Source of the DNA: Sphingorhabdus sp. SMR4y
GTDB taxonomy: Bacteria; Pseudomonadota; Alphaproteobacteria; Sphingomonadales; Sphingomonadaceae
Direction of reading: 5' to 3'
Assembly (NCBI RefSeq): GCF_002218195.1
Contig: NZ_CP022336.1
Location: 1,793,001 to 1,857,000, forward strand
DNA: 64,000 bases
Positions 1 to 64,000 of this stretch are shown in pieces; position 1 is the first letter of the stretch, and the number at the start of each line of letters is the position of its first letter. The position numbers were made by a program, and so were the translations under genes. The notes beneath the pieces were generated by a model. The model was given only the letters and a program-made list of their open reading frames with translations, did no database searches and was not told the origin of the DNA.

Positions 1-222
1 ACCTCACCGCCTTATTCACACCGTAACTCGCATACTTGGCTTAAACGGTCACGATCCGTATCTCCCTACCTCAAGGGCGCTCTCCCAGTTGAGCTATACA
101 CCAAATTCTATGACGGCCCCAGCGGGTGAATGTTACAACCTTGCGGATGATTCCCGTTGTTCTGGCGTTCCGTCAAACTCTAAACGCAATTATTGACTTT
201 GTATTTCCTGCGCGTATCACAC
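1..222. other. Non-coding phage DNA with tRNA-like half
   Basis: No convincing gene is seen here. On the minus strand, from about 103 down to 62, the sequence resembles the 5' half of a tRNA: acceptor-like bases, a D-arm with GCTC paired to GAGC around the loop AACTGGGA, and a pyrimidine/GAG/purine stretch like an anticodon arm. No T-loop and no 3' acceptor partner follow before position 1, so I do not call it a tRNA gene. It lies downstream of the leftward early operon. Confidence 0.3.
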
Positions 223-762
223 TTATGCGGCCCTGTCAAGCCTGTCTATCAATATTTCTAAGCCCGTCATTGCCTGCGCCAGCTTTACCAGATCGCGGTT
301 GCTGCAATCCCGATCCATGCGCTTAGCGTGAATAAGCCTGTCTAGCCATGCAGGGCCGCAATCGGGATTGATGTCAATCACCAGCTCGTCAAAGGCCTTC
401 CGAACATCCGAACCCAATGCGTTTACCGTGGCAAGCCGTTCGTTCAGCCATTGCTCGTTTCGGAGCGCCTGCTCTTCGTCCTCGATATGACCGCCGGATG
501 ATTGGCCCGCCAGGGTGCAGGACATTTTTCCTACCCCGAATATCGGCCAATAAGCCCTTCCTAGCGCCCTGCCGGTGTCTCTGGCCTCTAGGCTAATCAG
601 ATTGAACCGATAGGCCCTGCCGAGCGCGTCTGTGCCGTCCGTGCCGTATAGGCTGGCCTTAGCCTCCGCTGCCGCGCTGCCGCGATCCCGTGGCTTGCCT
701 GCCCGTGACAGTTGGCCGGATGGTGTGCGCTTACCCTTCTTGCGTTTTCTGCCTCGTGCCAT
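223..762 (-). CDS. Hypothetical phage protein, basic N-terminus
   Basis: 179 residues of unknown function. The first 30 residues are rich in Lys and Arg (ARGRKRKKGKR), which suggests nucleic-acid contact. The rest is predicted helical, and the C-terminal third has an acidic/leucine pattern (ALVIDINPDC-like, then LAQAMTGLEILIDRL). The start at 762 is chosen because AGGGAG lies at good spacing upstream. It is the last recognisable gene of the leftward early operon in this window. A small terminase-like or packaging role is conceivable from its basic start and position, but no diagnostic motif is visible. Confidence 0.6.
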   Translation of the reverse strand: MARGRKRKKGKRTPSGQLSRAGKPRDRGSAAAEAKASLYGTDGTDALGRAYRFNLISLEARDTGRALGRAYWPIFGVGKMSCTLAGQSSGGHIEDEEQALRNEQWLNERLATVNALGSDVRKAFDELVIDINPDCGPAWLDRLIHAKRMDRDCSNRDLVKLAQAMTGLEILIDRLDRAA

Positions 763-798
763 ATCAAAAAACTCCCTGCTGTCTGGATAGGTTCGCGC

Positions 799-1062
799 TC
801 ATGGCTTGGGCCTCGCTGCTATGGCTGCTGAAATCATGGCCTCCCATGCTGTCGAAGCGTTCATTCCCGAATGAAAGCCAAGCGCATCCATTCTGGCGAA
901 ATAGCTTTCAATCATCGCCTCGGTCGGCTCCACCGGCACGATAGCGAGGCCATTGGCCTCTAGTGCTTTGATTGCGGCGGTGGCGAACTGATAAGGGTTG
1001 CGGAATTTTTCATTCATCATCGCCTGAGCCATGATTTCTGCTTCTTTGGTGATGTCGGTCAT
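799..1062 (-). CDS. Hypothetical phage protein (87 aa)
   Basis: Small soluble protein of unknown function. Its start MTDITKEAE at 1062 overlaps the stop of the upstream gene by ATGA, and GGGGAG lies just upstream, so I prefer it to the longer reading from 1110. The C-terminal half (PVEPTEAMIESYFARMDALGFHS) resembles short accessory proteins common in proteobacterial phages, in which a PTEAMxxA motif recurs. No catalytic motif is visible. Confidence 0.6.
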   Translation of the reverse strand: MTDITKEAEIMAQAMMNEKFRNPYQFATAAIKALEANGLAIVPVEPTEAMIESYFARMDALGFHSGMNASTAWEAMISAAIAARPKP

Positions 1063-1208
1063 TTGCTTTCTCCCCGCCGTTCGCGTTTTTCTTTTTCCAA
1101 CTTCCTGCAATGTTCTTCAAACGCCGCCATGCAGTCTGCGCAATGGCAATTCCCGCGATGTGGAAATATTTTCTTCCCCCGCTCCTGCGCTGCTGTTGGT
1201 TCGGTCAT
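1059..1208 (-). CDS. Small cysteine-rich phage protein (49 aa)
   Basis: 49-residue protein with the cluster NCHCADCMAAFEEHC, which could bind a metal, followed by a highly charged Lys/Glu/Arg tail. The start at 1208 gives an ATGA overlap with the preceding gene and has GGAGG upstream; a longer start at 1250 would bury it in that gene. It lies in the leftward chain of translationally coupled small genes. Metal binding is inferred from the Cys/His spacing only. Confidence 0.6.
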   Translation of the reverse strand: MTEPTAAQERGKKIFPHRGNCHCADCMAAFEEHCRKLEKEKRERRGESK

Positions 1209-1414
1209 GGGTTGGCCTCCTTCGCCCGCATCCGGAACAACCAAGGCCAAAGTTCTTCCGGATCAAACCCAAGTTCGACGGCACGTCGCTCAAGGGCTGG
1301 CATCCGCAACGGGAATTTTACGTCAAGCACACTCGATATGTGCAGTCCCTCGGCGCTGTGTCTACCTTGGCAAGACGCCGCCCTAATTAACAAATCTCGC
1401 TTACCGTCCATCAT
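1205..1414 (-). CDS. Hypothetical phage protein (69 aa)
   Basis: 69-residue protein of unknown function, basic in the middle and ending with a Trp-rich segment (ELWPWLFRMRAK). The start codon follows GGGAGG at short spacing and overlaps the end of the 39-codon gene upstream. No family recognised. The coupling on both sides is the main support. Confidence 0.55.
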   Translation of the reverse strand: MMDGKRDLLIRAASCQGRHSAEGLHISSVLDVKFPLRMPALERRAVELGFDPEELWPWLFRMRAKEANP

Positions 1415-1530
1415 TCATCCTCCCAAAAAAGTCCGCAGGCAAAAGGCCCGATTAAAATCATGAAACCGCCTGGTGCGAACGAAAAGCCAAGGGCGAATAT
1501 CTCGGTGTTTGTTGTAAATATCGGGGTCAT
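1411..1530 (-). CDS. Small membrane peptide (39 aa)
   Basis: A 39-codon gene starting MTPIFTTNTEIFALGFSFAP. Its ATG at 1530 overlaps the stop of the preceding gene by ATGA, and its own TGA overlaps the next start at 1414, so it fills the gap in the operon exactly. Residues 11-36 form one hydrophobic segment rich in Phe, Gly, Ile and Leu, so it is probably a single-span membrane peptide. Function unknown. Confidence 0.6.
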   Translation of the reverse strand: MTPIFTTNTEIFALGFSFAPGGFMILIGPFACGLFWEDE

Positions 1531-1763
1531 TGGGGTGGCTCCAAACTCTTGGCAATTTTTTGCGGCAGTTCGCTGAACTCAATGGCCATTGTCATGAAGC
1601 ATTGCCCAAAACCCCAACCGGCAACTAACGCCCCCCTTACACTCTGGCTCCATTGCATCGGGTCAATTTCAGCGGTCACAAAAGAGCCAAGCAAAACAGC
1701 AAATATGAAGCTAACAAACCATTGCGCTGGATATAAAACCAACCGCACCTTGAAATTGTTCAT
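1527..1763 (-). CDS. Small two-span membrane protein (78 aa)
   Basis: 78 residues starting MNNFKVRLVLYPAQW, with two hydrophobic segments (about residues 13-32 and 46-62) separated by an acidic loop containing EIDPMQW. The start at 1763 is favoured by a GAGGGG site and by overlap with the stop of the 52-codon gene upstream. A holin-like topology is possible, but its place among early genes argues against lysis. Function unknown. Confidence 0.6.
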   Translation of the reverse strand: MNNFKVRLVLYPAQWFVSFIFAVLLGSFVTAEIDPMQWSQSVRGALVAGWGFGQCFMTMAIEFSELPQKIAKSLEPPQ

Positions 1764-1918
1764 TTCCGCGCCCCCTCGTAATGCTTGGCGTAGAATGCCG
1801 CCCACTTCGGACAGATGCCGGCGTATCTCCCTGCTTTCCAGTTATCGCGTATCTGTTGCACTGTTTGGCCTTTCTGGTGGTCTATGTGGAATTGGGTGGC
1901 GGGGGATGGGGTGGTCAC
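1760..1918 (-). CDS. Small phage protein, GTG start (52 aa)
   Basis: A 52-codon gene with a GTG start at 1918 that overlaps the stop of the upstream gene by GTGA; its TGA overlaps the ATG of the following membrane protein. The product begins VTTPSPATQFHIDHQKGQTV and contains GICPKWAAFYAKHYEGARK at its end. GGGA lies a few bases before the start. No family recognised; the coupling on both sides makes it credible despite its size. Confidence 0.6.
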   Translation of the reverse strand: MTTPSPATQFHIDHQKGQTVQQIRDNWKAGRYAGICPKWAAFYAKHYEGARK

Positions 1919-2112
1919 CTTTTCCCGCGTGTCCGCTTGGTTTCCATGCTCACAACACAGTCAGTCTTGACCCGCCAATATTCTGACGTTCCACCCTCCG
2001 CAGGCTTCCGGTAAAATATCAACCAAGGGTCTTCTTGTTTATAGCCGTCAGCTTCAACGTGCCGCATATCTTGGCCAACATTCATTTGTATTCTGAAAGT
2101 GTAATCCGCCAT
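1915..2112 (-). CDS. Hypothetical phage protein (65 aa)
   Basis: 65 residues starting MADYTFRIQMNVGQD. Start at 2112 overlaps the preceding stop (TGATG) and has GGAG ten bases upstream. The residue pattern (alternating Tyr/Phe/Ile, then DPWLIFYRK and RVKTDCVVSME) suggests a small beta-sheet fold. Function unknown. Confidence 0.6.
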   Translation of the reverse strand: MADYTFRIQMNVGQDMRHVEADGYKQEDPWLIFYRKPAEGGTSEYWRVKTDCVVSMETKRTRGKR

Positions 2113-2807
2113 CAAATATCTCCTGTCTCTGCTGTCCATGCGCCGCGTGTGGTCTTCAAAAATTCAATGAAGCCAAGGTCTATTTTGTGATAAAGCACAA
2201 ACTCATCACCGAACCAGTGCCCTAGTCTCATCTCGTGCATGGTTTCCGCGCAGCATTTATTCGCGGCGGTCGGCTCGAATTGCATTGTTAGGTTTTCGTC
2301 AAATTGAGCATTAACGAGCATATTTTTACACTCACCTGGAAGAAGTGCAGCTTTAGCCCGCCATATCTCCTGCCATTTTTCCTTAAGTGCCAACTCTCCT
2401 TTGGCCTCTTTATATTCATGGGCCAAACGAGCGTCTTTCTCATCTATGTCCCGAGCAATTGGCTCGCCAAATGGGTTTCCCGAATAGCCGCCTCGCCAAC
2501 GCTGCCGTGCAATTCTCAGACGGTCTTTTGCATAAACCAACCCTGCGGCGCGCAAAGGTGCTTCTGCGCTAGTCACCGACATCAGATAAAGCAGAATCAT
2601 TTTCTCGGATGGGCTTAACTGCCCCTCCCCTTGAGAAAAACCGACATCCATAAACGGGGCAGCGGACTTAATCTGCTCGTAAATTTTTTCTTTTTCTACA
2701 TCGCCTTGTTCTTCCGAATACCCCTTGGATTCAACAGGCGATGCGCGCCTCATTAAATCTTGTAGGTCGGATGAGATATATGCTGGGTTCATATTAGTTG
2801 ATGTCAT
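2112..2807 (-). CDS. Hypothetical phage protein (231 aa)
   Basis: 231 residues with no motif I can assign. Residues 115-150 are strongly helical and charged (DEKDARLAHEYKEAKGELALKEKW). A central block PSEKMILLYLMSVTSAEAPLR looks like the core of a helical bundle. The C-terminus, TTRGAWTAETGDI, repeats the C-terminal TTRGAW of the neighbouring gene at 2794-3396, encoded by the same 19 bases. The gene lies between the replication genes and the small-gene cluster. Confidence 0.65.
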   Translation of the reverse strand: MTSTNMNPAYISSDLQDLMRRASPVESKGYSEEQGDVEKEKIYEQIKSAAPFMDVGFSQGEGQLSPSEKMILLYLMSVTSAEAPLRAAGLVYAKDRLRIARQRWRGGYSGNPFGEPIARDIDEKDARLAHEYKEAKGELALKEKWQEIWRAKAALLPGECKNMLVNAQFDENLTMQFEPTAANKCCAETMHEMRLGHWFGDEFVLYHKIDLGFIEFLKTTRGAWTAETGDI

Positions 2808-3396
2808 TAGTCTTGCTCCATGCGCCGCGTGTGGTGTTGGCCTTGGCTTTCAATCCCGCCAGTATGTCGGCTGTCTTTGGATCGATCTCTTGCCCGTCTG
2901 ACGAACTGTGCAGGCTTACTGGCTTCCGGCGCAGCACAGCCTTGATGCGGTTGTGATAGTTCTGCTCGGTCGTCGGGAGCCGACCGCCATTGTCGGCGGT
3001 TGCACGTTGCTTGATCTGCCGGATGGTCGGGAACCAATCCAGTTCATCAAGACACTTTCGGGCCGCTTGCTCGATCTCTTCGACCGTCAAGTCCCGCAAC
3101 TGTTTCTGGTAGACCGCCAGCATGGTTTCGCCACGCATTTCGTCGGTCCGCTGCTTTGGCAGGGCCGCTGACAGCGCCAGAATAACTCCGGTGATCTTTT
3201 CGGGCGGGGCTGGCGTGAACGCAGGGCGGGCCATTTCCGCCAGTGGCTCTAGCCAGCTACGCTCCGCTGTAGTCGGGCAATGATCCCAGCGCATTGCGTC
3301 CAGAGCCTCCCGCCGTGAGCTGCCGAGCTGCTGCATCGAAAAGACCGTCGCCACTTCCTGATTTTTTGCCGCTTTCGCTTCGATTGCCTGTTCCAT
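2794..3396 (-). CDS. Putative phage helicase loader-like protein
   Basis: 200 residues. The middle (about 85-132) has the pattern of phage helicase-loader families (G39P/lambda P type): MLAVYQKQLRDL, then an EEIEQAARKCL helix and WFPTIRQIKQ. Family knowledge suggests it delivers the replicative helicase to the phage origin. The best start, ATG at 3396 after GGAAAG, makes the gene overlap the end of the upstream gene by 140 bases in another frame; a later start at 3336 or 3294 would shorten the overlap. The C-terminal tail shares TTRGAW with the downstream protein. Confidence 0.55.
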   Translation of the reverse strand: MEQAIEAKAAKNQEVATVFSMQQLGSSRREALDAMRWDHCPTTAERSWLEPLAEMARPAFTPAPPEKITGVILALSAALPKQRTDEMRGETMLAVYQKQLRDLTVEEIEQAARKCLDELDWFPTIRQIKQRATADNGGRLPTTEQNYHNRIKAVLRRKPVSLHSSSDGQEIDPKTADILAGLKAKANTTRGAWSKTNDIN

Positions 3397-3910
3397 TTTG
3401 CTTTCCAGTTTTCAGTTCTTCCGGTTCGTAAATCGCGCCCCAGCCCTTGCCGACCGCGTATTCCAGCAATCGGCCAGGTGGCCATTCGTCGGTTTGCAGC
3501 TTGGCAATGTCGTTGAGGAACCGCCGATGCGCGGTTTCGGTGTTTGTCAGCTTTTTGGCTTTGCGGTTTTTCAGGAAATCCCGCCAAATTCCGCTTTCAG
3601 CCCAATCCGGTTTCGGAAAAGCCTCGCGCCCGTGGTGTTTATATACGGGGGTATGGGTGGGGGGGTTTGAATTAATTTCTTTGGGGGGGAGGGAAAGGCC
3701 CGGATTTTCTTCGTCACAGTCAGTCACGTTATGTTGCGTGACGTCACGTGACGCATCGCGCTCACGCTTCCTTGCTTGACGTTCACGCGCTTTGGCACGA
3801 GCATCTTCTACCGCCTTTTCGGAAACCTTCTTTTCCGCTATCATCATAGCGACTTCTTCTATCAATTCAGCTGGCGTCCCAGCTTCAATAAGGCGTGCCA
3901 GAAGGCTCAT
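3257..3910 (-). CDS. Phage replication-module protein
   Basis: 217 residues starting MSLLARLIEAGTPAELIEEV. The N-terminal 70 residues are a charged helical region (KARERQARKRERDASRDVTQ), followed by a Pro/Asn-rich linker and then a C-terminal part (SGIWRDFLKNRKAKKLTNTE and GWGAIYEPEE). This arrangement is seen in phage replication initiation proteins, where a linker joins a partner-binding start to a small C-terminal domain. The start at 3910 overlaps the preceding stop by ATGA. I infer a replisome-assembly role from position beside the DnaA-like and loader-like genes; no ATPase motif is present. Confidence 0.55.
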   Translation of the reverse strand: MSLLARLIEAGTPAELIEEVAMMIAEKKVSEKAVEDARAKARERQARKRERDASRDVTQHNVTDCDEENPGLSLPPKEINSNPPTHTPVYKHHGREAFPKPDWAESGIWRDFLKNRKAKKLTNTETAHRRFLNDIAKLQTDEWPPGRLLEYAVGKGWGAIYEPEELKTGKQNGTGNRSESGKKSGSGDGLFDAAARQLTAGGSGRNALGSLPDYSGA

Positions 3911-4317
3911 GCGTCCAACTCCATCAACCAATCAGCAAGGTCACCTTCGAGGCGGAACCACTCCCCGCGCTCGTGCTGTTCCGCGAACCGACGATGCAAT
4001 TCACCTTCGCGGTCGAATGTCGTTTTGATAAAGGCGATTAAATGAAGCTTCCCACCGGAACCCGTCTGCAACCCGCGCATCCTTTTGGTCGGGTAAGACT
4101 CTGAAAATCCAATCTTCACCAGCTTAGTTAGTTCGCACTGGATAAAGTAAACGTAACCCGAGCGACGGGGCTGTGATGGAGTATTCTCTTCCGCGTGGAT
4201 AACTTCAACACGCTCCCGGTGCATAGACTTCCGTGGGCCGCGCCTTCCGACACAAGGTGTTCCAGAAGCGGAACCGCATTTTGGGCAATCTGCCGTCAGA
4301 ACAATCTCGCGCCTCAT
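3907..4317 (-). CDS. Zinc-finger plus T5orf172 GIY-YIG protein
   Basis: 136 residues in two parts. Residues 10-38 form a phage-type zinc finger (CPKCGSASGTPC, later H and R). Residues about 53-125 match the T5orf172/MUG113 branch of GIY-YIG nucleases: GYVYFIQCE as the GIY-YIG strand, KIGFS with the loop, a conserved Arg in RMRGLQTG, and a Glu/His region (EGELHRRFAEQHERGEWF). It is probably a DNA-binding nuclease of the replication module. ATGA overlaps join it to both neighbours. Confidence 0.75.
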   Translation of the reverse strand: MRREIVLTADCPKCGSASGTPCVGRRGPRKSMHRERVEVIHAEENTPSQPRRSGYVYFIQCELTKLVKIGFSESYPTKRMRGLQTGSGGKLHLIAFIKTTFDREGELHRRFAEQHERGEWFRLEGDLADWLMELDA

Positions 4318-4757
4318 GCCACCACCTCCAGCGCGTCCACCATGCTGGCCAATTCGGCGTCGGACGCGATTTTTCTTTCAACTCGGGACAGCATAACCTT
4401 CACCGCGCTGTGCCTCATGCCCAAGGCGTTGCCGATTGCCCCTATCTCATATTTACCCGTCTTGCTCATGACGTAGGCACACGCTTGGCGGGCACAAAGC
4501 TGCTTGCGGGCTTCAAGATCAGATGAGCTTGGCCGATAGTCTACGCCCTTCCGGATGCGAATAAGTGATGGGGGAATGCCCAGAACATGAGCCGCCCGCT
4601 CCATGAACAGTGGCGATTTATCCGGCTCGACCGGGCTAAATGCGGCCTTTAAATCAATCTCTCGGCATTGGAGCCTTTCGCGCAATGATGGTTGCACGAA
4701 GCTGCCAATCGAGAACAGCGGAGACTCCACGCGCCTTTTTGCAATTGTTCCGGTCAT
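4314..4757 (-). CDS. DnaA domain IV-like DNA-binding protein
   Basis: 147 residues. The C-terminal half, ARQACAYVMSKTGKYEIGAI followed by GNALGMRHSAVKVMLSRVE, has the helix-turn-helix layout of DnaA domain IV, which binds DnaA boxes. No AAA+ ATPase domain is present, so it is a stand-alone binding domain, as seen in many phages. It may mark a phage origin or compete with host DnaA. The start at 4757 is chosen because it overlaps the stop of the preceding nuclease gene by ATGA. Confidence 0.7.
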   Translation of the reverse strand: MTGTIAKRRVESPLFSIGSFVQPSLRERLQCREIDLKAAFSPVEPDKSPLFMERAAHVLGIPPSLIRIRKGVDYRPSSSDLEARKQLCARQACAYVMSKTGKYEIGAIGNALGMRHSAVKVMLSRVERKIASDAELASMVDALEVVA

Positions 4758-5137
4758 TGGCACAGCTCCGCAAAGCGTTCCAATGTGATGACAATAAGGG
4801 TCTTGCCCCTATCCTCTCGCAGCGCCAGAAAGTCATTCCCTTCGAGATTTTCGGTCAGGAACTTGGGCAGCGACTTCTTCCGCTTCGCCTCGCCCTTGTA
4901 GACTAAATCCGGATCGAAGCCTGGGTATAGGTCCAGATCGCCCTTAGCGTATGTGGTAGCGCCAGACAGGGGGACTTTCTCGCAACGCAGGCCGTATGCC
5001 TCGAAGTCCTTTACAAGCTCTCTCTCGAAGTTTCCGCCGCGCCTGCGGTTGTTACGCCCGCGCATTACGTTCTTGCTCTGCTTGGGCTTCTTAAGCGCCT
5101 CTGCGTAGGAGCCGGGAGGGGATTTGTCGTCTATCAT
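4754..5137 (-). CDS. Hjc-like PD-(D/E)XK nuclease (resolvase)
   Basis: 127 residues. After a basic stretch (GRNNRRRGGNFERELVKDFE) come the elements of the Holliday-junction resolvase Hjc type of PD-(D/E)XK nucleases: Glu in FEREL, Asp in GDLDLYPG, and GEAKRKK as the ExK motif. Such enzymes cut branched DNA in phage replication and recombination. The start at 5137 overlaps the stop of the 52-codon gene upstream by ATGA. Assignment to this nuclease fold is solid; branched substrates are inferred. Confidence 0.75.
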   Translation of the reverse strand: MIDDKSPPGSYAEALKKPKQSKNVMRGRNNRRRGGNFERELVKDFEAYGLRCEKVPLSGATTYAKGDLDLYPGFDPDLVYKGEAKRKKSLPKFLTENLEGNDFLALREDRGKTLIVITLERFAELCQ

Positions 5138-5292
5138 GCCTCACCCCGCCATATTGCTTGCAGGTGCTTAATATCACTTTCATTTGGATGACCGAGGCCA
5201 ACGCCCATGCGATACCATTTTATAGCCCATGCGCGGACGCGGTAAGACAGCCAGTAGAAACGGATATGTCGAATTATTGGCCAACGTTTCAT
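5134..5292 (-). CDS. Small basic phage protein (52 aa)
   Basis: 52 residues starting MKRWPIIRHIRFYWLSYRVR, rich in Trp, Tyr and Arg; the second half, VGLGHPNESDIKHLQAIW, is more polar. The ATG at 5292 follows GGAGG and overlaps the stop of the previous small gene; its TGA overlaps the nuclease start at 5137. It may be a small peripheral membrane or nucleic-acid-binding protein. Function unknown. Confidence 0.6.
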   Translation of the reverse strand: MKRWPIIRHIRFYWLSYRVRAWAIKWYRMGVGLGHPNESDIKHLQAIWRGEA

Positions 5293-5444
5293 GCAGCCTC
5301 CAGTTTCAGGATTTTAAACGCCGTTGTGAGCGCAACGCCGTGTTTGCTAGCTGCTTTGCGCAAGGGCATTGTTTGAACGTCCACGCGAAGCTGCTGCGCC
5401 TCTGTTAAGGTTAATCGTCTGCGGCAGTGGCGGTGCTCATCCAT
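5289..5444 (-). CDS. Small helix-turn-helix protein (51 aa)
   Basis: 51 residues starting MDEHRHCRRRLTLTEAQQLR. Residues 28-48 (LRKAASKHGVALTTAFKILK) have the spacing of a resolvase-type helix-turn-helix. The gene overlaps the end of the upstream HNH gene by a few bases and the start of the next gene by ATGA. It is probably a small DNA-binding accessory of the replication operon; the target is unknown. Confidence 0.6.
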   Translation of the reverse strand: MDEHRHCRRRLTLTEAQQLRVDVQTMPLRKAASKHGVALTTAFKILKLEAA

Positions 5445-6087
5445 TGGACCGCTCCCGCAGCTTGTGCTTCAACTCGGCAAGTGCCATCACTGTCGGTTTT
5501 ACTTCCGGCTCGGCAGCGTCATAGGCAAGCGCCGTTCTGTGGCGACCACCGTTGAGCAGCGCCAGAACAGCACGAGGGACAGCCTTCCAGTTAGTCGGGT
5601 CTGTGTTCAGCCTGTCGCCATCAAGGCATTTGAGCGCATACCCTTCCGGTACTGGTCCGTTGGCTTTTTCCCACTCGTGGCGATGTTTCAAAACGTAGCG
5701 CCGCTCAAATCCGGTGTGGGGGTTCGTTTCGGCAATACTGACTTCAACGTAACCGTCTTTTGATACGCGCTCGTGGCCGAGGTAGTTATGATTGTGCGGA
5801 AGATGCCCTTTTTTGAATTGGGTTTTCCGTGCGTTAGGGTGGCGTCCACCGACACCTTCCGGACATTTCTTTCCCTTGTTTGGAGGGGTAGTGCCTTTGG
5901 CAAAATATCCGGTCCGACCAGTCATCCACCCCTTGCGCTTACAAAGAGAGTTGAAATTACTCAGCGAGACATCGTCGCGACCGAACTTACGGCAGAATTT
6001 GCGGTGGGCTTCAGCGCGGGCGTCCTTGCTCCGTGCTTCAATCCACTGCAACTCTGCTTCACTATACGGTATCCGCCGCCCCTTCAT
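5437..6087 (-). CDS. HNH endonuclease
   Basis: 216 residues. The N-terminal third is a basic helical DNA-binding part (about 1-60). Residues 75-105 contain TTPPNKGKK and QFKKGHLPHN, a Gly/Lys-rich linker typical of this phage HNH family. The HNH motif follows at about 135-170: LKHRHEWEKANGPVPEGY, then CLDGDRLNTDPTNW, with paired His, Asp and Asn. Free-standing HNH enzymes of this kind nick DNA and often behave as homing endonucleases. Start overlaps the preceding stop as TAATG. Confidence 0.8.
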   Translation of the reverse strand: MKGRRIPYSEAELQWIEARSKDARAEAHRKFCRKFGRDDVSLSNFNSLCKRKGWMTGRTGYFAKGTTPPNKGKKCPEGVGGRHPNARKTQFKKGHLPHNHNYLGHERVSKDGYVEVSIAETNPHTGFERRYVLKHRHEWEKANGPVPEGYALKCLDGDRLNTDPTNWKAVPRAVLALLNGGRHRTALAYDAAEPEVKPTVMALAELKHKLRERSNG

Positions 6088-6344
6088 TAGGATTCAACCG
6101 CTTTCAACGCAGGACGATCTTCGATCATCGGCAGTTGGGCTTTGAAGCGGTCGCCATGATCCGCGACAATCTTAACTGCTTTCAGATGAAGGTCAGCGAC
6201 ATCAACAATCTGCGATGAAACGTCGATAATAGACTTTGCGCGCACAGCCTCGGTTGCGATCTGCTCGGGCGTCAAACCTTCATCAGACAGGCGCTCAAGT
6301 TCCGCAAACAGGTGATTATTCAGGTCAATAAGTTTGTTTTTCAT
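6087..6344 (-). CDS. Hypothetical phage protein (85 aa)
   Basis: 85-residue, entirely helical-looking acidic protein (NNHLFAELERLSDEGLTPEQ, then repeated Ile/Val-Asp heptads). Short early-region proteins of this appearance are common in temperate phages of Proteobacteria, but their role is not established. ATGA and TAATG overlaps join it to both neighbours. Confidence 0.6.
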   Translation of the reverse strand: MKNKLIDLNNHLFAELERLSDEGLTPEQIATEAVRAKSIIDVSSQIVDVADLHLKAVKIVADHGDRFKAQLPMIEDRPALKAVES

Positions 6345-6745
6345 GACTTCACTCCGATCTGTGCAATTTTACTGTTCAAGGCGTCGCGTTCCTTCGGCCC
6401 GATCTCCCGCCCGTCCTCGCTCTCGGGATGGTGAGCTGCCGACTTGGCTTTCAGATATTCGTGCATGACTTCTGCCAGTTCGTCGTGATTGATGCCCTCT
6501 GGCGTCTTGACGATCTGGAACCCGTCGGGCAGCAGCAGGGACAGTAATTCGGGATCAACGCCAGCCTTCGCGTAGCCATTGAACGCCGCAATATTCATCA
6601 CGCTGTCACCGTTGGCATGCTTATCAACCGTGCTCGGGCTTAGCTGCGTCTTATGCGCCAGTATCTTCCGAGCGATAGGACACGCTTCAAAAACGTCTTT
6701 CTGGGCGTCTTTCGCAGCATCTACGAATTTACGATTGAGGCACAT
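6341..6745 (-). CDS. Putative CII-position regulator
   Basis: 134 residues, first gene after the cro-like gene and its terminator, the position held by cII in lambda. Residues 25-60 (ARKILAHKTQLSPSTVDKHA, then GDSVMNIAAFNGYAKAG) look like a helix-turn-helix. The C-terminal half is acidic and may mediate oligomerisation. A lysis-lysogeny regulator is inferred from position and the DNA-binding pattern; it could equally be a replication accessory. AAGGAT lies upstream of the chosen start. Confidence 0.5.
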   Translation of the reverse strand: MCLNRKFVDAAKDAQKDVFEACPIARKILAHKTQLSPSTVDKHANGDSVMNIAAFNGYAKAGVDPELLSLLLPDGFQIVKTPEGINHDELAEVMHEYLKAKSAAHHPESEDGREIGPKERDALNSKIAQIGVKS

Positions 6746-6800
6746 GATTTTACGATCCTTTACGTGTAGCTATTGAGCATGGAAGAAAGAGAGAAAATCA

Positions 6801-6833
6801 GGAGCGCGGCGATAAGCAACTTGGCCGCGCTCC
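6801..6833 (-). terminator. tR1-like terminator after cro
   Basis: Perfect 10-base stem (GGAGCGCGGC paired with GCCGCGCTCC) with a 13-base loop. On the minus strand it is followed by a pyrimidine run, TGATTTTCTCTCTTTC, complementary to 6781-6800. It sits between the cro-like gene and the next leftward gene, where lambda has tR1. A second hairpin (7-base stem CCAGCGA/TCGCTGG, 6841-6864) lies just before it. It could act as an attenuator that an antiterminator must overcome. Confidence 0.7.
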
Positions 6834-6873
6834 CTAGTTGCCAGCGAAAAGGAGCTATCGCTGGTAGGGGGTT

Positions 6874-7080
6874 TCATGCGTCCAACTCGCCCAGAAAATT
6901 ATCAGGCAGCTTGACGCCCTGCTCCGTCGCCAAAGCAGCAAACTTCATTCGCTTGAGGATTGGAACGCCGCGAACTCGCCAATTGTGGAGTGTCTGCGAA
7001 GTGATGCCGAGCCGCTTCCTAACCGCTTCACCGCCAACGGCGTCGATTAGGGGGCTGTGTTTGTGATAATTCGTAGCCAT
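6874..7080 (-). CDS. Cro-like repressor (small HTH protein)
   Basis: 68 residues: HSPLIDAVGGEAVRKRLGIT, then SQTLHNWRVRGVPILKR, a helix-turn-helix of the Cro/YdaS type. It is the first leftward gene and diverges from the CI-like repressor, so it is the expected lytic-side regulator. The only usable ATG is at 7080, about seven bases from the -10 TATTGA, so the transcript appears to have no leader and no ribosome-binding site. Confidence 0.75.
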   Translation of the reverse strand: MATNYHKHSPLIDAVGGEAVRKRLGITSQTLHNWRVRGVPILKRMKFAALATEQGVKLPDNFLGELDA

Positions 7081-7082
7081 AA

Positions 7083-7112
7083 CAATTCAATACACGTTCC
7101 GTGGATTGATTG
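7083..7112. promoter_or_regulatory. Palindromic operator between cro and cI
   Basis: Imperfect inverted repeat centred on CACG-TTC-CGTG, with flanking ATTG/CAAT blocks that also pair (CAATtCAATaCACG against CGTGgATTGaTTG). It covers the spacer and -10 of the leftward promoter, so a dimeric repressor bound here would block cro. The half-site resembles the ACACG/GTGT palindromes at the rightward promoter near 7700. Confidence 0.6.
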
Positions 7113-7115
7113 CAA
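7087..7115 (-). promoter_or_regulatory. Leftward early promoter (PR-like)
   Basis: On the minus strand: -35 TTGCAA (7115-7110), a 17-base spacer and -10 TATTGA (7092-7087). Transcription would begin at about 7080, at or next to the A of the cro-like ATG, which predicts a leaderless message. Confidence 0.6.
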
Positions 7116-7151
7116 GCCCATTTCGTTGATAGATAAAAACGGTGGCGAGTC

Positions 7152-7164
7152 TATATTGCCCTGC
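7152..7164 (+). promoter_or_regulatory. Probable repressor promoter (PRM-like) -10
   Basis: TATATT at 7152-7157 lies eight bases before the repressor ATG at 7165, again predicting a leaderless transcript. The -35 is poor: TTGATA at 7126-7131 has 20-base spacing. A weak, activator-dependent promoter would fit a maintenance promoter, but this is inference. Confidence 0.4.
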
Positions 7165-7584
7165 ATGGTAGACATAAAAAGCATGGGCAAGCGTATCAAA
7201 GCTCGTATTGATGAAATCGGCCTGACGCAAAAGAGGGTAGCCGAGTTATCCGGCATATCCTCTCAGCGCCTCGGCAATTATGTGCAGGGCACACGCCCGC
7301 CAGATATTTGCACCCTGGCAAAGATCGCCAACGCCCTCGGTGTGTCAGTAGATTGGGTGCTAGGCCTTAGTGAACACGGCCCTGGGACCGACATTGAGCC
7401 AGTATTGCAACGTCTGCTGGTGCTAGACGGGATGGACGAGGCTCGGGCGGCGGTGCTGTCTCAAGTCGCTCAAGAAGCTCTAAGGCTATTGAACACCCTT
7501 CCTGATGATGTCGAGCATCGGGCGAAAGCTCATCTCGCTGTTCAGGCAATCTGGAATACGCGGCCTTCATCAAAGCCCTCTTGA
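7165..7584 (+). CDS. CI-like phage repressor without S24 domain
   Basis: 139 residues. Residues about 6-65 are a Cro/C1-type helix-turn-helix (IGLTQKRVAELSGISSQRLG, then NYVQGTRPPDICTLAKIAN and VDWVLGLS). The remaining 70 residues are helical, probably for dimerisation. No LexA/CI S24 self-cleaving peptidase is present, so induction should not work by RecA-stimulated self-cleavage. ATG at 7165 is preferred because of the -10 box eight bases upstream; ATG at 7183 (MGKRIKARI) is an alternative start. Confidence 0.75.
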   Translation: MVDIKSMGKRIKARIDEIGLTQKRVAELSGISSQRLGNYVQGTRPPDICTLAKIANALGVSVDWVLGLSEHGPGTDIEPVLQRLLVLDGMDEARAAVLSQVAQEALRLLNTLPDDVEHRAKAHLAVQAIWNTRPSSKPS

Positions 7585-7620
7585 TAGCATTATTAATCTT
7601 CATACAATCTCCTAGCGCGA

Positions 7621-7650
7621 CCCGAAAAACGAAGCCTAATGTTTTTCGGG
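7621..7650 (+). terminator. Terminator-like hairpin after cI
   Basis: Perfect 10-base stem CCCGAAAAAC/GTTTTTCGGG with a 10-base loop, 36 bases after the repressor stop; the T run GTTTTTTT comes 13 bases later. It would separate repressor transcription from the rightward early operon. Confidence 0.55.
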
Positions 7651-7684
7651 ATGTAGGAAAGCGTTTTTTTCGTCGAAATAAATA

Positions 7685-7732
7685 AACACGCTATGTGTTG
7701 ACACGCTCCACACAGTGTGTATAACAAGCTTC
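7685..7732 (+). promoter_or_regulatory. Rightward early promoter (PL-like) with operators
   Basis: Strong sigma-70 promoter: -35 TTGACA (7698-7703), 16-base spacer, -10 TATAAC (7720-7725), start near 7732. Two palindromes overlap it: AACAC-gctat-GTGTT (7685-7699) and CACAC-a-GTGTG (7709-7719). Repressor binding to either would block the polymerase. The ACAC half-sites resemble the operator at 7083-7112. Confidence 0.75.
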
Positions 7733-7754
7733 AAGAGACAACTTGGAGCTGAAC

Positions 7755-8288
7755 ATGACCACACCAAAAAAATATGAGTTCACCGGCGAGACCAAAGAAC
7801 ACTTTGGCGTCACTCTGAAGCAAATCCGGCTTCTAGTAGATATTGCGGCCCTCGGGCTATCCGCAGGCACTGTCGGCGGTTGGATCGAGAAAGAGGATAA
7901 TCTTTCGCATAATGGCGATGCGTGGGTCTATGGCAATGCGCTGGTCTCTGGCGATGCGCGGGTCTCTGGCAATGCGCTGGTCTCTGGCGATGCGCGGGTC
8001 TCTGGCGATGCGCGGGTCTCTGGCAGTGCGCGGGTCTCTGGCGATGCACGGGTCTCTAAAACTAACATAACAGCGAACCGCAGCGACGGATATATATTCT
8101 CGGTTTGCGCAACTCCAGATGGACCCCGTATCATCGCCGGTTGCAGATATTTCACCTACGCGGAAGCTATAAAGCACTGGCGCGAAACTCGCGGCGGCAC
8201 ACAGCTTGGCGAGGAAAGCCTGTTGTTGGTTAAGCACTTGAAGGCGATGGCTAAACTAAATGGCCTCGACAAGAAGGCGTCATCATGA
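7755..8288 (+). CDS. Phage hexapeptide-repeat protein
   Basis: 177 residues, first gene of the rightward operon; ATG at 7755 follows GGAG. The N-terminus (KKYEFTGETKEHFGVTLKQI) and GGWIEKEDNLSHNGDAWVYG match a widespread phage family with left-handed beta-helix repeats. Residues about 54-101 are eight hexapeptide units of the type GDARVS/GNALVS, encoded by an 18-base tandem repeat. The C-terminal domain (SVCATPDGPRIIAGCRYFTY) is non-repetitive. Function is unknown; copies in other phages vary in repeat number. Confidence 0.7.
   Translation: MTTPKKYEFTGETKEHFGVTLKQIRLLVDIAALGLSAGTVGGWIEKEDNLSHNGDAWVYGNALVSGDARVSGNALVSGDARVSGDARVSGSARVSGDARVSKTNITANRSDGYIFSVCATPDGPRIIAGCRYFTYAEAIKHWRETRGGTQLGEESLLLVKHLKAMAKLNGLDKKASS
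7914..8057 (+). repeat. 18-base tandem repeat (8 units)
   Basis: Eight in-frame 18-base units of the form GGCGATGCGCGGGTCTCT, with variants GGCAATGCGCTGG and GGCAGTGCGCGG. Because 18 is a multiple of three, the repeat opens several frames on both strands, which produces spurious ORFs there. Confidence 0.9.
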
Positions 8289-8629
8289 CCGACACCCGCA
8301 TACAAGCGCAGGTGACGCAAGCCGATCGTGACGCTGCGGATGAATGGACATTCATAGAATGTATGCGGTGCAGCGAATACGAGGGTGATTTTGGAGCGGA
8401 CCTTGCTGCCGACTTCGCCGCCCACCGTATCGCAGCCCTCGACGGCCTAAACCCCGACGCCATTGCCGATGTTGTGGAGGCTTTGCGGGAGGCTCGTGCG
8501 ACAATTAACGAGATGGCGCGACCTTCAACTGGCAGTAAATTAAAGCCCAGCATGGAAATGTGGGCGGAATGTGTCGCCGTTGAAAAGCGATGCAGGGACG
8601 CACTCGCCAAGCTGGAGGCGCAGTCATGA
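8285..8629 (+). CDS. Hypothetical phage protein (114 aa)
   Basis: 114 residues, helical and acidic, with the segment DEWTFIECMRCSEYEGDFGA (one CxxC-like pair) and GLNPDAIADVVEALREARAT. The latter resembles ALxxARxxL segments common in phage early proteins. ATGA overlaps on both sides support start and stop. Function unknown. Confidence 0.6.
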   Translation: MTDTRIQAQVTQADRDAADEWTFIECMRCSEYEGDFGADLAADFAAHRIAALDGLNPDAIADVVEALREARATINEMARPSTGSKLKPSMEMWAECVAVEKRCRDALAKLEAQS

Positions 8630-8811
8630 GTATGCCCGCAGCATGGCAAGCCGGTTACGACTGGGGTTATGGCAAGGGGCCATTTGCGGGCCTGTCGGCA
8701 ATGGAAGCGCCAGAAGCGGCAGGCTATCCAATAGATGACGATGCGAACTCCGAGCTGTGGGATGCGGGGGCAGAAGCCGCGCTAAACGAGCAAATGGAGG
8801 CATCCCAATGA
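8626..8811 (+). CDS. Hypothetical phage protein (61 aa)
   Basis: 61 residues starting MSMPAAWQAGYDWGYGKGPF; the AGYDWG pattern and acidic C-terminus are seen in small phage proteins of unknown role. Start chosen by ATGA overlap at 8626, stop overlaps the next gene by ATGA. Confidence 0.6.
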   Translation: MSMPAAWQAGYDWGYGKGPFAGLSAMEAPEAAGYPIDDDANSELWDAGAEAALNEQMEASQ

Positions 8812-9056
8812 CCACCCTCAACAAAATCCGCCAAGCATACGAATTGCTTGAAGCCGCCACGAAAGACGACGCTCTTTCGGACAAGGCGCACGACGCGATT
8901 ATCGAAAGCCTGTCAGCCGTTGACGACGCGCTGGCACTGGCAACCCCATGCTTTGAGGACAGCTACGGCAACGTGATCGACCTCGACGCGGCAGCACGGC
9001 GCAACATGATCGAAGCTTATGGCAATGATTTAGCGAAGGAGGCCCGTCATGGGTAA
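8808..9056 (+). CDS. Hypothetical phage protein (82 aa)
   Basis: 82 residues starting MTTLNKIRQAYELLEAATKD, acidic and helical, with AIIESLSAVDDALALA in the middle. GGAGG precedes ATG at 8808, which overlaps the previous stop. No family assignment. Confidence 0.6.
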   Translation: MTTLNKIRQAYELLEAATKDDALSDKAHDAIIESLSAVDDALALATPCFEDSYGNVIDLDAAARRNMIEAYGNDLAKEARHG

Positions 9057-9807
9057 GGCCCGCGAACAAATGCAGCGGCAGCGTGATGAAAGCGAACGCC
9101 TGCTGGAATGGAACCGCGCCGCGACAATCCGGCAGCTACAGGCCGATTTTGAGAAACCAGAGAGTTTGGCTAGATTGATGGAATACAATCCTGATAGCGG
9201 AGCGCTAAAGTGGCGCGCCAGGATGCCGGAAATGTTTGCGGTGAAGTATAGACAGCCAGAGGCCCAATGTGCCGCATGGAATACGCGATGGGCTGGAAAG
9301 CCTGCTTTAAATTGTCAGGACAAAAGCGGCTACAGGCACGGGCGCGTCAATCGCAAAAAGGTTTATGCTCATCGCGCCGCTTGGGAGATATTCCACGGAT
9401 CGCCGCCAGAAAACCAAATCGACCACATTAACGGCGTCAGGAATGACAATCGAATAGCCAATTTGAGAGACGTGACTTGTTCGCAAAATCTTCAAAATGC
9501 GAAGCTGAGAACATCCAACTCTTCTGGCTGCACTGGCGTCTCGTTTAATGGACAACTCCAAAAGTGGGAAACATACATAATTGTTGATTCCAAACAAATT
9601 CGCCTCGGCATGTTTGCAGATTTCGACGACGCCGTAGCAGCCAGAAAGAAGGCTGAACGGGTGCATGGCTTTCACCCCAACCACGGCAGGTCCGAACAAG
9701 ATTTGCGCGCCGCTGGAATGAGTTGGGAACAAGTTTGGGACGCAAAGAACGCAGAGTTTTTCGACCCTGAAATATTCCGGTCTATCCAGCAGGAGACAGA
9801 AGCATGA
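9049..9807 (+). CDS. HNH endonuclease with AP2 domain
   Basis: 252 residues. The HNH core is at about 100-150: VYAHRAAWEIFHGSPPENQI, then DHINGVRNDNRIANLRDVTC, the HNH_3 pattern. It is followed by an AP2-type DNA-binding domain at about 152-205 (SSGCTGVSFNGQLQKWETYI and LGMFADFDDAVAARKKAE). This is a classic free-standing homing-endonuclease layout. About 60 residues precede the core and about 40 follow the AP2 domain (EQDLRAAGMSWEQVWDAKN), longer than usual, which hints at fusion with a phage gene it may have invaded. The start overlaps the upstream gene by eight bases. Confidence 0.85.
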   Translation: MGKAREQMQRQRDESERLLEWNRAATIRQLQADFEKPESLARLMEYNPDSGALKWRARMPEMFAVKYRQPEAQCAAWNTRWAGKPALNCQDKSGYRHGRVNRKKVYAHRAAWEIFHGSPPENQIDHINGVRNDNRIANLRDVTCSQNLQNAKLRTSNSSGCTGVSFNGQLQKWETYIIVDSKQIRLGMFADFDDAVAARKKAERVHGFHPNHGRSEQDLRAAGMSWEQVWDAKNAEFFDPEIFRSIQQETEA

Positions 9808-10100
9808 AATTCGATTTTTGGAGACTTTTACCGCCATATTGGATGCAAAATCAGCGGACAGATTATGAATGGGATTCCGCGCTATCTGCTGCAATCGATA
9901 GGTTCGGCGTGGAGGAGGTGAATTATTATCTCTGCCGTATAGGCGGTGTCGCCGTCTGGATACAAAATTACCCTTATGCTTACGGCAGTATGCATAATGG
10001 CGGAGTTGATTTTCTTCCCACCGTATCAACCCGGAAGAAGTTGCGCAAGGCTGTGGCAAAGGCTCGCATCACAGCCCTTCCAGAAGGCTGGCAATCATGA
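9804..10100 (+). CDS. Hypothetical phage protein (98 aa)
   Basis: 98 residues rich in Trp and Tyr (FDFWRLLPPYWMQNQRTDYE), ending with KLRKAVAKARITALPEGW. No transmembrane segment is obvious. Coupled to both neighbours by ATGA. Function unknown. Confidence 0.6.
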   Translation: MKFDFWRLLPPYWMQNQRTDYEWDSALSAAIDRFGVEEVNYYLCRIGGVAVWIQNYPYAYGSMHNGGVDFLPTVSTRKKLRKAVAKARITALPEGWQS

Positions 10101-10210
10101 CCCGCGCAATAGCAGCATTTCGTCACGGCGACCCTATGGAAGCCCTGCTTATCCTTGCCGGTATATTCGGAACTGCGGTTGCGGTGACGGGATTGGCGGT
10201 GGTGTTGTGA
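10097..10210 (+). CDS. Small membrane peptide (37 aa)
   Basis: 37-codon gene starting MTRAIAAFRHGDPMEALLIL. Residues 15-37 form one hydrophobic span, so it is a likely single-pass membrane peptide. ATG overlaps the previous stop; its TGA overlaps the GTG start of the next gene, filling the operon exactly. Confidence 0.6.
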   Translation: MTRAIAAFRHGDPMEALLILAGIFGTAVAVTGLAVVL

Positions 10211-10545
10211 AAATCGAGCCACTTTCAGAGCGAACCCAAATGATATTATTGTCGCCCGTTCTCATTCCTTGTGCAGCCGCAATGCTTGTAGCCGTTGCCA
10301 CATTGGGTCCGTTTGTATGGTTAACCTATCGGGCAAACGAGATATACGAGATCCGCCAAAAACGCAAAGGTTTGCACAAGTGGTTCGCATGGAGGCCTGT
10401 CCGCCTGAAAGGATTCTGGTTCGACCGGAAGGATAGTTTTGTTTGGCTTGAAACCGTCGAGCGCGAATATCAACTGGGCTGGGTGTATCGGTTCGTTGGC
10501 GAGAAAGACTTTTATCAACGCCGTGATCGTGGGGCTAAGCCATGA
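10207..10545 (+). CDS. Small membrane protein, GTG start (112 aa)
   Basis: 112 residues beginning VKIEPLSERTQMILLSPVLI at a GTG that overlaps the preceding TGA. One long hydrophobic stretch (about 12-40) forms one or two spans; the rest is cytosolic-looking and rich in Trp, Arg and Lys (RLKGFWFDRKDSFVW). Function unknown. Confidence 0.6.
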   Translation: MKIEPLSERTQMILLSPVLIPCAAAMLVAVATLGPFVWLTYRANEIYEIRQKRKGLHKWFAWRPVRLKGFWFDRKDSFVWLETVEREYQLGWVYRFVGEKDFYQRRDRGAKP

Positions 10546-10688
10546 CCAAACAAGCAAACAGCGACCGCATCCCTCCCCAGGACGACGACATACCAGAATG
10601 GCACACAGCCCCGCACGATTGGCGGAGCCTGCCCATTGACGAGATAATGCACAGGAGATTTAATTATGACCGCAATTGCCAAAACTAA
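10542..10688 (+). CDS. Small acidic phage protein (48 aa)
   Basis: 48 residues starting MTKQANSDRIPPQDDDIPEW. It starts by ATGA overlap with the preceding gene and overlaps the ERF gene start by 23 bases in another frame; the ERF ribosome-binding site lies inside it. Likely coupled to ERF translation. Function unknown. Confidence 0.55.
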   Translation: MTKQANSDRIPPQDDDIPEWHTAPHDWRSLPIDEIMHRRFNYDRNCQN

Positions 10689-11517
10689 AGACGCGGACAT
10701 TCAGCCGGTAGACTACCAGACTGGGTTGCTATCCGTGATCGAGCGCGCCGCGTCTGACCCGACAGTTGACGTTGACAAAATGGAGCGCCTGCTTGCCATG
10801 CAAGAGCGCGTTATGGAGCGCCAAGCCAAGGCAGACTTTACCGCTGCGAAGCTGGCGATGCAACCTGAATTGCCCTCAATCACAATGAAGGGCAAGATTG
10901 TCATTAAAGAAAAGAATGGTGATAAGATTATCCAGTCGACCCCGTTTGCTCGGTTCGAGGATATTCACGAAGCCGTCATGCCGATTTTGCAGCGCCACGG
11001 CTTTGATCTGAAATTCAAGAACAGCACCACCGAAAGCGGCAAGCCGGTCGTCACCACGATCTTGGAGCATAGCAGCGGCCATAGCGACAGCACAGAATTT
11101 GAACTTCCTATGGACAGCAGCGGCAGCAAGAACAACGTGCAGGCTATCGGTTCCAGCACCAGCTACGGCAAGCGCTACGGCACACTGTCAATCCTGAACT
11201 TGCGCGTTCATGGCGAGGATGACGACGCGCAGACGGTAACAAAGGAATTTGTTGAAGCCGACAAGCCTTGGGTGACTGGCCCTGCCAAGAACAAAACTGC
11301 TTTGAAGAAAATGGCGCGTGAATTTGGCCTTGAAGTCGGCGACATTGAAGACACCGAAACGCTCGATTTGCTGCTCAATTCAAAAGAGTCAAAAGAGCTT
11401 ATCGGTCAGATCATGACCAACCTGCCCTTATGGTGGGAAGGTGACGGCGGCGACAACAAAGGCGTTGAAGGCGTTATCCGACAGAAGCGCGATGAACTGC
11501 GGTTAGCTGGCAAATGA
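10666..11517 (+). CDS. erf: ERF-family single-strand annealing recombinase
   Basis: 283 residues. The central part (about 45-175) matches the ERF superfamily: HEAVMPILQRHGFDLKFKNS, a beta-rich core (GKPVVTTILEHSSGHS) and GSSTSYGKRYGTLSILNL, which corresponds to the SYGRRYALxxLL signature. These proteins anneal complementary single strands in phage homologous recombination and genome circularisation. AGGAGA lies eight bases before the ATG. NinB and a DUF968-type nuclease follow in the same operon. Confidence 0.88.
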   Translation: MTAIAKTKDADIQPVDYQTGLLSVIERAASDPTVDVDKMERLLAMQERVMERQAKADFTAAKLAMQPELPSITMKGKIVIKEKNGDKIIQSTPFARFEDIHEAVMPILQRHGFDLKFKNSTTESGKPVVTTILEHSSGHSDSTEFELPMDSSGSKNNVQAIGSSTSYGKRYGTLSILNLRVHGEDDDAQTVTKEFVEADKPWVTGPAKNKTALKKMAREFGLEVGDIEDTETLDLLLNSKESKELIGQIMTNLPLWWEGDGGDNKGVEGVIRQKRDELRLAGK

Positions 11518-11822
11518 TCGACATGGCCGAAATAGAAGAAATGCGGGAGCGCGGCCTGTCCTACCGGCAGATCGGCAACAAGCTGGGCATATCACATAAT
11601 ATGGTTTGCCACTACTGCCACGAGCACGGAATTGTTGGCCCGAATGACTTTAGCCGCCCGTCCAAGAAATACCCGCCGGAGATAGACGCGCACATTCTGC
11701 AAATGCGGGAGCAGGGCATAGGCTATCGCCAGATCGCCGCCGAATTGGACGCGCCGGAAACGTCAATCCGTAACCGTATGCGGACAATGGCGCGCCGTGA
11801 ACTTTTGGAGGAAGCAGCATGA
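11514..11822 (+). CDS. Double helix-turn-helix protein
   Basis: 102 residues with two similar units: EIEEMRERGLSYRQIGNKLG (1-25) and AHILQMREQGIGYRQIAAEL (55-80), each with the following recognition helix (ISHNMVCHYC and APETSIRNRM). This duplicated sigma-region-4/GcrA-like arrangement suggests binding to a repeated or palindromic site. Located between recombination genes; the target is unknown. Confidence 0.65.
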   Translation: MIDMAEIEEMRERGLSYRQIGNKLGISHNMVCHYCHEHGIVGPNDFSRPSKKYPPEIDAHILQMREQGIGYRQIAAELDAPETSIRNRMRTMARRELLEEAA

Positions 11823-12100
11823 ACCACGCAGATGATTACAAGGCAATCAACGCAATCGGCGAACAGATCGCGTCTTTTCGTGCTAGCGATGAAACCGCGC
11901 TGGTTGTCGGCTTCGGCAGCCACAAAGGCTCGCCAGGATGCGAAAGCGGCTCTTTGAGTGTCACGGTCCGCAAGGGCGGGTTTGAGGCCACTAGCGAGGC
12001 TCTACGGCTTGGCGATGCCATCTTTCTGGCGCGGGGCAAGGTCAATCGGGAGATAGAGGCGGATCGCGCTGCAAAGGAAAAGGCGAAGGCAGAGGTATGA
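11819..12100 (+). CDS. Hypothetical phage protein (93 aa)
   Basis: 93 residues. The first part is HADDYKAINAIGEQIASFRA; a beta-rich middle (ETALVVGFGSHKGSPGC) is followed by an Ala/Lys-rich helix. Joined by ATGA overlaps to neighbours. No assigned family. Confidence 0.6.
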   Translation: MNHADDYKAINAIGEQIASFRASDETALVVGFGSHKGSPGCESGSLSVTVRKGGFEATSEALRLGDAIFLARGKVNREIEADRAAKEKAKAEV

Positions 12101-12444
12101 CCGGCGCGCTCTCCAAGCATCACAAATTCGGCAGGGTTAAGGAAAAATATAACCGTATCCCGAACGCGAAGGAGCGCGCCTTTCATCTTTATTTGATCGA
12201 CAATGAACTGTGCGTCTGTGGCTGTGGCCGCAAAGCAGAATGCGTCCATCATCCGTTGCAACGTCATCCAGAACAGCGGTGGCGTCGGGATCATGAGTTT
12301 GTCGTCCCGATGGCGGATGAATGCCACCGGAGCCTTCACGGGTCGGGAAACGAGCGTTCGTGGGTTGATGGTCGGGGAATTGGACATTTGCCGCTGCTAG
12401 CCGCTGGCTACAGGGTGCAGGGAATTTATGCGGGGATATTGTAA
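12097..12444 (+). CDS. DUF968/Ref-like HNH recombination nuclease
   Basis: 115 residues. It contains LCVCGCGRKAECVHHPLQRH and RRDHEFVVPMADECHRSLHG, with the paired His and Cys residues of the DUF968/Ref-type HNH fold: CxC, HH, DHxxVP, CHxxLH. In other phages this family acts with ERF or RecA proteins during recombination. The gene lies directly before ninB and overlaps it as TAATG. Confidence 0.75.
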   Translation: MTGALSKHHKFGRVKEKYNRIPNAKERAFHLYLIDNELCVCGCGRKAECVHHPLQRHPEQRWRRDHEFVVPMADECHRSLHGSGNERSWVDGRGIGHLPLLAAGYRVQGIYAGIL

Positions 12445-12935
12445 TGGCGCATCGGATCATAAACAACCAGGCTGATCTAACCGCATTCGTGACAATGCTG
12501 GATAGCCTCAAACTTCCGTTTACGGTCGAATGGGTGCAGGGCCGCGACCGGAGCAAGGACCAGAACGCCTTGCAATTCCTGTGGGCTACGGAAGCGGCTG
12601 ACCAGCTTGTCGACAGCACGGCAGAGGAAATCCGCCACCGCTGGAAGCTGGAGCATGGCGTCCCGATCCTGCGCGAAGATAGCGGAGAGTTTCGGGAGAT
12701 ATACGACAAGGCAATCAAGCCCCTGCCCTATGAAATGAAGATCGCCGCAATGGCCTTTATTCCGGTGACTAGCGAAATGAAGGTCCGGCAAATGGTCCGG
12801 TATCTGGACACGGTGCAGCGTGAATGCCTGCAAATGGGAATAAGGCTGACTGATCCAGACCCGATGCTGGCGACTTATCAGAAGCGGTATCGGGCCAAAG
12901 ACACGATTGATGAAGTTTTAACAGAAGGAAAATGA
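12444..12935 (+). CDS. ninB: NinB recombination mediator
   Basis: 163 residues matching NinB (lambda Orf): [20 protein letters not shown] and [19 protein letters not shown] near the start and centre, then [19 protein letters not shown]. Orf-type proteins bind single-stranded DNA and help load annealing recombinases. Start overlaps the preceding nuclease gene. Confidence 0.88.
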
Positions 12936-12936
12936 A

Positions 12937-13176
12937 ATGACAGACTTAGTAGCAGCCGACCAACTACGCCTCTTTATCGAACGGATCGAGCGCCTTGAAG
13001 AAGAAAAGCAGGGCATGGCGGATGATATCCGCGACGTTTATTCCGAGGCAAAATCACAAGGCTATGACGCCAAGATTATGAAGAAGGTTGTCGCCCTCCG
13101 CAAGATGGAGGCCCACGACCGGCAGGAAATGGAAGCTATTCTGGACACCTACAAAGATGCACTTGGATTGAGTTAA
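12937..13176 (+). CDS. gapR: GapR-family DNA-binding protein (DUF2312)
   Basis: 79 residues nearly all matching the GapR/DUF2312 family: [20 protein letters not shown], then [20 protein letters not shown] and [14 protein letters not shown]. GapR of Caulobacter is a nucleoid protein that tracks overtwisted DNA ahead of replication forks. A phage copy may aid phage replication or interfere with the host protein; that is inference. AAGGA precedes the start. Confidence 0.88.
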
Positions 13177-13224
13177 CCAACAGGGGCGGGCGGTAAAACG
13201 TCCGTCCCGTGAAAGGAATAGATT

Positions 13225-13398
13225 GTGAAGCATGAATACGAAATGGAGTGTGTGTCCATCTACAAAAGTCCGGGACACCTGTCTGCGAAATTCCGTCCGG
13301 AGGGCGACTTTTACACAGAGGTCCATTTAAGCTTTGAAAACGCTGGCGAATGGGACGTTGGCGACAAAATCAAGGTAACGCTGGAGCGTCTGCCATGA
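13225..13398 (+). CDS. Small phage protein, GTG start (57 aa)
   Basis: 57 residues reading (GTG)KHEYEMECVSIYKSPG, ending GEWDVGDKIKVTLERLP. AAGGAA lies ten bases upstream of the GTG, and the TGA overlaps the next start by ATGA. The alternating hydrophobic pattern suggests a small beta-barrel. Function unknown. Confidence 0.6.
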   Translation: MKHEYEMECVSIYKSPGHLSAKFRPEGDFYTEVHLSFENAGEWDVGDKIKVTLERLP

Positions 13399-13634
13399 CC
13401 TACCTATCCCCACGGTCATACCTCAATACGGACATGAAGGATGACGGGCAGCGCGGCTATCAACCGCAATATCACTCCGACACAGTGAACCGTTGCCCTG
13501 GTTGCGGTCGATCACACTGGCACGTTGGCCGGATAAGCGCCGAATGCGCCCACTGCGAAACAGCCCTGCCGCTGGCGATGGTGGCAAGCCAGCCCATGCA
13601 GCCGCGTTATACCGAGATTGGAGCGAAGCAATGA
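13395..13634 (+). CDS. Phage copy of sphingomonad zinc-ribbon protein
   Basis: 79 residues with two CxxC pairs (CPGCG at about 34-37 and CAHC at about 51-54), giving a zinc-ribbon. It is a close homologue of the chromosomal protein at 51281-51541. Over 55 aligned residues, from RGYQP to the final TE, I count 49 identities. The shared N-terminal YLSPRS and the long invariant block SHWHVGRISAECA suggest a conserved partner-binding surface. Function is unknown. Start overlaps the preceding stop by ATGA. Confidence 0.75.
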   Translation: MTYLSPRSYLNTDMKDDGQRGYQPQYHSDTVNRCPGCGRSHWHVGRISAECAHCETALPLAMVASQPMQPRYTEIGAKQ

Positions 13635-13675
13635 CCCTCATAGAGAGACTTGAAGCAAGGGGAGTTGAGGGATGA
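13631..13675 (+). CDS. 14-codon coupling ORF
   Basis: MTLIERLEARGVEG, overlapping the zinc-ribbon stop at one end and the excisionase start at the other by ATGA. Its GGGGAG and GAGGG sequences can act as the ribosome-binding site for excisionase. It probably serves translational coupling rather than making a functional peptide. Confidence 0.45.
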   Translation: MTLIERLEARGVEG

Positions 13676-13989
13676 CAGCAAAACCATACAGCCCACAGAC
13701 CCTCGCCGAACGCTGGGGTTGCAGCGATGAGAAAATTCGGCTTATGTACCGCTCCGGTGAACTGGCCGGATTCACGCTCGGGAAATTGATCCGTATTCCG
13801 GCCCATGAGGTTGAGCGATATGAATGTCTGACTGGCGACTTACCCGACACAGAGGAAAATGGGCGCTCACTTGGTCCGAAGGTGGACGAACGCTTCGAAT
13901 CTCGACTGGTACGGCAGACCGAGGGCTTGCCGAAAGTCGCGCCAGTGAACTCTGGGCAGCGCGAACCCGCCCAAAGTCGGATCGGGTAG
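13672..13989 (+). CDS. Excisionase-like winged-helix protein
   Basis: 105 residues. The first 55 (PYSPQTLAERWGCSDEKIRL, then MYRSGELAGFTLGKLIRIPA) are a MerR-type winged helix-turn-helix (HTH_17), as in AlpA and Xis-type excision factors. The last 50 residues are read from DNA that also encodes the integrase N-terminus in another frame, giving a 166-base overlap. Position directly upstream of the integrase supports a role in directing excision. Confidence 0.7.
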   Translation: MTAKPYSPQTLAERWGCSDEKIRLMYRSGELAGFTLGKLIRIPAHEVERYECLTGDLPDTEENGRSLGPKVDERFESRLVRQTEGLPKVAPVNSGQREPAQSRIG

Positions 13990-14792
13990 AAGATTTGTGG
14001 CCAGCCTATGTTGCCAGCAGGAAAGAGGACGGAGTGAACACCGACCGCTTCCAGTATATCTGGAAGGCGCTAAAGCCGCATTTCGGATACAAGATCGGCA
14101 GCGCAGTTACGCGAGCGGATTGCAGGGCGTACTACAGGGCGCGGAAACTGACCGGAGTGTCAGACAGTACCGTCCGGACCGAACTTGCTCTCCTGCGGGC
14201 CTGTCTCGGCTTCAAGTACGGCAAGGGCAAGACAACCATTTGGATGCCGCCAGCAGCGCCGCCCCGCGTCAAGTGGCTAACCAAGGATCAGGTGCGCGCC
14301 ATTCTGGCAGCTTGCGAGACGCCACATATATCGCTTTTTATAACGCTGGCGGTCAGTACCGGCGCTCGTTCCGGCGCGATATGCGACCTGACATGGGATC
14401 GCGTGGACTTCGACAACGGCACAATCAGCTTTATACCGCCTGGACGCGTCAAGACAAACAAGGGGCGCGTGGAAGTTCCGATGAACGCCAACGCCCGAGC
14501 AGCCCTAGAGGAAGCCTACAAGGGCAGATTGACGGACTATGTTATCGAATTTCGGGGCAAGCCGGTACGCTCGCCAAAAAAGGCACTGGAAAAGCTATCT
14601 CGACAAACCGGCGTTCATTTTTCGGCCCATGTGTTCCGACACACTTGCGCGGTATGGATGGCGCAGGAAGATGTACCGATGCAGAAAATATCGCAATATC
14701 TCGGTCACACAAAAACAGCAGTGACCGAGGCTGTTTATGCACGGTACTCCCCGTCATTTATGAAGGATGCCAGCGCCGCCGTAACATGGTGA
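13824..14792 (+). CDS. int: Tyrosine site-specific integrase
   Basis: 322-residue tyrosine recombinase. Catalytic residues visible: Arg182 in STGARSGAICDL, His269 and Arg272 in HVFRHT, His295 in LGHT and Tyr305 in VYARYSP. An arm-binding-type N-terminus and a core-binding domain (about 55-135) precede the catalytic part. It inserts phage DNA at the neighbouring tRNA-Thr gene: its stop is 46 bases from the tRNA 3' end. The ATG at 13824 lies inside the excisionase frame; no clear alternative start exists downstream. Confidence 0.92.
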   Translation: MSDWRLTRHRGKWALTWSEGGRTLRISTGTADRGLAESRASELWAARTRPKSDRVEDLWPAYVASRKEDGVNTDRFQYIWKALKPHFGYKIGSAVTRADCRAYYRARKLTGVSDSTVRTELALLRACLGFKYGKGKTTIWMPPAAPPRVKWLTKDQVRAILAACETPHISLFITLAVSTGARSGAICDLTWDRVDFDNGTISFIPPGRVKTNKGRVEVPMNANARAALEEAYKGRLTDYVIEFRGKPVRSPKKALEKLSRQTGVHFSAHVFRHTCAVWMAQEDVPMQKISQYLGHTKTAVTEAVYARYSPSFMKDASAAVTW

Positions 14793-14837
14793 TATGTACA
14801 ATGGTACATCAGTCTGCTTTCAGGAATGGCGGAAATC

Positions 14838-14880
14838 TGGTGCTGCTGGAGAGAATTGAACTCTCGACCTCGTCATTACC
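14838..14880. other. Probable prophage attachment site (right end)
   Basis: The 3' half of tRNA-Thr next to the integrase is the expected crossover zone. The matching repeat at the other end lies outside the window, so the exact core cannot be read here. Confidence 0.5.
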
Positions 14881-14912
14881 AATGACGCGCTCTACCACTG
14901 AGCTACAGCAGC
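14838..14912 (-). tRNA. tRNA-Thr (anticodon GGT)
   Basis: Read on the minus strand it starts GCTGCTGTAGCTCAGTGG and ends with the matching acceptor and CCA. The anticodon arm is CGTCA-TTGGTAA-TGACG with anticodon GGT (Thr). The T-arm GAGAG-TTCAATT-CTCTC is intact. The 3' end faces the prophage, as expected when a phage uses a tRNA gene as attachment site. Confidence 0.92.
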
Positions 14913-15028
14913 CGGACCATTTTGAGGTGTCGGCGACAGCCGCCCGACTGGGCGGTTTCGACCGAACCGAGGCGCTAAGACCAAATGCGTGCGATCTTGT
15001 CAAGCGGAGTTGCGTTTTTCACGGGATA

Positions 15029-15190
15029 ATGCCATCAGAAGCCATGCCAAAACCCCAGCCGAAAACCGAAAAAAAGCGCGAGGAAGCGGAGAAAGCCGAG
15101 CGATTGGCGGCACAGTTGCGCGCCAATCTGCGTCTCCGCAAAGCCCAGGCAAAACAGATGCTGCCCGGCGAATCCGAAACCAAAGCCTAG
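15029..15190 (+). CDS. Small conserved basic protein (53 aa)
   Basis: 53 residues, highly charged: MPSEAMPKPQPKTEKKREEA, then EKAERLAAQLRANLRLRKAQ. Short Lys/Arg/Glu proteins with the AAxLRxNLxxRKAQ pattern are conserved in sphingomonads, but their function is not known to me. It is the first chromosomal gene after the tRNA and converges on the thioesterase gene. The second Met at 15044 is an alternative start. Confidence 0.55.
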   Translation: MPSEAMPKPQPKTEKKREEAEKAERLAAQLRANLRLRKAQAKQMLPGESETKA

Positions 15191-15211
15191 GCCGGGAATC
15201 ACAGCCTAGGC
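15185..15211. terminator. Shared hairpin of convergent genes
   Basis: Two copies of the self-complementary octamer GCCTAGGC, 11 bases apart, can form an 8-base stem. Each copy carries the TAG stop of one of the two convergent genes. It lacks a T run, so rho-independent strength is doubtful. Confidence 0.45.
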
Positions 15212-15697
15212 GTCAATGACCGCCCGTTCGGGCTTGATGATCTCGAATTCATCGACCGCGTCGATGAATTTTGTGGCCACCGGGGCAACCTTGTCGGTCG
15301 CGGGATCGAACCAGACATAGGTCAGCTTTACCACATTGAGCAGCTCGTCGCCGCGCAAAAGGTGGACAAGCAGAGAATAGCTGGTGCGCCCGAAGCGGGT
15401 GATCCGCACCGCGATATCAAGCAGGTCATCGGCGCGCGCCGGCGCACGATAGTCGACATCGGCATGACGCACCCAGTTGTCGCCACCAAAATGCTGCATG
15501 AAGCCACCGAGCATTTCGCCGCTTGGCTGGGTGCCGCTTTCGTCCATTAGGGCGCGCATATATTCGGTCAGGCCAATATCGGCGAAAGCCAGATAATGGG
15601 CGTTGAAGACAATGCCCTGCAGGTCGCATTCGGCATAGCGCACGCGAATCGGGGTGATCAGGCGAAAGCCCTCGCGAGGATTTTTCTCTTCTGTCAT
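15206..15697 (-). CDS. Acyl-CoA thioesterase, 4HBT/YbgC type
   Basis: 163-residue hot-dog-fold protein. VRYAECDLQGIVFNAHYLAF carries the catalytic Asp of the 4-hydroxybenzoyl-CoA thioesterase family, and residues 70-100 (NWVRHADVDYRAPARADDLL) form the long strand pair. It probably hydrolyses acyl-CoA esters in the cytosol; the substrate cannot be read from sequence. It follows the aminopeptidase gene in the same direction after 138 bases. Confidence 0.8.
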   Translation of the reverse strand: MTEEKNPREGFRLITPIRVRYAECDLQGIVFNAHYLAFADIGLTEYMRALMDESGTQPSGEMLGGFMQHFGGDNWVRHADVDYRAPARADDLLDIAVRITRFGRTSYSLLVHLLRGDELLNVVKLTYVWFDPATDKVAPVATKFIDAVDEFEIIKPERAVIDA

Positions 15698-15835
15698 GGC
15701 GCTGGCTCTTTCCCCAGCGCCGCCTGACTGTCAACCGGCTTTGGCCGACCCATTGCAAACGGCATCGGACATATGGCCATGCGGGTCGCGGAAACGACCG
15801 GCGCAGAGGCGCTGGTCACCTCTCGGTCCTGAGGG

Positions 15836-17623
15836 TCAGAGCGGCGCGGTTTGGGCCTCCAGCCATTGCAGCGCGTCGCCTTCCAGCTGTGGCGCAATCA
15901 GCGCGCGAACCTTGGCATGATAGTCGTCGACCCACTGGCGCTGGTTCTGCGAGAGCATGTCGACGGCTATCAGCTTGCGCTCGAGCGGCGCGAAGGTCAG
16001 CGTCTCGAAGCCGAGCATGGTCTGTTCGCCGCCTTCGATCTCCCTTTCCTCGACGAGAAAGAGATTCTCGATGCGGATGCCGAATTCGCCCGCCTTGTAA
16101 TAGCCCGGTTCGTTGGACAGGATCATGCCCGGCTGCAGCGCTTCGTTGAGGCCGCCAAAGCTGGCGATCCGCTGTGGCCCTTCGTGGACGGAGAGATAGC
16201 TGCCCACACCGTGACCGGTGCCATGCCCGTAGTCCACACCATCGGCCCAGAGATATTGCCGCGCCAATATGTCGAGCTGGCCGCCGGTGGTACCCTTGGT
16301 AAACACCGCCTGGTCGAGTGCGATATGGCCCTGCAGCACCTGCGTGTAACGCTTGCGCATTTCCTCGGTCGGTTCGCCGACTGCAACCACGCGGGTGACA
16401 TCGGTGGTGCCGTCGAGATATTGCCCGCCGCTATCCACCAGATAGAGCGAATTCAGCTCGATCGGCTGATTGGTTTCCTCGTTCACGCTATAATGCGGCA
16501 AGGCACCATGATCACCGGCGGCTGAAATGGTGCGAAAGGACAAGTCCTTCAGCTCCGGATTTTCCGCGCGAAATTCCCGGAGCCGTGCGGCCGCCGACAA
16601 TTCGTCCAGATCGCCCTTGGGCGCTTCGCTGGCCATCCAGTGGAGGAATTTGGTCACCGCCGCGCCATCGCGCTTTTGCGCTGCCTTGTGGCCGGCAATT
16701 TCGGTTTCATTCTTGATCGCCTTGGCGAGAATGGTCGGATCGCGGTCCTTGACGATGGTTGCTCCGGCCTTGTCGAGCGATTCGAAAATGGCGGCCACGG
16801 AACGCTCCGGATCGACGGCAACGGTTTTACCCGACATATCCGACAGGGCATCGGCGAGCTCGTCATAGTCGCGGATCTCGACATGGTTGCCGAGATGTTC
16901 GCGGACCGCGTCGGTCAGCTTTTCCGGCGCAACAAAGAGAGTGGCGGTCTCGTCCGCGCGGACGATTCCATAGGCCAGCGGCACCGGGGTATTGGCAATG
17001 TCCTTGCCGCGCACATTGAAGAACCAGGCGACGGAATCCAGCGCCGCAATGACAGTGGCATCATACCCCTTGTCGTTGAGCCATGCCGCAACATCCGCGC
17101 GCTTGTCCCGCGCTGATTTTCCGGCATATTGATCGGGATGTACTGCCAGCTTCTCGGGCGAGCGCCCGGGCTGATCTTCCCAGATCGTATCGACCGGATT
17201 ATTTTTCACGGCGATCAGCTCCGCGCCGGATTTGGTCAGTGCCTTGCTGGCCGTCTCGGCCCATTCGCGAGTGTGCAGCCAGCTGTCATAACCGATTGTG
17301 GAGCCGTCCGGCGCGTTGGCGGCGAGCCATTCGTGCGGTTTCTGATCCGCCACATTGACATATTCGTACAGATTGCCGTCGACCTGGTCGCGGACCTGCA
17401 CGACATAGCGGCCGTCGATGAACATCGCCGCCTTGTCCTTCAGCACGATCGCCGAACCGGCCGAACCGCCAAAGCCGGTCAGCCAGGCCAGTCGCTGCGC
17501 ATATTCGCCGACATATTCGCTCATATGCTCGTCACAGATCGGGACGACAAAGCCGTCGAGACCGTCTTTTCCCATTTGTTCCCGCAACGCCTTGAGGCGG
17601 GCTTCGTAAGTAGACATCAACAT
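15836..17623 (-). CDS. Xaa-Pro aminopeptidase (M24B, three-domain)
   Basis: 595 residues: two creatinase-like N-terminal domains (to about 310), then an M24 pita-bread domain and a C-terminal extension, the layout of cytosolic three-domain aminopeptidase P. The metal ligands are visible as Asp in YLVDSGG and GTTDVTR, His in GTGHGVGSYL, Glu in SNEPGYY and Glu in RIENLFL. It removes N-terminal residues preceding proline. AAGGAG lies 11 bases before the ATG at 17623, preferred over the longer reading from 17689. Confidence 0.88.
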   Translation of the reverse strand: MLMSTYEARLKALREQMGKDGLDGFVVPICDEHMSEYVGEYAQRLAWLTGFGGSAGSAIVLKDKAAMFIDGRYVVQVRDQVDGNLYEYVNVADQKPHEWLAANAPDGSTIGYDSWLHTREWAETASKALTKSGAELIAVKNNPVDTIWEDQPGRSPEKLAVHPDQYAGKSARDKRADVAAWLNDKGYDATVIAALDSVAWFFNVRGKDIANTPVPLAYGIVRADETATLFVAPEKLTDAVREHLGNHVEIRDYDELADALSDMSGKTVAVDPERSVAAIFESLDKAGATIVKDRDPTILAKAIKNETEIAGHKAAQKRDGAAVTKFLHWMASEAPKGDLDELSAAARLREFRAENPELKDLSFRTISAAGDHGALPHYSVNEETNQPIELNSLYLVDSGGQYLDGTTDVTRVVAVGEPTEEMRKRYTQVLQGHIALDQAVFTKGTTGGQLDILARQYLWADGVDYGHGTGHGVGSYLSVHEGPQRIASFGGLNEALQPGMILSNEPGYYKAGEFGIRIENLFLVEEREIEGGEQTMLGFETLTFAPLERKLIAVDMLSQNQRQWVDDYHAKVRALIAPQLEGDALQWLEAQTAPL

Positions 17624-17718
17624 CGCCGAGCAAACTCCTTGAATTAGCTTATGGTGGAACACATAGGAGTTCCGAGACCCGTTCGCCACCTAAATCCGGT
17701 TGGAGTAATATAGAGAAT

Positions 17719-19785
17719 ATGACCAAAAAGCTCACTCGTCCGCCATTTGCAGAACAGCGGCCCCATAGCTACGAACGGCACGGATATGTCGTCAATGACC
17801 CGTGGCACTGGCTGAAAGACGAGCGATATCCGGTGGTCGAGGACGAGGATGTGCTCGCTTATCTGAAGGCGGAAAACCAGTGGTTCGAACAAAATATGAC
17901 GGATCGTAAGCCGCTGACCCAATCGCTTTTTCAGGAAATGAAGGCGCGGATCAAGGAAGACGACAGCTCGGTGCCGCAAAAGGATGGCGACTGGCTCTAT
18001 TGGAGCAAGTTCGAAGAAGGCATGCAATATCGCCAGCATTGGCGCAAGGCGGTCTCGGGCGGTGAAGACCAGTTGATGCTGGACGAAGATGTTCTGGCGG
18101 ACGGCAAGGAATATTTTCGTCTGGGCGCGGCTTCGGTATCCCCCGACGGCCGCCTGCTGGCCTATTCCTATGACGACAATGGATCGGAGCGGTTCGAGGC
18201 ACGGATCAAGGACCTGTCGAGCGGCGAGCAGCTGCCCGATGTCATCCCCGGCACCCTGTCGAGGCTGGTCTGGTCCGCGGATTCCAAAATGTTGCTCTAT
18301 GGCCTGGCCAATGAACAGTGGCGCACCGACAATGCCCGGCTCCATGTTCTGGGCACCGACATTGGCGATGATGTGGAGCTGTATCACGAGGATGACGAGG
18401 GCTTCCGTGTCGGCATCGGCCTGACCCAGTCGGAAAAATATATCGTGATCTCGACCGGTGATCACGAAACCAGTGAAGTGCGGCTGGTGCCCACCGACAA
18501 CCCGCTGGCCGAACCGATCCTGGTCTCAGCGCGCAAGGTCGGTCGCGAATATGAAGTCGAGGAGCATGATGGCATGCTCTATATCCTGACCAATGACGAG
18601 CATGTGAATTTCCGGCTGGCAACGGCACCGGTCACGGATCCCGACAACTGGTCAACCCTGATTGCCGGATCGGACGAATTTTATCTCACCGATGTCTGCA
18701 CTTTCAAGGACTTTTACGTGACCGAAGGCCGCGAGAATGGCCTCGATCAGATCGAAATCCGTTCCTATGCCGATCCCGCCAAGGTCGAGCGCATCGCTTT
18801 TCCCGAGGCGAGCTACAGCGCCGGGTTGAGCGATAATCCGGAATATGATGTCGCCAAGCTGCGGCTCAGCTATGATTCGATGGTCACGCCGGACACGGTC
18901 TTCGATTACCATTTGTCCGACCAGTTGCTCGAAACGCTCAAGGTTCAGGAAATCCCTTCCGGCTATGATGCCAGCCAATATGTCACCGAGCGGCTGATGA
19001 TCGAAGTGCGCGACGGTACGATGGTGCCGGTGTCGCTGGTCTATCGCAAGGAGAGCAAGGTCGACGGCAGCGCGCCGCTCCACCTCTATTCCTATGGCGC
19101 TTATGGCTATGCCGTGCCGCCCAGCTTCTCCACCACGCGTCTCAGTCTGGTCGATCGCGGCTTCGTCTATGCCATTGCTCATATCCGCGGCGGCGATGAT
19201 CTGGGCCGCAACTGGTATCTTGACGGCAAGCTGACCAAGCGGACCAATACATTCAACGATTTTGTCGATGTCGCCAGGGGCCTGATTGCCAAGGGCTATA
19301 CCAGTGAGGGCCGGATCACCGCCTCGGGCGGCTCTGCCGGCGGCGAACTGATGGGGGCAATCGTCAATAGCGATCCCGAACTATGGGGCGCCATTGTGGC
19401 CCACGTACCGTTTGTCGATGTGCTCAACACGATGCAGGATGAAAGCCTGCCGCTGACCCCCGGTGAATGGCCGGAATGGGGTAATCCGATAACCGACAAG
19501 ACGGCTTTTGAATATATCCGCAGCTATTCCCCTTATGACAATGTGACGGCGCAGGCCTATCCGCCGATGCTGATCACCGGCGGGCTCAACGATCCCCGCG
19601 TGACCTATTGGGAGCCGGCCAAATGGACGGCCAGGCTGCGCGCAACCAAGTCCGATGACAATATCTTGTTGCTCAAGACCAATATGGGCGCGGGCCATGG
19701 CGGCAAGTCGGGGCGCTGGAACGCACTGGAAGAAACCGCCGAGGAATTTGCTTTCATCCTCTGGCAAATGGGGATGGCCGAGTGA
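17719..19785 (+). CDS. ptrB: Oligopeptidase B (S9A)
   Basis: 688-residue prolyl-oligopeptidase-family enzyme. The N-terminal beta-propeller covers about 70-400. The alpha/beta-hydrolase part holds the nucleophile Ser539 in ASGGSAGGELM, the Asp in GGLNDPRV and the His in GAGHGGKSGR. HIRGGDDLGRNWYLDGK is diagnostic of the S9A/oligopeptidase B branch, which cuts after Arg or Lys in short peptides. It runs divergently from the aminopeptidase P gene, suggesting joint peptide catabolism. Confidence 0.9.
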   Translation: MTKKLTRPPFAEQRPHSYERHGYVVNDPWHWLKDERYPVVEDEDVLAYLKAENQWFEQNMTDRKPLTQSLFQEMKARIKEDDSSVPQKDGDWLYWSKFEEGMQYRQHWRKAVSGGEDQLMLDEDVLADGKEYFRLGAASVSPDGRLLAYSYDDNGSERFEARIKDLSSGEQLPDVIPGTLSRLVWSADSKMLLYGLANEQWRTDNARLHVLGTDIGDDVELYHEDDEGFRVGIGLTQSEKYIVISTGDHETSEVRLVPTDNPLAEPILVSARKVGREYEVEEHDGMLYILTNDEHVNFRLATAPVTDPDNWSTLIAGSDEFYLTDVCTFKDFYVTEGRENGLDQIEIRSYADPAKVERIAFPEASYSAGLSDNPEYDVAKLRLSYDSMVTPDTVFDYHLSDQLLETLKVQEIPSGYDASQYVTERLMIEVRDGTMVPVSLVYRKESKVDGSAPLHLYSYGAYGYAVPPSFSTTRLSLVDRGFVYAIAHIRGGDDLGRNWYLDGKLTKRTNTFNDFVDVARGLIAKGYTSEGRITASGGSAGGELMGAIVNSDPELWGAIVAHVPFVDVLNTMQDESLPLTPGEWPEWGNPITDKTAFEYIRSYSPYDNVTAQAYPPMLITGGLNDPRVTYWEPAKWTARLRATKSDDNILLLKTNMGAGHGGKSGRWNALEETAEEFAFILWQMGMAE

Positions 19786-20189
19786 CACCACCGGAATCGG
19801 CCTTCACTCTGGCGATCACCGCCCGGCCGGACGACATAGACGAGCTCGGCCATGTCAATAACGCCGTCTGGGTGCGCTGGATCCAGGATTTGGCAACCGC
19901 ACACTGGAATGCGATTGCGCCGGGGGATGCCATAGATCGCTATATCTGGGTCGTGACCCGGCACGAGATCGACTATCGCGGCAATGTCGCGGTCGGAGAA
20001 ACGGTGACCGGCCACACCTGGATTTCCGAACCGCCCAAGGGCGCGCGTTTCTGGCGCAATGTTCGCTTCACGGGTCCCGACGGCAAGATCAGGGTGGTCG
20101 CCAAAACCAATTGGGCCATTATCGACAGGGAAAAGGGCCGCGCGGTGCGTGTCCCGTCAGACCTCGCGGACCTGTTTCTGAACGATTAG
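19782..20189 (+). CDS. Acyl thioesterase, hot-dog fold, GTG start
   Basis: 135 residues, GTG start overlapping the oligopeptidase stop as GTGA. TARPDDIDELGHVNNAVWVR has the Asp-x-x-Gly-His-Val-Asn-Asn motif of the acyl-ACP/4HBT thioesterases. RYIWVVTRHEIDYRGNVAVG is the central strand. Coupled to the oligopeptidase gene; the substrate is unknown. Confidence 0.8.
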   Translation: MTPPESAFTLAITARPDDIDELGHVNNAVWVRWIQDLATAHWNAIAPGDAIDRYIWVVTRHEIDYRGNVAVGETVTGHTWISEPPKGARFWRNVRFTGPDGKIRVVAKTNWAIIDREKGRAVRVPSDLADLFLND

Positions 20190-21154
20190 GGCGCCGGTAT
20201 CGGCGCCGTTGGCGCCAAGGGCGAAGGCTGATCCACTTTTGCCCCTTCGGCGGTACGCAATTGCTGCGGCTCGAGTATCGCTGCGGTCTCGATGACATCG
20301 AGCGCCCGCCGCGCTTCATTATAGCGACGCGCCTTTTCCATCCATTGCAACGCGTCTTCGTCCTTCTCGACTCCCGCCAATTTCTCGACCTCCGCAATCG
20401 CAGCATCGACATTGCCGGTTTCGACATAGCGCTTTGCCCGAATCAGCCGCTGTTGCGGGGCCGGCGATGGGGTCCCTTCGCGACGGATCACGAACAGTTC
20501 GGACAGTTCCCGCTGGAAGTCGGCCCAGAAGCCTGCACCGCTGGGACCGGCCATCAGCGTCGGCCCCAATTCGTCCAGTCCTGCTGACAATTCTTCCAGC
20601 GTCACCGGCTGACGGGAGGCGTTGACAATCGTCGTCACAGCCTTGGGCTGGGCATCCCCGAAACGGAGCCTCAACTGCGGATCAATATACCCAAGCGGCG
20701 ATCCGCGATCCAGCGCACGACGCGCGGCAAAAGCGATCAGCAAGCCCTCGGCCCTGGCTGCATTGCCTGACGCGGCCTGCGCCTGCACATTGATCCGTGA
20801 CAATCGATCCTCGAGATCGGCGACGCGCACGGCCAGCGCCCGCTCGAGATCGGGGGTCAGGGTCGGTGCAGGACTGGCCTCGGCGGCTTGCGAAGGCGCT
20901 GGCAGGACGCTGCCATCGGCATCGATCCGGTTGGCCAGCGCGGTTGCCGGATCGGGCGTAGCTGGCGTGCCCGTGCCGTTCGAAACCGCAGCAGTTTCGG
21001 TGTCGGAAGCGCTGTCGAAGGGGTTGTACCGGGACAGTATCCATCCCGTCAAAATCGCTCCACCGATAAATGCTATCACCATCAAAATCAGTATGTTACG
21101 CGTCATATTGCTTTTGCCAGCCGATGGCGAAAGCCTTTCATAATCGCGACTCAT
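20186..21154 (-). CDS. Mic60/mitofilin-position membrane protein
   Basis: 322 residues starting MSRDYERLSPSAGKSNMTRN. One transmembrane segment (about 17-38), an Ala/Pro/Thr-rich periplasmic linker, a coiled coil (RALAVRVADLEDRLSRINVQ) and a helical C-terminal domain with a tetratricopeptide-like end (VETGNVDAAIAEVEKLAG). In alphaproteobacteria the gene after hemC-hemD often encodes a mitofilin/Mic60 relative with this build. The sequence is diverged, so the family call rests on synteny and topology. The start at 21154 is preferred over TTG at 21193. Confidence 0.6.
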   Translation of the reverse strand: MSRDYERLSPSAGKSNMTRNILILMVIAFIGGAILTGWILSRYNPFDSASDTETAAVSNGTGTPATPDPATALANRIDADGSVLPAPSQAAEASPAPTLTPDLERALAVRVADLEDRLSRINVQAQAASGNAARAEGLLIAFAARRALDRGSPLGYIDPQLRLRFGDAQPKAVTTIVNASRQPVTLEELSAGLDELGPTLMAGPSGAGFWADFQRELSELFVIRREGTPSPAPQQRLIRAKRYVETGNVDAAIAEVEKLAGVEKDEDALQWMEKARRYNEARRALDVIETAAILEPQQLRTAEGAKVDQPSPLAPTAPIPAP

Positions 21155-21199
21155 TCCGGCTTCCCTTCCCGGCCCGGCCTTCCGGCGGACCAAATATTC

Positions 21200-21889
21200 T
21201 CATTCACCTTGGCATAGTCGGGTCGCCAGAGACAGTAAAGACTCGTCATCCGGACGGTCCGCGACCTGCAGGCTTTTCCATCCGGCACCTGCCGCGGCAG
21301 CAACTTTTGCGGAGAAGGCCAGTATATGATGCGGGCCCGGCTCCATGTGCAACCGTTCGAGTTCCGCAACGAGATGCCTCGCCGCACGCGCCGAGTGCAG
21401 AAGCACCACCGTTTCCTGCTTCAGGCAGGCGACGGCTTTCTCTCCCAAAGCGATAGCCCGCGAACGGTATACTGGAACGACTGTCATCTCCCGCTCGCCC
21501 GGATCGAGCGCGCTATGCTGTTCGCCGGCCAGCCACAATAGCCGGCGGCAACGGTCGGCCTGCAGATCATCCAGCAACTGCTGCCCACTGGATGTGCCGG
21601 TTTCAGAGACATGAAATCCGGCATTCGCGGCAGCCTGGGCGGTCGCCCGTCCGACGGCCAGAACCGGAAGTGCTCTATAGGATTTCAGGCAGTCTCCTGC
21701 ATGAGTCACGGCATTGGCACTGGTCAGCATCAAGCCGTCAAAATCCTCCGGCACCGGATAGGACCATGGGATCGGCTCGACCGTGAACAGCGGATCGACC
21801 ACCACCGCCTGCAGCCCCAGATATCTTGCCCGCTGCTCGGTTTGCAGCGCGCCATCGAGCGGCCGGAGGATCAGCAGCGGTAACGTCAT
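21200..21889 (-). CDS. hemD: Uroporphyrinogen-III synthase
   Basis: 229 residues. Starts TLPLLILRPLDGALQT; DGLMLTSANAV and TVVLLHSARAARHLV are the two strand-loop elements binding the linear tetrapyrrole. It closes hydroxymethylbilane to uroporphyrinogen III in heme synthesis. Start overlaps the hemC stop by ATGA. Confidence 0.88.
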   Translation of the reverse strand: MTLPLLILRPLDGALQTEQRARYLGLQAVVVDPLFTVEPIPWSYPVPEDFDGLMLTSANAVTHAGDCLKSYRALPVLAVGRATAQAAANAGFHVSETGTSSGQQLLDDLQADRCRRLLWLAGEQHSALDPGEREMTVVPVYRSRAIALGEKAVACLKQETVVLLHSARAARHLVAELERLHMEPGPHHILAFSAKVAAAAGAGWKSLQVADRPDDESLLSLATRLCQGE

Positions 21890-22839
21890 CGGCCAAATAT
21901 GGCCTTGAGCTCCGCACTGGCCTGCCCCAGCAGCTTGTCAGCCAATATGCCGGGGGCAGTGACATTGCCGGTATCAAAACTGGAATCCCCCTGGATATGC
22001 TCCGATCCGTCGGGAAGCAGGATCTCTGCCCGCAGATGAACGGTCGATCCGTCAATCGTTGCCAGGGCGGCAACCGGACTGTGGCAATCCGCCGTCAACT
22101 GCTTGAGAAACAGGCGTTCGGCGATGACCGCACGAAATGTATTCGTCGAGGATATCGCGTGCATCAGCTTGCGGACGTGCGGGTCGCTGGACCGGGCTTC
22201 GATACCAATCGCGCCCTGTGCTGGCGCGGGCAGCATAATCTCGTCTGATATCTCATGGCCCACATCCTCCATATCGAGACGTTTCAGACCGGCGGCAGCC
22301 AACAGGGTCGCATCATATTCCCCGCTCTCTATTTTCTGCAGCCGGGACTGCACATTGCCGCGGATCAGGCGAATATCCAGATCGGGTCTCTGTCGCAAAA
22401 GCTGCGCCTTGCGCCGCGGGGATGCGGTGCCGACAATAGCTTTTTCCGCCAGGGCGTCGATCGAATCCGCTCCGACCAGCCGATCATGGATATCGGCCCG
22501 TTCCAGCATTGCGGCGAGAATGAACTCCTCCGACCGGATGGTTTCCACATCCTTCATGCTGTGCACCGCACAGTCGATCTCGCCGTTGCCGAGCGCGTGA
22601 TCCAGTTCCTTGGTCCACAAGGCCTTGCCACCGACATCGGCAAGCGCGCGATCCTGTATCTTGTCGCCCGTAGCGACCATCGGCACCAGTTCGACCTGAT
22701 CCGATCGCCAGCCATGGGTGGAAAGCAACGCATTAGCCGTCATTTGCGCCTGCGCCATCGCCAGCGGGGATTGACGCGTACCGATACGCAAGGGTCGGTC
22801 CAGACCGGCGAGATTCTCTTTTTTGGCGTTTTCATTCAT
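21886..22839 (-). CDS. hemC: Porphobilinogen deaminase
   Basis: 317 residues. RIGTRQSPLAMAQAQ near the start, AVHSMKDVET and GTASPRRKAQLLRQRPDL are family hallmarks. The dipyrromethane cofactor Cys is in LTADCHSPVAA. It condenses four porphobilinogens into hydroxymethylbilane. First gene of the hemC-hemD-membrane protein operon, divergent from tsaD with about 45 bases between. Confidence 0.95.
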   Translation of the reverse strand: MNENAKKENLAGLDRPLRIGTRQSPLAMAQAQMTANALLSTHGWRSDQVELVPMVATGDKIQDRALADVGGKALWTKELDHALGNGEIDCAVHSMKDVETIRSEEFILAAMLERADIHDRLVGADSIDALAEKAIVGTASPRRKAQLLRQRPDLDIRLIRGNVQSRLQKIESGEYDATLLAAAGLKRLDMEDVGHEISDEIMLPAPAQGAIGIEARSSDPHVRKLMHAISSTNTFRAVIAERLFLKQLTADCHSPVAALATIDGSTVHLRAEILLPDGSEHIQGDSSFDTGNVTAPGILADKLLGQASAELKAIFGR

Positions 22840-22883
22840 GATAGCGCTTGTCCTAATGGCTTGAGCGCCTAAGTAAAAGCGTC

Positions 22884-23918
22884 ATGAGCCTGATCTTGGG
22901 AATTGAATCCAGCTGCGACGAAACGGCAGCCGCGCTAGTCACGTCTGATCGCGAGATTCTGGCGCATAAACTGGCTGGGCAAGAGGCGGAACATGCGCCC
23001 TATGGCGGAGTCGTCCCTGAAATCGCTGCGCGCGCGCATGCCGAGATTCTCACGCCCCTTATCGCTGCAGCTCTCGATGAAGCAGGAAAATCGCTGGATG
23101 ACGTCGATGCGATTGCCGCGACCGCCGGCCCCGGCCTGATCGGCGGAGTGATGGTCGGTCTGGTCACCGGCAAGGCGCTGGCCATGGCCGCGAACAAGCC
23201 GCTGATCGCCGTCAACCATCTGGAAGGCCACGCGCTATCCCCGCGTCTGGTCAACCCGGATCTCGACTTTCCCTATCTGCTGATGCTGGTGTCCGGCGGC
23301 CATTGCCAGATTTTGCGGGTCGAGGGACCGGGCGAATATCGCCGGCTGGCAACAACCATCGACGATGCGGCCGGTGAAGCATTCGACAAGACCGCCAAGA
23401 TACTTGGTCTTGGCTATCCCGGCGGACCAAAGGTGCAGGCGCTTGCCGAACAGGGCGATGCCAAGGCGGTCCCCCTGCCCCGCCCCTTGCTCAGGTCGAA
23501 AGAACCGCATTTCTCCTTTGCCGGCCTGAAAAGCGCAGTGGTCCGCGCCCATCAAAGCGGCGCGCACCGGCCGGAAGATATTGCTGCATCCTTCCAGCAG
23601 GCGGTGGTCGATTGCCTGCGCGACCGGCTGGAGAAGGCCATTGGCGATCATGGTAGTTGCGCCCATCTCGTGGTTGCGGGCGGAGTCGCGGCCAACACGC
23701 CGATCCGCGCCATGCTCGAAGAGGTCGCCGGGGAGCATGACATGGTCTTCACGGCGCCGCCGCAATGGCTGTGCACCGACAATGCGGCCATGATTGCCTG
23801 GGCGGGTGCCGAACGCTTTGCTGCCGGCCTGACCGATCCGCTGGATTTTGTCGCGAAACCACGCTGGCCGCTCGATCCGACAGCGGAAAAGGCGCGTGGC
23901 GCGGGAGTGAAGGCATGA
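22884..23918 (+). CDS. tsaD: tRNA N6-threonylcarbamoyladenosine transferase
   Basis: 344 residues. LILGIESSCDETAAALV at the start, the metal-binding NHLEGHAL, and GGVAANTPIRAML near the end are diagnostic of TsaD/Kae1. With TsaB, TsaC and TsaE it modifies A37 of tRNAs reading ANN codons. Overlaps gpsA by four bases. Confidence 0.97.
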   Translation: MSLILGIESSCDETAAALVTSDREILAHKLAGQEAEHAPYGGVVPEIAARAHAEILTPLIAAALDEAGKSLDDVDAIAATAGPGLIGGVMVGLVTGKALAMAANKPLIAVNHLEGHALSPRLVNPDLDFPYLLMLVSGGHCQILRVEGPGEYRRLATTIDDAAGEAFDKTAKILGLGYPGGPKVQALAEQGDAKAVPLPRPLLRSKEPHFSFAGLKSAVVRAHQSGAHRPEDIAASFQQAVVDCLRDRLEKAIGDHGSCAHLVVAGGVAANTPIRAMLEEVAGEHDMVFTAPPQWLCTDNAAMIAWAGAERFAAGLTDPLDFVAKPRWPLDPTAEKARGAGVKA

Positions 23919-24910
23919 CCGGTCCAAAAGCAAAAATTGGCGTCATCGGCGCGGGTGCCTGGGGCACGGCGCTGGCGCAAGTTCTGTCCGAAGATCAGGA
24001 CGAACTGCTGCTCTGGACCCGCGAGCCCGAGGTTATCGACCAGATCAACTTGACTCATGAGAATAAGTCATTCCTGCCGGGGCACCGCCTCCGCAACAGC
24101 ATAAAGGCGACACAGGATTGGGATGCAATCGCGGCCTGTGACGTTCTGCTCCTCGTGACCCCGGCGCAACATTTGCGCGCAACCCTCCAGGCTTTGCCCG
24201 TTACCGGAGCGGCCCTGATCCTCTGCTGCAAGGGGATCGAGGCGCGAAGCCGGTTGCTGCTCAGCGAAGTCGCCAAGATTGTCCGACCGGACAACGAGCT
24301 GGCGGTATTGTCCGGCCCGACATTCGCCCATGAAGTGGCGCAAGGCCTGCCTACGGCGCTGACCCTAGCCTGTGAAAGCGAGGCTCTGTGGGAAAGGCTC
24401 AAACCGCTGATCGCCAAGCCGCGTTTCCGTCCCTATTATTCGGACGATATTGTCGGCGCGGAAATTGGCGGCGCGGTCAAGAATGTACTGGCGATCGGCT
24501 GTGGCGTGGTAGACGGCGCCGGCCTCGGTCAAAATGCCCGCGCCTCCCTGATCAGTCGTGGCTTTGCCGAAATGCTCCGCTACGGCGCAGCGCGCGGTGC
24601 CCGGTCCGATACTTTAGCCGGTCTCTGCGGTCTCGGCGATCTCGTGCTGACCTGCTCCTCGACCAGTTCGCGCAATTTCTCGCTCGGTCGCGGACTGGGC
24701 GAAGGCCAGTCGGCCGACACGCTTTTGTCCGACCGGACCACGGTTGCCGAAGGCGCATCGACGGCTCCTGTCCTTCAGCAGGATGCCAAGGCGCGTCAGA
24801 TCGACATGCCGATTGTTGACGCGGTTTGCGCGCTGCTAGCTGGGCAAGCCGATGTTCAGTCTGTAGTCACCCAGCTCATGAAAAGGCCGCTGGTTTCCGA
24901 ACGCAGATAG
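23915..24910 (+). CDS. gpsA: Glycerol-3-phosphate dehydrogenase (NAD(P)+)
   Basis: 331 residues. KIGVIGAGAWGTALAQVL is the Rossmann loop; AVLSGPTFAHEVAQG and VGAEIGGAVKNVLAIGCGV carry the catalytic Lys. It supplies glycerol-3-phosphate for phospholipids. Start by ATGA overlap with tsaD. Confidence 0.95.
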   Translation: MTGPKAKIGVIGAGAWGTALAQVLSEDQDELLLWTREPEVIDQINLTHENKSFLPGHRLRNSIKATQDWDAIAACDVLLLVTPAQHLRATLQALPVTGAALILCCKGIEARSRLLLSEVAKIVRPDNELAVLSGPTFAHEVAQGLPTALTLACESEALWERLKPLIAKPRFRPYYSDDIVGAEIGGAVKNVLAIGCGVVDGAGLGQNARASLISRGFAEMLRYGAARGARSDTLAGLCGLGDLVLTCSSTSSRNFSLGRGLGEGQSADTLLSDRTTVAEGASTAPVLQQDAKARQIDMPIVDAVCALLAGQADVQSVVTQLMKRPLVSERR

Positions 24911-24989
24911 ACCGGCGAGCCATGATGATGACAAATTCCCGAAACTGCTATAGACAGCTGGTCTTGGAGCGGACCAGCCGGAGAGCGAT

Positions 24990-26513
24990 TTGAACAGTCC
25001 TGAACCATCAGGCACGGCTGGTGCACCGCCACGCGATGGCGATATCCCTGCCGACAAGAGCAAGGATGATATTGCCGCGCTCGCAAAAGGCGGACGGACC
25101 AATATCTTCGGCTTTTTGCTGCGCCTCGCCGCGCGTCTGCCCTTTCTGTTCATCGCCGGCCGTATCTACGGCGCAGAAGCGCTCGGCCGTTTTGCCTATG
25201 CGATACTGGTGGTCGAGTTTGCCGCCCAGCTGGCGACTCTCGGGCTGAAGCGCGGGCTGGCAGCACAGTTGAGCAGGACCCAGAGACCGCATGTTCATGT
25301 GGTCTGGGACGGGCTGCTGGTCAGCTTTCTGGCCTCGGCAGTCGCGGCCGGCATATTGATCGCCTTTCCGTTCATCATGTTTCCCAATAGTGAAATCAAC
25401 GGCCTCGACCGGTTTTTGCCGCTGGTCATTTTCACGGTTGTCGGAGCCGATATCGCACTCGCCGCGCTCGCCTATCGCTACGACATTGCCTCTACCGTAC
25501 GGGCACGCTCGATTGTCGAACCATGGACGATCAGCATCGCCGCCTTTCTCTTTTCCTATTATTCGCTGCGTGACGGCCTGATCCTTTCCTATGTTGTGTC
25601 CATGATCGCCGCGCTGCTGGCTTCGCTCTGGCCGCTGTTCAAAAGCTATGGCCTGCCTCACGGCTGGCGGCCGGAGCCACTGAAAATCGCCAGGATGGCG
25701 CGCCGCAACATGCCGCTTGCCGCTGCCGATGCTGCAGAATGGGGATCGCGCCGGCTTGATCTCGCCATACTCGGCCTTTTTGCCTCTCCCGCGATCGTCG
25801 GAATCTATTATATCGCCCAGCAGGTGGCGAGCCTGCCGCAGAAGCTCAAGACCAGTTTCGATCCCATTCTGGGCCCTGTCATCACCCGCAATCTGGAGGC
25901 AGGCAATATGAAGGCTATCGCCAGCCAGGTCAGCCAGGTCGGTTTCTGGATCATTGCCGCCCAGGTCGGCATTGCGCTGGCTCTGGCGATCCCGGGCGAA
26001 GCCGTGATGGGCCTGGTCGGACCCGGATTTGTCGGCGGCACCGGTGCGCTGGCGTTCCTGCTGGCCGCGGAAGCCGTGGCGGCCACCGCCGTGGTCAGCG
26101 AATCCGCGCTGGTCTATATCGCTCGCCACCGCAATCTTCTGATCTCGCTATCCATGCTGCTGTTGCAGGCTGCGCTCAGCGTCGCCTTCATCCAGATCTG
26201 CGTCTATCTCGAACTGGGCCCCCTGTTCCAGGCGGCGGCGGTTGCCGCGGCGCTGATGGTGGCACTCGCTTATGCCTCGGTGGTGAAGGCCATTTTTCTG
26301 TCGAAACTGCTCGACGCGCCGGTCAATGGCTGGCGCTGGACGCTGCTGATCGCCATTGGTGTCGCCAGCGCGGTCGGCTATCTCGCGACCCGCCTGCCTG
26401 AATGGGCGGAACTGATCATCGGCATACCGATGATCCTGGGCAGCTACGCCTGGGTCATATGGAAATGGGGCTTTGGTCCGGAAGACCGGAAGCTTTTCAA
26501 GATGAAAAGCTGA
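24990..26513 (+). CDS. Polysaccharide flippase-like membrane protein
   Basis: 507 residues with about 12 hydrophobic segments and the polysaccharide-transport pattern (FLLRLAARLPFLFIAGRIYG, GRFAYAILVVEFAAQLATLG, and QVASLPQKLKTSFDPILGPV). Probably a Wzx/MATE-type flippase moving a lipid-linked glycan across the inner membrane. Start is TTG at 24990, six bases after GGAGAG. No glycosyltransferase is adjacent, so its substrate is open. Confidence 0.75.
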   Translation: MNSPEPSGTAGAPPRDGDIPADKSKDDIAALAKGGRTNIFGFLLRLAARLPFLFIAGRIYGAEALGRFAYAILVVEFAAQLATLGLKRGLAAQLSRTQRPHVHVVWDGLLVSFLASAVAAGILIAFPFIMFPNSEINGLDRFLPLVIFTVVGADIALAALAYRYDIASTVRARSIVEPWTISIAAFLFSYYSLRDGLILSYVVSMIAALLASLWPLFKSYGLPHGWRPEPLKIARMARRNMPLAAADAAEWGSRRLDLAILGLFASPAIVGIYYIAQQVASLPQKLKTSFDPILGPVITRNLEAGNMKAIASQVSQVGFWIIAAQVGIALALAIPGEAVMGLVGPGFVGGTGALAFLLAAEAVAATAVVSESALVYIARHRNLLISLSMLLLQAALSVAFIQICVYLELGPLFQAAAVAAALMVALAYASVVKAIFLSKLLDAPVNGWRWTLLIAIGVASAVGYLATRLPEWAELIIGIPMILGSYAWVIWKWGFGPEDRKLFKMKS

Positions 26514-27512
26514 TTAGCCCAGCCGTTTTTCCACCAGTGCCCGCAGATCCGCTTCCGGACGCGCGCCATAATGGGAGATGACTTCCGCAGCGGCTATCGC
26601 GCCGATGGTCAGACATTCGTCCATCGGCCGTTCTTCGATATAGCCGCTCAGGAAACCGGCGGCAAAAAGATCGCCGGCGCCGGTCGTGTCGACAATCTGG
26701 TCAACGGGCTCGGCTGCGACAGCGGTTGTCTCGCCGTCTCGAACCGCGATTGCCCCTTTCTCGCTACGCGTAACCACCAATGTCTCGACCTTGGCAGCCG
26801 TCTGCGCGACCGCAGCATCGAAATCCTCGGTTTCGGCTAGCATCATGATTTCCGCTTCATTGGCGAAAAGAATATCGATCTTGCCGCCATCGATCAGGCC
26901 GACAAATTCCTCCCGGTGCCGGTCGACGCAAAATGTATCGGACAGGGTGAAGGCGACTTTCCGGCCATTTTCCCGGGCGATGTCGATCCCCAGCGCCATG
27001 GCGGCCTTCGGCTCCTCGGCATCCCACAGATAGCCTTCGAGATAGAGGATCGCGCCGCTGGCGATCAGGTCGGCATTAACCGCGGCCGGCGGCAGAAATT
27101 GCGAGGCACCAAGAAACGTGTTCATTGTCCGCTGCGCGTCCGGCGTGACAAAAATCAGGCAGCGCGCCGTCGGTGGCTCCTTGCCCAGTGGCGGCACGTC
27201 AAAGTCGATCCCGGTTGCGCGGATATCGTGAGCGAAAACCTCGCCAAGCTGGTCATCCGCCACTTGCGCGATCAGCGCGCACTGGCGCCCCAGGGTGGAC
27301 GCCCCGGCCAGCGTATTGGAACCGGAACCGCCGCTGATTTCGCGCGCGGGCCCCATGTCGCGGTATAATTCCTGCGCCCTGTCCGCATCGATCAGCGCCA
27401 TGCTACCCTTGACCAACTGCTCTTCTTCGAGAAATTCGTCGCTCGACTGGGAGATTACATCGACAATCGCATTGCCGATGGCGACGATATCATAGCGGGC
27501 TTCGGTGGTCAT
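26514..27512 (-). CDS. PfkB-family adenosine/sugar kinase
   Basis: 332-residue PfkB carbohydrate kinase. Starts YDIVAIGNAIVDVISQSSDE; GGSGSNTLAG is the substrate loop and DTTGAGDLFAAGFLSGY the C-terminal signature with the catalytic Asp. The N-terminal pattern is closest to the bacterial adenosine-kinase branch; other sugars cannot be excluded. Converges with the flippase gene without a gap. Confidence 0.85.
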   Translation of the reverse strand: MTTEARYDIVAIGNAIVDVISQSSDEFLEEEQLVKGSMALIDADRAQELYRDMGPAREISGGSGSNTLAGASTLGRQCALIAQVADDQLGEVFAHDIRATGIDFDVPPLGKEPPTARCLIFVTPDAQRTMNTFLGASQFLPPAAVNADLIASGAILYLEGYLWDAEEPKAAMALGIDIARENGRKVAFTLSDTFCVDRHREEFVGLIDGGKIDILFANEAEIMMLAETEDFDAAVAQTAAKVETLVVTRSEKGAIAVRDGETTAVAAEPVDQIVDTTGAGDLFAAGFLSGYIEERPMDECLTIGAIAAAEVISHYGARPEADLRALVEKRLG

Positions 27513-27618
27513 AAATATACCTTCGGGCTGGTTGCTCTATTTGAGGCTCGTTAGGGATTTGGCTCTGGACCATCAAGCAGAATTGACGCCGGATCGGCAA
27601 TCATGACATGATGGAAGA

Positions 27619-28299
27619 ATGATAGAGGCCTTCATCCGCGCGCTCGCGCAGCTCACCGACCGCAAGACACTGGTGATCCTGCTGAAGGTCGTCCTGCTGA
27701 CCGTCCTGCTATTCGCACTGTTCGGTATTATGGCCTATTTCGGGCTGCATTGGCTTTTCGCATGGCTGGGCTGGGCCGAAGGCGGGTTCGCGGCAGCGGC
27801 CGCCGCCGCGATCATCGCCATCCTGACCGGTGTCCTGTTGTTCCGGATCGTCGCCATATTCGTGCTCAACATCTTTTCGGACGACATCGTCGATGCGGTA
27901 GAGCGGCGATATTATCCGGAACGGGCCGAGCGGGCGAAACCGCCCGGCTATGCGACGGGCATCCGGATGGGGCTTGCATCTGCCGGCCGTGCGCTGGGCT
28001 ATAATATCCTGGCGATCCCCCTCTATGTGCTGCTGCTGGTGACCGGTGTCGGTGTACCGATTGCCTTTTTCACCATCAACGCCATATTGCTCGGCCGCGA
28101 CCTGCAGGACATGGTCGCAGCCCGCCATGTCGAGGATTATCGAAACCTGTCGGCGGAATGGAGCCTGCCCAAGCTACAGCGGTTCATTCTGGGGCTGATC
28201 GCCGCCCTGCTGCTCGCGGTTCCCTTCGTCAATTTTCTTGCGCCGGTTCTGGCAGCCGCTATGGCTAGCCATCTGGTGCACGGGAAGAAGAAAGAATGA
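27619..28299 (+). CDS. EI24-domain membrane protein (CysZ-like)
   Basis: 226 residues with four to five hydrophobic segments. VERRYYPERAERAKPPG, ILAIPLYVLLLVTGVGVPIA and LLGRDLQDMVAARH match the EI24/CysZ family. CysZ imports sulfate, but alphaproteobacterial EI24 proteins are not proven to. Overlaps the downstream lipoprotein start by four bases. Confidence 0.75.
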   Translation: MIEAFIRALAQLTDRKTLVILLKVVLLTVLLFALFGIMAYFGLHWLFAWLGWAEGGFAAAAAAAIIAILTGVLLFRIVAIFVLNIFSDDIVDAVERRYYPERAERAKPPGYATGIRMGLASAGRALGYNILAIPLYVLLLVTGVGVPIAFFTINAILLGRDLQDMVAARHVEDYRNLSAEWSLPKLQRFILGLIAALLLAVPFVNFLAPVLAAAMASHLVHGKKKE

Positions 28300-28673
28300 T
28301 CCGCATGAAAGCCAAATTTCTGGTCCTGTTCAGCCTGCCTGCGCTGGCCGCCTGCGCCTCGACCGCCACGACCCCAAGAAGCACGGGCTTGCCCGCTGTA
28401 TCGGGATCGCCGCTCAACAATGTGGCAGGGCTGGAAATCGTGATGGGCAAGACCGCCGATCAACTGACCCGGCTGTTTGGCAATCCCCAGCTCGATATAT
28501 CGGAACCACCTGCGCGAAAACTGCAATTTTCAAGCGGGGCCTGTATCCTCGACGCCTATCTCTATCCGCAGGAACGCGGCGGAACCCAGCGAGTGACCCA
28601 TATTGACACCCGCCGCAGCGATGGTGCGGCGGTCGACCGGGCGAGCTGCGTCAATGCGCTAAGGCTGCGCTGA
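28296..28673 (+). CDS. Small lipoprotein
   Basis: 125 residues; signal peptide with lipobox LAAC at about 17-20. The mature part (GLEIVMGKTADQLTRLFGNP) contains a SmpA/OmlA-like start and FSSGACILDAYLY, a fold common in small envelope lipoproteins. Its last bases overlap the end of queG on the other strand. Confidence 0.7.
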   Translation: MIRMKAKFLVLFSLPALAACASTATTPRSTGLPAVSGSPLNNVAGLEIVMGKTADQLTRLFGNPQLDISEPPARKLQFSSGACILDAYLYPQERGGTQRVTHIDTRRSDGAAVDRASCVNALRLR

Positions 28674-29714
28674 TGCAATCTGGTCAAGCGCCCAGCCGGC
28701 CGCTTCCCGGATCACTTCATCCGCGTCATCCAGAAGCGCCCGAGCCGGCGCGATCAGATTGGCATCGCCACTGTTCCCGGCAGCGATAAGCGCGTTGCGT
28801 ACCATGCGGTTGCGGCCGGTCCGCTTGATCGGTGATCCGGAAAACACCTGACGAAAATCGGCATCGTCAAGGGCCAGAATGTCGGCAAGCGCCGGCGCGG
28901 CCAGTTCCGCACGCGGCAGGAAGGCCCTGTTCGCCGCACCAGCCTTTGCAAATTTGTTCCACGGGCAGACCGCGAGGCAATCATCACAGCCGTAGATATG
29001 ATTGCCGATCGCCTTGCGATACTGGAGTGGGATCGGCCCCTTGTGCTCGATTGTCAGATAGGAAATACAGGCCCGCGCATCGAGCTGATAGGGCGCGGGG
29101 AACGCCCCTGTCGGACAGATATCCTGACAGGCCGAGCAACTGCCGCAGCGGTCCCGTCCCGGTTCCGAAGGCGCCAGATCGAGCGTCGTATAAATTGCTC
29201 CGAGAAACAGCCAGCTGCCATGGTCGCGGCTGACGATATTGGTGTGCTTGCCCTGCCAGCCCAGACCGGCGGCCTCGGCCAGCGGCTTTTCCATGACCGG
29301 CGCGGTATCGACAAAGACCTTCACTTCACAGGCGGCCTGCTCGACCAGCCAGCGGGCGGTGCGCTTGAGCGCGCTTTTCACCACGTCATGATAATCCTTG
29401 CCCTGCGCATAGACCGAAATCCGTCCGTGATCGGAAATCTGCTCCAGCGCGAAAGGGTCGGTTGCGGGCGCGTAGCTCATGCCCAGCATGATGACTGTTT
29501 GCACTTCCGGCCACAACGTGGCCGGATCAGACCGCTCGTCCGCCCGGTTGACCATCCAGAGCATGTCTCCCTGGCGCCCCTCCTCCAGCCATTGCCGGAG
29601 GCGCAGCCCGGTTTTCGGCGCCAGCCTTGCCGGAGCGATGCCGACTGCGGCAAAGCCTTCTTCCGTTGCCCTGTTTTCCAACGCTTTGGTCAATCTTAAC
29701 TTGTCATCCGGCAT
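28659..29714 (-). CDS. queG: Epoxyqueuosine reductase
   Basis: 351 residues. Two 4Fe-4S motifs, CGSCSACQDICPTGAF and CDDCLAVCPWNKFA, DISYLTIEHKG-type helix, and a C-terminal HEAT-like repeat (RALLDDADEVIREAAGWALD) are as in QueG, the cobalamin-dependent last step of queuosine synthesis. The active-site region GWQGKHTNIVSRDHGSW is intact. Confidence 0.95.
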   Translation of the reverse strand: MPDDKLRLTKALENRATEEGFAAVGIAPARLAPKTGLRLRQWLEEGRQGDMLWMVNRADERSDPATLWPEVQTVIMLGMSYAPATDPFALEQISDHGRISVYAQGKDYHDVVKSALKRTARWLVEQAACEVKVFVDTAPVMEKPLAEAAGLGWQGKHTNIVSRDHGSWLFLGAIYTTLDLAPSEPGRDRCGSCSACQDICPTGAFPAPYQLDARACISYLTIEHKGPIPLQYRKAIGNHIYGCDDCLAVCPWNKFAKAGAANRAFLPRAELAAPALADILALDDADFRQVFSGSPIKRTGRNRMVRNALIAAGNSGDANLIAPARALLDDADEVIREAAGWALDQIASAQP

Positions 29715-29758
29715 AGGCTGTCCCTATCAAACAGTAACGCCCGATATGAAAGCCGTAA

Positions 29759-30721
29759 ATGCACGCACCCCAATCCGAATTTGCCATCGAGGCCCGCCAT
29801 ATCGTCAAGAGATTTGACGGCGAGACGGCTGTTGACGGCATTGACCTGACCATAAGCAAAGGCAGCATATTCGGCATATTGGGACCGAATGGTGCGGGCA
29901 AGACCACGACATTGCGGATGTTGCTGGGGATTATCGACCCCGACGAGGGCGAGCGTTTTCTGCTCGGATCTCGGGACCCGATTTCCATGGCCCATCAGGT
30001 TGGCTATTTGCCGGAAGAGCGCGGCCTCTATCAATCGATGAAGGCCTTTGACGCAATCGCCTTCATGGGCGCGCTCCGCGGATTGCCGCTGGCCGAAGGC
30101 CGCAAGCGCGGGCGGTCGATGTTGGAAGAGCACGGACTGGGCGATGCGGCCGACAAGCAGATCCGGCAATTGTCCAAGGGCATGGCACAAACCGTCCAAC
30201 TCCTCGGGACACTGGTGCACGACCCCGATCTGATCATTCTCGACGAGCCCTTCTCCGGTCTGGACGCGCTCAACCAGGGCAAGCTGGAACGGCTGATCCG
30301 GGCACAGGCAGACAAGGGCGTTACGGTGATTTTCTCGACCCATGTGATCGCGCATGCCGAGCGCCTGTGCGAAGAAATTGCCATTGTCGCCGAAGGGAAA
30401 ATTCCGTTCAAAGGCAAAGTCTCCACAGCCCGCGACCGGCTGCGCCCGCAAGTCCATCTCGAGACCCGCAATCTGGAAGGCCCCTGGCGCGCCGCCATTC
30501 CGGCCGACTGTACGCCGCTGGGTCGCAATTGGCATTTCACTCTGCCGGAGAGCGGTGTCGAGCCGCTACTGCATGCACTGGTAGAAGGCGGTGCCGGGAT
30601 TGAGTCCCTGTCGATCGAGCGTCCCGGCCTGCACGATGCCTTTGTCCAGATCGCCGGCGAAGCGGCCGCCCGAAAGATGGATGAAGATGCCGCCGAGAAT
30701 GAGAGGGGCGCAGCAGCATGA
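29759..30721 (+). CDS. ABC transporter ATP-binding protein (NatA-like)
   Basis: 320 residues. Walker A GPNGAGKTT, Q-loop region VGYLPEERGLY, signature LSKGMAQ, Walker B DLIILDEPFSGLD and an H-loop STHVIAH are complete. The C-terminal part (about 225-300) is a DUF4162-like extension found in NatA-type subunits. Works with the permease that starts by ATGA overlap. Confidence 0.92.
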   Translation: MHAPQSEFAIEARHIVKRFDGETAVDGIDLTISKGSIFGILGPNGAGKTTTLRMLLGIIDPDEGERFLLGSRDPISMAHQVGYLPEERGLYQSMKAFDAIAFMGALRGLPLAEGRKRGRSMLEEHGLGDAADKQIRQLSKGMAQTVQLLGTLVHDPDLIILDEPFSGLDALNQGKLERLIRAQADKGVTVIFSTHVIAHAERLCEEIAIVAEGKIPFKGKVSTARDRLRPQVHLETRNLEGPWRAAIPADCTPLGRNWHFTLPESGVEPLLHALVEGGAGIESLSIERPGLHDAFVQIAGEAAARKMDEDAAENERGAAA

Positions 30722-31917
30722 TCGAGACCATCCGCGCCGCGTTCGTCATCGCCCGCCGCGATTTTAGCGCGATCATTTTTTCCAAATCCTTCTTTTTCTT
30801 CCTGCTGGGACCGCTGTTTCCGATCGGCATTGCCATCTTGGCCGGTGGCTTGGGCCAGCAGGTGTCCCGGGACATAGACAGTCCGATCATCGGCGTGGCG
30901 ATGAGCCCGGGCGACGCCGACATATTGCAGACAGCGCGCTCGCGATTGGCGGAGAATCTCGGTCCGAAGTTCATGCCGGAACTGATCGCGCTCAATGATG
31001 TGTCGGGACAGGACGCTGACATCGCCGCGAAGCTGGACAGCGAGCAATCGCTGACCGCCATTCTCTCCGGAACAATTGCATCACCGGAACTGACCGGCTC
31101 GGAAAGGGACGTACAACGCTGGGAGGGCAGTATAGCCTTGCTTGCCGAAACCGCCTTCGCTCAGCCAGCCGCGATCGAAATCAGGACGACATTCGTCGAG
31201 CAGACACTGAATGCCAGCGGCCGAAACCGACTGATGACCGCTCAGGCCGGTCAGGCAATCTTGATCCTGCTCACCATGATCCTCGCCGGCATGGTGCTGT
31301 CTAATCTGGTCGAGGAAAAGACCAACAAGATCATCGAAATTCTCGCCGCCGCCATTCCGATGGATGCCATATTCCTCGGCAAGCTCTTTGCCATGCTAGG
31401 AATGGCGCTTGTCGGTATCACCGTATGGAGTCTGATGGGATTTTCGGCCGCACTGCTGCTTGGCGGAAACTGGAGCGCGATACCCTCCCCCGCTGTCGGC
31501 TGGCCAATATTTGGCCTGTTGCTCATCGTCTATTTCTCCATGGCCTATCTGCTTCTCGGCTCCCTGTTTCTCGGGATCGGGGCCATGGCGACCACCGTCC
31601 GGGAAGTGCAAACCCTCTCCATGCCTGTGACCATGGGGCAATTGCTTGTCTTCTTTCTCGCCTATTCCTCGATTACCAAGCTCGGTGAACCGGTCGAATG
31701 GTTTGCCGTTCTCTTCCCGTTCAGCTCGCCCTTCGCGATGATTGCGCGGGCGGCGCAGATGGATAATATCTGGCAACATGGTCTGGCGCTGGCATGGCAG
31801 GCTGTTTTCACGATCATCATCATCCGTTTCTCGGTGATGCTGTTCCGCCGCAATGTGATGAAATCCGGGCAAGCGGCGCGCAAGAAGGGGATGCTCGCCC
31901 GAGTCACCGGAAAATAG
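30718..31917 (+). CDS. ABC-2 type permease (NatB-like)
   Basis: 399 residues. One N-terminal span (about 20-42), a periplasmic domain, then five or more C-terminal spans beginning AGQAILILLTMILAGMVLSN, followed by EEKTNKIIEILAAAIPMDAI. This EEKTxxIIExL signature marks NatB-type exporters. The substrate (ions, drugs or other) is not determinable. Confidence 0.88.
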   Translation: MIETIRAAFVIARRDFSAIIFSKSFFFFLLGPLFPIGIAILAGGLGQQVSRDIDSPIIGVAMSPGDADILQTARSRLAENLGPKFMPELIALNDVSGQDADIAAKLDSEQSLTAILSGTIASPELTGSERDVQRWEGSIALLAETAFAQPAAIEIRTTFVEQTLNASGRNRLMTAQAGQAILILLTMILAGMVLSNLVEEKTNKIIEILAAAIPMDAIFLGKLFAMLGMALVGITVWSLMGFSAALLLGGNWSAIPSPAVGWPIFGLLLIVYFSMAYLLLGSLFLGIGAMATTVREVQTLSMPVTMGQLLVFFLAYSSITKLGEPVEWFAVLFPFSSPFAMIARAAQMDNIWQHGLALAWQAVFTIIIIRFSVMLFRRNVMKSGQAARKKGMLARVTGK

Positions 31918-32032
31918 TCACAGGATTCACGGCATTTGCCGAAAAGACATTGACATTGTTGTTAATAGAGGCAGATTGAACGGGTTTTGAAACGAAACCG
32001 ATTGCTGACACAAGCAACGGCAGGAGAGACTT

Positions 32033-33349
32033 ATGGCATCCGTTCCTCAGATTGACCTCGATAATTTGACCACTTCGCCCACGGCCGACGAGGCACTGGA
32101 GCAATGGTACAAGCGCAATCCTCCCGTCACCGATGGTGATCCCAACCCCTGGGATGTCAGCCGCGCGGAACTGTACAGCAAGGATCTCTGGCGCAAACCC
32201 TTTGCAGAGATGCGCGAACAGGCACCGATTAACAAGATTGAAGGCGGCGTTCATGGCGACTTCTGGAATATAACCACCTACAAGCCGATCCAGCATGTCG
32301 AGGCCCTGCCGGATATTTATTCGTCCGATGTTTCCCAAGGCGGCATCACCATCGCGGAACCCGACTTCGATGATTCAGATTTTCAGTTGCCGATGTTCAT
32401 CGCCATGGATCGCCCGAAACATACCGGACAGCGTCGCACCGTGGCCCCGGCTTTCACCCCGACCGAAATGCAGCGGATGGAAGCGGAAATCCGCCAGCGT
32501 ACGGCCGAAGTGCTCGACAGTCTGCCCTGGGGCGAAAAATTTGACTGGGTCGACAAGGTCTCGATCGAACTGACCACTGGGATGCTGGCCATTCTTTTCG
32601 GCTTCCCATGGGAAGACCGCCGGCTACTGACCTTCTGGTCGGACTGGGCCGGCGATGTCGAACTCTCGGTTGCCGAAGACCTGACCGAACAGCGTCGGCA
32701 GATCCTTTTTGAAATGGGTGCCTATTTTACCAAGCTCTGGAACGAGCGGGTCAATGCAGAACCGACACCCGACCTGATCTCGATGATGATCCATTCGGAA
32801 CATATGCGCGATATGGACCATATGGAATTCATGGGCAATCTGGTGCTGTTGATCGTTGGCGGCAATGACACGACCCGCAATACCATGTCCGGTGTGGCCT
32901 ACGGTCTCGGCCAGTTCCCCGAGGAACGGAAAAAGCTACAGGAAAACCCCGACCTCATTCCCAATGCGGTGCAGGAAATCATCCGCTGGCAGACCCCGCT
33001 CGCCCATATGCGGCGAACCGCTCTGGAAGATCACGACCTGTTCGGCAACCAGATCAAGAAGGGCGACAAGGTTGTCCTCTGGTATATCTCCGCCAACCGC
33101 GACGAAGAAGTTTTCCCGGAAGCCGACAAGATCAAGGTCGACCGTGAAAACGCGCGGCGCCATCTCGCCTTCGGTTATGGTATCCACCGCTGTGTCGGCG
33201 CCCGTCTGGCCGAATTGCAAATCCGGATTCTGCTCGAAGAAATGCACAAGCGCCGCATGCAGGTCAATCCGACCGGCAAGCACCGCCGTGTCCATGCCTG
33301 TTTCGTCCATGGTTTCCGCGAACTGGAAGTCGAGCTTTCCAAATATTGA
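32033..33349 (+). CDS. Cytochrome P450, CYP153-like alkane hydroxylase
   Basis: 438 residues. I-helix motif IVGGNDTTRNTMSG is characteristic of CYP153; K-helix EIIRWQTPLAHMRRTALED and the heme loop LAFGYGIHRCVGARLAE hold the Cys ligand. SQGGITIAEPDFDD and MFIAMDRPKHTGQRR also match. CYP153 enzymes hydroxylate the terminal carbon of alkanes. No ferredoxin or ferredoxin reductase gene is adjacent, so electrons must come from genes elsewhere. AGGAGAG precedes the ATG. Confidence 0.9.
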   Translation: MASVPQIDLDNLTTSPTADEALEQWYKRNPPVTDGDPNPWDVSRAELYSKDLWRKPFAEMREQAPINKIEGGVHGDFWNITTYKPIQHVEALPDIYSSDVSQGGITIAEPDFDDSDFQLPMFIAMDRPKHTGQRRTVAPAFTPTEMQRMEAEIRQRTAEVLDSLPWGEKFDWVDKVSIELTTGMLAILFGFPWEDRRLLTFWSDWAGDVELSVAEDLTEQRRQILFEMGAYFTKLWNERVNAEPTPDLISMMIHSEHMRDMDHMEFMGNLVLLIVGGNDTTRNTMSGVAYGLGQFPEERKKLQENPDLIPNAVQEIIRWQTPLAHMRRTALEDHDLFGNQIKKGDKVVLWYISANRDEEVFPEADKIKVDRENARRHLAFGYGIHRCVGARLAELQIRILLEEMHKRRMQVNPTGKHRRVHACFVHGFRELEVELSKY

Positions 33350-33429
33350 TCAGTTCCTGTTCAGGGACATTACTGTAACCCTTTCCCGTCCAGCTTCGAA
33401 TGATTGAGGCAGAACGGAAAGGATTACAG

Positions 33430-33936
33430 ATGAAATCACCTGATCGGCGCACTGTCATTTCCGGCACTCTGCTTGCCGCCGGCGCGATCGGCACCATCGG
33501 TCTATCCGTCCTGTTCGACAACGCAAGCGCGCGCGCCGGTGGGAAATTCCCGGTCACCCGGTCAGCCGACGAGTGGAAGCGTCGCCTCGGTCCGGCCCGC
33601 TATCGTATCTTGCGTCAGGAAGGCACCGAACGCGCCTATTCCAGTCCATTGAACAAGGAGAAACGCGAAGGCGTCTATGCCTGCGCCGGCTGCAACCTCG
33701 GGCTCTATAAATCCGCGCAAAAATATGACAGCGGCACAGGCTGGCCGAGTTTCTGGGCCCCGATTGCCAAAGATCGTGTCGGGACGACCACCGACTATAA
33801 AATCGGCTATCCGCGAACCGAAGTCCATTGCGCGCGCTGTGGCGGGCATCTCGGACATATATTCAATGATGGCCCCCGACCGACCGGCAAGCGCCATTGC
33901 ATCAACGGACTGGCGCTGAAATTCATCCCTGCCTGA
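33430..33936 (+). CDS. msrB: Tat-exported methionine-R-sulfoxide reductase
   Basis: 168 residues from ATG at 33430 (AAAGGA upstream). The N-terminus SPDRRTVISGTLLAAGAIGT has a twin-arginine signal, so it acts in the periplasm. Zinc-binding CAGC and CARC pairs, GTGWPSFWAPI, and catalytic Cys in KRHCINGLAL are intact. It repairs oxidised methionine. Confidence 0.92.
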   Translation: MKSPDRRTVISGTLLAAGAIGTIGLSVLFDNASARAGGKFPVTRSADEWKRRLGPARYRILRQEGTERAYSSPLNKEKREGVYACAGCNLGLYKSAQKYDSGTGWPSFWAPIAKDRVGTTTDYKIGYPRTEVHCARCGGHLGHIFNDGPRPTGKRHCINGLALKFIPA

Positions 33937-33945
33937 GGCGGGTCA

Positions 33946-34323
33946 TCAGCTGTCCGGCGCGTCCACCTGCTGCCAGAATTCCAGCTTGATGCCGTCACAA
34001 TCGAGTATCCAGGCAAATTTGCCATAGCCTTCATCGATATGGCCGAGAATTTCGAGACCCTTGTCCTTGAGCTTTTCGACATAGGCATCCAGGTCATCAA
34101 CCCTGAGATTGATCATGAAGGGCGCTTCGCTGGGTTTCAAATATTCGGTATCTTCAGGGAAATGGCTGATCAGGCTATACGGCTTGTCACCCTTTTCCTC
34201 CGACCAGTTGAGCATCGGGCCATATTCGCCATCCAGCTCCAGGAAATCCTTGTACCATTTCCGTGTTGCTGCCGGGTCTTTCACCGTGTGAAAGACTCCA
34301 CCGAGGCCGGTGATCCTTGCCAT
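33946..34323 (-). CDS. VOC/glyoxalase-family protein
   Basis: 125 residues. ARITGLGGVFHTVKDPAATR, KWYKDFLELDGEYGPML and a C-terminal YGKFAWILDCDGIKLEFWQQ show the paired beta-alpha-beta units and the last-strand Glu ligand of the vicinal-oxygen-chelate superfamily. Metal-dependent lyase, dioxygenase or resistance roles are all possible. Converges with msrB. Confidence 0.8.
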   Translation of the reverse strand: MARITGLGGVFHTVKDPAATRKWYKDFLELDGEYGPMLNWSEEKGDKPYSLISHFPEDTEYLKPSEAPFMINLRVDDLDAYVEKLKDKGLEILGHIDEGYGKFAWILDCDGIKLEFWQQVDAPDS

Positions 34324-34393
34324 TTCAATCTCCGTGGTTCTTTTTATCTGCGACCATCCCGATGTGCGACCATCAGCTTTTATCTATCATGGT

Positions 34394-36166
34394 TTAGATA
34401 TTGTTGGGCAAGTCTTTTGCCGTCACCCGCCAGATTCTGAGCCGATTGTCCCGAATATGGACAGGCTGCAGCCATTGTGGCCTCTGATCCCTCGACAGGG
34501 TGGCCCAAAAACCGTCGGGATGTCTCTCTCCATAAATATCCAGCTCCGCTTCCCCTTCACAGACAACAATATAGCGGATATTATGGGCTTCCAGTAAAGC
34601 GCGGGCGGTGTCCGGCGATCCCGTGAATATCCTGATCTGGTCGCCCATGGCCAGATCGTTGCGATGGTGGCTGGTGGCGAGCACGCTGTGCTGGGTCAGC
34701 AGCAAAATGCGTGGACCGAAGTCAAATGGGGCCAGAATATTGGAGCGGGGCAAGGCATTGAGCCGGGCAAGAGACTGGTCACTCTGGCACAGCGCACTGT
34801 CCGCACCGCCTTCCTCATTCTGTTCTTCAGCCGTCACACTGTTGAACAAGGCAATCGCAACAGGTCCCGGCATGATCAGCAGCACAACCCCGGCAGTCGC
34901 GAATATCCGTGTCAGCGTGTTGCCGATCCCCCGCGCCCTGAGGAACGCCTGATGGACGGCCCAGGCAAGAAATGGCAGCGCGAAGGCAGCCGCCACCGCC
35001 GTTGCGCGCTGGACAAAGAGGGACAGCACCAGCGCCCAGAGAAAGGCATAGACCAGAACAGACAGATGGTCGCGGTCGATCCGGTCGGGCCGGACCCGCA
35101 GGATATAGATCAGACTGCCCAGCCCGACGAGTATCGAACCGCCGAGCAAAGTGACCATCGTCTTGCCGTTCTGATACCAGATCGGCAGACCTTCGAGAAC
35201 ATTGACCAGCCAATATTCGCGGACCAGCGGATCCATCGTGTTGAACGCCCCGCCGACACATTGCGGCGCGAGACTGTAGAAAATTGCCAATGCGGGCACG
35301 CCAGCCAAAGCCAGACTGGCGACCCGCAACGGCATATTGGCGGGCAGCCACTTGATCGCCGGCAATATGACCGCGGCGCCAGCCACGCAGGCCAGCAGAT
35401 GCGCTGGCGAGAGCGCATCACAATAGTTGGCCGCAACGTCAAACCTGCCCTGACTGCCGAGATAGAGCAGAGCGCTCGCCAGCAGAAAACTGAGCAACGT
35501 CCACAACAGACGGACTCCCTCTTCGGTCCGGAAAATCCAGCGCCAGATCAGAAGCACAATGAAAGCAGCCGATATCGGCAATCCTTCGAGCGATATGGAA
35601 AGCCAGAGCGCGAGCGCCGCGCCCAGCGCAATTCCGCCCTTGCGTTTGGCAGGCCAGAACATGGTCCATAATGCGGCCAGCGCGAGCACGATCTGCCAGC
35701 CATGATGATCCACCCGCATCGGCCGGATCTGGGCAACAATCGGCACCGCGGTTGCCGTCAGGGCCGCTGCCAGTATCGCAATAGGACGTTCGAAGATCTG
35801 TTCGGTGATTTTCGCTACCAGCACCATGGCCAGGCCCAGCGTGACCAGCGGCACCGCGACCATTGCCGCGGTTTCCGCTGCCGCCGAGCCGATCAATGGC
35901 TTGAGCAACAGAAATAGCAGCGCGAGCGGCACCTCGACCCAGCGCGGCCAGTGCATGGGCTGGCTGTCCGGTTCGCCGATCCGATATTGAGTGGTGTCAA
36001 ACCAGCTTTGTCCACCAAGCCAGTCGCGCAGCTGCACCATGCGCAACTGATCGTCTGGGTCCCAGCCGATGCCGGTTGTGATCTGGCCACGGGTCACCAA
36101 TATCAGCAGTGCGCAGACCGCGATCCAGATCAACAATATCGGCCGATTGCCGCGCAAGCGTTCCAA
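34394..36166 (-). CDS. GT-C-like multi-span glycosyltransferase
   Basis: 590 residues with about 12 transmembrane spans. After the first span comes GWDPDDQLRMVQLRDWLGGQ with an acidic pair like the catalytic motif of GT-C enzymes; a second loop has RPMRVDHHGWQIVL, resembling the DHH loop of STT3-type proteins. The C-terminal about 120 residues are a periplasmic domain. It probably transfers a sugar from a polyprenyl carrier. Last gene of the envelope operon, four bases after the sulfatase gene. Confidence 0.6.
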   Translation of the reverse strand: MERLRGNRPILLIWIAVCALLILVTRGQITTGIGWDPDDQLRMVQLRDWLGGQSWFDTTQYRIGEPDSQPMHWPRWVEVPLALLFLLLKPLIGSAAAETAAMVAVPLVTLGLAMVLVAKITEQIFERPIAILAAALTATAVPIVAQIRPMRVDHHGWQIVLALAALWTMFWPAKRKGGIALGAALALWLSISLEGLPISAAFIVLLIWRWIFRTEEGVRLLWTLLSFLLASALLYLGSQGRFDVAANYCDALSPAHLLACVAGAAVILPAIKWLPANMPLRVASLALAGVPALAIFYSLAPQCVGGAFNTMDPLVREYWLVNVLEGLPIWYQNGKTMVTLLGGSILVGLGSLIYILRVRPDRIDRDHLSVLVYAFLWALVLSLFVQRATAVAAAFALPFLAWAVHQAFLRARGIGNTLTRIFATAGVVLLIMPGPVAIALFNSVTAEEQNEEGGADSALCQSDQSLARLNALPRSNILAPFDFGPRILLLTQHSVLATSHHRNDLAMGDQIRIFTGSPDTARALLEAHNIRYIVVCEGEAELDIYGERHPDGFWATLSRDQRPQWLQPVHIRDNRLRIWRVTAKDLPNNI

Positions 36167-36170
36167 ATTC

Positions 36171-37550
36171 TTACCCCCTGGGTGTCGAGCCCTTGGCTTT
36201 CAGATAAAGCCACGGAACACGTTCCGGGTCAAATTGCGAACGGTGATGGCGATCAAAAAACGGCGGCATATGATCGCCGACCAGCAAAATATCCGCTTCC
36301 GGAAAATCGCTCGCGGTAATCTCCGCGATCAGCGCCCTGTCGATATCGTCAAAAATCGCAAACTGGCGGCAGATCATGGGATAGTCGCGGGCCAGATCGA
36401 CCGACACTTTTTCACAATCGTCGGCATTGAGATTCTGCCCGGTCGGAACCGGCAAATGGGTGTTCAGCGTCAGCCAGTACTGGAAGGTCGGCCCGGCCGC
36501 CCGTTTCAGATTTTCCGCCAGCATTTTTGGCACCTGACGGTCGCAAGCACCGGCGAACACACCGCCACACCATTCCGCCCCGCGTTTTTCCAGATCGCTC
36601 GCGAATTCGCGCCTTTCGAAACCGATCCTGGGATACCATTGTTCCCGTTTGAAGAATGGCCCCTTGAAACTGTGCATCGCCTGCGTCGCATAGCCTTTGT
36701 CGGCAAGCTGCGCTGGCAGACAGTCCAGTATTTCCGGATCATCGCTCTTGAGCAGTTCATAATAGTCCCCCCAGCGACCGCAGAGTTCGCGCATTTCACC
36801 GGCGGTGGTGCTGTTATAATAGAGGCTCGTACCCTGACTGACTTCGTAGCGTGCCTTGATGGCGCTGCTGTTATAATAGGCGAACAGCTTGTCGGACATC
36901 GCCTGATTATTCTCGGGGACGCCCAGCGATTCCACCATGATGAGAACCAGATGGCGCTTGCCATCGGCGCGGGCGGCAAAACCGGATTTACCGACCGCCG
37001 ATTCAAAGCTTGCCCCCACCGGAGCGGGCCGGAAATAATGGCCGCGCATCCCCTCACCAACAGCGGCGTCGGCGCCGACAAGACCGAAAACCAGCGCTCC
37101 GCCAAGCAGGATATGCAGCGGTTTCGAGAAATTGGTATCGCGCTTGAGCAGAAACCAGCTGCCGATCAATATGCCGAAAAGCACCACCGTCGCAGCAATA
37201 TATTCGATCGAATTGCCCGGCTTGATTTCCGCGAAAAACTGCAGCGAATAGACCAGCGAGTCGAGTGTCAGGCTGAACAGCCCGGACACGAAAGAGAGCA
37301 GGGAATAGGTCATTACGCCGGCGAAGGCGATCCACTGAACCGCTCTTGGCATACGCTTGACAATCAGGCCGACGAGTCCTGCCAGTGCAATCGGAATAGC
37401 GCGCGGCGGCGCGCCGACCATCCACATCGCCATGAACGGAATATTGGCCAGCACGATCCAGACCAGTGCCCAGTTGAGAAATCTGCTGAAGTCCGGACTG
37501 AAGCGATCTCTGCCTGCAGGTGCTTCGATGGCCATATCCATGTAGCTCAC
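36171..37550 (-). CDS. Membrane sulfatase-fold phosphotransferase-like protein
   Basis: 459 residues: five N-terminal spans (to about 155), then a periplasmic alkaline-phosphatase/sulfatase domain. RHLVLIMVESLGVPENNQAM carries the acidic metal ligand, SQGTSLYYNSTTAGEMRELC the region expected to hold the nucleophilic Thr, and PEADILLVGDHMPPFFDRHH the second metal site. This is the build of phosphoethanolamine or phosphoglycerol transferases. Overlaps the GtrA gene by ATGA. Confidence 0.75.
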   Translation of the reverse strand: MSYMDMAIEAPAGRDRFSPDFSRFLNWALVWIVLANIPFMAMWMVGAPPRAIPIALAGLVGLIVKRMPRAVQWIAFAGVMTYSLLSFVSGLFSLTLDSLVYSLQFFAEIKPGNSIEYIAATVVLFGILIGSWFLLKRDTNFSKPLHILLGGALVFGLVGADAAVGEGMRGHYFRPAPVGASFESAVGKSGFAARADGKRHLVLIMVESLGVPENNQAMSDKLFAYYNSSAIKARYEVSQGTSLYYNSTTAGEMRELCGRWGDYYELLKSDDPEILDCLPAQLADKGYATQAMHSFKGPFFKREQWYPRIGFERREFASDLEKRGAEWCGGVFAGACDRQVPKMLAENLKRAAGPTFQYWLTLNTHLPVPTGQNLNADDCEKVSVDLARDYPMICRQFAIFDDIDRALIAEITASDFPEADILLVGDHMPPFFDRHHRSQFDPERVPWLYLKAKGSTPRG

Positions 37551-37999
37551 CGGAAGACCCCGTATTTGCGGGTCAGATAGACCGCAAAGAAGCTGACAGC
37601 CACAGCCGCTGCCTTGGCCAGTACCGGCAGCACGCCTGCACTGGTCAGCCCACTGACCATCGTGACGGTGATGCCCAGACCAAGCAGCGCTGTCGCGATG
37701 AACCCGAAGCGCTGCATCTGCAATGCGGCACCTGCACGGCGCTTTCCGGGAAACACGAAGTTCGACGAAATGAACCAGTGAACGACAATGCCGGCGCTAT
37801 AGCCCGCAGCGGAGGCCCATCCCGGATCGAACAGAAACGCGACCAATATCATGAAAAGAGCCACGTCAAAGGCTAGGCTGACGATGCTGGCCAGCAGATA
37901 GCGTGTGATCGAGAAACGGTTGAGAAGCGCCAGCGGGCCAGGCAAATTGCCCACAAACCCGCCGATGGTTGACCGTCTGTCTGCGCCGCTGCGTTCCAT
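37547..37999 (-). CDS. GtrA-family membrane protein
   Basis: 150 residues with four spans. RFSITRYLLASIVSLAFDVA and GIVVHWFISSNFVFPGKRR, ending AVYLTRKYGVFR, are the GtrA pattern. GtrA proteins flip or help flip polyprenyl-phosphate sugars. It follows the flavoprotein gene by five bases and supports an envelope glycosylation role for this operon. Confidence 0.88.
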   Translation of the reverse strand: MERSGADRRSTIGGFVGNLPGPLALLNRFSITRYLLASIVSLAFDVALFMILVAFLFDPGWASAAGYSAGIVVHWFISSNFVFPGKRRAGAALQMQRFGFIATALLGLGITVTMVSGLTSAGVLPVLAKAAAVAVSFFAVYLTRKYGVFR

Positions 38000-38004
38000 C
38001 CTGC

Positions 38005-39591
38005 TTACGCCGCTTTGGAAGGCTTGACTTCAGGCGCGGTCTCTTCGAGCCGCTTTGGCACATCGCGCATGCTTTCCAGCGCGGCCACACGATCTTCGCT
38101 GATTTCCTCGGCAATGACCTGCTGCGCACCTTCATCACCCGCCTCGTGATATTCCGCGTCTTCATTGACGTTCCAGACATTCCATTTGCGGGTGCCGGCT
38201 TCGATATTTTCCACCGTCAGCATCGCCGTCATCATCGCGTGATCCTGATTGTTATAGCGATGCATACCGTTGCGACCGACCATGTGCAGCGTCGGGAAAC
38301 GCTTTTCCAGATCATCGCGCATGGTGGCAACATTCTGCTCATAGGCATCGTCATAGACCGGATAGGCTTTTTCCTGACGAACAACCGAACCGCCAACGAC
38401 GTCTTCGGGTTTGCACAGGCCGAGAATTGCCATTTCCTTCTTCGCCAGTTCGATCAGATCCTCGTCAGAGGAGGACCAGAGTCCGTCATTTTCGAAACAG
38501 AAATATTCCAGACCAACGCAGGCGATCGTCTCGTCGGGCACCATTTCCGGTGACCAGCTGCGGAAATTCTGCACGCGGCCCACCTGCACCCGATCATCAT
38601 GGATATAGATCCAGTTATCCGGGAACAGGTCTTCCGACTTCACCTTGATCGCCACGGTCAGGAAATCGCGATAGTTGAGATCCTGCGCTTCCGGCAGCGA
38701 CTGCGGCAGCGGATGGATACGGGTCGCGAGCTCGCGCATCGGCGCGCTCGAAATCACATGTTTGGCGGTAATGATGGTTTCGTCACCGGCGTTCGTCGCA
38801 CTGACACGCCAGTTTCCTTCGGCATCCTGGGCGAGCTGTTTCAAGCTATGGCCCATCAGCACTTCATTGCCCTTTGCCTCGACATGAGCCTTGGCGGCAT
38901 CCCACATCATCCCGGGGCCGAGACGGGGATAGCGGAAAGTTTCGAGCAGGGTTTTGACTTCCTGCCCGTCATTCGGCTTCTTGTTGAGGCCAAGCGAGCG
39001 CTTCAGGCCGTCAGTGACGGCGTTCCAGAGGCTGAGCCCCTTGATCCGCTGCGCCGCCCAGTCTGCCGACATCTCGTCGCAGGGCATCCCCCAGACCTTC
39101 TCGGTATAGGTCTTGAAGAAAATCGAATAGAGCTTGTAGCCGAACTGGTTCACCGTCCAGTCTTCAAAGCTCTTTACATTCTTGTTCGGGAAGACCTTCG
39201 CCTTGGCATAGCTCGCCATGCACAAGGTCGAGCGCCAGATACCGAGATTCCAGAGGGCTTCAAACGCACGCAGAGGATAAGAGTAGAACTTGCCTTCATA
39301 GTAGATACGGCTCATCCGCGGCCGCTGGATGAAGTCATCGGGCAGGATCTCGTTCCACAGATCGACCACTTCCTGGCTTTTCGAAAAGAAACGGTGCCCG
39401 CCGATATCGAAACGGAAGCCTTCATGCTCCACCGTTCGGCTGATCCCGCCGACATATTGCGGGTCCTTCTCGATCACGGTGACCGAATAGCCTTTCTTGG
39501 AAAGCAAATAGGCGGCTGTCAGGCCCGCTGGCCCTGCGCCGATAATGGCGACATCTACCGGTTCATTGGCGGGCGTGATCTGTCTGGTCAT
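38005..39591 (-). CDS. FAD-dependent UDP-galactopyranose mutase-like protein
   Basis: 528 residues. VDVAIIGAGPAGLTAAYLLS is the FAD-binding loop, followed by GGISRTVEHEGFRFDIGGHR and FFSKS. Later, KTYTEKVWGMPCDEMSADWA and RNGMHRYNNQDHAMMTAM match the COG1232-type amine oxidase/mutase group often found in sugar-nucleotide loci. It may isomerise a UDP-sugar or oxidise a lipid-linked sugar. First gene of the four-gene leftward operon. Confidence 0.75.
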   Translation of the reverse strand: MTRQITPANEPVDVAIIGAGPAGLTAAYLLSKKGYSVTVIEKDPQYVGGISRTVEHEGFRFDIGGHRFFSKSQEVVDLWNEILPDDFIQRPRMSRIYYEGKFYSYPLRAFEALWNLGIWRSTLCMASYAKAKVFPNKNVKSFEDWTVNQFGYKLYSIFFKTYTEKVWGMPCDEMSADWAAQRIKGLSLWNAVTDGLKRSLGLNKKPNDGQEVKTLLETFRYPRLGPGMMWDAAKAHVEAKGNEVLMGHSLKQLAQDAEGNWRVSATNAGDETIITAKHVISSAPMRELATRIHPLPQSLPEAQDLNYRDFLTVAIKVKSEDLFPDNWIYIHDDRVQVGRVQNFRSWSPEMVPDETIACVGLEYFCFENDGLWSSSDEDLIELAKKEMAILGLCKPEDVVGGSVVRQEKAYPVYDDAYEQNVATMRDDLEKRFPTLHMVGRNGMHRYNNQDHAMMTAMLTVENIEAGTRKWNVWNVNEDAEYHEAGDEGAQQVIAEEISEDRVAALESMRDVPKRLEETAPEVKPSKAA

Positions 39592-39885
39592 AAGGTCCGT
39601 TCCCTGTTCATGGTGCGCACATATCCGTGCCGTTCATGTTTCAGAAACCGGAGTGAACGAAATTGGTTAGCAGAGAGTTAATGCCGGCCTGAAATTTACG
39701 GCCACCGCTCGAAATGCCCACATCTTTCCTGACCGTTCGGTAACCATATATGCACGGATATGGGCTCGGATCTTTGATAAGAGCCACGTATCCCGCCCCT
39801 CGCTGGCAGCGGTCTGAATACGCCGGGAACAGAGGATGACGGCTATTGCCGCTGGGGATGCCGGCACAGGTTCAGCCTGACGGTG
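39592..39885. other. Intergenic region
   Basis: About 294 bases between the flavoprotein operon start and the end of the DUF885 gene. The part near 39650-39600 should hold the operon promoter; I see no clear consensus, hairpin or small gene. Confidence 0.4.
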
Positions 39886-41229
39886 TCACTCGTCGGGCAA
39901 CCGGCCCTCCAACAAATCCCCCGGCAGCATCGGCTCGCTGAGCAGCCGTTCCATCGCTTTCCAGCGCCAGACCGGCGCCTCGCCCTGGGCTTCGATCCAG
40001 TCGCGGACCATTTCCATGCCGAGGCCATAGTTGATCACATAGCTGCGATATTGCTCGTTGAAGTCGGTCATTTGCGCCGCGCGCTCGGCCGAGACCAGCT
40101 GATATTTCTGATTGAGCGCAATGGCTTCCTCGCGGCTTATTTCGCCATCGAGATATTGCTGCGCGATCGTCATCCGCGCGCCGCTGAGCGCCTGTTTGGC
40201 AATTTGCACCGCCCAGTAGGCCGCCGCCGTCTCCGGATCGAGACCGGCGAGCGGGTACAGCACATCGCGCTCGTAATCCAGCCGTTCCTGGCCGCTGAAC
40301 GCCAGCTCGATGCCATAATTGGCCGATCCCTCCGCGATCAGGCTTTGCGGGCTGTAGAGCGGATAGACGGAGAATTCCTGCCAGCCCTGACCATTGGTGA
40401 GATTTTTCTCGAGCAGCATATTATAGACATGATGGCCGGGATAGCCTTCATGACAGCCAAGATCGATGGCCCGGCCGATGAATATCGGCAGGTCGGTATT
40501 GACCTGGATCAGGCTCTGGTAGCCGCCCTGATAATAATTATAGCCGCTCCAACTTTTACCCGTGACAAATTCCAGTTTGAAATTTTCGCCGGCGGGCAGA
40601 TCAAAATATCGCGCGGTCCGCGCCTTGCATTCGGCAATCGCCGTGTCGAACACGGTCTGCAGCCGGTCCTTGGGAATGATATAGCCGCTTTCAAAGGCCG
40701 CCACCCGCTGGCTGAGCGGCCCTTCGCCGGGGACGATATTTTCAATCTCTTCCAGCACCGGATCAAATTCCGCCAGCGGCTTAAGGTCCGGAACCACTCC
40801 GAACAGCCCCCTGGCCTCGTCAGCAAAGGAGAATGTCTCGCCCAACATCATCGCGTGGCGGGTCATCGCCGCTTCAAGTTGCGCCGAGAGAAAACGCTTG
40901 CGCGCTTCGCTCAGCGGATCGTCGCTGGCCGGCAAGGCGTCCAGCCGTTCCATCAGAACGATTATCGCATTGCCCAGTTCGCGCATGTCGCGCGGGTCCG
41001 ATTTCGCTGCCTCGGCCCATTGCGTCGGGCCAAAATAGGCATCGACATAGCCGGCCTCCTGCTCGCCCAAGGCGAGAGTCAACTTTACATAATCGGTCGC
41101 GATAGCATCGAGCGTGTTCGCTGTCTTCAGACCGGCCGTTTCGGTGATGACCGGTGCCGCTGCGGATCCGGCCGCCGCTGCCGGGCCGGCTAGGACCAGA
41201 CAGGCGGCGGCAAGCCCGATTATCCTCAC
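39886..41229 (-). CDS. DUF885 secreted putative metallopeptidase
   Basis: 447 residues with a signal peptide (MRIIGLAAACLVLAGPAAAA). DLGCHEGYPGHHVYNMLLEK has the HExxxHH-like metal motif of DUF885, thought to be a zinc-peptidase-like family; EGSANYGIELAF supplies a downstream Glu. Probably periplasmic. Its start overlaps the end of nhaA by four bases, so the two are co-transcribed. Confidence 0.8.
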   Translation of the reverse strand: MRIIGLAAACLVLAGPAAAAGSAAAPVITETAGLKTANTLDAIATDYVKLTLALGEQEAGYVDAYFGPTQWAEAAKSDPRDMRELGNAIIVLMERLDALPASDDPLSEARKRFLSAQLEAAMTRHAMMLGETFSFADEARGLFGVVPDLKPLAEFDPVLEEIENIVPGEGPLSQRVAAFESGYIIPKDRLQTVFDTAIAECKARTARYFDLPAGENFKLEFVTGKSWSGYNYYQGGYQSLIQVNTDLPIFIGRAIDLGCHEGYPGHHVYNMLLEKNLTNGQGWQEFSVYPLYSPQSLIAEGSANYGIELAFSGQERLDYERDVLYPLAGLDPETAAAYWAVQIAKQALSGARMTIAQQYLDGEISREEAIALNQKYQLVSAERAAQMTDFNEQYRSYVINYGLGMEMVRDWIEAQGEAPVWRWKAMERLLSEPMLPGDLLEGRLPDE

Positions 41230-42503
41230 AGATTATCTTTCAGTTTTTCCACCGCAGCATCAGGCAGCGCCTCAAGCAGTTCTTCGGCCTCGCTCTCGTC
41301 CAGCGATTCCAGATGCCGGTCCTGCGGCGCAAAGCGGAGAATGCAATAACCGACAACCGCGGACAGCAAGGATCCGCCAAGTACGCCGATCTTGGCTTCC
41401 TCGATCAGCAGCTCATTGCCGGGAAAGGCCAGCGCGCCGATGAACAGGCTCATCGTGAAGCCGATACCGCACAGCATCGCCACGCCATAGACCTGCAGCC
41501 AGCTCGCACCGCCCAGCCGTCCGGCAAAACCGGTTTTGACCGAGATCCAAACGCTGGCAAAAATTGCGATCTGCTTGCCGAAGAAAAGGCCGGCAGCAAT
41601 GCCGAGCGGCAACGGCGCGAAAATATGTTCGATACCGATGCCCTGAAGCGACACACCGGCGTTGGCAAAGCCGAACACTGGTACGATGAGGAAGGCGCTC
41701 CACGGCGCGATCGCATGTTCGAGCCGGTGGAGCGGAGAATTTTCCGCATCCGGCGAGGTCGGCGTGACCACGATCGGAATGACCATTGCCGCCAATACGC
41801 CGGCTATCGTGGCATGCACACCGGACATCAGTACCGCGTACCAGAGCAATGCGGCAAAGATCAGATAGGGCCAGAGCTTGAGCACACCATTGCGGTTCAT
41901 CGTGTACATGATCGCCAATATCGCGGCGCTGGCCAGTAGCGCTGCGCCGTTGATTTCCGCAGTATAGACCAGAGCAATAATCGCAACAGCGCCCATATCA
42001 TCGACGATCGCGACGGTGACCAGAAACAGTTTTAGCGAGGTCGGCGCCCGCGGCCCGAGCAGGGCCAGCACGCCAATGGCAAAGGCAATGTCGGTCGCCG
42101 CCGGGATTGCCCAGCCGTTGTAAAGCGCGGGAACGTCCTTGACGATCACCAGATAGATCAGCGCTGGAACGGCCATCCCGGCTACAGCAGCGACCACCGG
42201 TAATCGCCGCCGGTCCCAGCTATTGAGCCGTCCGTCGACAAATTCCCGTTTGATTTCCAGCCCGACCAGCAGGAAGAAGATGGCCATCAATCCGTCATTG
42301 ATCCACAGATGCGGCGTCATCGGCCCCAATTTGCTCGACAGGGTTGGCCCCTTTATCTCGTGCAAAAAATGGTGGTACATGTCGTACAGCGGACTGTTCG
42401 CGACGATCATTGCCAGCGCGGCAGCGGCCATCAGCAATATACCGCCCGCCGCTTCGCTTTTCAGAAAGTCGCGAAGCGCTGAATTTCTACCTGAGCGTGG
42501 CAC
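41226..42503 (-). CDS. nhaA: Na+/H+ antiporter NhaA
   Basis: 425 residues, about 12 spans. INDGLMAIFFLLVGLEIKRE, AIPAATDIAFAIGVLALLG and VAIVDDMGAVAIIALVYTA contain the paired Asp residues of the ion site. It exchanges sodium for protons to hold pH and salt balance. The C-terminus has an acidic extension (ESLDESEAEELLEALPD). Confidence 0.95.
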   Translation of the reverse strand: MPRSGRNSALRDFLKSEAAGGILLMAAAALAMIVANSPLYDMYHHFLHEIKGPTLSSKLGPMTPHLWINDGLMAIFFLLVGLEIKREFVDGRLNSWDRRRLPVVAAVAGMAVPALIYLVIVKDVPALYNGWAIPAATDIAFAIGVLALLGPRAPTSLKLFLVTVAIVDDMGAVAIIALVYTAEINGAALLASAAILAIMYTMNRNGVLKLWPYLIFAALLWYAVLMSGVHATIAGVLAAMVIPIVVTPTSPDAENSPLHRLEHAIAPWSAFLIVPVFGFANAGVSLQGIGIEHIFAPLPLGIAAGLFFGKQIAIFASVWISVKTGFAGRLGGASWLQVYGVAMLCGIGFTMSLFIGALAFPGNELLIEEAKIGVLGGSLLSAVVGYCILRFAPQDRHLESLDESEAEELLEALPDAAVEKLKDNL

Positions 42504-42604
42504 TATTTACTTCTCCCTTGGGGGCTCTGTCTCGGAATTTCGATTTTCCGGGTCATGCGCAGGCCGGATGGTAAAATCAAGACCTGTGTGCAGCGAATTC
42601 GCCG

Positions 42605-43606
42605 CTAGGCGCCCACCAGATCGCGAACTTCGGCAGCAATGGTATAGCTTTTCTCCCGCGCTGCCTGATCGAAGATCGATCCGGAGATGATCAGCTCATC
42701 GGCCCCGGTCCGCTTCACGAAGCTTTCAACCCCCTGCTTCACCGTCTCTGGCGAACCAACCGCGCTTCCCTGCATGATCTGCTCGAGCATCGATTGCGCC
42801 TGCGGCGGCAAGCTTTCGCGATAACCCTCGACTGGTGGTGGCATCTTGCCCGGATTGCCAGTGCGCAGCGCAACAAAGCTCTGCATCATCGAACTCGCAA
42901 GATATTCCGCTTCCGCGTCGCTGTCTGCGGCAAAAATATTAAAGCCGCACAGGACATAAGGTTCGGCAAGCTGCTCTGAAGGCTTGAAATCACGACGATA
43001 AATTTTGAGCGCTTCGTCGAGCATCTGTGGTGCAAAATGCGAGGCAAAGGCATAGGGCAGACCGAGCGCCGCCGCCAGCTGTGCGCCAAACAGGCTGCTA
43101 CCGAGGATATAGAGCGGGATCTGGCTCCCCTGCCCCGGTGTCGCCTGGATCCCCAGCCGGTCATCGCCCGCCAGAAAGGCCTGCAGTTCCAGCACATCGC
43201 GCGGAAATTCATTGGCATCACTGTTGAGATTGCGGCGCAAGGCCTGCGCCGTCCGCTGGTCCGAACCCGGCGCGCGGCCCAGCCCCAGATCGACCCGTCC
43301 CGGGAACAGCGCTTCCAGAGTCCCGAACTGTTCGGCGATCACCATCGGAGCGTGGTTGGGCAGCATGATCCCGCCGGCACCGATACGGATGCTCTTTGTC
43401 CCGTGACCGACATGCGACAGCGCCACGGCGGTCGCCGCGCTGGCGATACCCTCCATGCCATGATGCTCGGCCATCCAGAAACGCTCGTAACCGAGCGTTT
43501 CGCCGAGTTGCGCAAGCGCCAACGACCGGTCGAGGGCGGTTTTGACATCGCTCCCCTGCGGCACCGGGGAAAGATCGAGGATCGAGAATTTCAACTTGCT
43601 TGCCAT
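42605..43606 (-). CDS. Luciferase-like flavin oxidoreductase
   Basis: 333 residues. KFSILDLSPVPQGSDVKTAL, GYERFWMAEHHGMEGIAS and RIGAGGIMLPNHAPMVIAEQ with FGTLEALFPGRVDLGLGRAP are the LLM-class (YhbW-like) signature. FMN- or F420-dependent; in a sphingomonad FMN is likely. Substrate unknown. Confidence 0.9.
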   Translation of the reverse strand: MASKLKFSILDLSPVPQGSDVKTALDRSLALAQLGETLGYERFWMAEHHGMEGIASAATAVALSHVGHGTKSIRIGAGGIMLPNHAPMVIAEQFGTLEALFPGRVDLGLGRAPGSDQRTAQALRRNLNSDANEFPRDVLELQAFLAGDDRLGIQATPGQGSQIPLYILGSSLFGAQLAAALGLPYAFASHFAPQMLDEALKIYRRDFKPSEQLAEPYVLCGFNIFAADSDAEAEYLASSMMQSFVALRTGNPGKMPPPVEGYRESLPPQAQSMLEQIMQGSAVGSPETVKQGVESFVKRTGADELIISGSIFDQAAREKSYTIAAEVRDLVGA

Positions 43607-43853
43607 ATGACCATATCACTCCTGAACCTCCAAGTGAGGCCTGCGCCTTCCAATATCAACTCCCGAAAAAAACGGACGGCGGCCGGAAACGGATTTATCT
43701 TCCGATTTCCTCAATATAAACTGATGTAAATTACCACGTTTTGGGAACGATTCTTTTGCACTCTATGACCAGAAGAGCCGTGCGAGCATAGTCAGAAGGG
43801 CATTATCTACGCCATCTCTGGCAAGCATCGCGGCCGCGCTCCGCCCGTGAGAA

Positions 43854-44573
43854 TCAACGAGCCAACTGGCCCGCCACCTTTATCGCATAGCCATCCGGCA
43901 CCGGGCGAAAGCCCAGGGTGGGGAGCAGCAAGGTCCAGGCACGGTCGCTGCCGGAGAGGAACAGGCGCGCGGTATAGAATCCGTTCCCTTGCAGCTTCAG
44001 CGTCAACCGCTCCATGCCCGATCCGCTTTGCAGCGGCAGCACCAGCACTCCGTCCTGGCATTCGGCGTTGCCGAGCAGCCCCTGTTTCAGGTTCAGCCCC
44101 GGAATATTCGCGTCGAGGGACACCCGCACCTGACCGCTCGCTGACTGGCAGCGGCCACCGGCAAAGCTGATACTGGCCGCCTGCAATTCGATCGCCGAGG
44201 CCGGCAGGGGCGCCAGCTGGCTGCCGAGGCTCAGCACGGTCGTGACATCCTCGACCAGGAGTCTGTTACCCGACTTGCCGACGGTTGCAGTGAGGCCGGC
44301 GTCCCCCGCGACCGGTGCTCGCTCCAGATCCATCAGCAGCTCGCCTGTAAACAGCGGCAATATCCGCACTCCGGCGTCGAGGTCACCAAGCGGAAACGGC
44401 CCCAATTGCGCGCCCTCGATCCGTCCGTTCCAGACCGATCCGGTGATGGCCTTCGCCGAAAAGCGCGAATCTTCCAGCCCGGCCATGCCTACAGCAAGCC
44501 TCAGCGGCAGAAAAAACAGCGCCACGGCGATCACCGCCAACAGGATCAGGACATAGGTCAATGCGCGGGGCAC
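43854..44573 (-). CDS. gspN: Type II secretion protein N (GspN)
   Basis: 239 residues. One N-terminal span (about 7-28), then a beta-rich periplasmic domain; AITGSVWNGRIEGAQLGPFP and GDLDAGVRILPLFTGEL are the GspN pattern. It lies last in the operon with a thioredoxin-like gene rather than in a gsp cluster, so any link with secretion is uncertain. Confidence 0.75.
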   Translation of the reverse strand: MPRALTYVLILLAVIAVALFFLPLRLAVGMAGLEDSRFSAKAITGSVWNGRIEGAQLGPFPLGDLDAGVRILPLFTGELLMDLERAPVAGDAGLTATVGKSGNRLLVEDVTTVLSLGSQLAPLPASAIELQAASISFAGGRCQSASGQVRVSLDANIPGLNLKQGLLGNAECQDGVLVLPLQSGSGMERLTLKLQGNGFYTARLFLSGSDRAWTLLLPTLGFRPVPDGYAIKVAGQLAR

Positions 44574-44588
44574 CTGCTTTCCTTCAGT

Positions 44589-45074
44589 TCAGAGTTCGGG
44601 GGAAAATTGGTCGAAATAGGCAAAAATATCCGCTTCCGTACGGCTCGCGGCATTGCGCCATTTCGGAGCGGACTTGCGGTTGAGCAACACCCCATCCGCC
44701 GACAGTACAAGCACCGTCGGCGTGCCCTTGATCGCATTCACACCAAAGCGCTGCGCGATATCGATATTCCGGTCCTTGTATCCGACATCGACATACACCA
44801 GCTCATATTTATCCTGCAGCATCACTTTGAAACGTGGTTCGGCAAACCATCCTGCGAGACCGCGGCTGTCATGGCACCAGTTGGCACCCATCACGACGAT
44901 CATCCGTTTTTCGGCAAGCTGCGCACGCGCCAGCGCGGCTTCGATCAGCGCCGATGCGTCGGCTTCCTGCTCGAACGGTCGGGCTTCGGGATGATCACCC
45001 CCATGTGGAGCGGCCGATACAGCGGACAGCGGGACAAGGGCCAGACCGGCCAGAACAAGCAGCAAGAATCTCAT
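44589..45074 (-). CDS. Exported thioredoxin-like protein, single Cys
   Basis: 161 residues with a signal peptide (MRFLLLVLAGLALVPLSAVS). The thioredoxin fold is clear (KRMIVVMGANWCHDSRGLAG, then GVNAIKGTPTVLVLSADG with the cis-Pro). The active site is WCHDS, so the second Cys of CxxC is missing. It cannot make the usual disulfide and may act through mixed disulfides or bind metal. Ten bases after the AhpD-like gene. Confidence 0.75.
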   Translation of the reverse strand: MRFLLLVLAGLALVPLSAVSAAPHGGDHPEARPFEQEADASALIEAALARAQLAEKRMIVVMGANWCHDSRGLAGWFAEPRFKVMLQDKYELVYVDVGYKDRNIDIAQRFGVNAIKGTPTVLVLSADGVLLNRKSAPKWRNAASRTEADIFAYFDQFSPEL

Positions 45075-45084
45075 CCACCGGCTA

Positions 45085-46020
45085 TTACACTTCCAGCGGC
45101 GTGAGGGAACAGGCTTTTGTCAGGCCAAGGCCGCGTTTCATGGCGGGAAAGGCGCGCACCATTGCAGCGGCCATCGCCAGTTCGAAACGGACGTCGCGAC
45201 CATATTGCACCTCGATCCGGTCACCCAGTTCAAAGGCATCGATCGACTGCGAGCCGATGGCCCGGCCGAATTGCAACGCCAGCGCCTCGTCTTCGGGTAT
45301 GTCCGGATCGGCTCTCAGCCAGCGGTTGACCGTTTCCCGTGGCACATTGTCGAACAGCGCCCAATGCGCCGACGTCAATGCACAGGGACCGCAATCCTCG
45401 ACCATATTGGCACCCAGACGCGCGGCGTGACAAAGATGCGCGGGGGCGGCGTGGCGATGCAGGGACGCCGGCAGGAAATGGGCGAATTTTTCGAACGCAT
45501 GACCGGGCGCTGCAGCGATTTCCTTAAGATATTGCGTTTCGCTCTCTTCGGTTCCCGCAGTCGAGGCCTTGAGCAGCAGCGGTTTTGGAATACCCGCTGG
45601 CGCCACGCGCTGGCGGGCAAACAGGATGCCAAGCGCCGCGAACACCAACAGCGGCGGCCCGAGCACGCCGGGCGCATCGGCGATAAAGGCGTCGGGCGAG
45701 CAGATCCCGACCGACACTTCGTAAATGTGCAGCACACCATGCAGCGACAGCCATAATGCGCCGGCGAAAGCGGCGAGCCAGCGCATGTGGATATTGATGC
45801 TCGCGTAAAGCAGGATGACCCCGCAGGCCGCATAGGCAATCCCGATGTCGCGGATGAAATGCTGGTTCGGCGGGCCGGTGGTGATGACCGTCGGGATCGC
45901 GACATACCAGTCGACCGGCCGGAGTATCATGAACAGGCCAAACAACAAAGCGAACAGGCCCACCCCCAGAACCAGCATCTGCGCCAGACGGTCAAGCAGG
46001 TCGGGTTTTCCCATCAGCAT
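45085..46020 (-). CDS. Membrane protein fused to AhpD-like domain
   Basis: 311 residues. The N-terminal 140 residues hold four spans of the DUF4345-like kind (LGVGLFALLFGLFMILRPVD and LAAFAGALWLSLHGVLHIYE). The C-terminal 130 form a carboxymuconolactone-decarboxylase/AhpD-like domain with EDCGPCALTSAHWALFD, a CxxC redox pair. AhpD-type proteins reduce peroxidase partners. Faces an Rrf2 regulator across a palindromic operator. AAGGAG precedes the start. Confidence 0.65.
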   Translation of the reverse strand: MLMGKPDLLDRLAQMLVLGVGLFALLFGLFMILRPVDWYVAIPTVITTGPPNQHFIRDIGIAYAACGVILLYASINIHMRWLAAFAGALWLSLHGVLHIYEVSVGICSPDAFIADAPGVLGPPLLVFAALGILFARQRVAPAGIPKPLLLKASTAGTEESETQYLKEIAAAPGHAFEKFAHFLPASLHRHAAPAHLCHAARLGANMVEDCGPCALTSAHWALFDNVPRETVNRWLRADPDIPEDEALALQFGRAIGSQSIDAFELGDRIEVQYGRDVRFELAMAAAMVRAFPAMKRGLGLTKACSLTPLEV

Positions 46021-46055
46021 GCAATTTCTCCTTCAAATCATCCCGAGTCCATGTT

Positions 46056-46078
46056 ATTCGGATATATATTGTCCGAAT
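46056..46078. promoter_or_regulatory. Rrf2 operator palindrome
   Basis: Perfect inverted repeat ATTCGGA-tatatattg-TCCGAAT between the divergent redox operon and the rrf2 gene. Its centre is AT-rich and may overlap -10 elements of both promoters, so the regulator could control itself and the operon. Confidence 0.7.
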
Positions 46079-46096
46079 TAAACAGAGAGTCAAATC

Positions 46097-46603
46097 TTGC
46101 AGATTTCCAAAGGCGTCGAATGGGCAGCCCATGCCGCGGTGATGATGATAGCATTACCGGACGGCCGTGGTCTCAAGGCGGAATCGCTGGCCCGCTATCA
46201 CGACGTGCCAACCGCCTATATGGCGAAGCAATTGCAGGCGCTCAGCAAGGCCGGGATCGTGCAATCCTCGCGCGGCGCCCATGGCGGCTACCGGCTGGCG
46301 AAGCCCGCCACGAATATATCGCTCTGGGATATCACGGCGGCGATCGAAGGCCATGCCCCCGCCTTCCGCTGCACCGAAATCCGGCAGAACGGCCCCTGCG
46401 GCCTGAAGAAAAAAGACTGCAAGACCCCCTGCCAGATCGCATCGGCCTTCGCGCTCGCCGAACGCGCGTTTCGGGACAGTCTCAAAACAGTCACACTCGC
46501 TGATCTGGCGGCGCAGGTTTTACAGAGTTCCCGGCCCGAACATCTGTCGGATGTCGGCAACTGGCTTGAACGCGAGACCATGCCGCTCAGCGACGCAAGC
46601 TGA
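46097..46603 (+). CDS. Rrf2-family redox regulator
   Basis: 168 residues, TTG start at 46097. The winged helix spans about 1-80 (GVEWAAHAAVMMIALPDGRG, YMAKQLQALSKAGIVQSSRG and AHGGYRLA). Four Cys follow (FRCTE, NGPCGLKKKDCKTPC), enough to bind an iron-sulfur cluster, as in NsrR or IscR, or to sense oxidants. It probably binds the palindrome 19 bases upstream. Confidence 0.82.
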   Translation: MQISKGVEWAAHAAVMMIALPDGRGLKAESLARYHDVPTAYMAKQLQALSKAGIVQSSRGAHGGYRLAKPATNISLWDITAAIEGHAPAFRCTEIRQNGPCGLKKKDCKTPCQIASAFALAERAFRDSLKTVTLADLAAQVLQSSRPEHLSDVGNWLERETMPLSDAS

Positions 46604-46659
46604 TGGCCCGGTTTCTTCGACAGACTCAGGGCGAGTGGTCATCCTGACCGAGCAACCCT

Positions 46660-47787
46660 TCAGGCCGCTTCGCTGACCCCTGCCTCAATCTCCGCCGCCT
46701 TCGCTTCAACCAGCTTCACAATATGATCGACCATAGCATCATCCGCCACATGATGGTCGGTGACGCCGGAAAGATAGACCATATGCTTGCCCTTACCGCC
46801 ACCGGTGATGCCGATATCGGTCTCGCGCGCTTCGCCGGGGCCGTTGACCACGCAGCCGAGCACCGAGAGCGATAGCGGCGTGCGGATATGCTGCAGCCGT
46901 TCTTCCAGCGTCTGCACCGTGCGGATCACGTCAAAGCCCTGCCGCGCGCAGCTTGGGCAGGACACGACCCGGACACCGCGCGTGCGCAGGCCGAGCGCCT
47001 TGAGCATTTCATAGCCGACCCGCACTTCTTCCTCGGGCTCCGCCGACAGGCTCACCCGGATCGTGTCGCCAATCCCGGCCCAGAGCAGATTGCCCATGCC
47101 GATCGAACTTTTCACCGTGCCGCCGATCAGGCCACCCGCCTCAGTAATGCCGAGATGCAGCGGGCAATCGACTGCATCGGCAAGCTGTGAATAGGCTGCA
47201 ACCGCGAGAAACACGTCGGATGCCTTCACCGCCACCTTGAACTCGTGGAAATCATGGTCCTGCAGGATCTTGATATGGTCGAGCGCGCTCTCGACCAAGG
47301 CCTCGGGACAAGGCTCACCATATTTCTCGAGCAGGTCCTTTTCCAGACTGCCCGCGTTCACCCCGATGCGGATCGCGCAGCCGTTGGACTTGGCCGCGTC
47401 AATGACTTCCTTCACCCGCGCCGCAGAGCCGATATTGCCCGGATTGATCCGCAGACAGGCCGCGCCCGCCTCGGCCGCTTCAATCCCGCGCTTGTAGTGG
47501 AAATGGATATCCGCAACAATCGGCACCTGACTGGCACGCACGATCTGCTTGAGCGCCGCGGTGCTCTCGACATCGGGACAGGAGACGCGGATGATATCGA
47601 CACCCGCCTCTTCGCAGCGGCGGATCTGGTCGATCGTGGCCTTGGCGTCCGAAGTCAACGTATTGGTCATCGTCTGCACGGTAATCGGCGCATCGCCGCC
47701 GACCGGAACATCACCGACCATGATCTGGCGGGACTTGCGCCGATCGATATCGCGCCAGGGACGCAGCGATGGATTGTCTGAGGTCAT
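46660..47787 (-). CDS. ispG: 4-hydroxy-3-methylbut-2-enyl diphosphate synthase
   Basis: 375 residues. [38 protein letters not shown] and the iron-sulfur Cys residues in [15 protein letters not shown] and [18 protein letters not shown] are diagnostic of IspG. It makes HMBPP in the MEP isoprenoid pathway. Confidence 0.95.
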
Positions 47788-48160
47788 ATCTTTGCTCTTG
47801 TCAGAAGGGCCCGTTTGCCGGACATATAGGCTGTTCGCGGAGAAATGATAAGAGCCAATCGGGAGAGACGTCTGATGATCCTGTCCTACATTGCTGCATC
47901 GCGCTCTGCTGGCCAGATGGTTGACGCAGAATCAGATTCTCCGATCGGAGCGGCCTTTTTGAAAGGTTACACTAGACGGCTCCAAGCCTTGGCGCGATCC
48001 GCATTTTTCTGCGGCCTTCAGCCAAGAGTCACAGAAAATAAAATACTGCCCTTCTGTAAAGTTCAACCAGCCCGGTGTGGATTCTGAAACCGGCTGTTGC
48101 AACCGGCGAACCAAATTGCGACGGAGACAGGGTTAATTGCGCAAGGCACGAGGAGCCAAA
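47788..48160. other. Intergenic region
   Basis: About 370 bases between divergent ispG and the S41 gene. It must hold both promoters; a short frame at 47845-48087 lacks a ribosome-binding site and family features, and I do not call it. No hairpin or repeat stands out. Confidence 0.4.
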
Positions 48161-49453
48161 ATGACAGCACTGGTAAAAGCAATTCCGCCGATCCTGGCGC
48201 TTTTCATGGTCGCGCCGGTATTTGCTGCGGAGCAGGCACCGGCTCCAATGACCGAGAAGGTCTCGAATTTTGATGCCGCGCAGGCCTGGCAGGAGTTTGA
48301 AGACCATTTCCGCCTTTTCTACGCCTATGCGCAGCGCCATGACATCGACGTGGAAGCCCAGCTTGCGCGATCCAGGGCTCTGGCGCTGCAAGCCGATGGC
48401 CCGGGCGAATTCCGCAAGATCCTGCACCAGACGGCGCTGACTTTTTCCGACCCGCATTTCATCGTCGGGCCGTTCGACCAAAGCGATTATTCCGTCATTC
48501 CTACTGGCTCCGATATTGTTTCCAGCTATTCCGATGGCCGTTTCCACGTCGCAGATGTTCGCGCCGGTTCAGCGGCAGACAAGGCCGGCATCCGACCCGG
48601 CTGGCAGATTGTCTCGGCCGACGGCGTCGACATGAATTCCGCTGCGATCCGGCCTTATGGACAGGTGCTGCCCGAGCCCACGGACAAGCAGAAAAATTAT
48701 GGCGCGATGCTGGCGGTCAGCGGATTGCGCAACAGGCCCCGCACTCTGGTCTTCAAGGTCGGGGGCGAGTCCCGCACGATCAGTTTGCCACCAACCTATG
48801 ATCTCGGCAAAACCATAAGCGCCGGTCCCTTGCTGGAGAGCAGCAGAAATGGCGATATCGCCATCATCCGCATCAACAACGCGCTGGGCAATAATGATCT
48901 GATCCCGGCTTTCGACCGGGCTGTTGCCGACCTGTCCGATACGCGGGCCATGATCATCGACCTTCGCAACACGCCAAGCGGCGGCAATACCGAGGTGGCG
49001 CGGAGCATCATCGGCCATTTCGTGACCGACACGCGATCCTACCAGATCCATGAAATTCCCAGCATAGAGCGGGAATTCACCGTGCCTCGCCGCTTCATAG
49101 AGCAGGTCAAACCGCGCGAGCCGCACTATCGGGGGCCGGTCGTGGTGCTGGGCGGTCGCTGGACCGGCAGCATGGGCGAAGGGCTGGTCATCGGTCTGGA
49201 TGCCGCTGCCGGTGCCTATACGATTGCCTCCGACATGGCGGATCTGCTGGGCGCCCTCTCCAATATCACTCTCGAGAAATCCGGAGCGCGCATGGATCTC
49301 GGTACAGAAACATTGTTCCACGTCAACGGTACGCCGCGCGAGGATTATATCGCCGATATACCGCTGGAATCGGCCGATCGGGATGCGCATGGCAGAGACC
49401 CCGCCATGCGCAGCGCGCTGGAATATCTCCACGGCGGCAATAATGTACCATGA
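48161..49453 (+). CDS. Exported S41-family protease with PDZ domain
   Basis: 430 residues from ATG at 48161 (GAGGAG upstream). Signal peptide MTALVKAIPPILALFMVAPV; PDZ-like region (VADVRAGSAADKAGIRPGWQ); then the S41 fold with AMIIDLRNTPSGGNTEVARS and the nucleophile Ser in GGRWTGSMGEG. Probably periplasmic. The C-terminal-processing role is inferred from family. Confidence 0.82.
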   Translation: MTALVKAIPPILALFMVAPVFAAEQAPAPMTEKVSNFDAAQAWQEFEDHFRLFYAYAQRHDIDVEAQLARSRALALQADGPGEFRKILHQTALTFSDPHFIVGPFDQSDYSVIPTGSDIVSSYSDGRFHVADVRAGSAADKAGIRPGWQIVSADGVDMNSAAIRPYGQVLPEPTDKQKNYGAMLAVSGLRNRPRTLVFKVGGESRTISLPPTYDLGKTISAGPLLESSRNGDIAIIRINNALGNNDLIPAFDRAVADLSDTRAMIIDLRNTPSGGNTEVARSIIGHFVTDTRSYQIHEIPSIEREFTVPRRFIEQVKPREPHYRGPVVVLGGRWTGSMGEGLVIGLDAAAGAYTIASDMADLLGALSNITLEKSGARMDLGTETLFHVNGTPREDYIADIPLESADRDAHGRDPAMRSALEYLHGGNNVP

Positions 49454-49508
49454 TATTTCGGCAATATTCCCGCTTCCCCTGCCTTAACCACTCGGTTAAA
49501 CGCAGGAC

Positions 49509-51032
49509 ATGACATGGAAACCCGAACTGGAAGAACTGGCCGAGCGCCAGCGGCTCGCCGAAAAAATGGGGGGCGAGGAAAAGGTCTCCCGCCAGCACGG
49601 TCGCGGCAAGCTTGATGCGCGAGCGCGCATTGCGGGAATCGTCGACGAGGGCAGTTTTCGCGAGATCGGCAAGATCGCCGGGCGCGGGACCTATGCCGAG
49701 GACGGGACGTTCGAGGATTTTGCGCCGAGCAACCTGATATTTGGCCGCGCGAATATCGAGGGCCGGCCAGTAGTCGCTTCTGCCGATGATTTCACCGTGC
49801 GCGGCGGGGCGGCTGATGCCGCGCTGCACCGGAAATTTACCCAGTGCGAGAAAATGGCCCATACGCTGGGCATACCGATGATCCGGATGATCGATGGCAC
49901 CGGCGGCGGTGGATCGGTCAAAAGCCTCGAGGACATGGGCTTCACCTATGTCCCGGCGGTGCCGGGCTGGGAAGACATCATCAAGAACCAGGATACGGTT
50001 CCAGTGGTGGCTCTGGCGCTCGGACCGACGGCGGGCATGGGCGCGGCGCGCACGGTGGCGAGCCATTATTCGATCATGGTCAGGGGCCTGTCCCAGATAT
50101 TCGCCGCCGGCCCCGCAGTCGCCGCCGCGATTGGCGATGATCTCAGCAAGGAACAGCTGGGCGGATCGGATATTCACACCACCAACGGCGTGGTCGACGA
50201 AGAGGTCGCCAGTGAAGCAGAGGCCTTTGTTAACGCCCGCAAATTTCTCTCCTATCTGCCGAGCAATGTGAACCAGCTTGCCGCGCGAACCGAGAATTGG
50301 GATCCGGTCGACCGCCGCGATGACAGTCTGCTCTCCGCCGTGCCGCGGGAAGACAAGCAGGTCTATTCGATGCGCAAGATCATCACATCGGTCTTCGACG
50401 AGGGGTCGGTGTTTGAAATGGGCAAGCGCTGGGGCCGCGCCGCGATCACCGCCTTTGCCCGGCTCGACGGCTGGCCCGTGGCGGTTCTCGCCAATGACCC
50501 GTCCTTCCTCGGCGGATCGTGGGAAGCCAAGTCGTCGGAAAAGGTCGAACGCTTTGCCAAGCTGGCCGAGCAATTCCATCTTCCGGTCGTCCATCTGGTC
50601 GACAATCCCGGCTTCATGATCGGCGGCGAGGCCGAGCGCACCGGCACCATCCGCTATGGCGTGCAGGCGATGAACGCGGTCTATCGGGCGACCGTGCCCT
50701 GGGCCAGCGTGATCGTCCGGCGGGCCTATGGCATCGCCGGCAGCGCGATGAGCAATGCCGAGAATTTCCAGTATCGCTTTGCCTGGCCTTCCGGCGACTG
50801 GGGTTCGCTGCCGATCGCCGGCGGTCTCGAGGTCGCCTACAAGAGCGATATCGAAAGCGCTGCCGATCCGGCCGCGCGACTGGCCGAGATCAAGGCCAAG
50901 CTCGACAAGGTTACCTCGCCTTTCCGCACCGCCGAACAGTTCAGCGTGGAGGATATCATCGATCCGCGCGAAACCCGGCCCCTATTATGCGAGTTTGCCG
51001 AACTGGCCTGGCGCAAGCTGGGCCGCGGCTGA
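49509..51032 (+). CDS. Acyl-CoA carboxylase carboxyltransferase subunit
   Basis: 507 residues. HGRGKLDARARIAGIVDEGS, SADDFTVRGGAADAALHRKF and the C-terminal HLVDNPGFMIGGEAERTG with AYGIAGSAMSNAENFQYRFA are the two oxyanion-holding halves of propionyl/methylcrotonyl-type carboxyltransferases. It moves carboxyl from biotin to an acyl-CoA. No biotin carboxylase is adjacent, so the substrate is unclear. Confidence 0.88.
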   Translation: MTWKPELEELAERQRLAEKMGGEEKVSRQHGRGKLDARARIAGIVDEGSFREIGKIAGRGTYAEDGTFEDFAPSNLIFGRANIEGRPVVASADDFTVRGGAADAALHRKFTQCEKMAHTLGIPMIRMIDGTGGGGSVKSLEDMGFTYVPAVPGWEDIIKNQDTVPVVALALGPTAGMGAARTVASHYSIMVRGLSQIFAAGPAVAAAIGDDLSKEQLGGSDIHTTNGVVDEEVASEAEAFVNARKFLSYLPSNVNQLAARTENWDPVDRRDDSLLSAVPREDKQVYSMRKIITSVFDEGSVFEMGKRWGRAAITAFARLDGWPVAVLANDPSFLGGSWEAKSSEKVERFAKLAEQFHLPVVHLVDNPGFMIGGEAERTGTIRYGVQAMNAVYRATVPWASVIVRRAYGIAGSAMSNAENFQYRFAWPSGDWGSLPIAGGLEVAYKSDIESAADPAARLAEIKAKLDKVTSPFRTAEQFSVEDIIDPRETRPLLCEFAELAWRKLGRG

Positions 51033-51280
51033 TCGGGACAGGTCGTCGACGGGACAATTTCCACTGGAAATTTGCAGTTAATTGCCGTTGAAAATCAGAT
51101 GATTATCCCGTCCTGTGCCGGACATCACCGGCGAATGACGAAAATATCCTATCGTTTCCGGGTGCAGCGACTATCATTTCATCTACCAAAATAAACGGTT
51201 CATCGCTGGTACAGCAACCAAATGGCATTTGATACGCAGTAACCGCAATGGGTTCGGCACAAGCAAGGAAGGACGAAACG

Positions 51281-51541
51281 ATGTACTTATCTCCGAGATC
51301 ATTCATCAATCAGCCTGTTCAACCATTGGCCGAGCATGATCAGGAGCGGGGCTATCAACCGCTCTATCATCTCGATATCGTCAATCGCTGCCCCGGCTGT
51401 GGCAAATCGCATTGGCATGTCGGCCGGATCAGCGCCGAATGCGCTTATTGCGAGACCGCTCTGCCGCTGGCGATGGTCGCCAGCCAGCCCATGCAGCCTC
51501 GCTTTACCGAGCATTTCAGCAAAACCGCGATGGTCGCCTGA
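51281..51541 (+). CDS. Host zinc-ribbon protein, paralogue of phage gene
   Basis: 86 residues from ATG at 51281 with GGAAGGA upstream. Two CxxC pairs (CPGC, CAYC) in the block VNRCPGCGKSHWHVGRISAE. It shares 49 of 55 aligned residues with the phage protein at 13395-13634, including the N-terminal YLSPRS. It is known to me only as a small conserved sphingomonad protein; function unknown. Confidence 0.75.
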   Translation: MYLSPRSFINQPVQPLAEHDQERGYQPLYHLDIVNRCPGCGKSHWHVGRISAECAYCETALPLAMVASQPMQPRFTEHFSKTAMVA

Positions 51542-51555
51542 CCGGCAGGAGCCCT

Positions 51556-52647
51556 TCAGCCCGCCTTCATACGTTCCAGATAGGAAGCAGCCGCATTTGA
51601 CTTGATCCGCACCCACATCGGCTTGTGATCGGACAGTTGATAGGTGCGCCAGTTGCCCTTGTAATATTTCGTCAGCGCAGTGCCCTGCTTGTTCTTGCCT
51701 CCCGCTTTCTTCCTCAGCTCCTTTTCATATTCCAGCACGTCGCCATCCCGGAAGATCGACTTGAAAATCTCGAAAATGCCGGCATTGGCCTTCTTCGGAT
51801 CATCGGTCTGACGGTCTATGAAATTCAGCGTGTCATCATCGGTCATGAAGGCGATCTGATCATAATATTTGCTGAGGTCCAGATTCGACGGCCGGTTAAG
51901 CGCATTGGGAATCCGGAAACCATGCCGCTTCAGCGCGGTCATCGTTTCATGATCGGGGTGGACGATATTGAAATCCCCCAACAGGATCAGTGACCGGCCT
52001 TCCTTTTGCGCCTGTTCGGCCCGATCGGCGAAATAGTCGGCGACCCGGTCGATTTCCTGCACCCTTTGCTGCAGCTTCGATCCTGACGACGAGCCGTAGA
52101 AGAGGTGCACCGTACAGATATCGAACTTGAACCAGCCGGACTGGAAGGCGGTGATGAACGGCGACCGCCGGAACTGCTTGCCCTGATATAGCGCCCCACC
52201 CTCTCCAGCCGTATCATCGGTTATCAGCATCTCGGTCGGCAGGACGATTTCGCCCGCGATATTCTGGAACCGCACCTTGCGCTTGTCATAGAGGTAGAGC
52301 AACCGCTCGCCGCCGCTACCAAGCTTGTGATGGGTCTTGTCCGACGCGATGAAATCATAGTCCGGCCCCAGCCGGTCCATCACCGCATGCCAGTCGTCGA
52401 GATCGACCACTTCCTGCACCGCGACAAAGTCGAAACGGGATAAAATTTCGGCGATATACATCAGGCTTTCCGGCAACCGTCGAACCTTGCCGAAATTGCG
52501 GATATTCCAGGTCGCCAGCAGCAGCGTCTGCTCGCTGTCCTTGTCCGGCACTTCGCGGTCGAGCTGGCCGATCAGTCGCTCGAGATTGCCGACGACCCGC
52601 GGGCGATCTGCCTTGGGGATATATTTGAGATAATAATATTGCGGCAT
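51556..52647 (-). CDS. Endonuclease/exonuclease/phosphatase-family protein
   Basis: 363 residues. LLLATWNIRNFGKVRRLPES, FVAVQEVVDLDDWHAVMDRL, ILLGDFNIVHPDHETMTALK and the final YQLSDHKPMWVRI supply the Asn, Glu, Asp/Asn and Asp-His residues of the EEP fold. No signal peptide is seen. Nuclease or phosphodiesterase activity is likely; the substrate is unknown. Confidence 0.85.
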   Translation of the reverse strand: MPQYYYLKYIPKADRPRVVGNLERLIGQLDREVPDKDSEQTLLLATWNIRNFGKVRRLPESLMYIAEILSRFDFVAVQEVVDLDDWHAVMDRLGPDYDFIASDKTHHKLGSGGERLLYLYDKRKVRFQNIAGEIVLPTEMLITDDTAGEGGALYQGKQFRRSPFITAFQSGWFKFDICTVHLFYGSSSGSKLQQRVQEIDRVADYFADRAEQAQKEGRSLILLGDFNIVHPDHETMTALKRHGFRIPNALNRPSNLDLSKYYDQIAFMTDDDTLNFIDRQTDDPKKANAGIFEIFKSIFRDGDVLEYEKELRKKAGGKNKQGTALTKYYKGNWRTYQLSDHKPMWVRIKSNAAASYLERMKAG

Positions 52648-52949
52648 GCGGCTTCTCCCATTTTCAGGAACCAGAACACGCGACCGTTTATCTTTTGCCG
52701 GACCATAGCCGATTGTGGTGCTGTAGGACAGTCTCGATCAATCCTTGCCGTTCATCCCGAGCTTGTCGAACCGAAGGCCAGCGAAGCCAGCGGCGCCTCT
52801 CGACGGGAGGGTCCTTCGACAGGCTCAGGACGAACGGATATTATTGCCGTTCGTCCTGAGCCTGTCGAAGGGCTTCTCTCGTCTAAAAGCATAGTTCGAC
52901 AGGTTCACCACTAGGGGATTCGATCCGAACATCATCGCCCGTCCGCCCC
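52648..52949. other. Gene-free region with REP-like repeats
   Basis: Holds the perfect inverted repeat at 52813-52871 and weaker relatives on either side: TTCATCCCGAGCTTGTCGAA near 52751 and GTTCGACAGGTTCACC near 52894. No gene seen. Confidence 0.7.
52813..52871. repeat. REP-like perfect inverted repeat
   Basis: Two exact 25-base arms (starting CCTTCGACAGGCTCAGGACG and its complement) around a 9-base loop. The motif CTTCGACAGGCTCAGGACGAACGG is dispersed widely in sphingomonad genomes between genes. It could stop transcription from the convergent side or bind DNA-bending proteins. Confidence 0.85.
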
Positions 52950-53858
52950 CTATATGTCGCCAAATGCTTTCAGCGCCGCCGGCGCAACGACATCCCCCCA
53001 TTCCTGCACGAAATGCCCCGCCTCTTCGATCAGCAGCGGTTCGGGGCAGCCCCTGATCAGACCGTGCATCATCTTCATCACCGGCGGACCGAGCACCGGA
53101 TCGGAGCCGCCGATCGCCATGAAGCTGGGCCCCGTCCATTCGCTGCTCCAGTAAGCCGCAGCCTGCCTGCTGACTGCAACACCGTCCATATCCGGCTCGA
53201 CCGGGACCAGCGCCGGGAATGTCCGCGCGCCGGCCTGATAGCGGTCATCCGGATAAGGCGCATTATAGGCAGCGATTTCCGCCTCGCTCATTTCCGGCGT
53301 ACCGCGCGCGATAATCTGGCCTGCATTAAATTCCGGCACGGTCAGCGCATATTCCTTCCAGGCGTTGAACCCGTCGCCCGCTCCGGTGCCAAGACCCAGC
53401 GCGGTGTTCATGATGATTAGCCGCGACAACCGTGGCTCGAAAGCTTCGTCCACCGGCAGCGTCAGCCCGATCAACCCGCCCCAGTCCTGCACCACCAGGG
53501 TGATATTCTGCAAATCCAAACGTTCGACCAGAGCCAGTATATGGTTGCGATGAAAATCGAAGGTGTAGGTATCAAGATCCGTTGGCTTGTCGGACCGGCC
53601 AAAGCCGAAGAAATCCGGACAGACCACCCGCGCACCGGTGGCGGTGAAATGCGGGATCATCTTGCGATAGAGAAACGACCAGCTCGGCTCCCCATGCAGG
53701 CACAGGAAAGTCCGCTCGGCCTCTGCCGGCCCGGTATCGATCCAGGCGGCGCGCAGCCCCTCGTAGCCGGGCAGATCATCGGCATAGTGAACCGGAAGGT
53801 CAAAGTCCGGGATATCGGCGAAACGCTCTTCGGGCGTGCGCAGGGCGGCGATTGTCAT
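52950..53858 (-). CDS. Haloalkane dehalogenase-like hydrolase
   Basis: 302-residue alpha/beta hydrolase. Oxyanion-hole motif LCLHGEPSWSFLYRKM, nucleophile Asp with halide-binding Trp in VVQDWGGLIGLTLP, acid Asp in GGSDPVLGPPVM and His in EEAGHFVQEWG match haloalkane dehalogenases of subfamily I. VVCPDFFGFGRSDKPTD also fits. It would release halide from haloalkanes; the natural substrate is unknown. Confidence 0.85.
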   Translation of the reverse strand: MTIAALRTPEERFADIPDFDLPVHYADDLPGYEGLRAAWIDTGPAEAERTFLCLHGEPSWSFLYRKMIPHFTATGARVVCPDFFGFGRSDKPTDLDTYTFDFHRNHILALVERLDLQNITLVVQDWGGLIGLTLPVDEAFEPRLSRLIIMNTALGLGTGAGDGFNAWKEYALTVPEFNAGQIIARGTPEMSEAEIAAYNAPYPDDRYQAGARTFPALVPVEPDMDGVAVSRQAAAYWSSEWTGPSFMAIGGSDPVLGPPVMKMMHGLIRGCPEPLLIEEAGHFVQEWGDVVAPAALKAFGDI

Positions 53859-54031
53859 GGCGAATATCCTCTTCTGTTTCGGCCGGCATAGCAGAAGTCA
53901 ATGCCCGCAAGATAGGGACCAGCTGCGCCAAAGTTCGTCAAAGTTCGGGCCAATGAACGCTTGTTTTGCGTGATGTAGGATAGAAAGTTGCGGATGCCTG
54001 ACATTATATTTCCTACACATGGAGCGCCGCC

Positions 54032-54673
54032 ATGATACAGGGTCGTGCGGGTTCGGACTTTGATAGCAATATCCAAACAAGGACGGTTGCGCCTGAGGCC
54101 GCAAATCCGATAAGGCCGATTGACGATATCATTGATAAGCTTTGGGATGATAGATTGAGGCAATCGGATAACGATAGCAAACAAATGGATGCAGCGAGCA
54201 CGCTTTGTACATCCTGCGGCCTCTGTTGCGACGGCAGCTTGTTCAGCATCGCGCCATTGGTCCCTGAAGATGGCGCTGTTGTGCCTCCGTTGCGCTCGCA
54301 TGAAGATGGCGATGAACGCTATCTTTCGCTTCCCTGTCCGGCACTGGACAGCGCGAGATGTTGTACAGTCTATGGCAATCGCCCCAGGATTTGCGGTGCT
54401 TTTCGCTGCGCTTTGCTGGACCGGCTGGATGGTGGAAAAATCTCTTTGCAGGAAGCAATGCGAAAAGTTGCCGTGGCTCGACAACATAAATCAAGGACGC
54501 TCGCGGTGGTCGGCCAGTTTGTCGACACCGATGGCCGGGGCATGAAAGATATCAAACGAAGCTACGGGAACTTGAGTTCAGAGGACCGGACCCGCGATAT
54601 GCGATCCTATAGAGAAGGAGAGTTTTTGCTAAAAGCCTTTGGTCACTACCTAAAGAAACATTTTTTCCAATAA
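54032..54673 (+). CDS. YkgJ-type cysteine-cluster protein
   Basis: 213 residues from ATG at 54032 (GGAG upstream). Cys cluster CTSCGLCCDGSLF at about 59-65, then PCPALDSARCC, YGNRPRICGAFRC, giving the CxxCxxCC...CP...C pattern of the YkgJ/UPF0153 family, thought to bind zinc or an iron-sulfur cluster. The N-terminal 50 residues are extra and polar. Converges on the small peptide gene at 54838. Function unknown; the chemical partner may be that peptide, but this is speculation. Confidence 0.8.
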   Translation: MIQGRAGSDFDSNIQTRTVAPEAANPIRPIDDIIDKLWDDRLRQSDNDSKQMDAASTLCTSCGLCCDGSLFSIAPLVPEDGAVVPPLRSHEDGDERYLSLPCPALDSARCCTVYGNRPRICGAFRCALLDRLDGGKISLQEAMRKVAVARQHKSRTLAVVGQFVDTDGRGMKDIKRSYGNLSSEDRTRDMRSYREGEFLLKAFGHYLKKHFFQ

Positions 54674-54837
54674 TTTAGCGAGCAGGCGAAACCTTCCGAT
54701 AACATCATAGCAACCGGACCAGCCAGCAAACAAAAAACATGTCTGCTTGCTGATAGGGAAAGAATTGCGCGGGAGCCACAATTTCAAAGCTATTAAAGTA
54801 GAGCTGTCAGAGCGGCTCTAATATCAGTCCTTGAAGT
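54674..54837. other. Convergent intergenic region
   Basis: No gene. The pair CAGCAA/TTGCTG around CAAACAAAAAACATG (near 54722-54750) may be a weak hairpin ending either convergent transcript. Confidence 0.3.
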
Positions 54838-54981
54838 TTATGATGCCCCAACCAAGGTTCCGGCCTCTATCCCCACACTCTTTTTACCCTCAGTATAATC
54901 TTCCAAAACAATCTCGGTCAGCTCGGGCTTTTCGTAAATTCGTTTGGCCGGTGTCGCTTCTGATTTGTTGCTCGTTTTCAT
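54838..54981 (-). CDS. Candidate lasso-type RiPP precursor peptide
   Basis: 47 codons starting MKTSNKSEATPAKRIYEKPE. Residues 16-21 read YEKPEL, the YxxPxL motif of lasso leader peptides; Thr30 is the next-to-last leader residue and is followed by Gly32. The putative core GKKSVGIEAGTLVGAS has Glu at position 8, suited to an eight-residue Gly1-Glu8 ring. No Cys. A ribosome-binding site (AAAGG) and promoter (55029-55055) lie upstream. No lasso protease, RRE or cyclase gene lies within the window, so the call rests on precursor features alone; it could be an unrelated small protein. Confidence 0.5.
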   Translation of the reverse strand: MKTSNKSEATPAKRIYEKPELTEIVLEDYTEGKKSVGIEAGTLVGAS

Positions 54982-55028
54982 GGTCTGCCTTTCGATAAGC
55001 ATCGCGATTACTTCGCGAAGGCCAATAA

Positions 55029-55055
55029 AGTATACAGCTGGCGCACGCCGGTCAA
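55029..55055 (-). promoter_or_regulatory. Probable promoter of precursor peptide
   Basis: On the minus strand, -35 TTGACC (55055-55050) and -10 TATACT (55034-55029) with a 15-base spacer, or TACTTT with 17. The leader would be about 40 bases and contains the palindrome CTTCGCGAAG. Confidence 0.45.
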
Positions 55056-55087
55056 GATGATCTGTTCAAGCAGGCCACAGATCATCT
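55055..55087 (-). terminator. Hairpin after Rieske gene
   Basis: Perfect 11-base stem AGATGATCTGT/ACAGATCATCT with an 11-base loop, 62 bases after the Rieske stop. No T run follows, so it may be a terminator stem or an operator next to the peptide promoter. Confidence 0.45.
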
Positions 55088-55149
55088 GAGAACGAGCGCG
55101 ATTCATCTTGCCCGGACAGAACACTCAACTTTGCCGATTCGCGCCACCT

Positions 55150-56517
55150 TCACGCCAGATATTCGTCCAGCGTCATCTGCAGCCGCCGGATCCGAGCCTC
55201 CTGATAATTGCCAAGCGACTGGGCGCCTTTCTTCGAGGCTTTGGCGCCATCTCTTTGCATCGCGAGATTGTCGGTGTCCTGATCGAGGATGTCCGCGAGA
55301 ACAAAGCCTTCGACGCTGGTGTAGCTGTCCTCTATCTCCAGCCGGATCGGCTTGGCCGGCGCCGGGCGCTCGCCATTTTCGGGAAGCGGTTGCAGCACCA
55401 ATATCTCGTGCAGGCAATGGTCGACGTCGATCGGGCGGAAGCGGTAGCAGAGGCGGATGTTGATGCCGGGGAAGAAGAACATGTTGGGAAAGAGGAAATA
55501 TTCGAGGCTGTCGATCATCTCGCTGGTCGAGACACCGGACAGATCGACATTGAACTCGCTGCCATGTTCCTGGCGCAGCATTTCGGCATGGACTTTCCGG
55601 GCCGAGGCTCCTTCTGGAAGGTCCTTCGGATCGCGGCCGAGTTTCTCGAATAGCTTGGCCTCGCTGACCGGCTGATTCAGATGCGGGCTGGGCACGCCGA
55701 TCGCGTGCATGAAACGACTGACATTCTTGCCGAAAATATCATATTGCGCATTGGCATCGCCGGCCGTGTAGACCGCCTGCGAATGGGTTTCGAGCACATG
55801 ATAGGCCTCGAGGAACGCCTCCATCGCCATTTTCCAGTTGGCCGGCAGGACCTTCTGTGTGTGCAGCGCGACATACCGGTCGTCCATCGGCCATTGCTTG
55901 AAATGATCCGGCAATATTTCCAGATAATCGGCCAGCGGCGGCGCATCGTCGTCCATATTGATGAAGACAAATCCGCCCCACAGTTCGCAGCGGATCTCGG
56001 TCAGGCCGAAATTATCCTCGTTCAGATGCGGGAAGTCCCAGCGGCAGGGGATTTCCTTGAGCGATCCGTCAAGATTGAAGGTCATGCCGTGGAAGGGGCA
56101 GCGGATATGCGCGCGTTTGGCACCGCTGCTGCCCTCGGTGGCGAATTTCATGCCGCGATGCGGGCAGCTGTTCACGAACGCCCGGATCTTTCCGTCATCG
56201 CCGTGCACGACCAATATCGAATAGGGTCCGACATCATAGACATGCTGATTGCCGGGTGAAGGAATATGTTCCTCGCGACAGGCCCATTGCCACGTCCGGT
56301 TCCACATCCGGTCGATCTCGCGGTCATGAACAGCGGGATCGATATAGCGATCAAAGCTGATATCCTCGTCGCCGAGAAATTCATATTGCTCGGCCCGCAT
56401 CGCCGGCGGCGGATTGTCGCCGTCGGCATCCATGATATCCTGCATCGAGGGCCCCGGGCAACGCGCCTCCCCTGGCGCGAGTTCAGGATTGGCGGGCTTG
56501 GTCAGGTCATAGGTCAT
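55150..56517 (-). CDS. Rieske aromatic ring-hydroxylating oxygenase alpha
   Basis: 455 residues. Rieske cluster ligands in SCPHRGMKFA and RCPFHGMTFNLDG; mononuclear iron ligands in EAFLEAYHVLETHS. This is the catalytic subunit of a Rieske non-heme oxygenase. No reductase or ferredoxin gene follows, so electron donors are elsewhere. The next gene upstream is a SnoaL-like protein overlapping it, which may be a small-subunit equivalent. Confidence 0.88.
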   Translation of the reverse strand: MTYDLTKPANPELAPGEARCPGPSMQDIMDADGDNPPPAMRAEQYEFLGDEDISFDRYIDPAVHDREIDRMWNRTWQWACREEHIPSPGNQHVYDVGPYSILVVHGDDGKIRAFVNSCPHRGMKFATEGSSGAKRAHIRCPFHGMTFNLDGSLKEIPCRWDFPHLNEDNFGLTEIRCELWGGFVFINMDDDAPPLADYLEILPDHFKQWPMDDRYVALHTQKVLPANWKMAMEAFLEAYHVLETHSQAVYTAGDANAQYDIFGKNVSRFMHAIGVPSPHLNQPVSEAKLFEKLGRDPKDLPEGASARKVHAEMLRQEHGSEFNVDLSGVSTSEMIDSLEYFLFPNMFFFPGINIRLCYRFRPIDVDHCLHEILVLQPLPENGERPAPAKPIRLEIEDSYTSVEGFVLADILDQDTDNLAMQRDGAKASKKGAQSLGNYQEARIRRLQMTLDEYLA

Positions 56518-57073
56518 GGTCGGGCTCCAATTTGCGATTCATGGCAATACGGTCGTACAGCGGGTCGTCGGGCTTGCGCGCGCCTAGGATCATCGGCGAC
56601 CCGTCAAGGAAGGCATCGGTACAGGGATCGTCGCGGACCCAGTCCACCAGCTCCGATCGATAGGCAAATTTCCAGACCCCGTCGCGCTTCTCCATCCGGT
56701 CGACATAGCGGCCGGCGATGAACAGGTCGCGCTTCTCGCCCGCCTCGCCCGTCAGCTTGTGATAGGCCTGATAATAGACCTCGCCATGGGCCTGATCGCC
56801 GGACAGCTCGATCAGATGCTGGCCGAGCATGTGATGGTTGCGCTCGTGCGTTTTCAGCGCCTCGATGCAGAAGTCGGCAAAGCCGTCCGGACCACCCTCG
56901 TAGATTCCGTAGCTCAGATAGGCGTCATCCCAGAATTGCGCCCGCAGCAGATCACGGTCCAGACGGTCCAGACCACGCATATATAGCGCGGCCAGATCGC
57001 GGATCGCCAGATTGGCCGTTACGGCCTCCAGTTCGGTTGCCCTAATCGCATCTCTCCTGTTCTTTTGAGGCAT
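56507..57073 (-). CDS. SnoaL-like NTF2-fold protein
   Basis: 188 residues from ATG at 57073. AVTANLAIRDLAALYMRGLD, DRDLLRAQFWDDAYLSYGIY and LFIAGRYVDRMEKRDGVWKF are the SnoaL_4 pattern. Overlaps the Rieske gene by 11 bases. Such folds serve as beta subunits of ring-hydroxylating oxygenases or as isomerases. The start has no clear ribosome-binding site. Confidence 0.75.
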   Translation of the reverse strand: MPQKNRRDAIRATELEAVTANLAIRDLAALYMRGLDRLDRDLLRAQFWDDAYLSYGIYEGGPDGFADFCIEALKTHERNHHMLGQHLIELSGDQAHGEVYYQAYHKLTGEAGEKRDLFIAGRYVDRMEKRDGVWKFAYRSELVDWVRDDPCTDAFLDGSPMILGARKPDDPLYDRIAMNRKLEPDHDL

Positions 57074-57128
57074 AGTAGGAGCCGGACGGATCGGGTAAAT
57101 TACCCTTATCGATAGCGGGAGAGTGACT

Positions 57129-57668
57129 ATGGCCGATACCAATCAAGCGAGCATGCAGGAGCCTGGCCGCGCGCCCAGCCCGGCAGAAATGGCGGATCGC
57201 GCCGCCATCGCCGAGATCATTGCGCTGCACTGCCGCGGCGTCGACCGGGCCGACGAGGCGACCCTGAAAAGCTGCTACTGGCCCGACGCCACCACCGCTT
57301 ACGGACCGGAAGCCGTGCCCGCTCACGGCTTTTGCGAGGAACTTGTGCCGGCGATCAAGGCGTTCCGGCAGACCCACCATATGGTCACCAACATCCTCTA
57401 CGCCTTCGATGGCCCGCAGGCGCACGTCGAAAGCTATCTGATCGCCTTTCACTATCTCGCCGGAGCGGATGGCGCGGACAGCGAGATGACCTATCTCGGC
57501 CGCTATCTCGACCGGTTCGAAAAGCGCGGCGACATCTGGAAGATCCGGCACCGCGAACCGGTGATGAGCTGGAGCCAGAATGCCGCCACCACCCATGACG
57601 GCGACCACCCCGCCCTGTCGGCGCTGCGCCAGGCGGCGCGCTTCCCGGACGATATTGTCTACAAATAA
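57129..57668 (+). CDS. SnoaL-like NTF2-fold protein
   Basis: 179 residues from ATG at 57129 (GGGAGAG upstream). DRAAIAEIIALHCRGVDRAD, LKSCYWPDATTAYGPE and MTYLGRYLDRFEKRGDIWKI resemble the divergent SnoaL gene 55 bases away, so the two are likely paralogues sharing a regulatory gap with the Rieske operon. Confidence 0.75.
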   Translation: MADTNQASMQEPGRAPSPAEMADRAAIAEIIALHCRGVDRADEATLKSCYWPDATTAYGPEAVPAHGFCEELVPAIKAFRQTHHMVTNILYAFDGPQAHVESYLIAFHYLAGADGADSEMTYLGRYLDRFEKRGDIWKIRHREPVMSWSQNAATTHDGDHPALSALRQAARFPDDIVYK

Positions 57669-58111
57669 CGCCCACCCGGCGGCAAATTGACAAGATAGCC
57701 CCGCTTTTGTTTTCTGCGATCTTTGCCGGAAGGTCCCAGAAAACAACCCTTTTTCTGCAACCGCAGCGGTCCCGAGTGTAACCTTTGCACAAACCGCCGC
57801 CCGCACACTCCCGTGACCAGAGGCCATGGCTGGCCAAAGACTCGTCACCACAGCCAGCATAACCGCAAGGGACCCGTGTAGGACAGCGGCAATCGCTCCG
57901 CAGGGCCGGCCCCTTGTGGCAATTTTGCATCAGACGCGGCGCAATCGCATCTTTTTCACTTTCCGATGGAACGCTCCCCGTTGCCGACCGTTCTCATGGT
58001 TCCCCGATCGGTCGCGCCCCCATTATGGCGGCTGATCGGGGGGAAGCCCGCAGCCATAGCGGGCAAGACCGGAACGATCCTGTTCCATGTTTAGTTAGTT
58101 GGAGTAATAGT
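57669..58111. other. Non-coding region with hairpins
   Basis: About 440 bases without a gene. GTTTTCTG/CAGAAAAC (57709-57744) followed by TTTTT may end the SnoaL transcript. CCCCGATC/GATCGGGG (58002-58041) and GCCCGC/GCGGGC (58046-58064) would fold in the leader of the outer membrane protein mRNA. Confidence 0.5.
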
Positions 58112-58840
58112 ATGAAATCCCCCATGATCACCCCCCTGATCCTCTCCTCGGTTGTCGGCAGCTTTGCCGTGGCCGCTCCTGCTGCCGCGCAGTCCGACTC
58201 CCCCTTCACCGGTCCGCGCGCGGAAATTCTCGGCGGCTATGACACGCTGCGTTCCGGCAGCGACGTGGATGTCGATACCGACAATGACGGCATTTTCGAA
58301 AATAACACGCTCGACCAGTCGGTCGACGGCTTCGCTTATGGCGTTGCACTCGGCTATGATTTCGATGCGGGTCCTGTGGTCTTCGGTCTCGAAGGCGAAT
58401 ATATGGATTCGACCGGCGAACAGGAAGGCGACGAGGATATCAACGCGCCGTTCGGCTATCGCATCAACCTGAAGCGCGACCTCTATATCGGCGCGCGCGT
58501 CGGTGCCAAGGTCACGCCGACCACCCTGCTCTACGCCAAGGGCGGCTACACCAACACCGCGGTCGAATCCCGCTTTCAGGACCGGGCCGAAGCCGATGGC
58601 GTCGACCTGAACTTCGACGACAGCCAGCAGGTTGACGGCTATCGTCTGGGCGCAGGCGTCGAGCAAGTAATCGGCACCGGCGGCAACGGCGATGGCTCCG
58701 GCGCGTTCGTCAAGCTCGAGTATCGCTATTCCAACTATAGCTCGCTGAAATATAACGACACATTGTTCAACGATAACAATGAAATCGGCGTCGACCTCGA
58801 CCGCCACCAGGTCGTCGCGGGCGTTGGTTTCCGCTTTTAA
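58112..58840 (+). CDS. Outer membrane beta-barrel protein
   Basis: 242 residues. Signal peptide to about 27 (SSVVGSFAVAAPAAAQSDSP). Eight-strand pattern with FAYGVALGYDFDAGPVVFGL, KRDLYIGARVGAKVTPTTLL and LEYRYSNYSSLKYNDTLFND, ending GVGFRF with the terminal Phe needed for barrel assembly. Opacity/OmpA-like porin fold. GGAG precedes the ATG. Confidence 0.85.
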   Translation: MKSPMITPLILSSVVGSFAVAAPAAAQSDSPFTGPRAEILGGYDTLRSGSDVDVDTDNDGIFENNTLDQSVDGFAYGVALGYDFDAGPVVFGLEGEYMDSTGEQEGDEDINAPFGYRINLKRDLYIGARVGAKVTPTTLLYAKGGYTNTAVESRFQDRAEADGVDLNFDDSQQVDGYRLGAGVEQVIGTGGNGDGSGAFVKLEYRYSNYSSLKYNDTLFNDNNEIGVDLDRHQVVAGVGFRF

Positions 58841-58864
58841 GCTGGAACTGGTCTAGCAAGAAGA

Positions 58865-58901
58865 GGGCGTGCCGTTCAGTGGACGGCGCGCCCTTTTTTT
58901 T
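58865..58901 (+). terminator. Rho-independent terminator
   Basis: 11-base stem GGGCGTGCCGT/ACGGCGCGCCC (one G-T pair), 7-base loop, then eight T. Strong stop for the outer membrane protein transcript. Confidence 0.9.
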
Positions 58902-58976
58902 GACTTGCCCGATAGTTTGCGGTTGTCGAGAGCAGAAAGCTTGCGAACAACGCTTAAAGATACGGGAAAGCGGTCT

Positions 58977-59849
58977 TCACTGCTGCGGAATAGAACGCGC
59001 TTCGTTGCAGCCGTCCTGATTGCCCAGCTTGCAGGCATAACCGAAAAACCGACGGGCCATTTTCATGTCGACCGGGCCACCATCACCGGTGCGCGCCAAT
59101 ATGCCCGTATTCATGCAACCGCCCACGGCCCCGGCATTGCAGGATTGCGCAAAGGCCGCGCGAGCTGCGGTCCGGTCCTGCTTCACGCCTTCGCCGCCGT
59201 AGAGCGCATTGCCATAGTTCAGGCATCCATCCGCCTTGCCCTTCGTGCAGGACTTTTCGAAAGCACTGGCTGCGCTGGCCAGATCGACCGCGCCACCCTG
59301 CCCGGCCTGGGTCATCAGCCCCAGTCCGTAACAGCCATCAACGTCGTCGCCGCTGCAGGCTTTGTCAAACAGAGCTCGAGCCTTGGCGAGATCTGCGCTC
59401 ACGCCACTCCCAGCATAATAGAGATAGCCCAGATTATAGCAGGCGCTTGACCGGTTGCCCTCACACGCCTTGCTTAGCGGGCCAAGTGAAGAACCAATAT
59501 CTTTGGGCCCTCCCTCCCCGTCGCGCAGCATGCGGCCATAGACATCGCAGGACGCCGGAATATTCGCGGCACAACCCTTTGCATATGCGCGTCGCGCGAG
59601 CGGTAGATCTTTCGCGACATGCGTACCGCGATACGCCATTGATCCCAGATTATTGCAGGTAACCGCAATATTGCCGTCAAAGCAGGCGATCTTATATTGG
59701 GCGAAGGCGGTCGCGTGGTCGCCTTTGTTCGCCGCTTCCTGTCCGGCCAGCGCCGCTTTCTGATAGCTGCTCATTCCGGATTGCGCATGCGCCGCGCTAC
59801 CGGTGAGAATCACCGCAAAGACAACAATAATTTTTAACAGATTCGGCAT
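58977..59849 (-). CDS. Secreted Sel1-repeat protein, Cys-paired
   Basis: 290 residues with a signal peptide (MPNLLKIIVVFAVILTGSAA). Six or seven Sel1-like repeats of about 36 residues, each with a conserved Cys pair (for example CFDGNIAVTCNNLGSMAYRG and CSGDDVDGCYGLGLMTQAG). This matches the disulfide-bonded HcpA/B type secreted solenoids. Probable periplasmic binding protein; partner unknown. Confidence 0.8.
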   Translation of the reverse strand: MPNLLKIIVVFAVILTGSAAHAQSGMSSYQKAALAGQEAANKGDHATAFAQYKIACFDGNIAVTCNNLGSMAYRGTHVAKDLPLARRAYAKGCAANIPASCDVYGRMLRDGEGGPKDIGSSLGPLSKACEGNRSSACYNLGYLYYAGSGVSADLAKARALFDKACSGDDVDGCYGLGLMTQAGQGGAVDLASAASAFEKSCTKGKADGCLNYGNALYGGEGVKQDRTAARAAFAQSCNAGAVGGCMNTGILARTGDGGPVDMKMARRFFGYACKLGNQDGCNEARSIPQQ

Positions 59850-59886
59850 CGACTGCTCCTTCGGTAATAGGGATAGATTTTAAAAT

Positions 59887-61068
59887 TCAGCAAACATTGC
59901 GATTTGCATTATTGTTCATGGTGCAATGTGCGGAGCGGTATTTCTCTCGCACCTGCTTCCGCGCGTCTGCGCTCGACAAGACTGAGGGGGAGGCCGAAGA
60001 CCCAGACGAGGAGGATCTGCGATAGCTGTTCCGACTGCCGCCATTCTGTGCGGCCCAGCGTCTTGAGGACGCGCCCGGCATATTGGTGCAATTGAATATG
60101 CCGCAATCATTGCCGCGCGACCGGCGGGAGATTTCCGTATTAACTGCCCGGTTCAGACTACCGGAGGGGAACCAATAATCCAGCACATGGAGATTATCGA
60201 TATAGACGCTGCCCATCGCGCCTGCATTGATGGCTGCAGTCAGCGCATATTCTGCATCATCGACGGTGCGGGAATTGTAAATGGCAGCATAGATTGCACC
60301 GTCATAGTCCCGGCTTTTAAGGAAGCTGGTGACAATAGCGCGCTTATTCGCCTGCGCGGCTTGCTGCGCCGCTTGCTGCTGGGCGCGCTGGGCCGCTTCC
60401 GCCCGCTCGATCTTGATCCGGCGCGATTTCAGAGATCCGGCGAGATCGCAGATTGATTTGCGGTCTTCACCGCCCGAGCCGCACGCGTGGACAGCCAATT
60501 GTTCGGCGTTCCGATAGTCTCCGAGATTATACAGGATACGGGCCTGATGCATGCAGGATTGCCAACGGCCAAAACCACAATTTATACTTCGGTACCGCAG
60601 TGCTTTTTCCGCATCGAAATAAGGTGAACTGCTGTCGGCAAAAACGGCTTCTGCCACATCGCAGCCGTCGCGATCCTGCTCGGCACATCCCCTTTGTGAA
60701 AAATTGCTTGCCGCGGACCAGTCCTTGTCGACATCTCCTGCCCCGTCAAAATAGATCAACGCCAGGCGGCCGCAGGATGCCCCGTCGAAGCCATTGCAGC
60801 CATTTTGCAAATAGCGCAGGCTGAGAAAGGCATCGAAATCCGGGCTTGTCGGATCAGACAGGATCATCCCGGCCTTGCCACATGCTAATTTGTCGCCGGA
60901 ATTGCACTGCGCAATATAGCTATCCAAAGTAGCGGCGCTTGTCTGCGCGGTTACCGGTGAACCAAGACCGGTAGTCAGCAGCAATAAGCAAAACAGATAC
61001 ACTGATCGCCAAGCTGGCTTTGATAGAGCACGGGCGGGCGCCGAGTGGCTGGGTTGCAGACTGGTCAT
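59887..61068 (-). CDS. Secreted Cys-rich Sel1-related protein
   Basis: 393 residues with a signal region about 20-42. The N-terminal 170 residues hold degenerate Sel1-like units with Cys pairs (CNSGDKLACGKAGMIL and CAEQDRDGCDVAEAVF), then a Gln/Ala coiled coil (QRAQQQAAQQAAQANKRAI), a small helical domain and a Ser-rich low-complexity end. Tandem with the shorter Sel1 protein, so they may form one system. Confidence 0.65.
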   Translation of the reverse strand: MTSLQPSHSAPARALSKPAWRSVYLFCLLLLTTGLGSPVTAQTSAATLDSYIAQCNSGDKLACGKAGMILSDPTSPDFDAFLSLRYLQNGCNGFDGASCGRLALIYFDGAGDVDKDWSAASNFSQRGCAEQDRDGCDVAEAVFADSSSPYFDAEKALRYRSINCGFGRWQSCMHQARILYNLGDYRNAEQLAVHACGSGGEDRKSICDLAGSLKSRRIKIERAEAAQRAQQQAAQQAAQANKRAIVTSFLKSRDYDGAIYAAIYNSRTVDDAEYALTAAINAGAMGSVYIDNLHVLDYWFPSGSLNRAVNTEISRRSRGNDCGIFNCTNMPGASSRRWAAQNGGSRNSYRRSSSSGSSASPSVLSSADARKQVREKYRSAHCTMNNNANRNVC

Positions 61069-61222
61069 TGCCCCTGTCTATTTGCAGTTCTGGCGGGCGT
61101 CCAATGACAAAGCCTGTTAGAAATCTGCGAACGGACGGCCTTCGGTGAGCGTCTGCCGGCTACAGGATATTCGGGAATCACCTTGCCCGTCTTGTCCGAT
61201 GGAATTTCCGCATTGCCCAAGG

Positions 61223-61340
61223 CCATCGCCTCGCTGACCGCCGACCTGATCGACGAACATGAGGCAGAGACCGGCCTCAGGCAGGGAGGCAGTTTCTACG
61301 CTGTGCTACAGTTCACGACCAAGCTTGGCGGTGCGGTGGT
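61223..61340 (+). pseudogene. Fragment of a GPH-type transporter gene
   Basis: Encodes IASLTADLIDEHEAETGLRQ followed by GGSFYAVLQFTTKLGGAV, matching 35 of 38 residues of the intact transporter at 61638-63113 (its positions about 62777-62888). No start and no other part is present. The fragment stops exactly where the transposon-like inverted repeat begins. Confidence 0.75.
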
Positions 61341-61342
61341 AT

Positions 61343-61608
61343 TACGGTGACAGTTTACTAAATACACAAATTACCCCCCCGACAAATGCCTTTTCTCAGG
61401 CCCCCGTTTCTTCGGCTTCAACGACCGGCTGCTTTGTGCCTCAATCTGCTCGATCCAGGCATCGTCTCCCTGTTGGCTGCCGGTGGTTTCCGATCGCCGG
61501 AGATTGGATGGTGCGGGTTCATTGGTAAAGGCAAGCGCTTTGGCAAAAACGCTCATGGATGACGGGGAATTGGTGTATTTAGTAAACTGTCACCATAATC
61601 CCTTGATA
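61343..61608. mobile_element. Decayed REP-associated transposase element
   Basis: Nearly perfect terminal inverted repeats of about 27 bases: GGTGACAGTTTACTAAATAC at the left end and its complement at the right. Inside, on the minus strand, a 61-codon frame (61371-61556) ends ..IEQIEAQSSRSLKPKKRGP, like the C-terminus of Y1/RAYT transposases, right before the repeat. The catalytic His/Tyr part is missing, so it is a deletion remnant. Class call is by my recollection of RAYT ends. Confidence 0.55.
61371..61556 (-). pseudogene. Remnant of RAYT-type transposase
   Basis: 61 codons beginning MSVFAKALAFTNEPAP. The segment DDAWIEQIEAQSSRSLKPKK has the C-terminal pattern of REP-associated tyrosine transposases (DxxFxxxLExxxGRxLxPxKRGPK). 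No HUH or catalytic Tyr motif is present. It lies wholly between the inverted repeats. Confidence 0.5.
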
Positions 61609-61658
61609 GCATAATTTCGGTAGCTTCCAGCCCCCTATTGTGCGACGCTGACATCAAT

Positions 61659-63113
61659 GTGAATAAGCTCCAGCCCGCCCCCCTGCATCTGACCCTCCCC
61701 AACCGCCTGTCCTACGGCCTTGGCGGGGCGGTTTATGCGGTGAAGGAAGCGGCCTATGTCATGTTCGTGCTGCTGTTCTACACGCAGGTGCTGGGGCTGA
61801 GCGGGACGGCGACCGGGATTGTGCTTTCGCTCAGCCTGGTCTGGGACGCGGTGTCGGACCCGATGGTCGGCAGCTGGTCCGATCGCTACAAGAGCCGCTG
61901 GGGGCGGCGGCACCCGTTCATGATCTACGCCACCATGCCGATGGGCCTGGGCTTTGTCGCGCTGTTTGCGCCGCCGGAATTCGTGCGCGACAGCCAGCTG
62001 TGGCTGGCGGCGTGGCTGCTGGGCTGTTCGTTGTGGATCCGCACCGCGCTGACCTTTTTCTCGATCCCGCATTATACCCTGGTCGCGGAAATCTCGCAGG
62101 ATTATCACGAGCGCAGCGCCCTGATGGGGCAGCGGACCGCCTTCCTGTTTCTCACCACCCTGCTGCTGCCCTCGGCCTGTCTCTATTTCCTGTTCGACGA
62201 GGGCGCGGGCGGCGACGGCCGCTTTGTCGCGAGCAATTATGTGACCTATGGCTGGCTGTCGGCGCTGATCGTCTGGATCACCGCGACGGCCTGTATCGCC
62301 GGGACCTGGAAATTTATCGGCCATACCAGGATCGACCCCGCGCGCGCGCCGTCGACGCCCGGCTTTGCCGGACTGTGGAGCGATTTTCTCTCCACCTTCC
62401 AGAACCGCAATTTCCGCAATGTGCTTGCCTATGATCTGGGCGCAACCGCGTCCTATGGCATCACCGTTGCGCTCAACATCATCTTCTGGACCTATTTCTG
62501 GGAATTGCAGGCGACCGAGATGGGGCTACTGCTCGGCCTGTCCGTGCTGATCGCGGTGCCGATCGCGATGGTCTTTCTGAAGACCGCCGGCCGGCGGATG
62601 CCCAAGCATGACATTGTCAAATGGGCGGTGGTGGTGATGCTGCTCGACCTGTCCTGGCCCTATCTGCTGCGCTGGCTGGACCTGATCCCGGACAATGGCG
62701 ATCCGGTGATTTTCGCCATTCTGGTGGTCCAGAATGCAGTCTTCATGAGCTTCTTCATCCTGCGGATCGTGGCGATCGCCTCGCTGACCGCCGACCTGAC
62801 CGACGAGCACGAAGCCGAAACCGGGCTGCGGCAAGAAGGCGGATTCTACGCGGTGCTGCAGTTCACGACCAAGCTCGGCGGCGCGGTGGGGCCGCTCTAT
62901 GGCGGCTTTGCCCTCGACCTGGTCGGGCTGGAGGAAGGCATGCGGCCGGGATCGGTGGAGCAATCATCGCTCGACGCGCTGGTCCTGATCGGCGCTGCCG
63001 CGATCGTGCCGCTGATGCTGCTGGCCTTTGTCTTCACCTTCCGCTTCTCGATGACCGAAGAACGGTTGCGACAAATCCAGGCGCTGATCGCCCGACGACG
63101 CCGGGACGAATAA
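61659..63113 (+). CDS. GPH-type sugar:cation symporter (MFS)
   Basis: 484 residues from GTG at 61659 (TTG at 61638 is an alternative). About 12 spans; LPNRLSYGLGGAVYAVKEAA, VWDAVSDPMVGSWSDRYKSR, GRRHPFMIYATMPMGLGF and RTALTFFSIPHYTLVAEISQ are the glycoside-pentoside-hexuronide symporter pattern. It probably imports a sugar or glycoside with Na+ or H+. A fragment of a close paralogue lies just upstream. Confidence 0.85.
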   Translation: MNKLQPAPLHLTLPNRLSYGLGGAVYAVKEAAYVMFVLLFYTQVLGLSGTATGIVLSLSLVWDAVSDPMVGSWSDRYKSRWGRRHPFMIYATMPMGLGFVALFAPPEFVRDSQLWLAAWLLGCSLWIRTALTFFSIPHYTLVAEISQDYHERSALMGQRTAFLFLTTLLLPSACLYFLFDEGAGGDGRFVASNYVTYGWLSALIVWITATACIAGTWKFIGHTRIDPARAPSTPGFAGLWSDFLSTFQNRNFRNVLAYDLGATASYGITVALNIIFWTYFWELQATEMGLLLGLSVLIAVPIAMVFLKTAGRRMPKHDIVKWAVVVMLLDLSWPYLLRWLDLIPDNGDPVIFAILVVQNAVFMSFFILRIVAIASLTADLTDEHEAETGLRQEGGFYAVLQFTTKLGGAVGPLYGGFALDLVGLEEGMRPGSVEQSSLDALVLIGAAAIVPLMLLAFVFTFRFSMTEERLRQIQALIARRRRDE

Positions 63114-63193
63114 AAAGGGGAGCGCAACCGCACTCCCCTCTCTTAAACTTCATTCAGGCAACCGCGGCCTGTTTCACCGCGTCGCCCTCAGCC

Positions 63194-64000
63194 TCATTCA
63201 CCCGGTACGGGGAAGCCGCGCTTCTTGAGGATATATTTGACCTCCGGATCGCGGCCGCGGAATTCGCGATAGGCTTCGCCGCGGTCGGTTTCGTTGCCGG
63301 TCGCCAGAATGATCGAGCGGAAGCGTTCGGCGACCTCCTTGTCCCACGGGCTGCCGGCTTCTTCAAAGGCGGCCCAAGTGTCGGCGTCCATCGTTTCCGA
63401 CCAGAGATAGCTGTAATAGCCGGCCGAATAGGCGTCGGAGGAGAACAGATGGTTGAACTGCGGCAAGCGGTGCCGCATCACGATTTCCTTGGGCATGCCG
63501 ATTTCCGCCAGGGTTTCGCGCTCGAACGCATCGGGATCGGTCACCGGTTCTTCACGGTTGTGCAGCTTCATGTCGACAATCGCGCTGGACAGATATTCGA
63601 CCGTCGCAAAGCCCTCGTTGAAGGTTTTCGACTTGTTGATCTTGTCGACCAGTGCCTGCGGCATCGGCTCTCCGGTGTCGGCATGTTTCGCATAATTGTC
63701 GAGAATATAGCGCGTCAGCAGCCAGTTTTCATTCACTTGGCTCGGATATTCGACAAAGTCGCGCGGCGTGCCGGCGAGGCCCGGATAGGTGATGTCATAG
63801 TTGAGATAGTGCAGCGCGTGACCGAATTCGTGGAACAGGGTCGAGGCATCGTCGAGGCTGATCAGCGTCGGCTGTCCGTCGCCGCCCTTGACAAAATTGT
63901 TGTTGTTCGACGCCAGCACATAGCGGTTCTTGCCGCCCAGATCATGCTGGCTGCGATAGGTGGTCATCCACGCGCCCGACCGTTTGCCCTCGCGGGCATA
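63194..64000 (-). CDS. M3 peptidyl-dipeptidase (3' part)
   Basis: The gene runs off the right edge; at least 268 C-terminal residues are present. TLFHEFGHALHYLNYD has the HExGH zinc motif and FNEGFATVEYLSSAIVDMKL the third-ligand region of M3 peptidases. DYSPSQVNENWLLTRY-like helix FVEYPSQVNENWLLTRYILD matches Dcp. It cuts dipeptides from peptide C-termini. Reading continues without a stop to position 64000. Confidence 0.9.
   Translation of the reverse strand, partial: YAREGKRSGAWMTTYRSQHDLGGKNRYVLASNNNNFVKGGDGQPTLISLDDASTLFHEFGHALHYLNYDITYPGLAGTPRDFVEYPSQVNENWLLTRYILDNYAKHADTGEPMPQALVDKINKSKTFNEGFATVEYLSSAIVDMKLHNREEPVTDPDAFERETLAEIGMPKEIVMRHRLPQFNHLFSSDAYSAGYYSYLWSETMDADTWAAFEEAGSPWDKEVAERFRSIILATGNETDRGEAYREFRGRDPEVKYILKKRGFPVPGE

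Follow-up and report, generated by a model that had tools for sequence, protein, structure and literature searches.

Introduction

Lasso precursors, split RRE/B2 proteins and lasso kinases are already known. A review describes proteobacterial lasso kinases, one of them from Sphingobium yanoikuyae, that phosphorylate a C-terminal Ser (PMC8498205). Phosphorylated proteobacterial lasso peptides (Sphingobium yanoikuyae; paeninodin-like) resemble the system described here in the HprK-like kinase encoded in the genome, the C-terminal Ser, and the discrete RRE and B2 proteins (PMC8498205, PMC10368454); Sphingorhabdus sp. SMR4y differs from them in its scattered precursors, a maturase set without a precursor match, a YkgJ-type neighbour, and Lys2. 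The Bradymonas bsf lasso peptide likewise combines a kinase and an RRE with a YxxPxL leader and a residue other than Thr at position −2, but its genes are clustered and it is phosphorylated at Ser3 (PMC10368454). Linear polyphosphorylated peptides (LPPs) share the [Y/W]xxP leader, the discrete RRE and the HprK-like kinase, yet are described as lacking a macrolactam, using an SpI-like leader peptidase and occurring mainly in Bacillota (PMC13381572). Prochlorosins provide a parallel of another kind, many precursors served by one promiscuous enzyme (ProcM), although they are Nif11-family lanthipeptides and not lasso peptides (PMC10783134).

Here we analyze a 47-codon gene of SMR4y that an earlier note, made from the sequence alone, had read as an orphan lasso-like precursor. 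We propose, with a probability of about 0.7, that it encodes a lasso precursor without adjacent maturation genes that would be matured in trans, the neighboring YkgJ-type protein being an optional accessory.

Results and discussion

A predicted lasso precursor gene converges on a YkgJ-type gene

The window is the whole 64,000-nt stretch of SMR4y DNA that was analyzed. Its relevant features are:

54032–54673, plus strand: YkgJ-type CxxCxxCC protein of 213 aa (PF03692 at 31.6 bits, cut-off 23; eight invariant Cys)
54838–54981, minus strand: lasso-type precursor gene, 47 codons plus stop (ORF, paralogues, syntenic orthologue)
54889–54981, minus strand: leader, residues 1–31, with Thr-Glu at its end (alignment; leader and core dN)
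54919–54936, minus strand: YEKPEL, predicted RRE-binding motif of the YxxPx[LIV] type (sequence; Tyr/Trp-x-Lys-Pro in 10/10 SMR4y precursors)
54841–54888, minus strand: core GKKSVGIEAGTLVGAS, with a predicted Gly1-Glu8 lactam and a C-terminal Ser (pattern in 13/13 profile-found precursors)
54987–54993, minus strand: GAAAGGC, ribosome-binding-site-like (conserved in the orthologue)
55029–55055, minus strand: TTGACC-N15-TATACT, promoter-like (both hexamers largely kept in the orthologue)
55055–55087, no strand assigned: 11-nt perfect hairpin, probably incidental (inverted repeat; missing from the orthologue)

The ORF extends on the minus strand from an ATG at 54981 to a stop at 54838 and encodes a 47-aa peptide, MKTSNKSEATPAKRIYEKPELTEIVLEDYTEGKKSVGIEAGTLVGAS. 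Each element that the earlier note had named is present in the translation: YEKPEL, Thr at −2, Gly as residue 32 (core position 1), and Glu as residue 39 (core position 8); the last residue is Ser. Starting from another in-frame ATG, at 55002, the product would be 54 aa long; the orthologue in Sphingorhabdus sp. 109, the nearest named relative among the genomes compared, matches the 47-aa start, with GTG in the same position and GAAAGGC conserved just upstream. Among 539 short ORFs (30–90 aa) in the window, the 47-codon gene alone fits a lasso-like pattern whose design took this very gene into account. Scans against Pfam and NCBIfam gave no match for the 47-aa peptide. The convergence on a YkgJ-type gene also holds: the PF03692 neighbor lies tail-to-tail with the precursor gene, 164 nt away.

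Two of the upstream elements stand only in part. A promoter of the gene's own, as the earlier note had it, is plausible from the sequence; a sigma-70 scan with spacers of 16–18 found none upstream of the precursor, but the TTGACC-N15-TATACT element (55055 to 55029 on the minus strand) has an aligned counterpart, TTGACT-N15-TATAAG, upstream of the orthologue, so that the two species share a TTGAC-N15-TATA element. The 11-base hairpin is indeed perfect (arms 55055–55065 and 55077–55087, 11/11 paired) but probably incidental, since short-loop inverted repeats as long and as perfect as this one are found at three places in the 64-kb window (8 overlapping matches) and the arms are absent from the Sphingorhabdus sp. 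109 orthologue.

Precursors of the same kind are scattered through the genome

The SMR4y genome is a single contig (C1) of 3,479,724 bases, rated 100% complete. A search with the window peptide alone found five further places (E 1e-4 to 0.7), a six-sequence profile nine places at E <= 0.001, and an eleven-sequence profile eleven places at E <= 0.1, the new ones being a precursor inside a cluster at 1.766 Mb and one odd relative. These comparisons demonstrate a family of predicted precursors, ten of them of the window-gene kind in SMR4y, at C1 positions 1,564,000; 1,573,095; 1,764,440; 1,768,382; 1,847,841 (the window gene); 1,969,321; 2,777,996; and, as a tandem trio, 2,809,357–2,810,430. For eight of the ten, the nearest RRE, B2 or cyclase match is more than 10 kb away. 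The upstream sequences of the tandem trio (L008) are partly similar, a sign of duplication. Upstream of 15 precursor or precursor-like genes, the only shared sequence of at least eight bases was one 8-mer, found in four of them, and a common regulatory motif was dropped.

Together with three precursors from Sphingorhabdus sp. 109, the ten form a set of 13. All carry Tyr/Trp-x-Lys-Pro, a Gly-Lys 15–17 positions past the Tyr/Trp, and a final Ser; counted from Gly1, an acidic residue occupies position 8 in five and position 9 in the other eight. The constancy of Gly-Lys is partly by construction, because this pair was part of the search profile and was used for setting the core start; that of the acid, its spacing and the final Ser is less so. 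The homologues thus keep Gly1 and the acid as the rest of the core varies; a leader retained with loss of Gly32 and Glu39, the pattern that would have spoken against the original reading, is not what the family displays. Thr at −2, which had been taken as a lasso requirement, is present in the window gene but is not strict: the 13 precursors have Thr (8), Ala (2), Val (2) or Ser (1) there, and lasso precursors with Ile or Val at −2, also from Sphingomonadales, appear in a published study (PMC10368454).

The family is narrow. At E <= 0.001 it was found in two of 298 host-family genomes, SMR4y and G002, and all five same-genus genomes sampled lacked both a precursor (E <= 0.001) and a B2 (E <= 1e-6). 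The odd relative (L177:1486-1614, at about 3,100,950 on C1 of SMR4y; L174:1450-1578 in Sphingorhabdus sp. 109) has a YxKPEL leader, no Gly1 and no ring acid; both species have the same C-terminal part, KPELIQLSEIHEKTDALLTSLFRAS, in contrast to the variable cores of the other precursors.

A lasso maturase set is present and isolated

The earlier note had pointed to a search of the genome for lasso maturases, and RRE, B2 and cyclase are all there. One Transglut_core3 match (PF13471, 8.1e-19) represents the B2 transglutaminase-type protease, and three PqqD-like RREs score above cut-off. There are six Asn_synthase matches: two lasso-like cyclases, three weak and short ones, and the strongest (1.1e-103), presumed to be a housekeeping enzyme. 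A single lasso set combines all three activities:

C1:1,718,329–1,721,183: RRE, B2 and cyclase genes, about 127 kb from the window gene

Its RRE matches NF033536, the NCBIfam lasso PqqD model, with 85.5 bits against a cut-off of 80. Its cyclase contains PF00733 and GATase_7 matches and SGGIDS in the translation, and scores 239.7 bits with the lasso-cyclase model, under the curated cut-off of 525. The neighbors are a sulfotransferase gene, an ATP-grasp gene and the gene of an HprK-like kinase that exceeds the PF07475 cut-off. Profile searches to E 0.1 found no precursor in this set; the window gene, about 127 kb apart, is not clustered with the maturases. The ATP-grasp gene (PF14397; L023:9102-10463) and the ORF of the lasso cyclase overlap, and BLAST with the former had no match in 60 other B2 loci.

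Two further clusters are partial. That at 0.33 Mb (L024:8653-18413) has its own RRE, cyclase and WGTPEL precursor and no B2; its other genes encode a 2OG-Fe(II) oxygenase, a GT8 protein and two each of sulfotransferases and PF05118 hydroxylases, and its kinases comprise one weak match and a second kinase-like protein without a Pfam match. The cluster at 1.763–1.768 Mb contains an RRE, a kinase-like gene that scores under every curated cut-off, a sulfotransferase, a PF05118 hydroxylase, a GT8 gene, a WEKPKL precursor, and a second pair of YkgJ and precursor genes; no cyclase match and no B2 match were found in it. Of all these kinases, that of the 1.72-Mb cluster alone exceeds Pfam's HPr-kinase cut-off, and no kinase adjoins the window gene.

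Relatives place window-type precursors beside lasso cyclases

In G002 a gap of 16 nt separates a lasso-type cyclase gene (L042) from a homologous precursor (E 2.5e-4; YRKPEL; core GPATFTQEVLIYYTPPS, which lacks Lys2), in a run that also holds B2, RRE, sulfotransferase and kinase genes. Two genomes of the same genus as G002 (G096 and G158) have the same gene set with similar precursors. Against a comparison set made up of 60 B2 regions, two YkgJ-linked loci and L106, the SMR4y 1.72-Mb cyclase matches best the cyclases of these three clusters, with scores of 313, 280 and 264 bits against 124 for the fourth; the same clusters are among the best five for the SMR4y B2, and the RRE does not single them out. 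Since each of the three nearest cyclases stands beside a related precursor, the in-cis precursor of the nearest cyclases is of the window-gene type.

Sphingorhabdus sp. 109 has the same YkgJ/precursor pair between the same neighbors. The YkgJ proteins are 82% identical; in the precursor, YEKPEL and EIVLEDYTEGKK are identical and the core is changed to GKKAITVVETLTLGAAS. This genome encodes two more precursors, the odd relative, and a single B2 that lies about 96 kb from the syntenic pair, accompanied by a cyclase and by an RRE 87% identical to that of SMR4y; the closest kinase, with 84% identity, is encoded at a different place on that contig. Between the two species dN is 0.21 for the leader, 0.52 for the core, 0.11 for YkgJ and 0.03 for a flanking hydrolase, and dN/dS of YkgJ is 0.27. 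Synonymous sites of the precursor are saturated, compared with dS of ~0.4 in flanking genes, so the window precursor may have been replaced by another allele.

The same saturation, and the distance of more than 10 kb that separates eight of the ten precursors from any RRE, cyclase or B2 match, could be expected if the scattered genes were silent relics of decayed lasso clusters. We consider this very improbable: leader motif, start, ribosome-binding site, Gly1, acid and final Ser are all kept in two species, and one intact maturase set is without a precursor match of its own.

A linear product is a second alternative, in which the peptide, recruited by an RRE, would gain phosphate or sulfate groups without ever being cyclized, like LPPs. 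The cluster at 1.766 Mb fits such a pathway, having an RRE, modifying enzymes and a YkgJ pair yet no cyclase or B2 match, and LPP and lasso clusters have [Y/W]xxP leaders, RREs and kinases in common (PMC13381572). A linear peptide would, however, have no need of Gly1 and an acid at position 8 or 9, which recur in 13/13 otherwise variable cores. The window leader also does not match the LPP motif YxxPxVLxHQxIxFET given in that study, lacking YxxPxVLxHQ, and a homologue adjoins a lasso-type cyclase. These observations make a linear product improbable.

Processing in trans, by contrast, appears highly probable from the gene content. Comparative genomics supports the first suggestion of the earlier note, a stand-alone precursor matured by distant enzymes: the maturases are present in the genome, a homologue lies beside a lasso-type cyclase (L042) and others beside YkgJ, and Gly1 and the acid are kept. 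In the pathway that we envisage, the stand-alone RRE of the ~1.72-Mb set would bind YEKPEL, B2 would cut after Thr-Glu, and the cyclase would join Gly1 to Glu8; the HprK-like kinase of the same cluster may then phosphorylate the C-terminal Ser16. Both the ring and the phosphorylation of the window core are predictions from sequence. The genome also encodes an RRE with a cyclase at 0.33 Mb and a further RRE at 1.766 Mb, so we only infer that the 1.72-Mb RRE would be the one to read YEKP. One set could serve about ten precursors in a manner reminiscent of prochlorosins.

Lasso genome mining usually searches beside maturases, so precursors processed in trans are missed; here this would apply to 8/10. 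A naturally promiscuous lasso set, if this is what SMR4y has, would be a tool for lasso libraries. Among the matches listed, judged by their titles and the beginnings of their abstracts, we found no precursor-less maturase set serving scattered lasso precursors.

YkgJ is a rare but recurrent neighbor of lasso genes

SMR4y encodes only two YkgJ proteins of this kind (E <= 1e-12), 46% identical to each other, and both are paired convergently with a precursor, in the window and in the 1.766-Mb cluster. The question raised earlier, whether the YkgJ gene stays beside homologues of the peptide, therefore has a divided answer: the second SMR4y pair and the sister pair speak for it, and 8/10 SMR4y precursors have no adjacent YkgJ of this kind.

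A pattern-based scan of the genome collection with both SMR4y YkgJ proteins yielded 12 loci, the sister included. In a Sphingomonas MAG (L052), YkgJ is followed by an RRE, next to a cyclase, a precursor, a kinase-like gene and B2; in a Myxococcales MAG (L059), its neighbors are an RRE, a cyclase, a precursor and a kinase-like gene, and B2 adjoins them. At L100, YkgJ is accompanied by RRE, B2, cyclase, precursor and kinase-like genes, and at L095 by a cyclase and a candidate precursor, no RRE or B2 being found nearby; these are the two of 14 host-family YkgJ loci outside SMR4y that adjoin lasso genes. Among 18 further YkgJ regions, 17 have no lasso gene and one (L218) has an RRE only. There (L218:9365-10128, G494) YkgJ is directly followed by the RRE-like protein, no other lasso gene was found nearby, and the B2 of the genome is elsewhere.

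Across all 42 other loci (14 + 18 + 10, counted without the sister or the L092 duplicate), YkgJ stands beside a cyclase at four (L052, L059, L095, L100) and 37 are without a lasso gene. Four compares with ~0.3 expected under a rough model that ignores relatedness (0.8% per locus, P 0.0004), several flanks ending at contig ends. From the other side, BLAST at 1e-4 found YkgJ within ~10 kb of none of 60 sampled B2 loci, a non-random sample taken among the matches listed, mainly from few-contig genomes; a loose Cys pattern matched short ORFs in 5/60 of these regions. The lasso-linked YkgJ proteins do not form one clade (five changes on the tree; 62/500 shuffles as low). The absence from B2 loci and the lack of a single clade mark YkgJ as a rare neighbor and not a core maturase, probably acquired repeatedly judging from these sequences. 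In the host family, B2 occurs in 10/12 genomes with YkgJ vs 129/298 overall (P 0.005); in a second set it accompanies YkgJ in 5/6 host-family genomes and in 1/9 from other families, and the co-occurrence is given no weight because of the latter figure.

That the two genes are accidental neighbors, YkgJ being unrelated to the peptide and both duplicated together as a segment, is a possibility to be taken seriously, though with the odds against it. They lie tail-to-tail and form no operon, 0/60 B2 loci have YkgJ, and 37/42 other YkgJ loci lack a lasso gene. Chance does not readily account for a pairing at two SMR4y places with YkgJ proteins only 46% identical, and again in the sister, for a cyclase neighbor at 4/42 loci vs ~0.3 expected under the rough model, or for the RRE directly after YkgJ in L052 and L218.

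The second suggestion of the earlier note, a new maturation scheme using the Cys-cluster protein, finds no support in these loci if YkgJ is taken to replace lasso enzymes: YkgJ occurs alongside full RRE/B2/cyclase sets (L052, L059, L100) and is missing beside 8/10 SMR4y precursors. From this distribution it looks like an optional accessory, neither a core maturase nor a replacement for one.

Possible chemistry of YkgJ

We propose that YkgJ would tailor the window precursor or assist in its maturation, most likely by modifying a core lysine. FliB contains a [4Fe-4S] cluster and eight conserved Cys and methylates lysines, and its authors liken its N-terminal Cys cluster to PF03692; FliB differs from YkgJ in its CX4CX3CC spacing and in its substrate, flagellin (PMC8598068). 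In an alignment of 12 YkgJ proteins, all eight Cys are invariant, with CX2CX2CC spacing vs CX4CX3CC in FliB. FliB is a longer protein than YkgJ. Sequence comparison of YkgJ with the PDB gave a best E of 0.23, which is not significant; an AlphaFold model was poor (pLDDT 65), and Foldseek found no match for it at E up to 0.001. Proteins of the YkgJ/CxxCxxCC family are found widely, and apart from FliB none is known to have a defined role.

The cores provide a hint. In a small, post hoc comparison, Lys is present within the last 16–20 residues in 5/5 YkgJ-linked lineages vs 3/18 unlinked precursors (p 0.0017). The 32 rows behind this test included two YkgJ-linked precursors; visual inspection retained 17 others as unlinked precursors and discarded 13 as spurious ORFs, and the SMR4y cluster-2 precursor brought the unlinked ones to 18. 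The p value becomes 0.036 if ten window-family precursors without adjacent YkgJ, all with Lys2, count as unlinked. By analogy, an iron-sulfur protein that modifies a core lysine, by FliB-like [4Fe-4S] lysine methylation, is the role that we favor, and we do so tentatively.

YkgJ might instead donate metal or electrons to another tailoring enzyme, such as a PF05118 hydroxylase, without modifying the peptide itself. The annotation of PF03692 goes no further than a putative Zn/Fe-chelating domain, and the 1.766-Mb cluster does contain a PF05118 hydroxylase; BLAST with the SMR4y hydroxylases (E <= 1e-4), however, found none near YkgJ in L052, L059, L095 or L100, which leaves the donor role rather doubtful. 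A broader picture joins a genome-wide lasso system, with one precursor-less set and about ten scattered, fast-diversifying precursors, to YkgJ proteins as new lasso-tailoring [4Fe-4S] N-methylases of core lysines in unrelated phyla; taken as a whole, we regard it as unlikely. Among the papers searched, none joined YkgJ with lasso peptides or RiPPs and none joined lasso peptides with a cysteine cluster protein; the lysine-methylation papers among the matches listed were without a lasso peptide. The recurrent place of YkgJ beside lasso genes offers a small candidate substrate with which a YkgJ function is directly testable. At one other locus, L219:9425-11182 (G410), three YkgJ-type genes stand in tandem.
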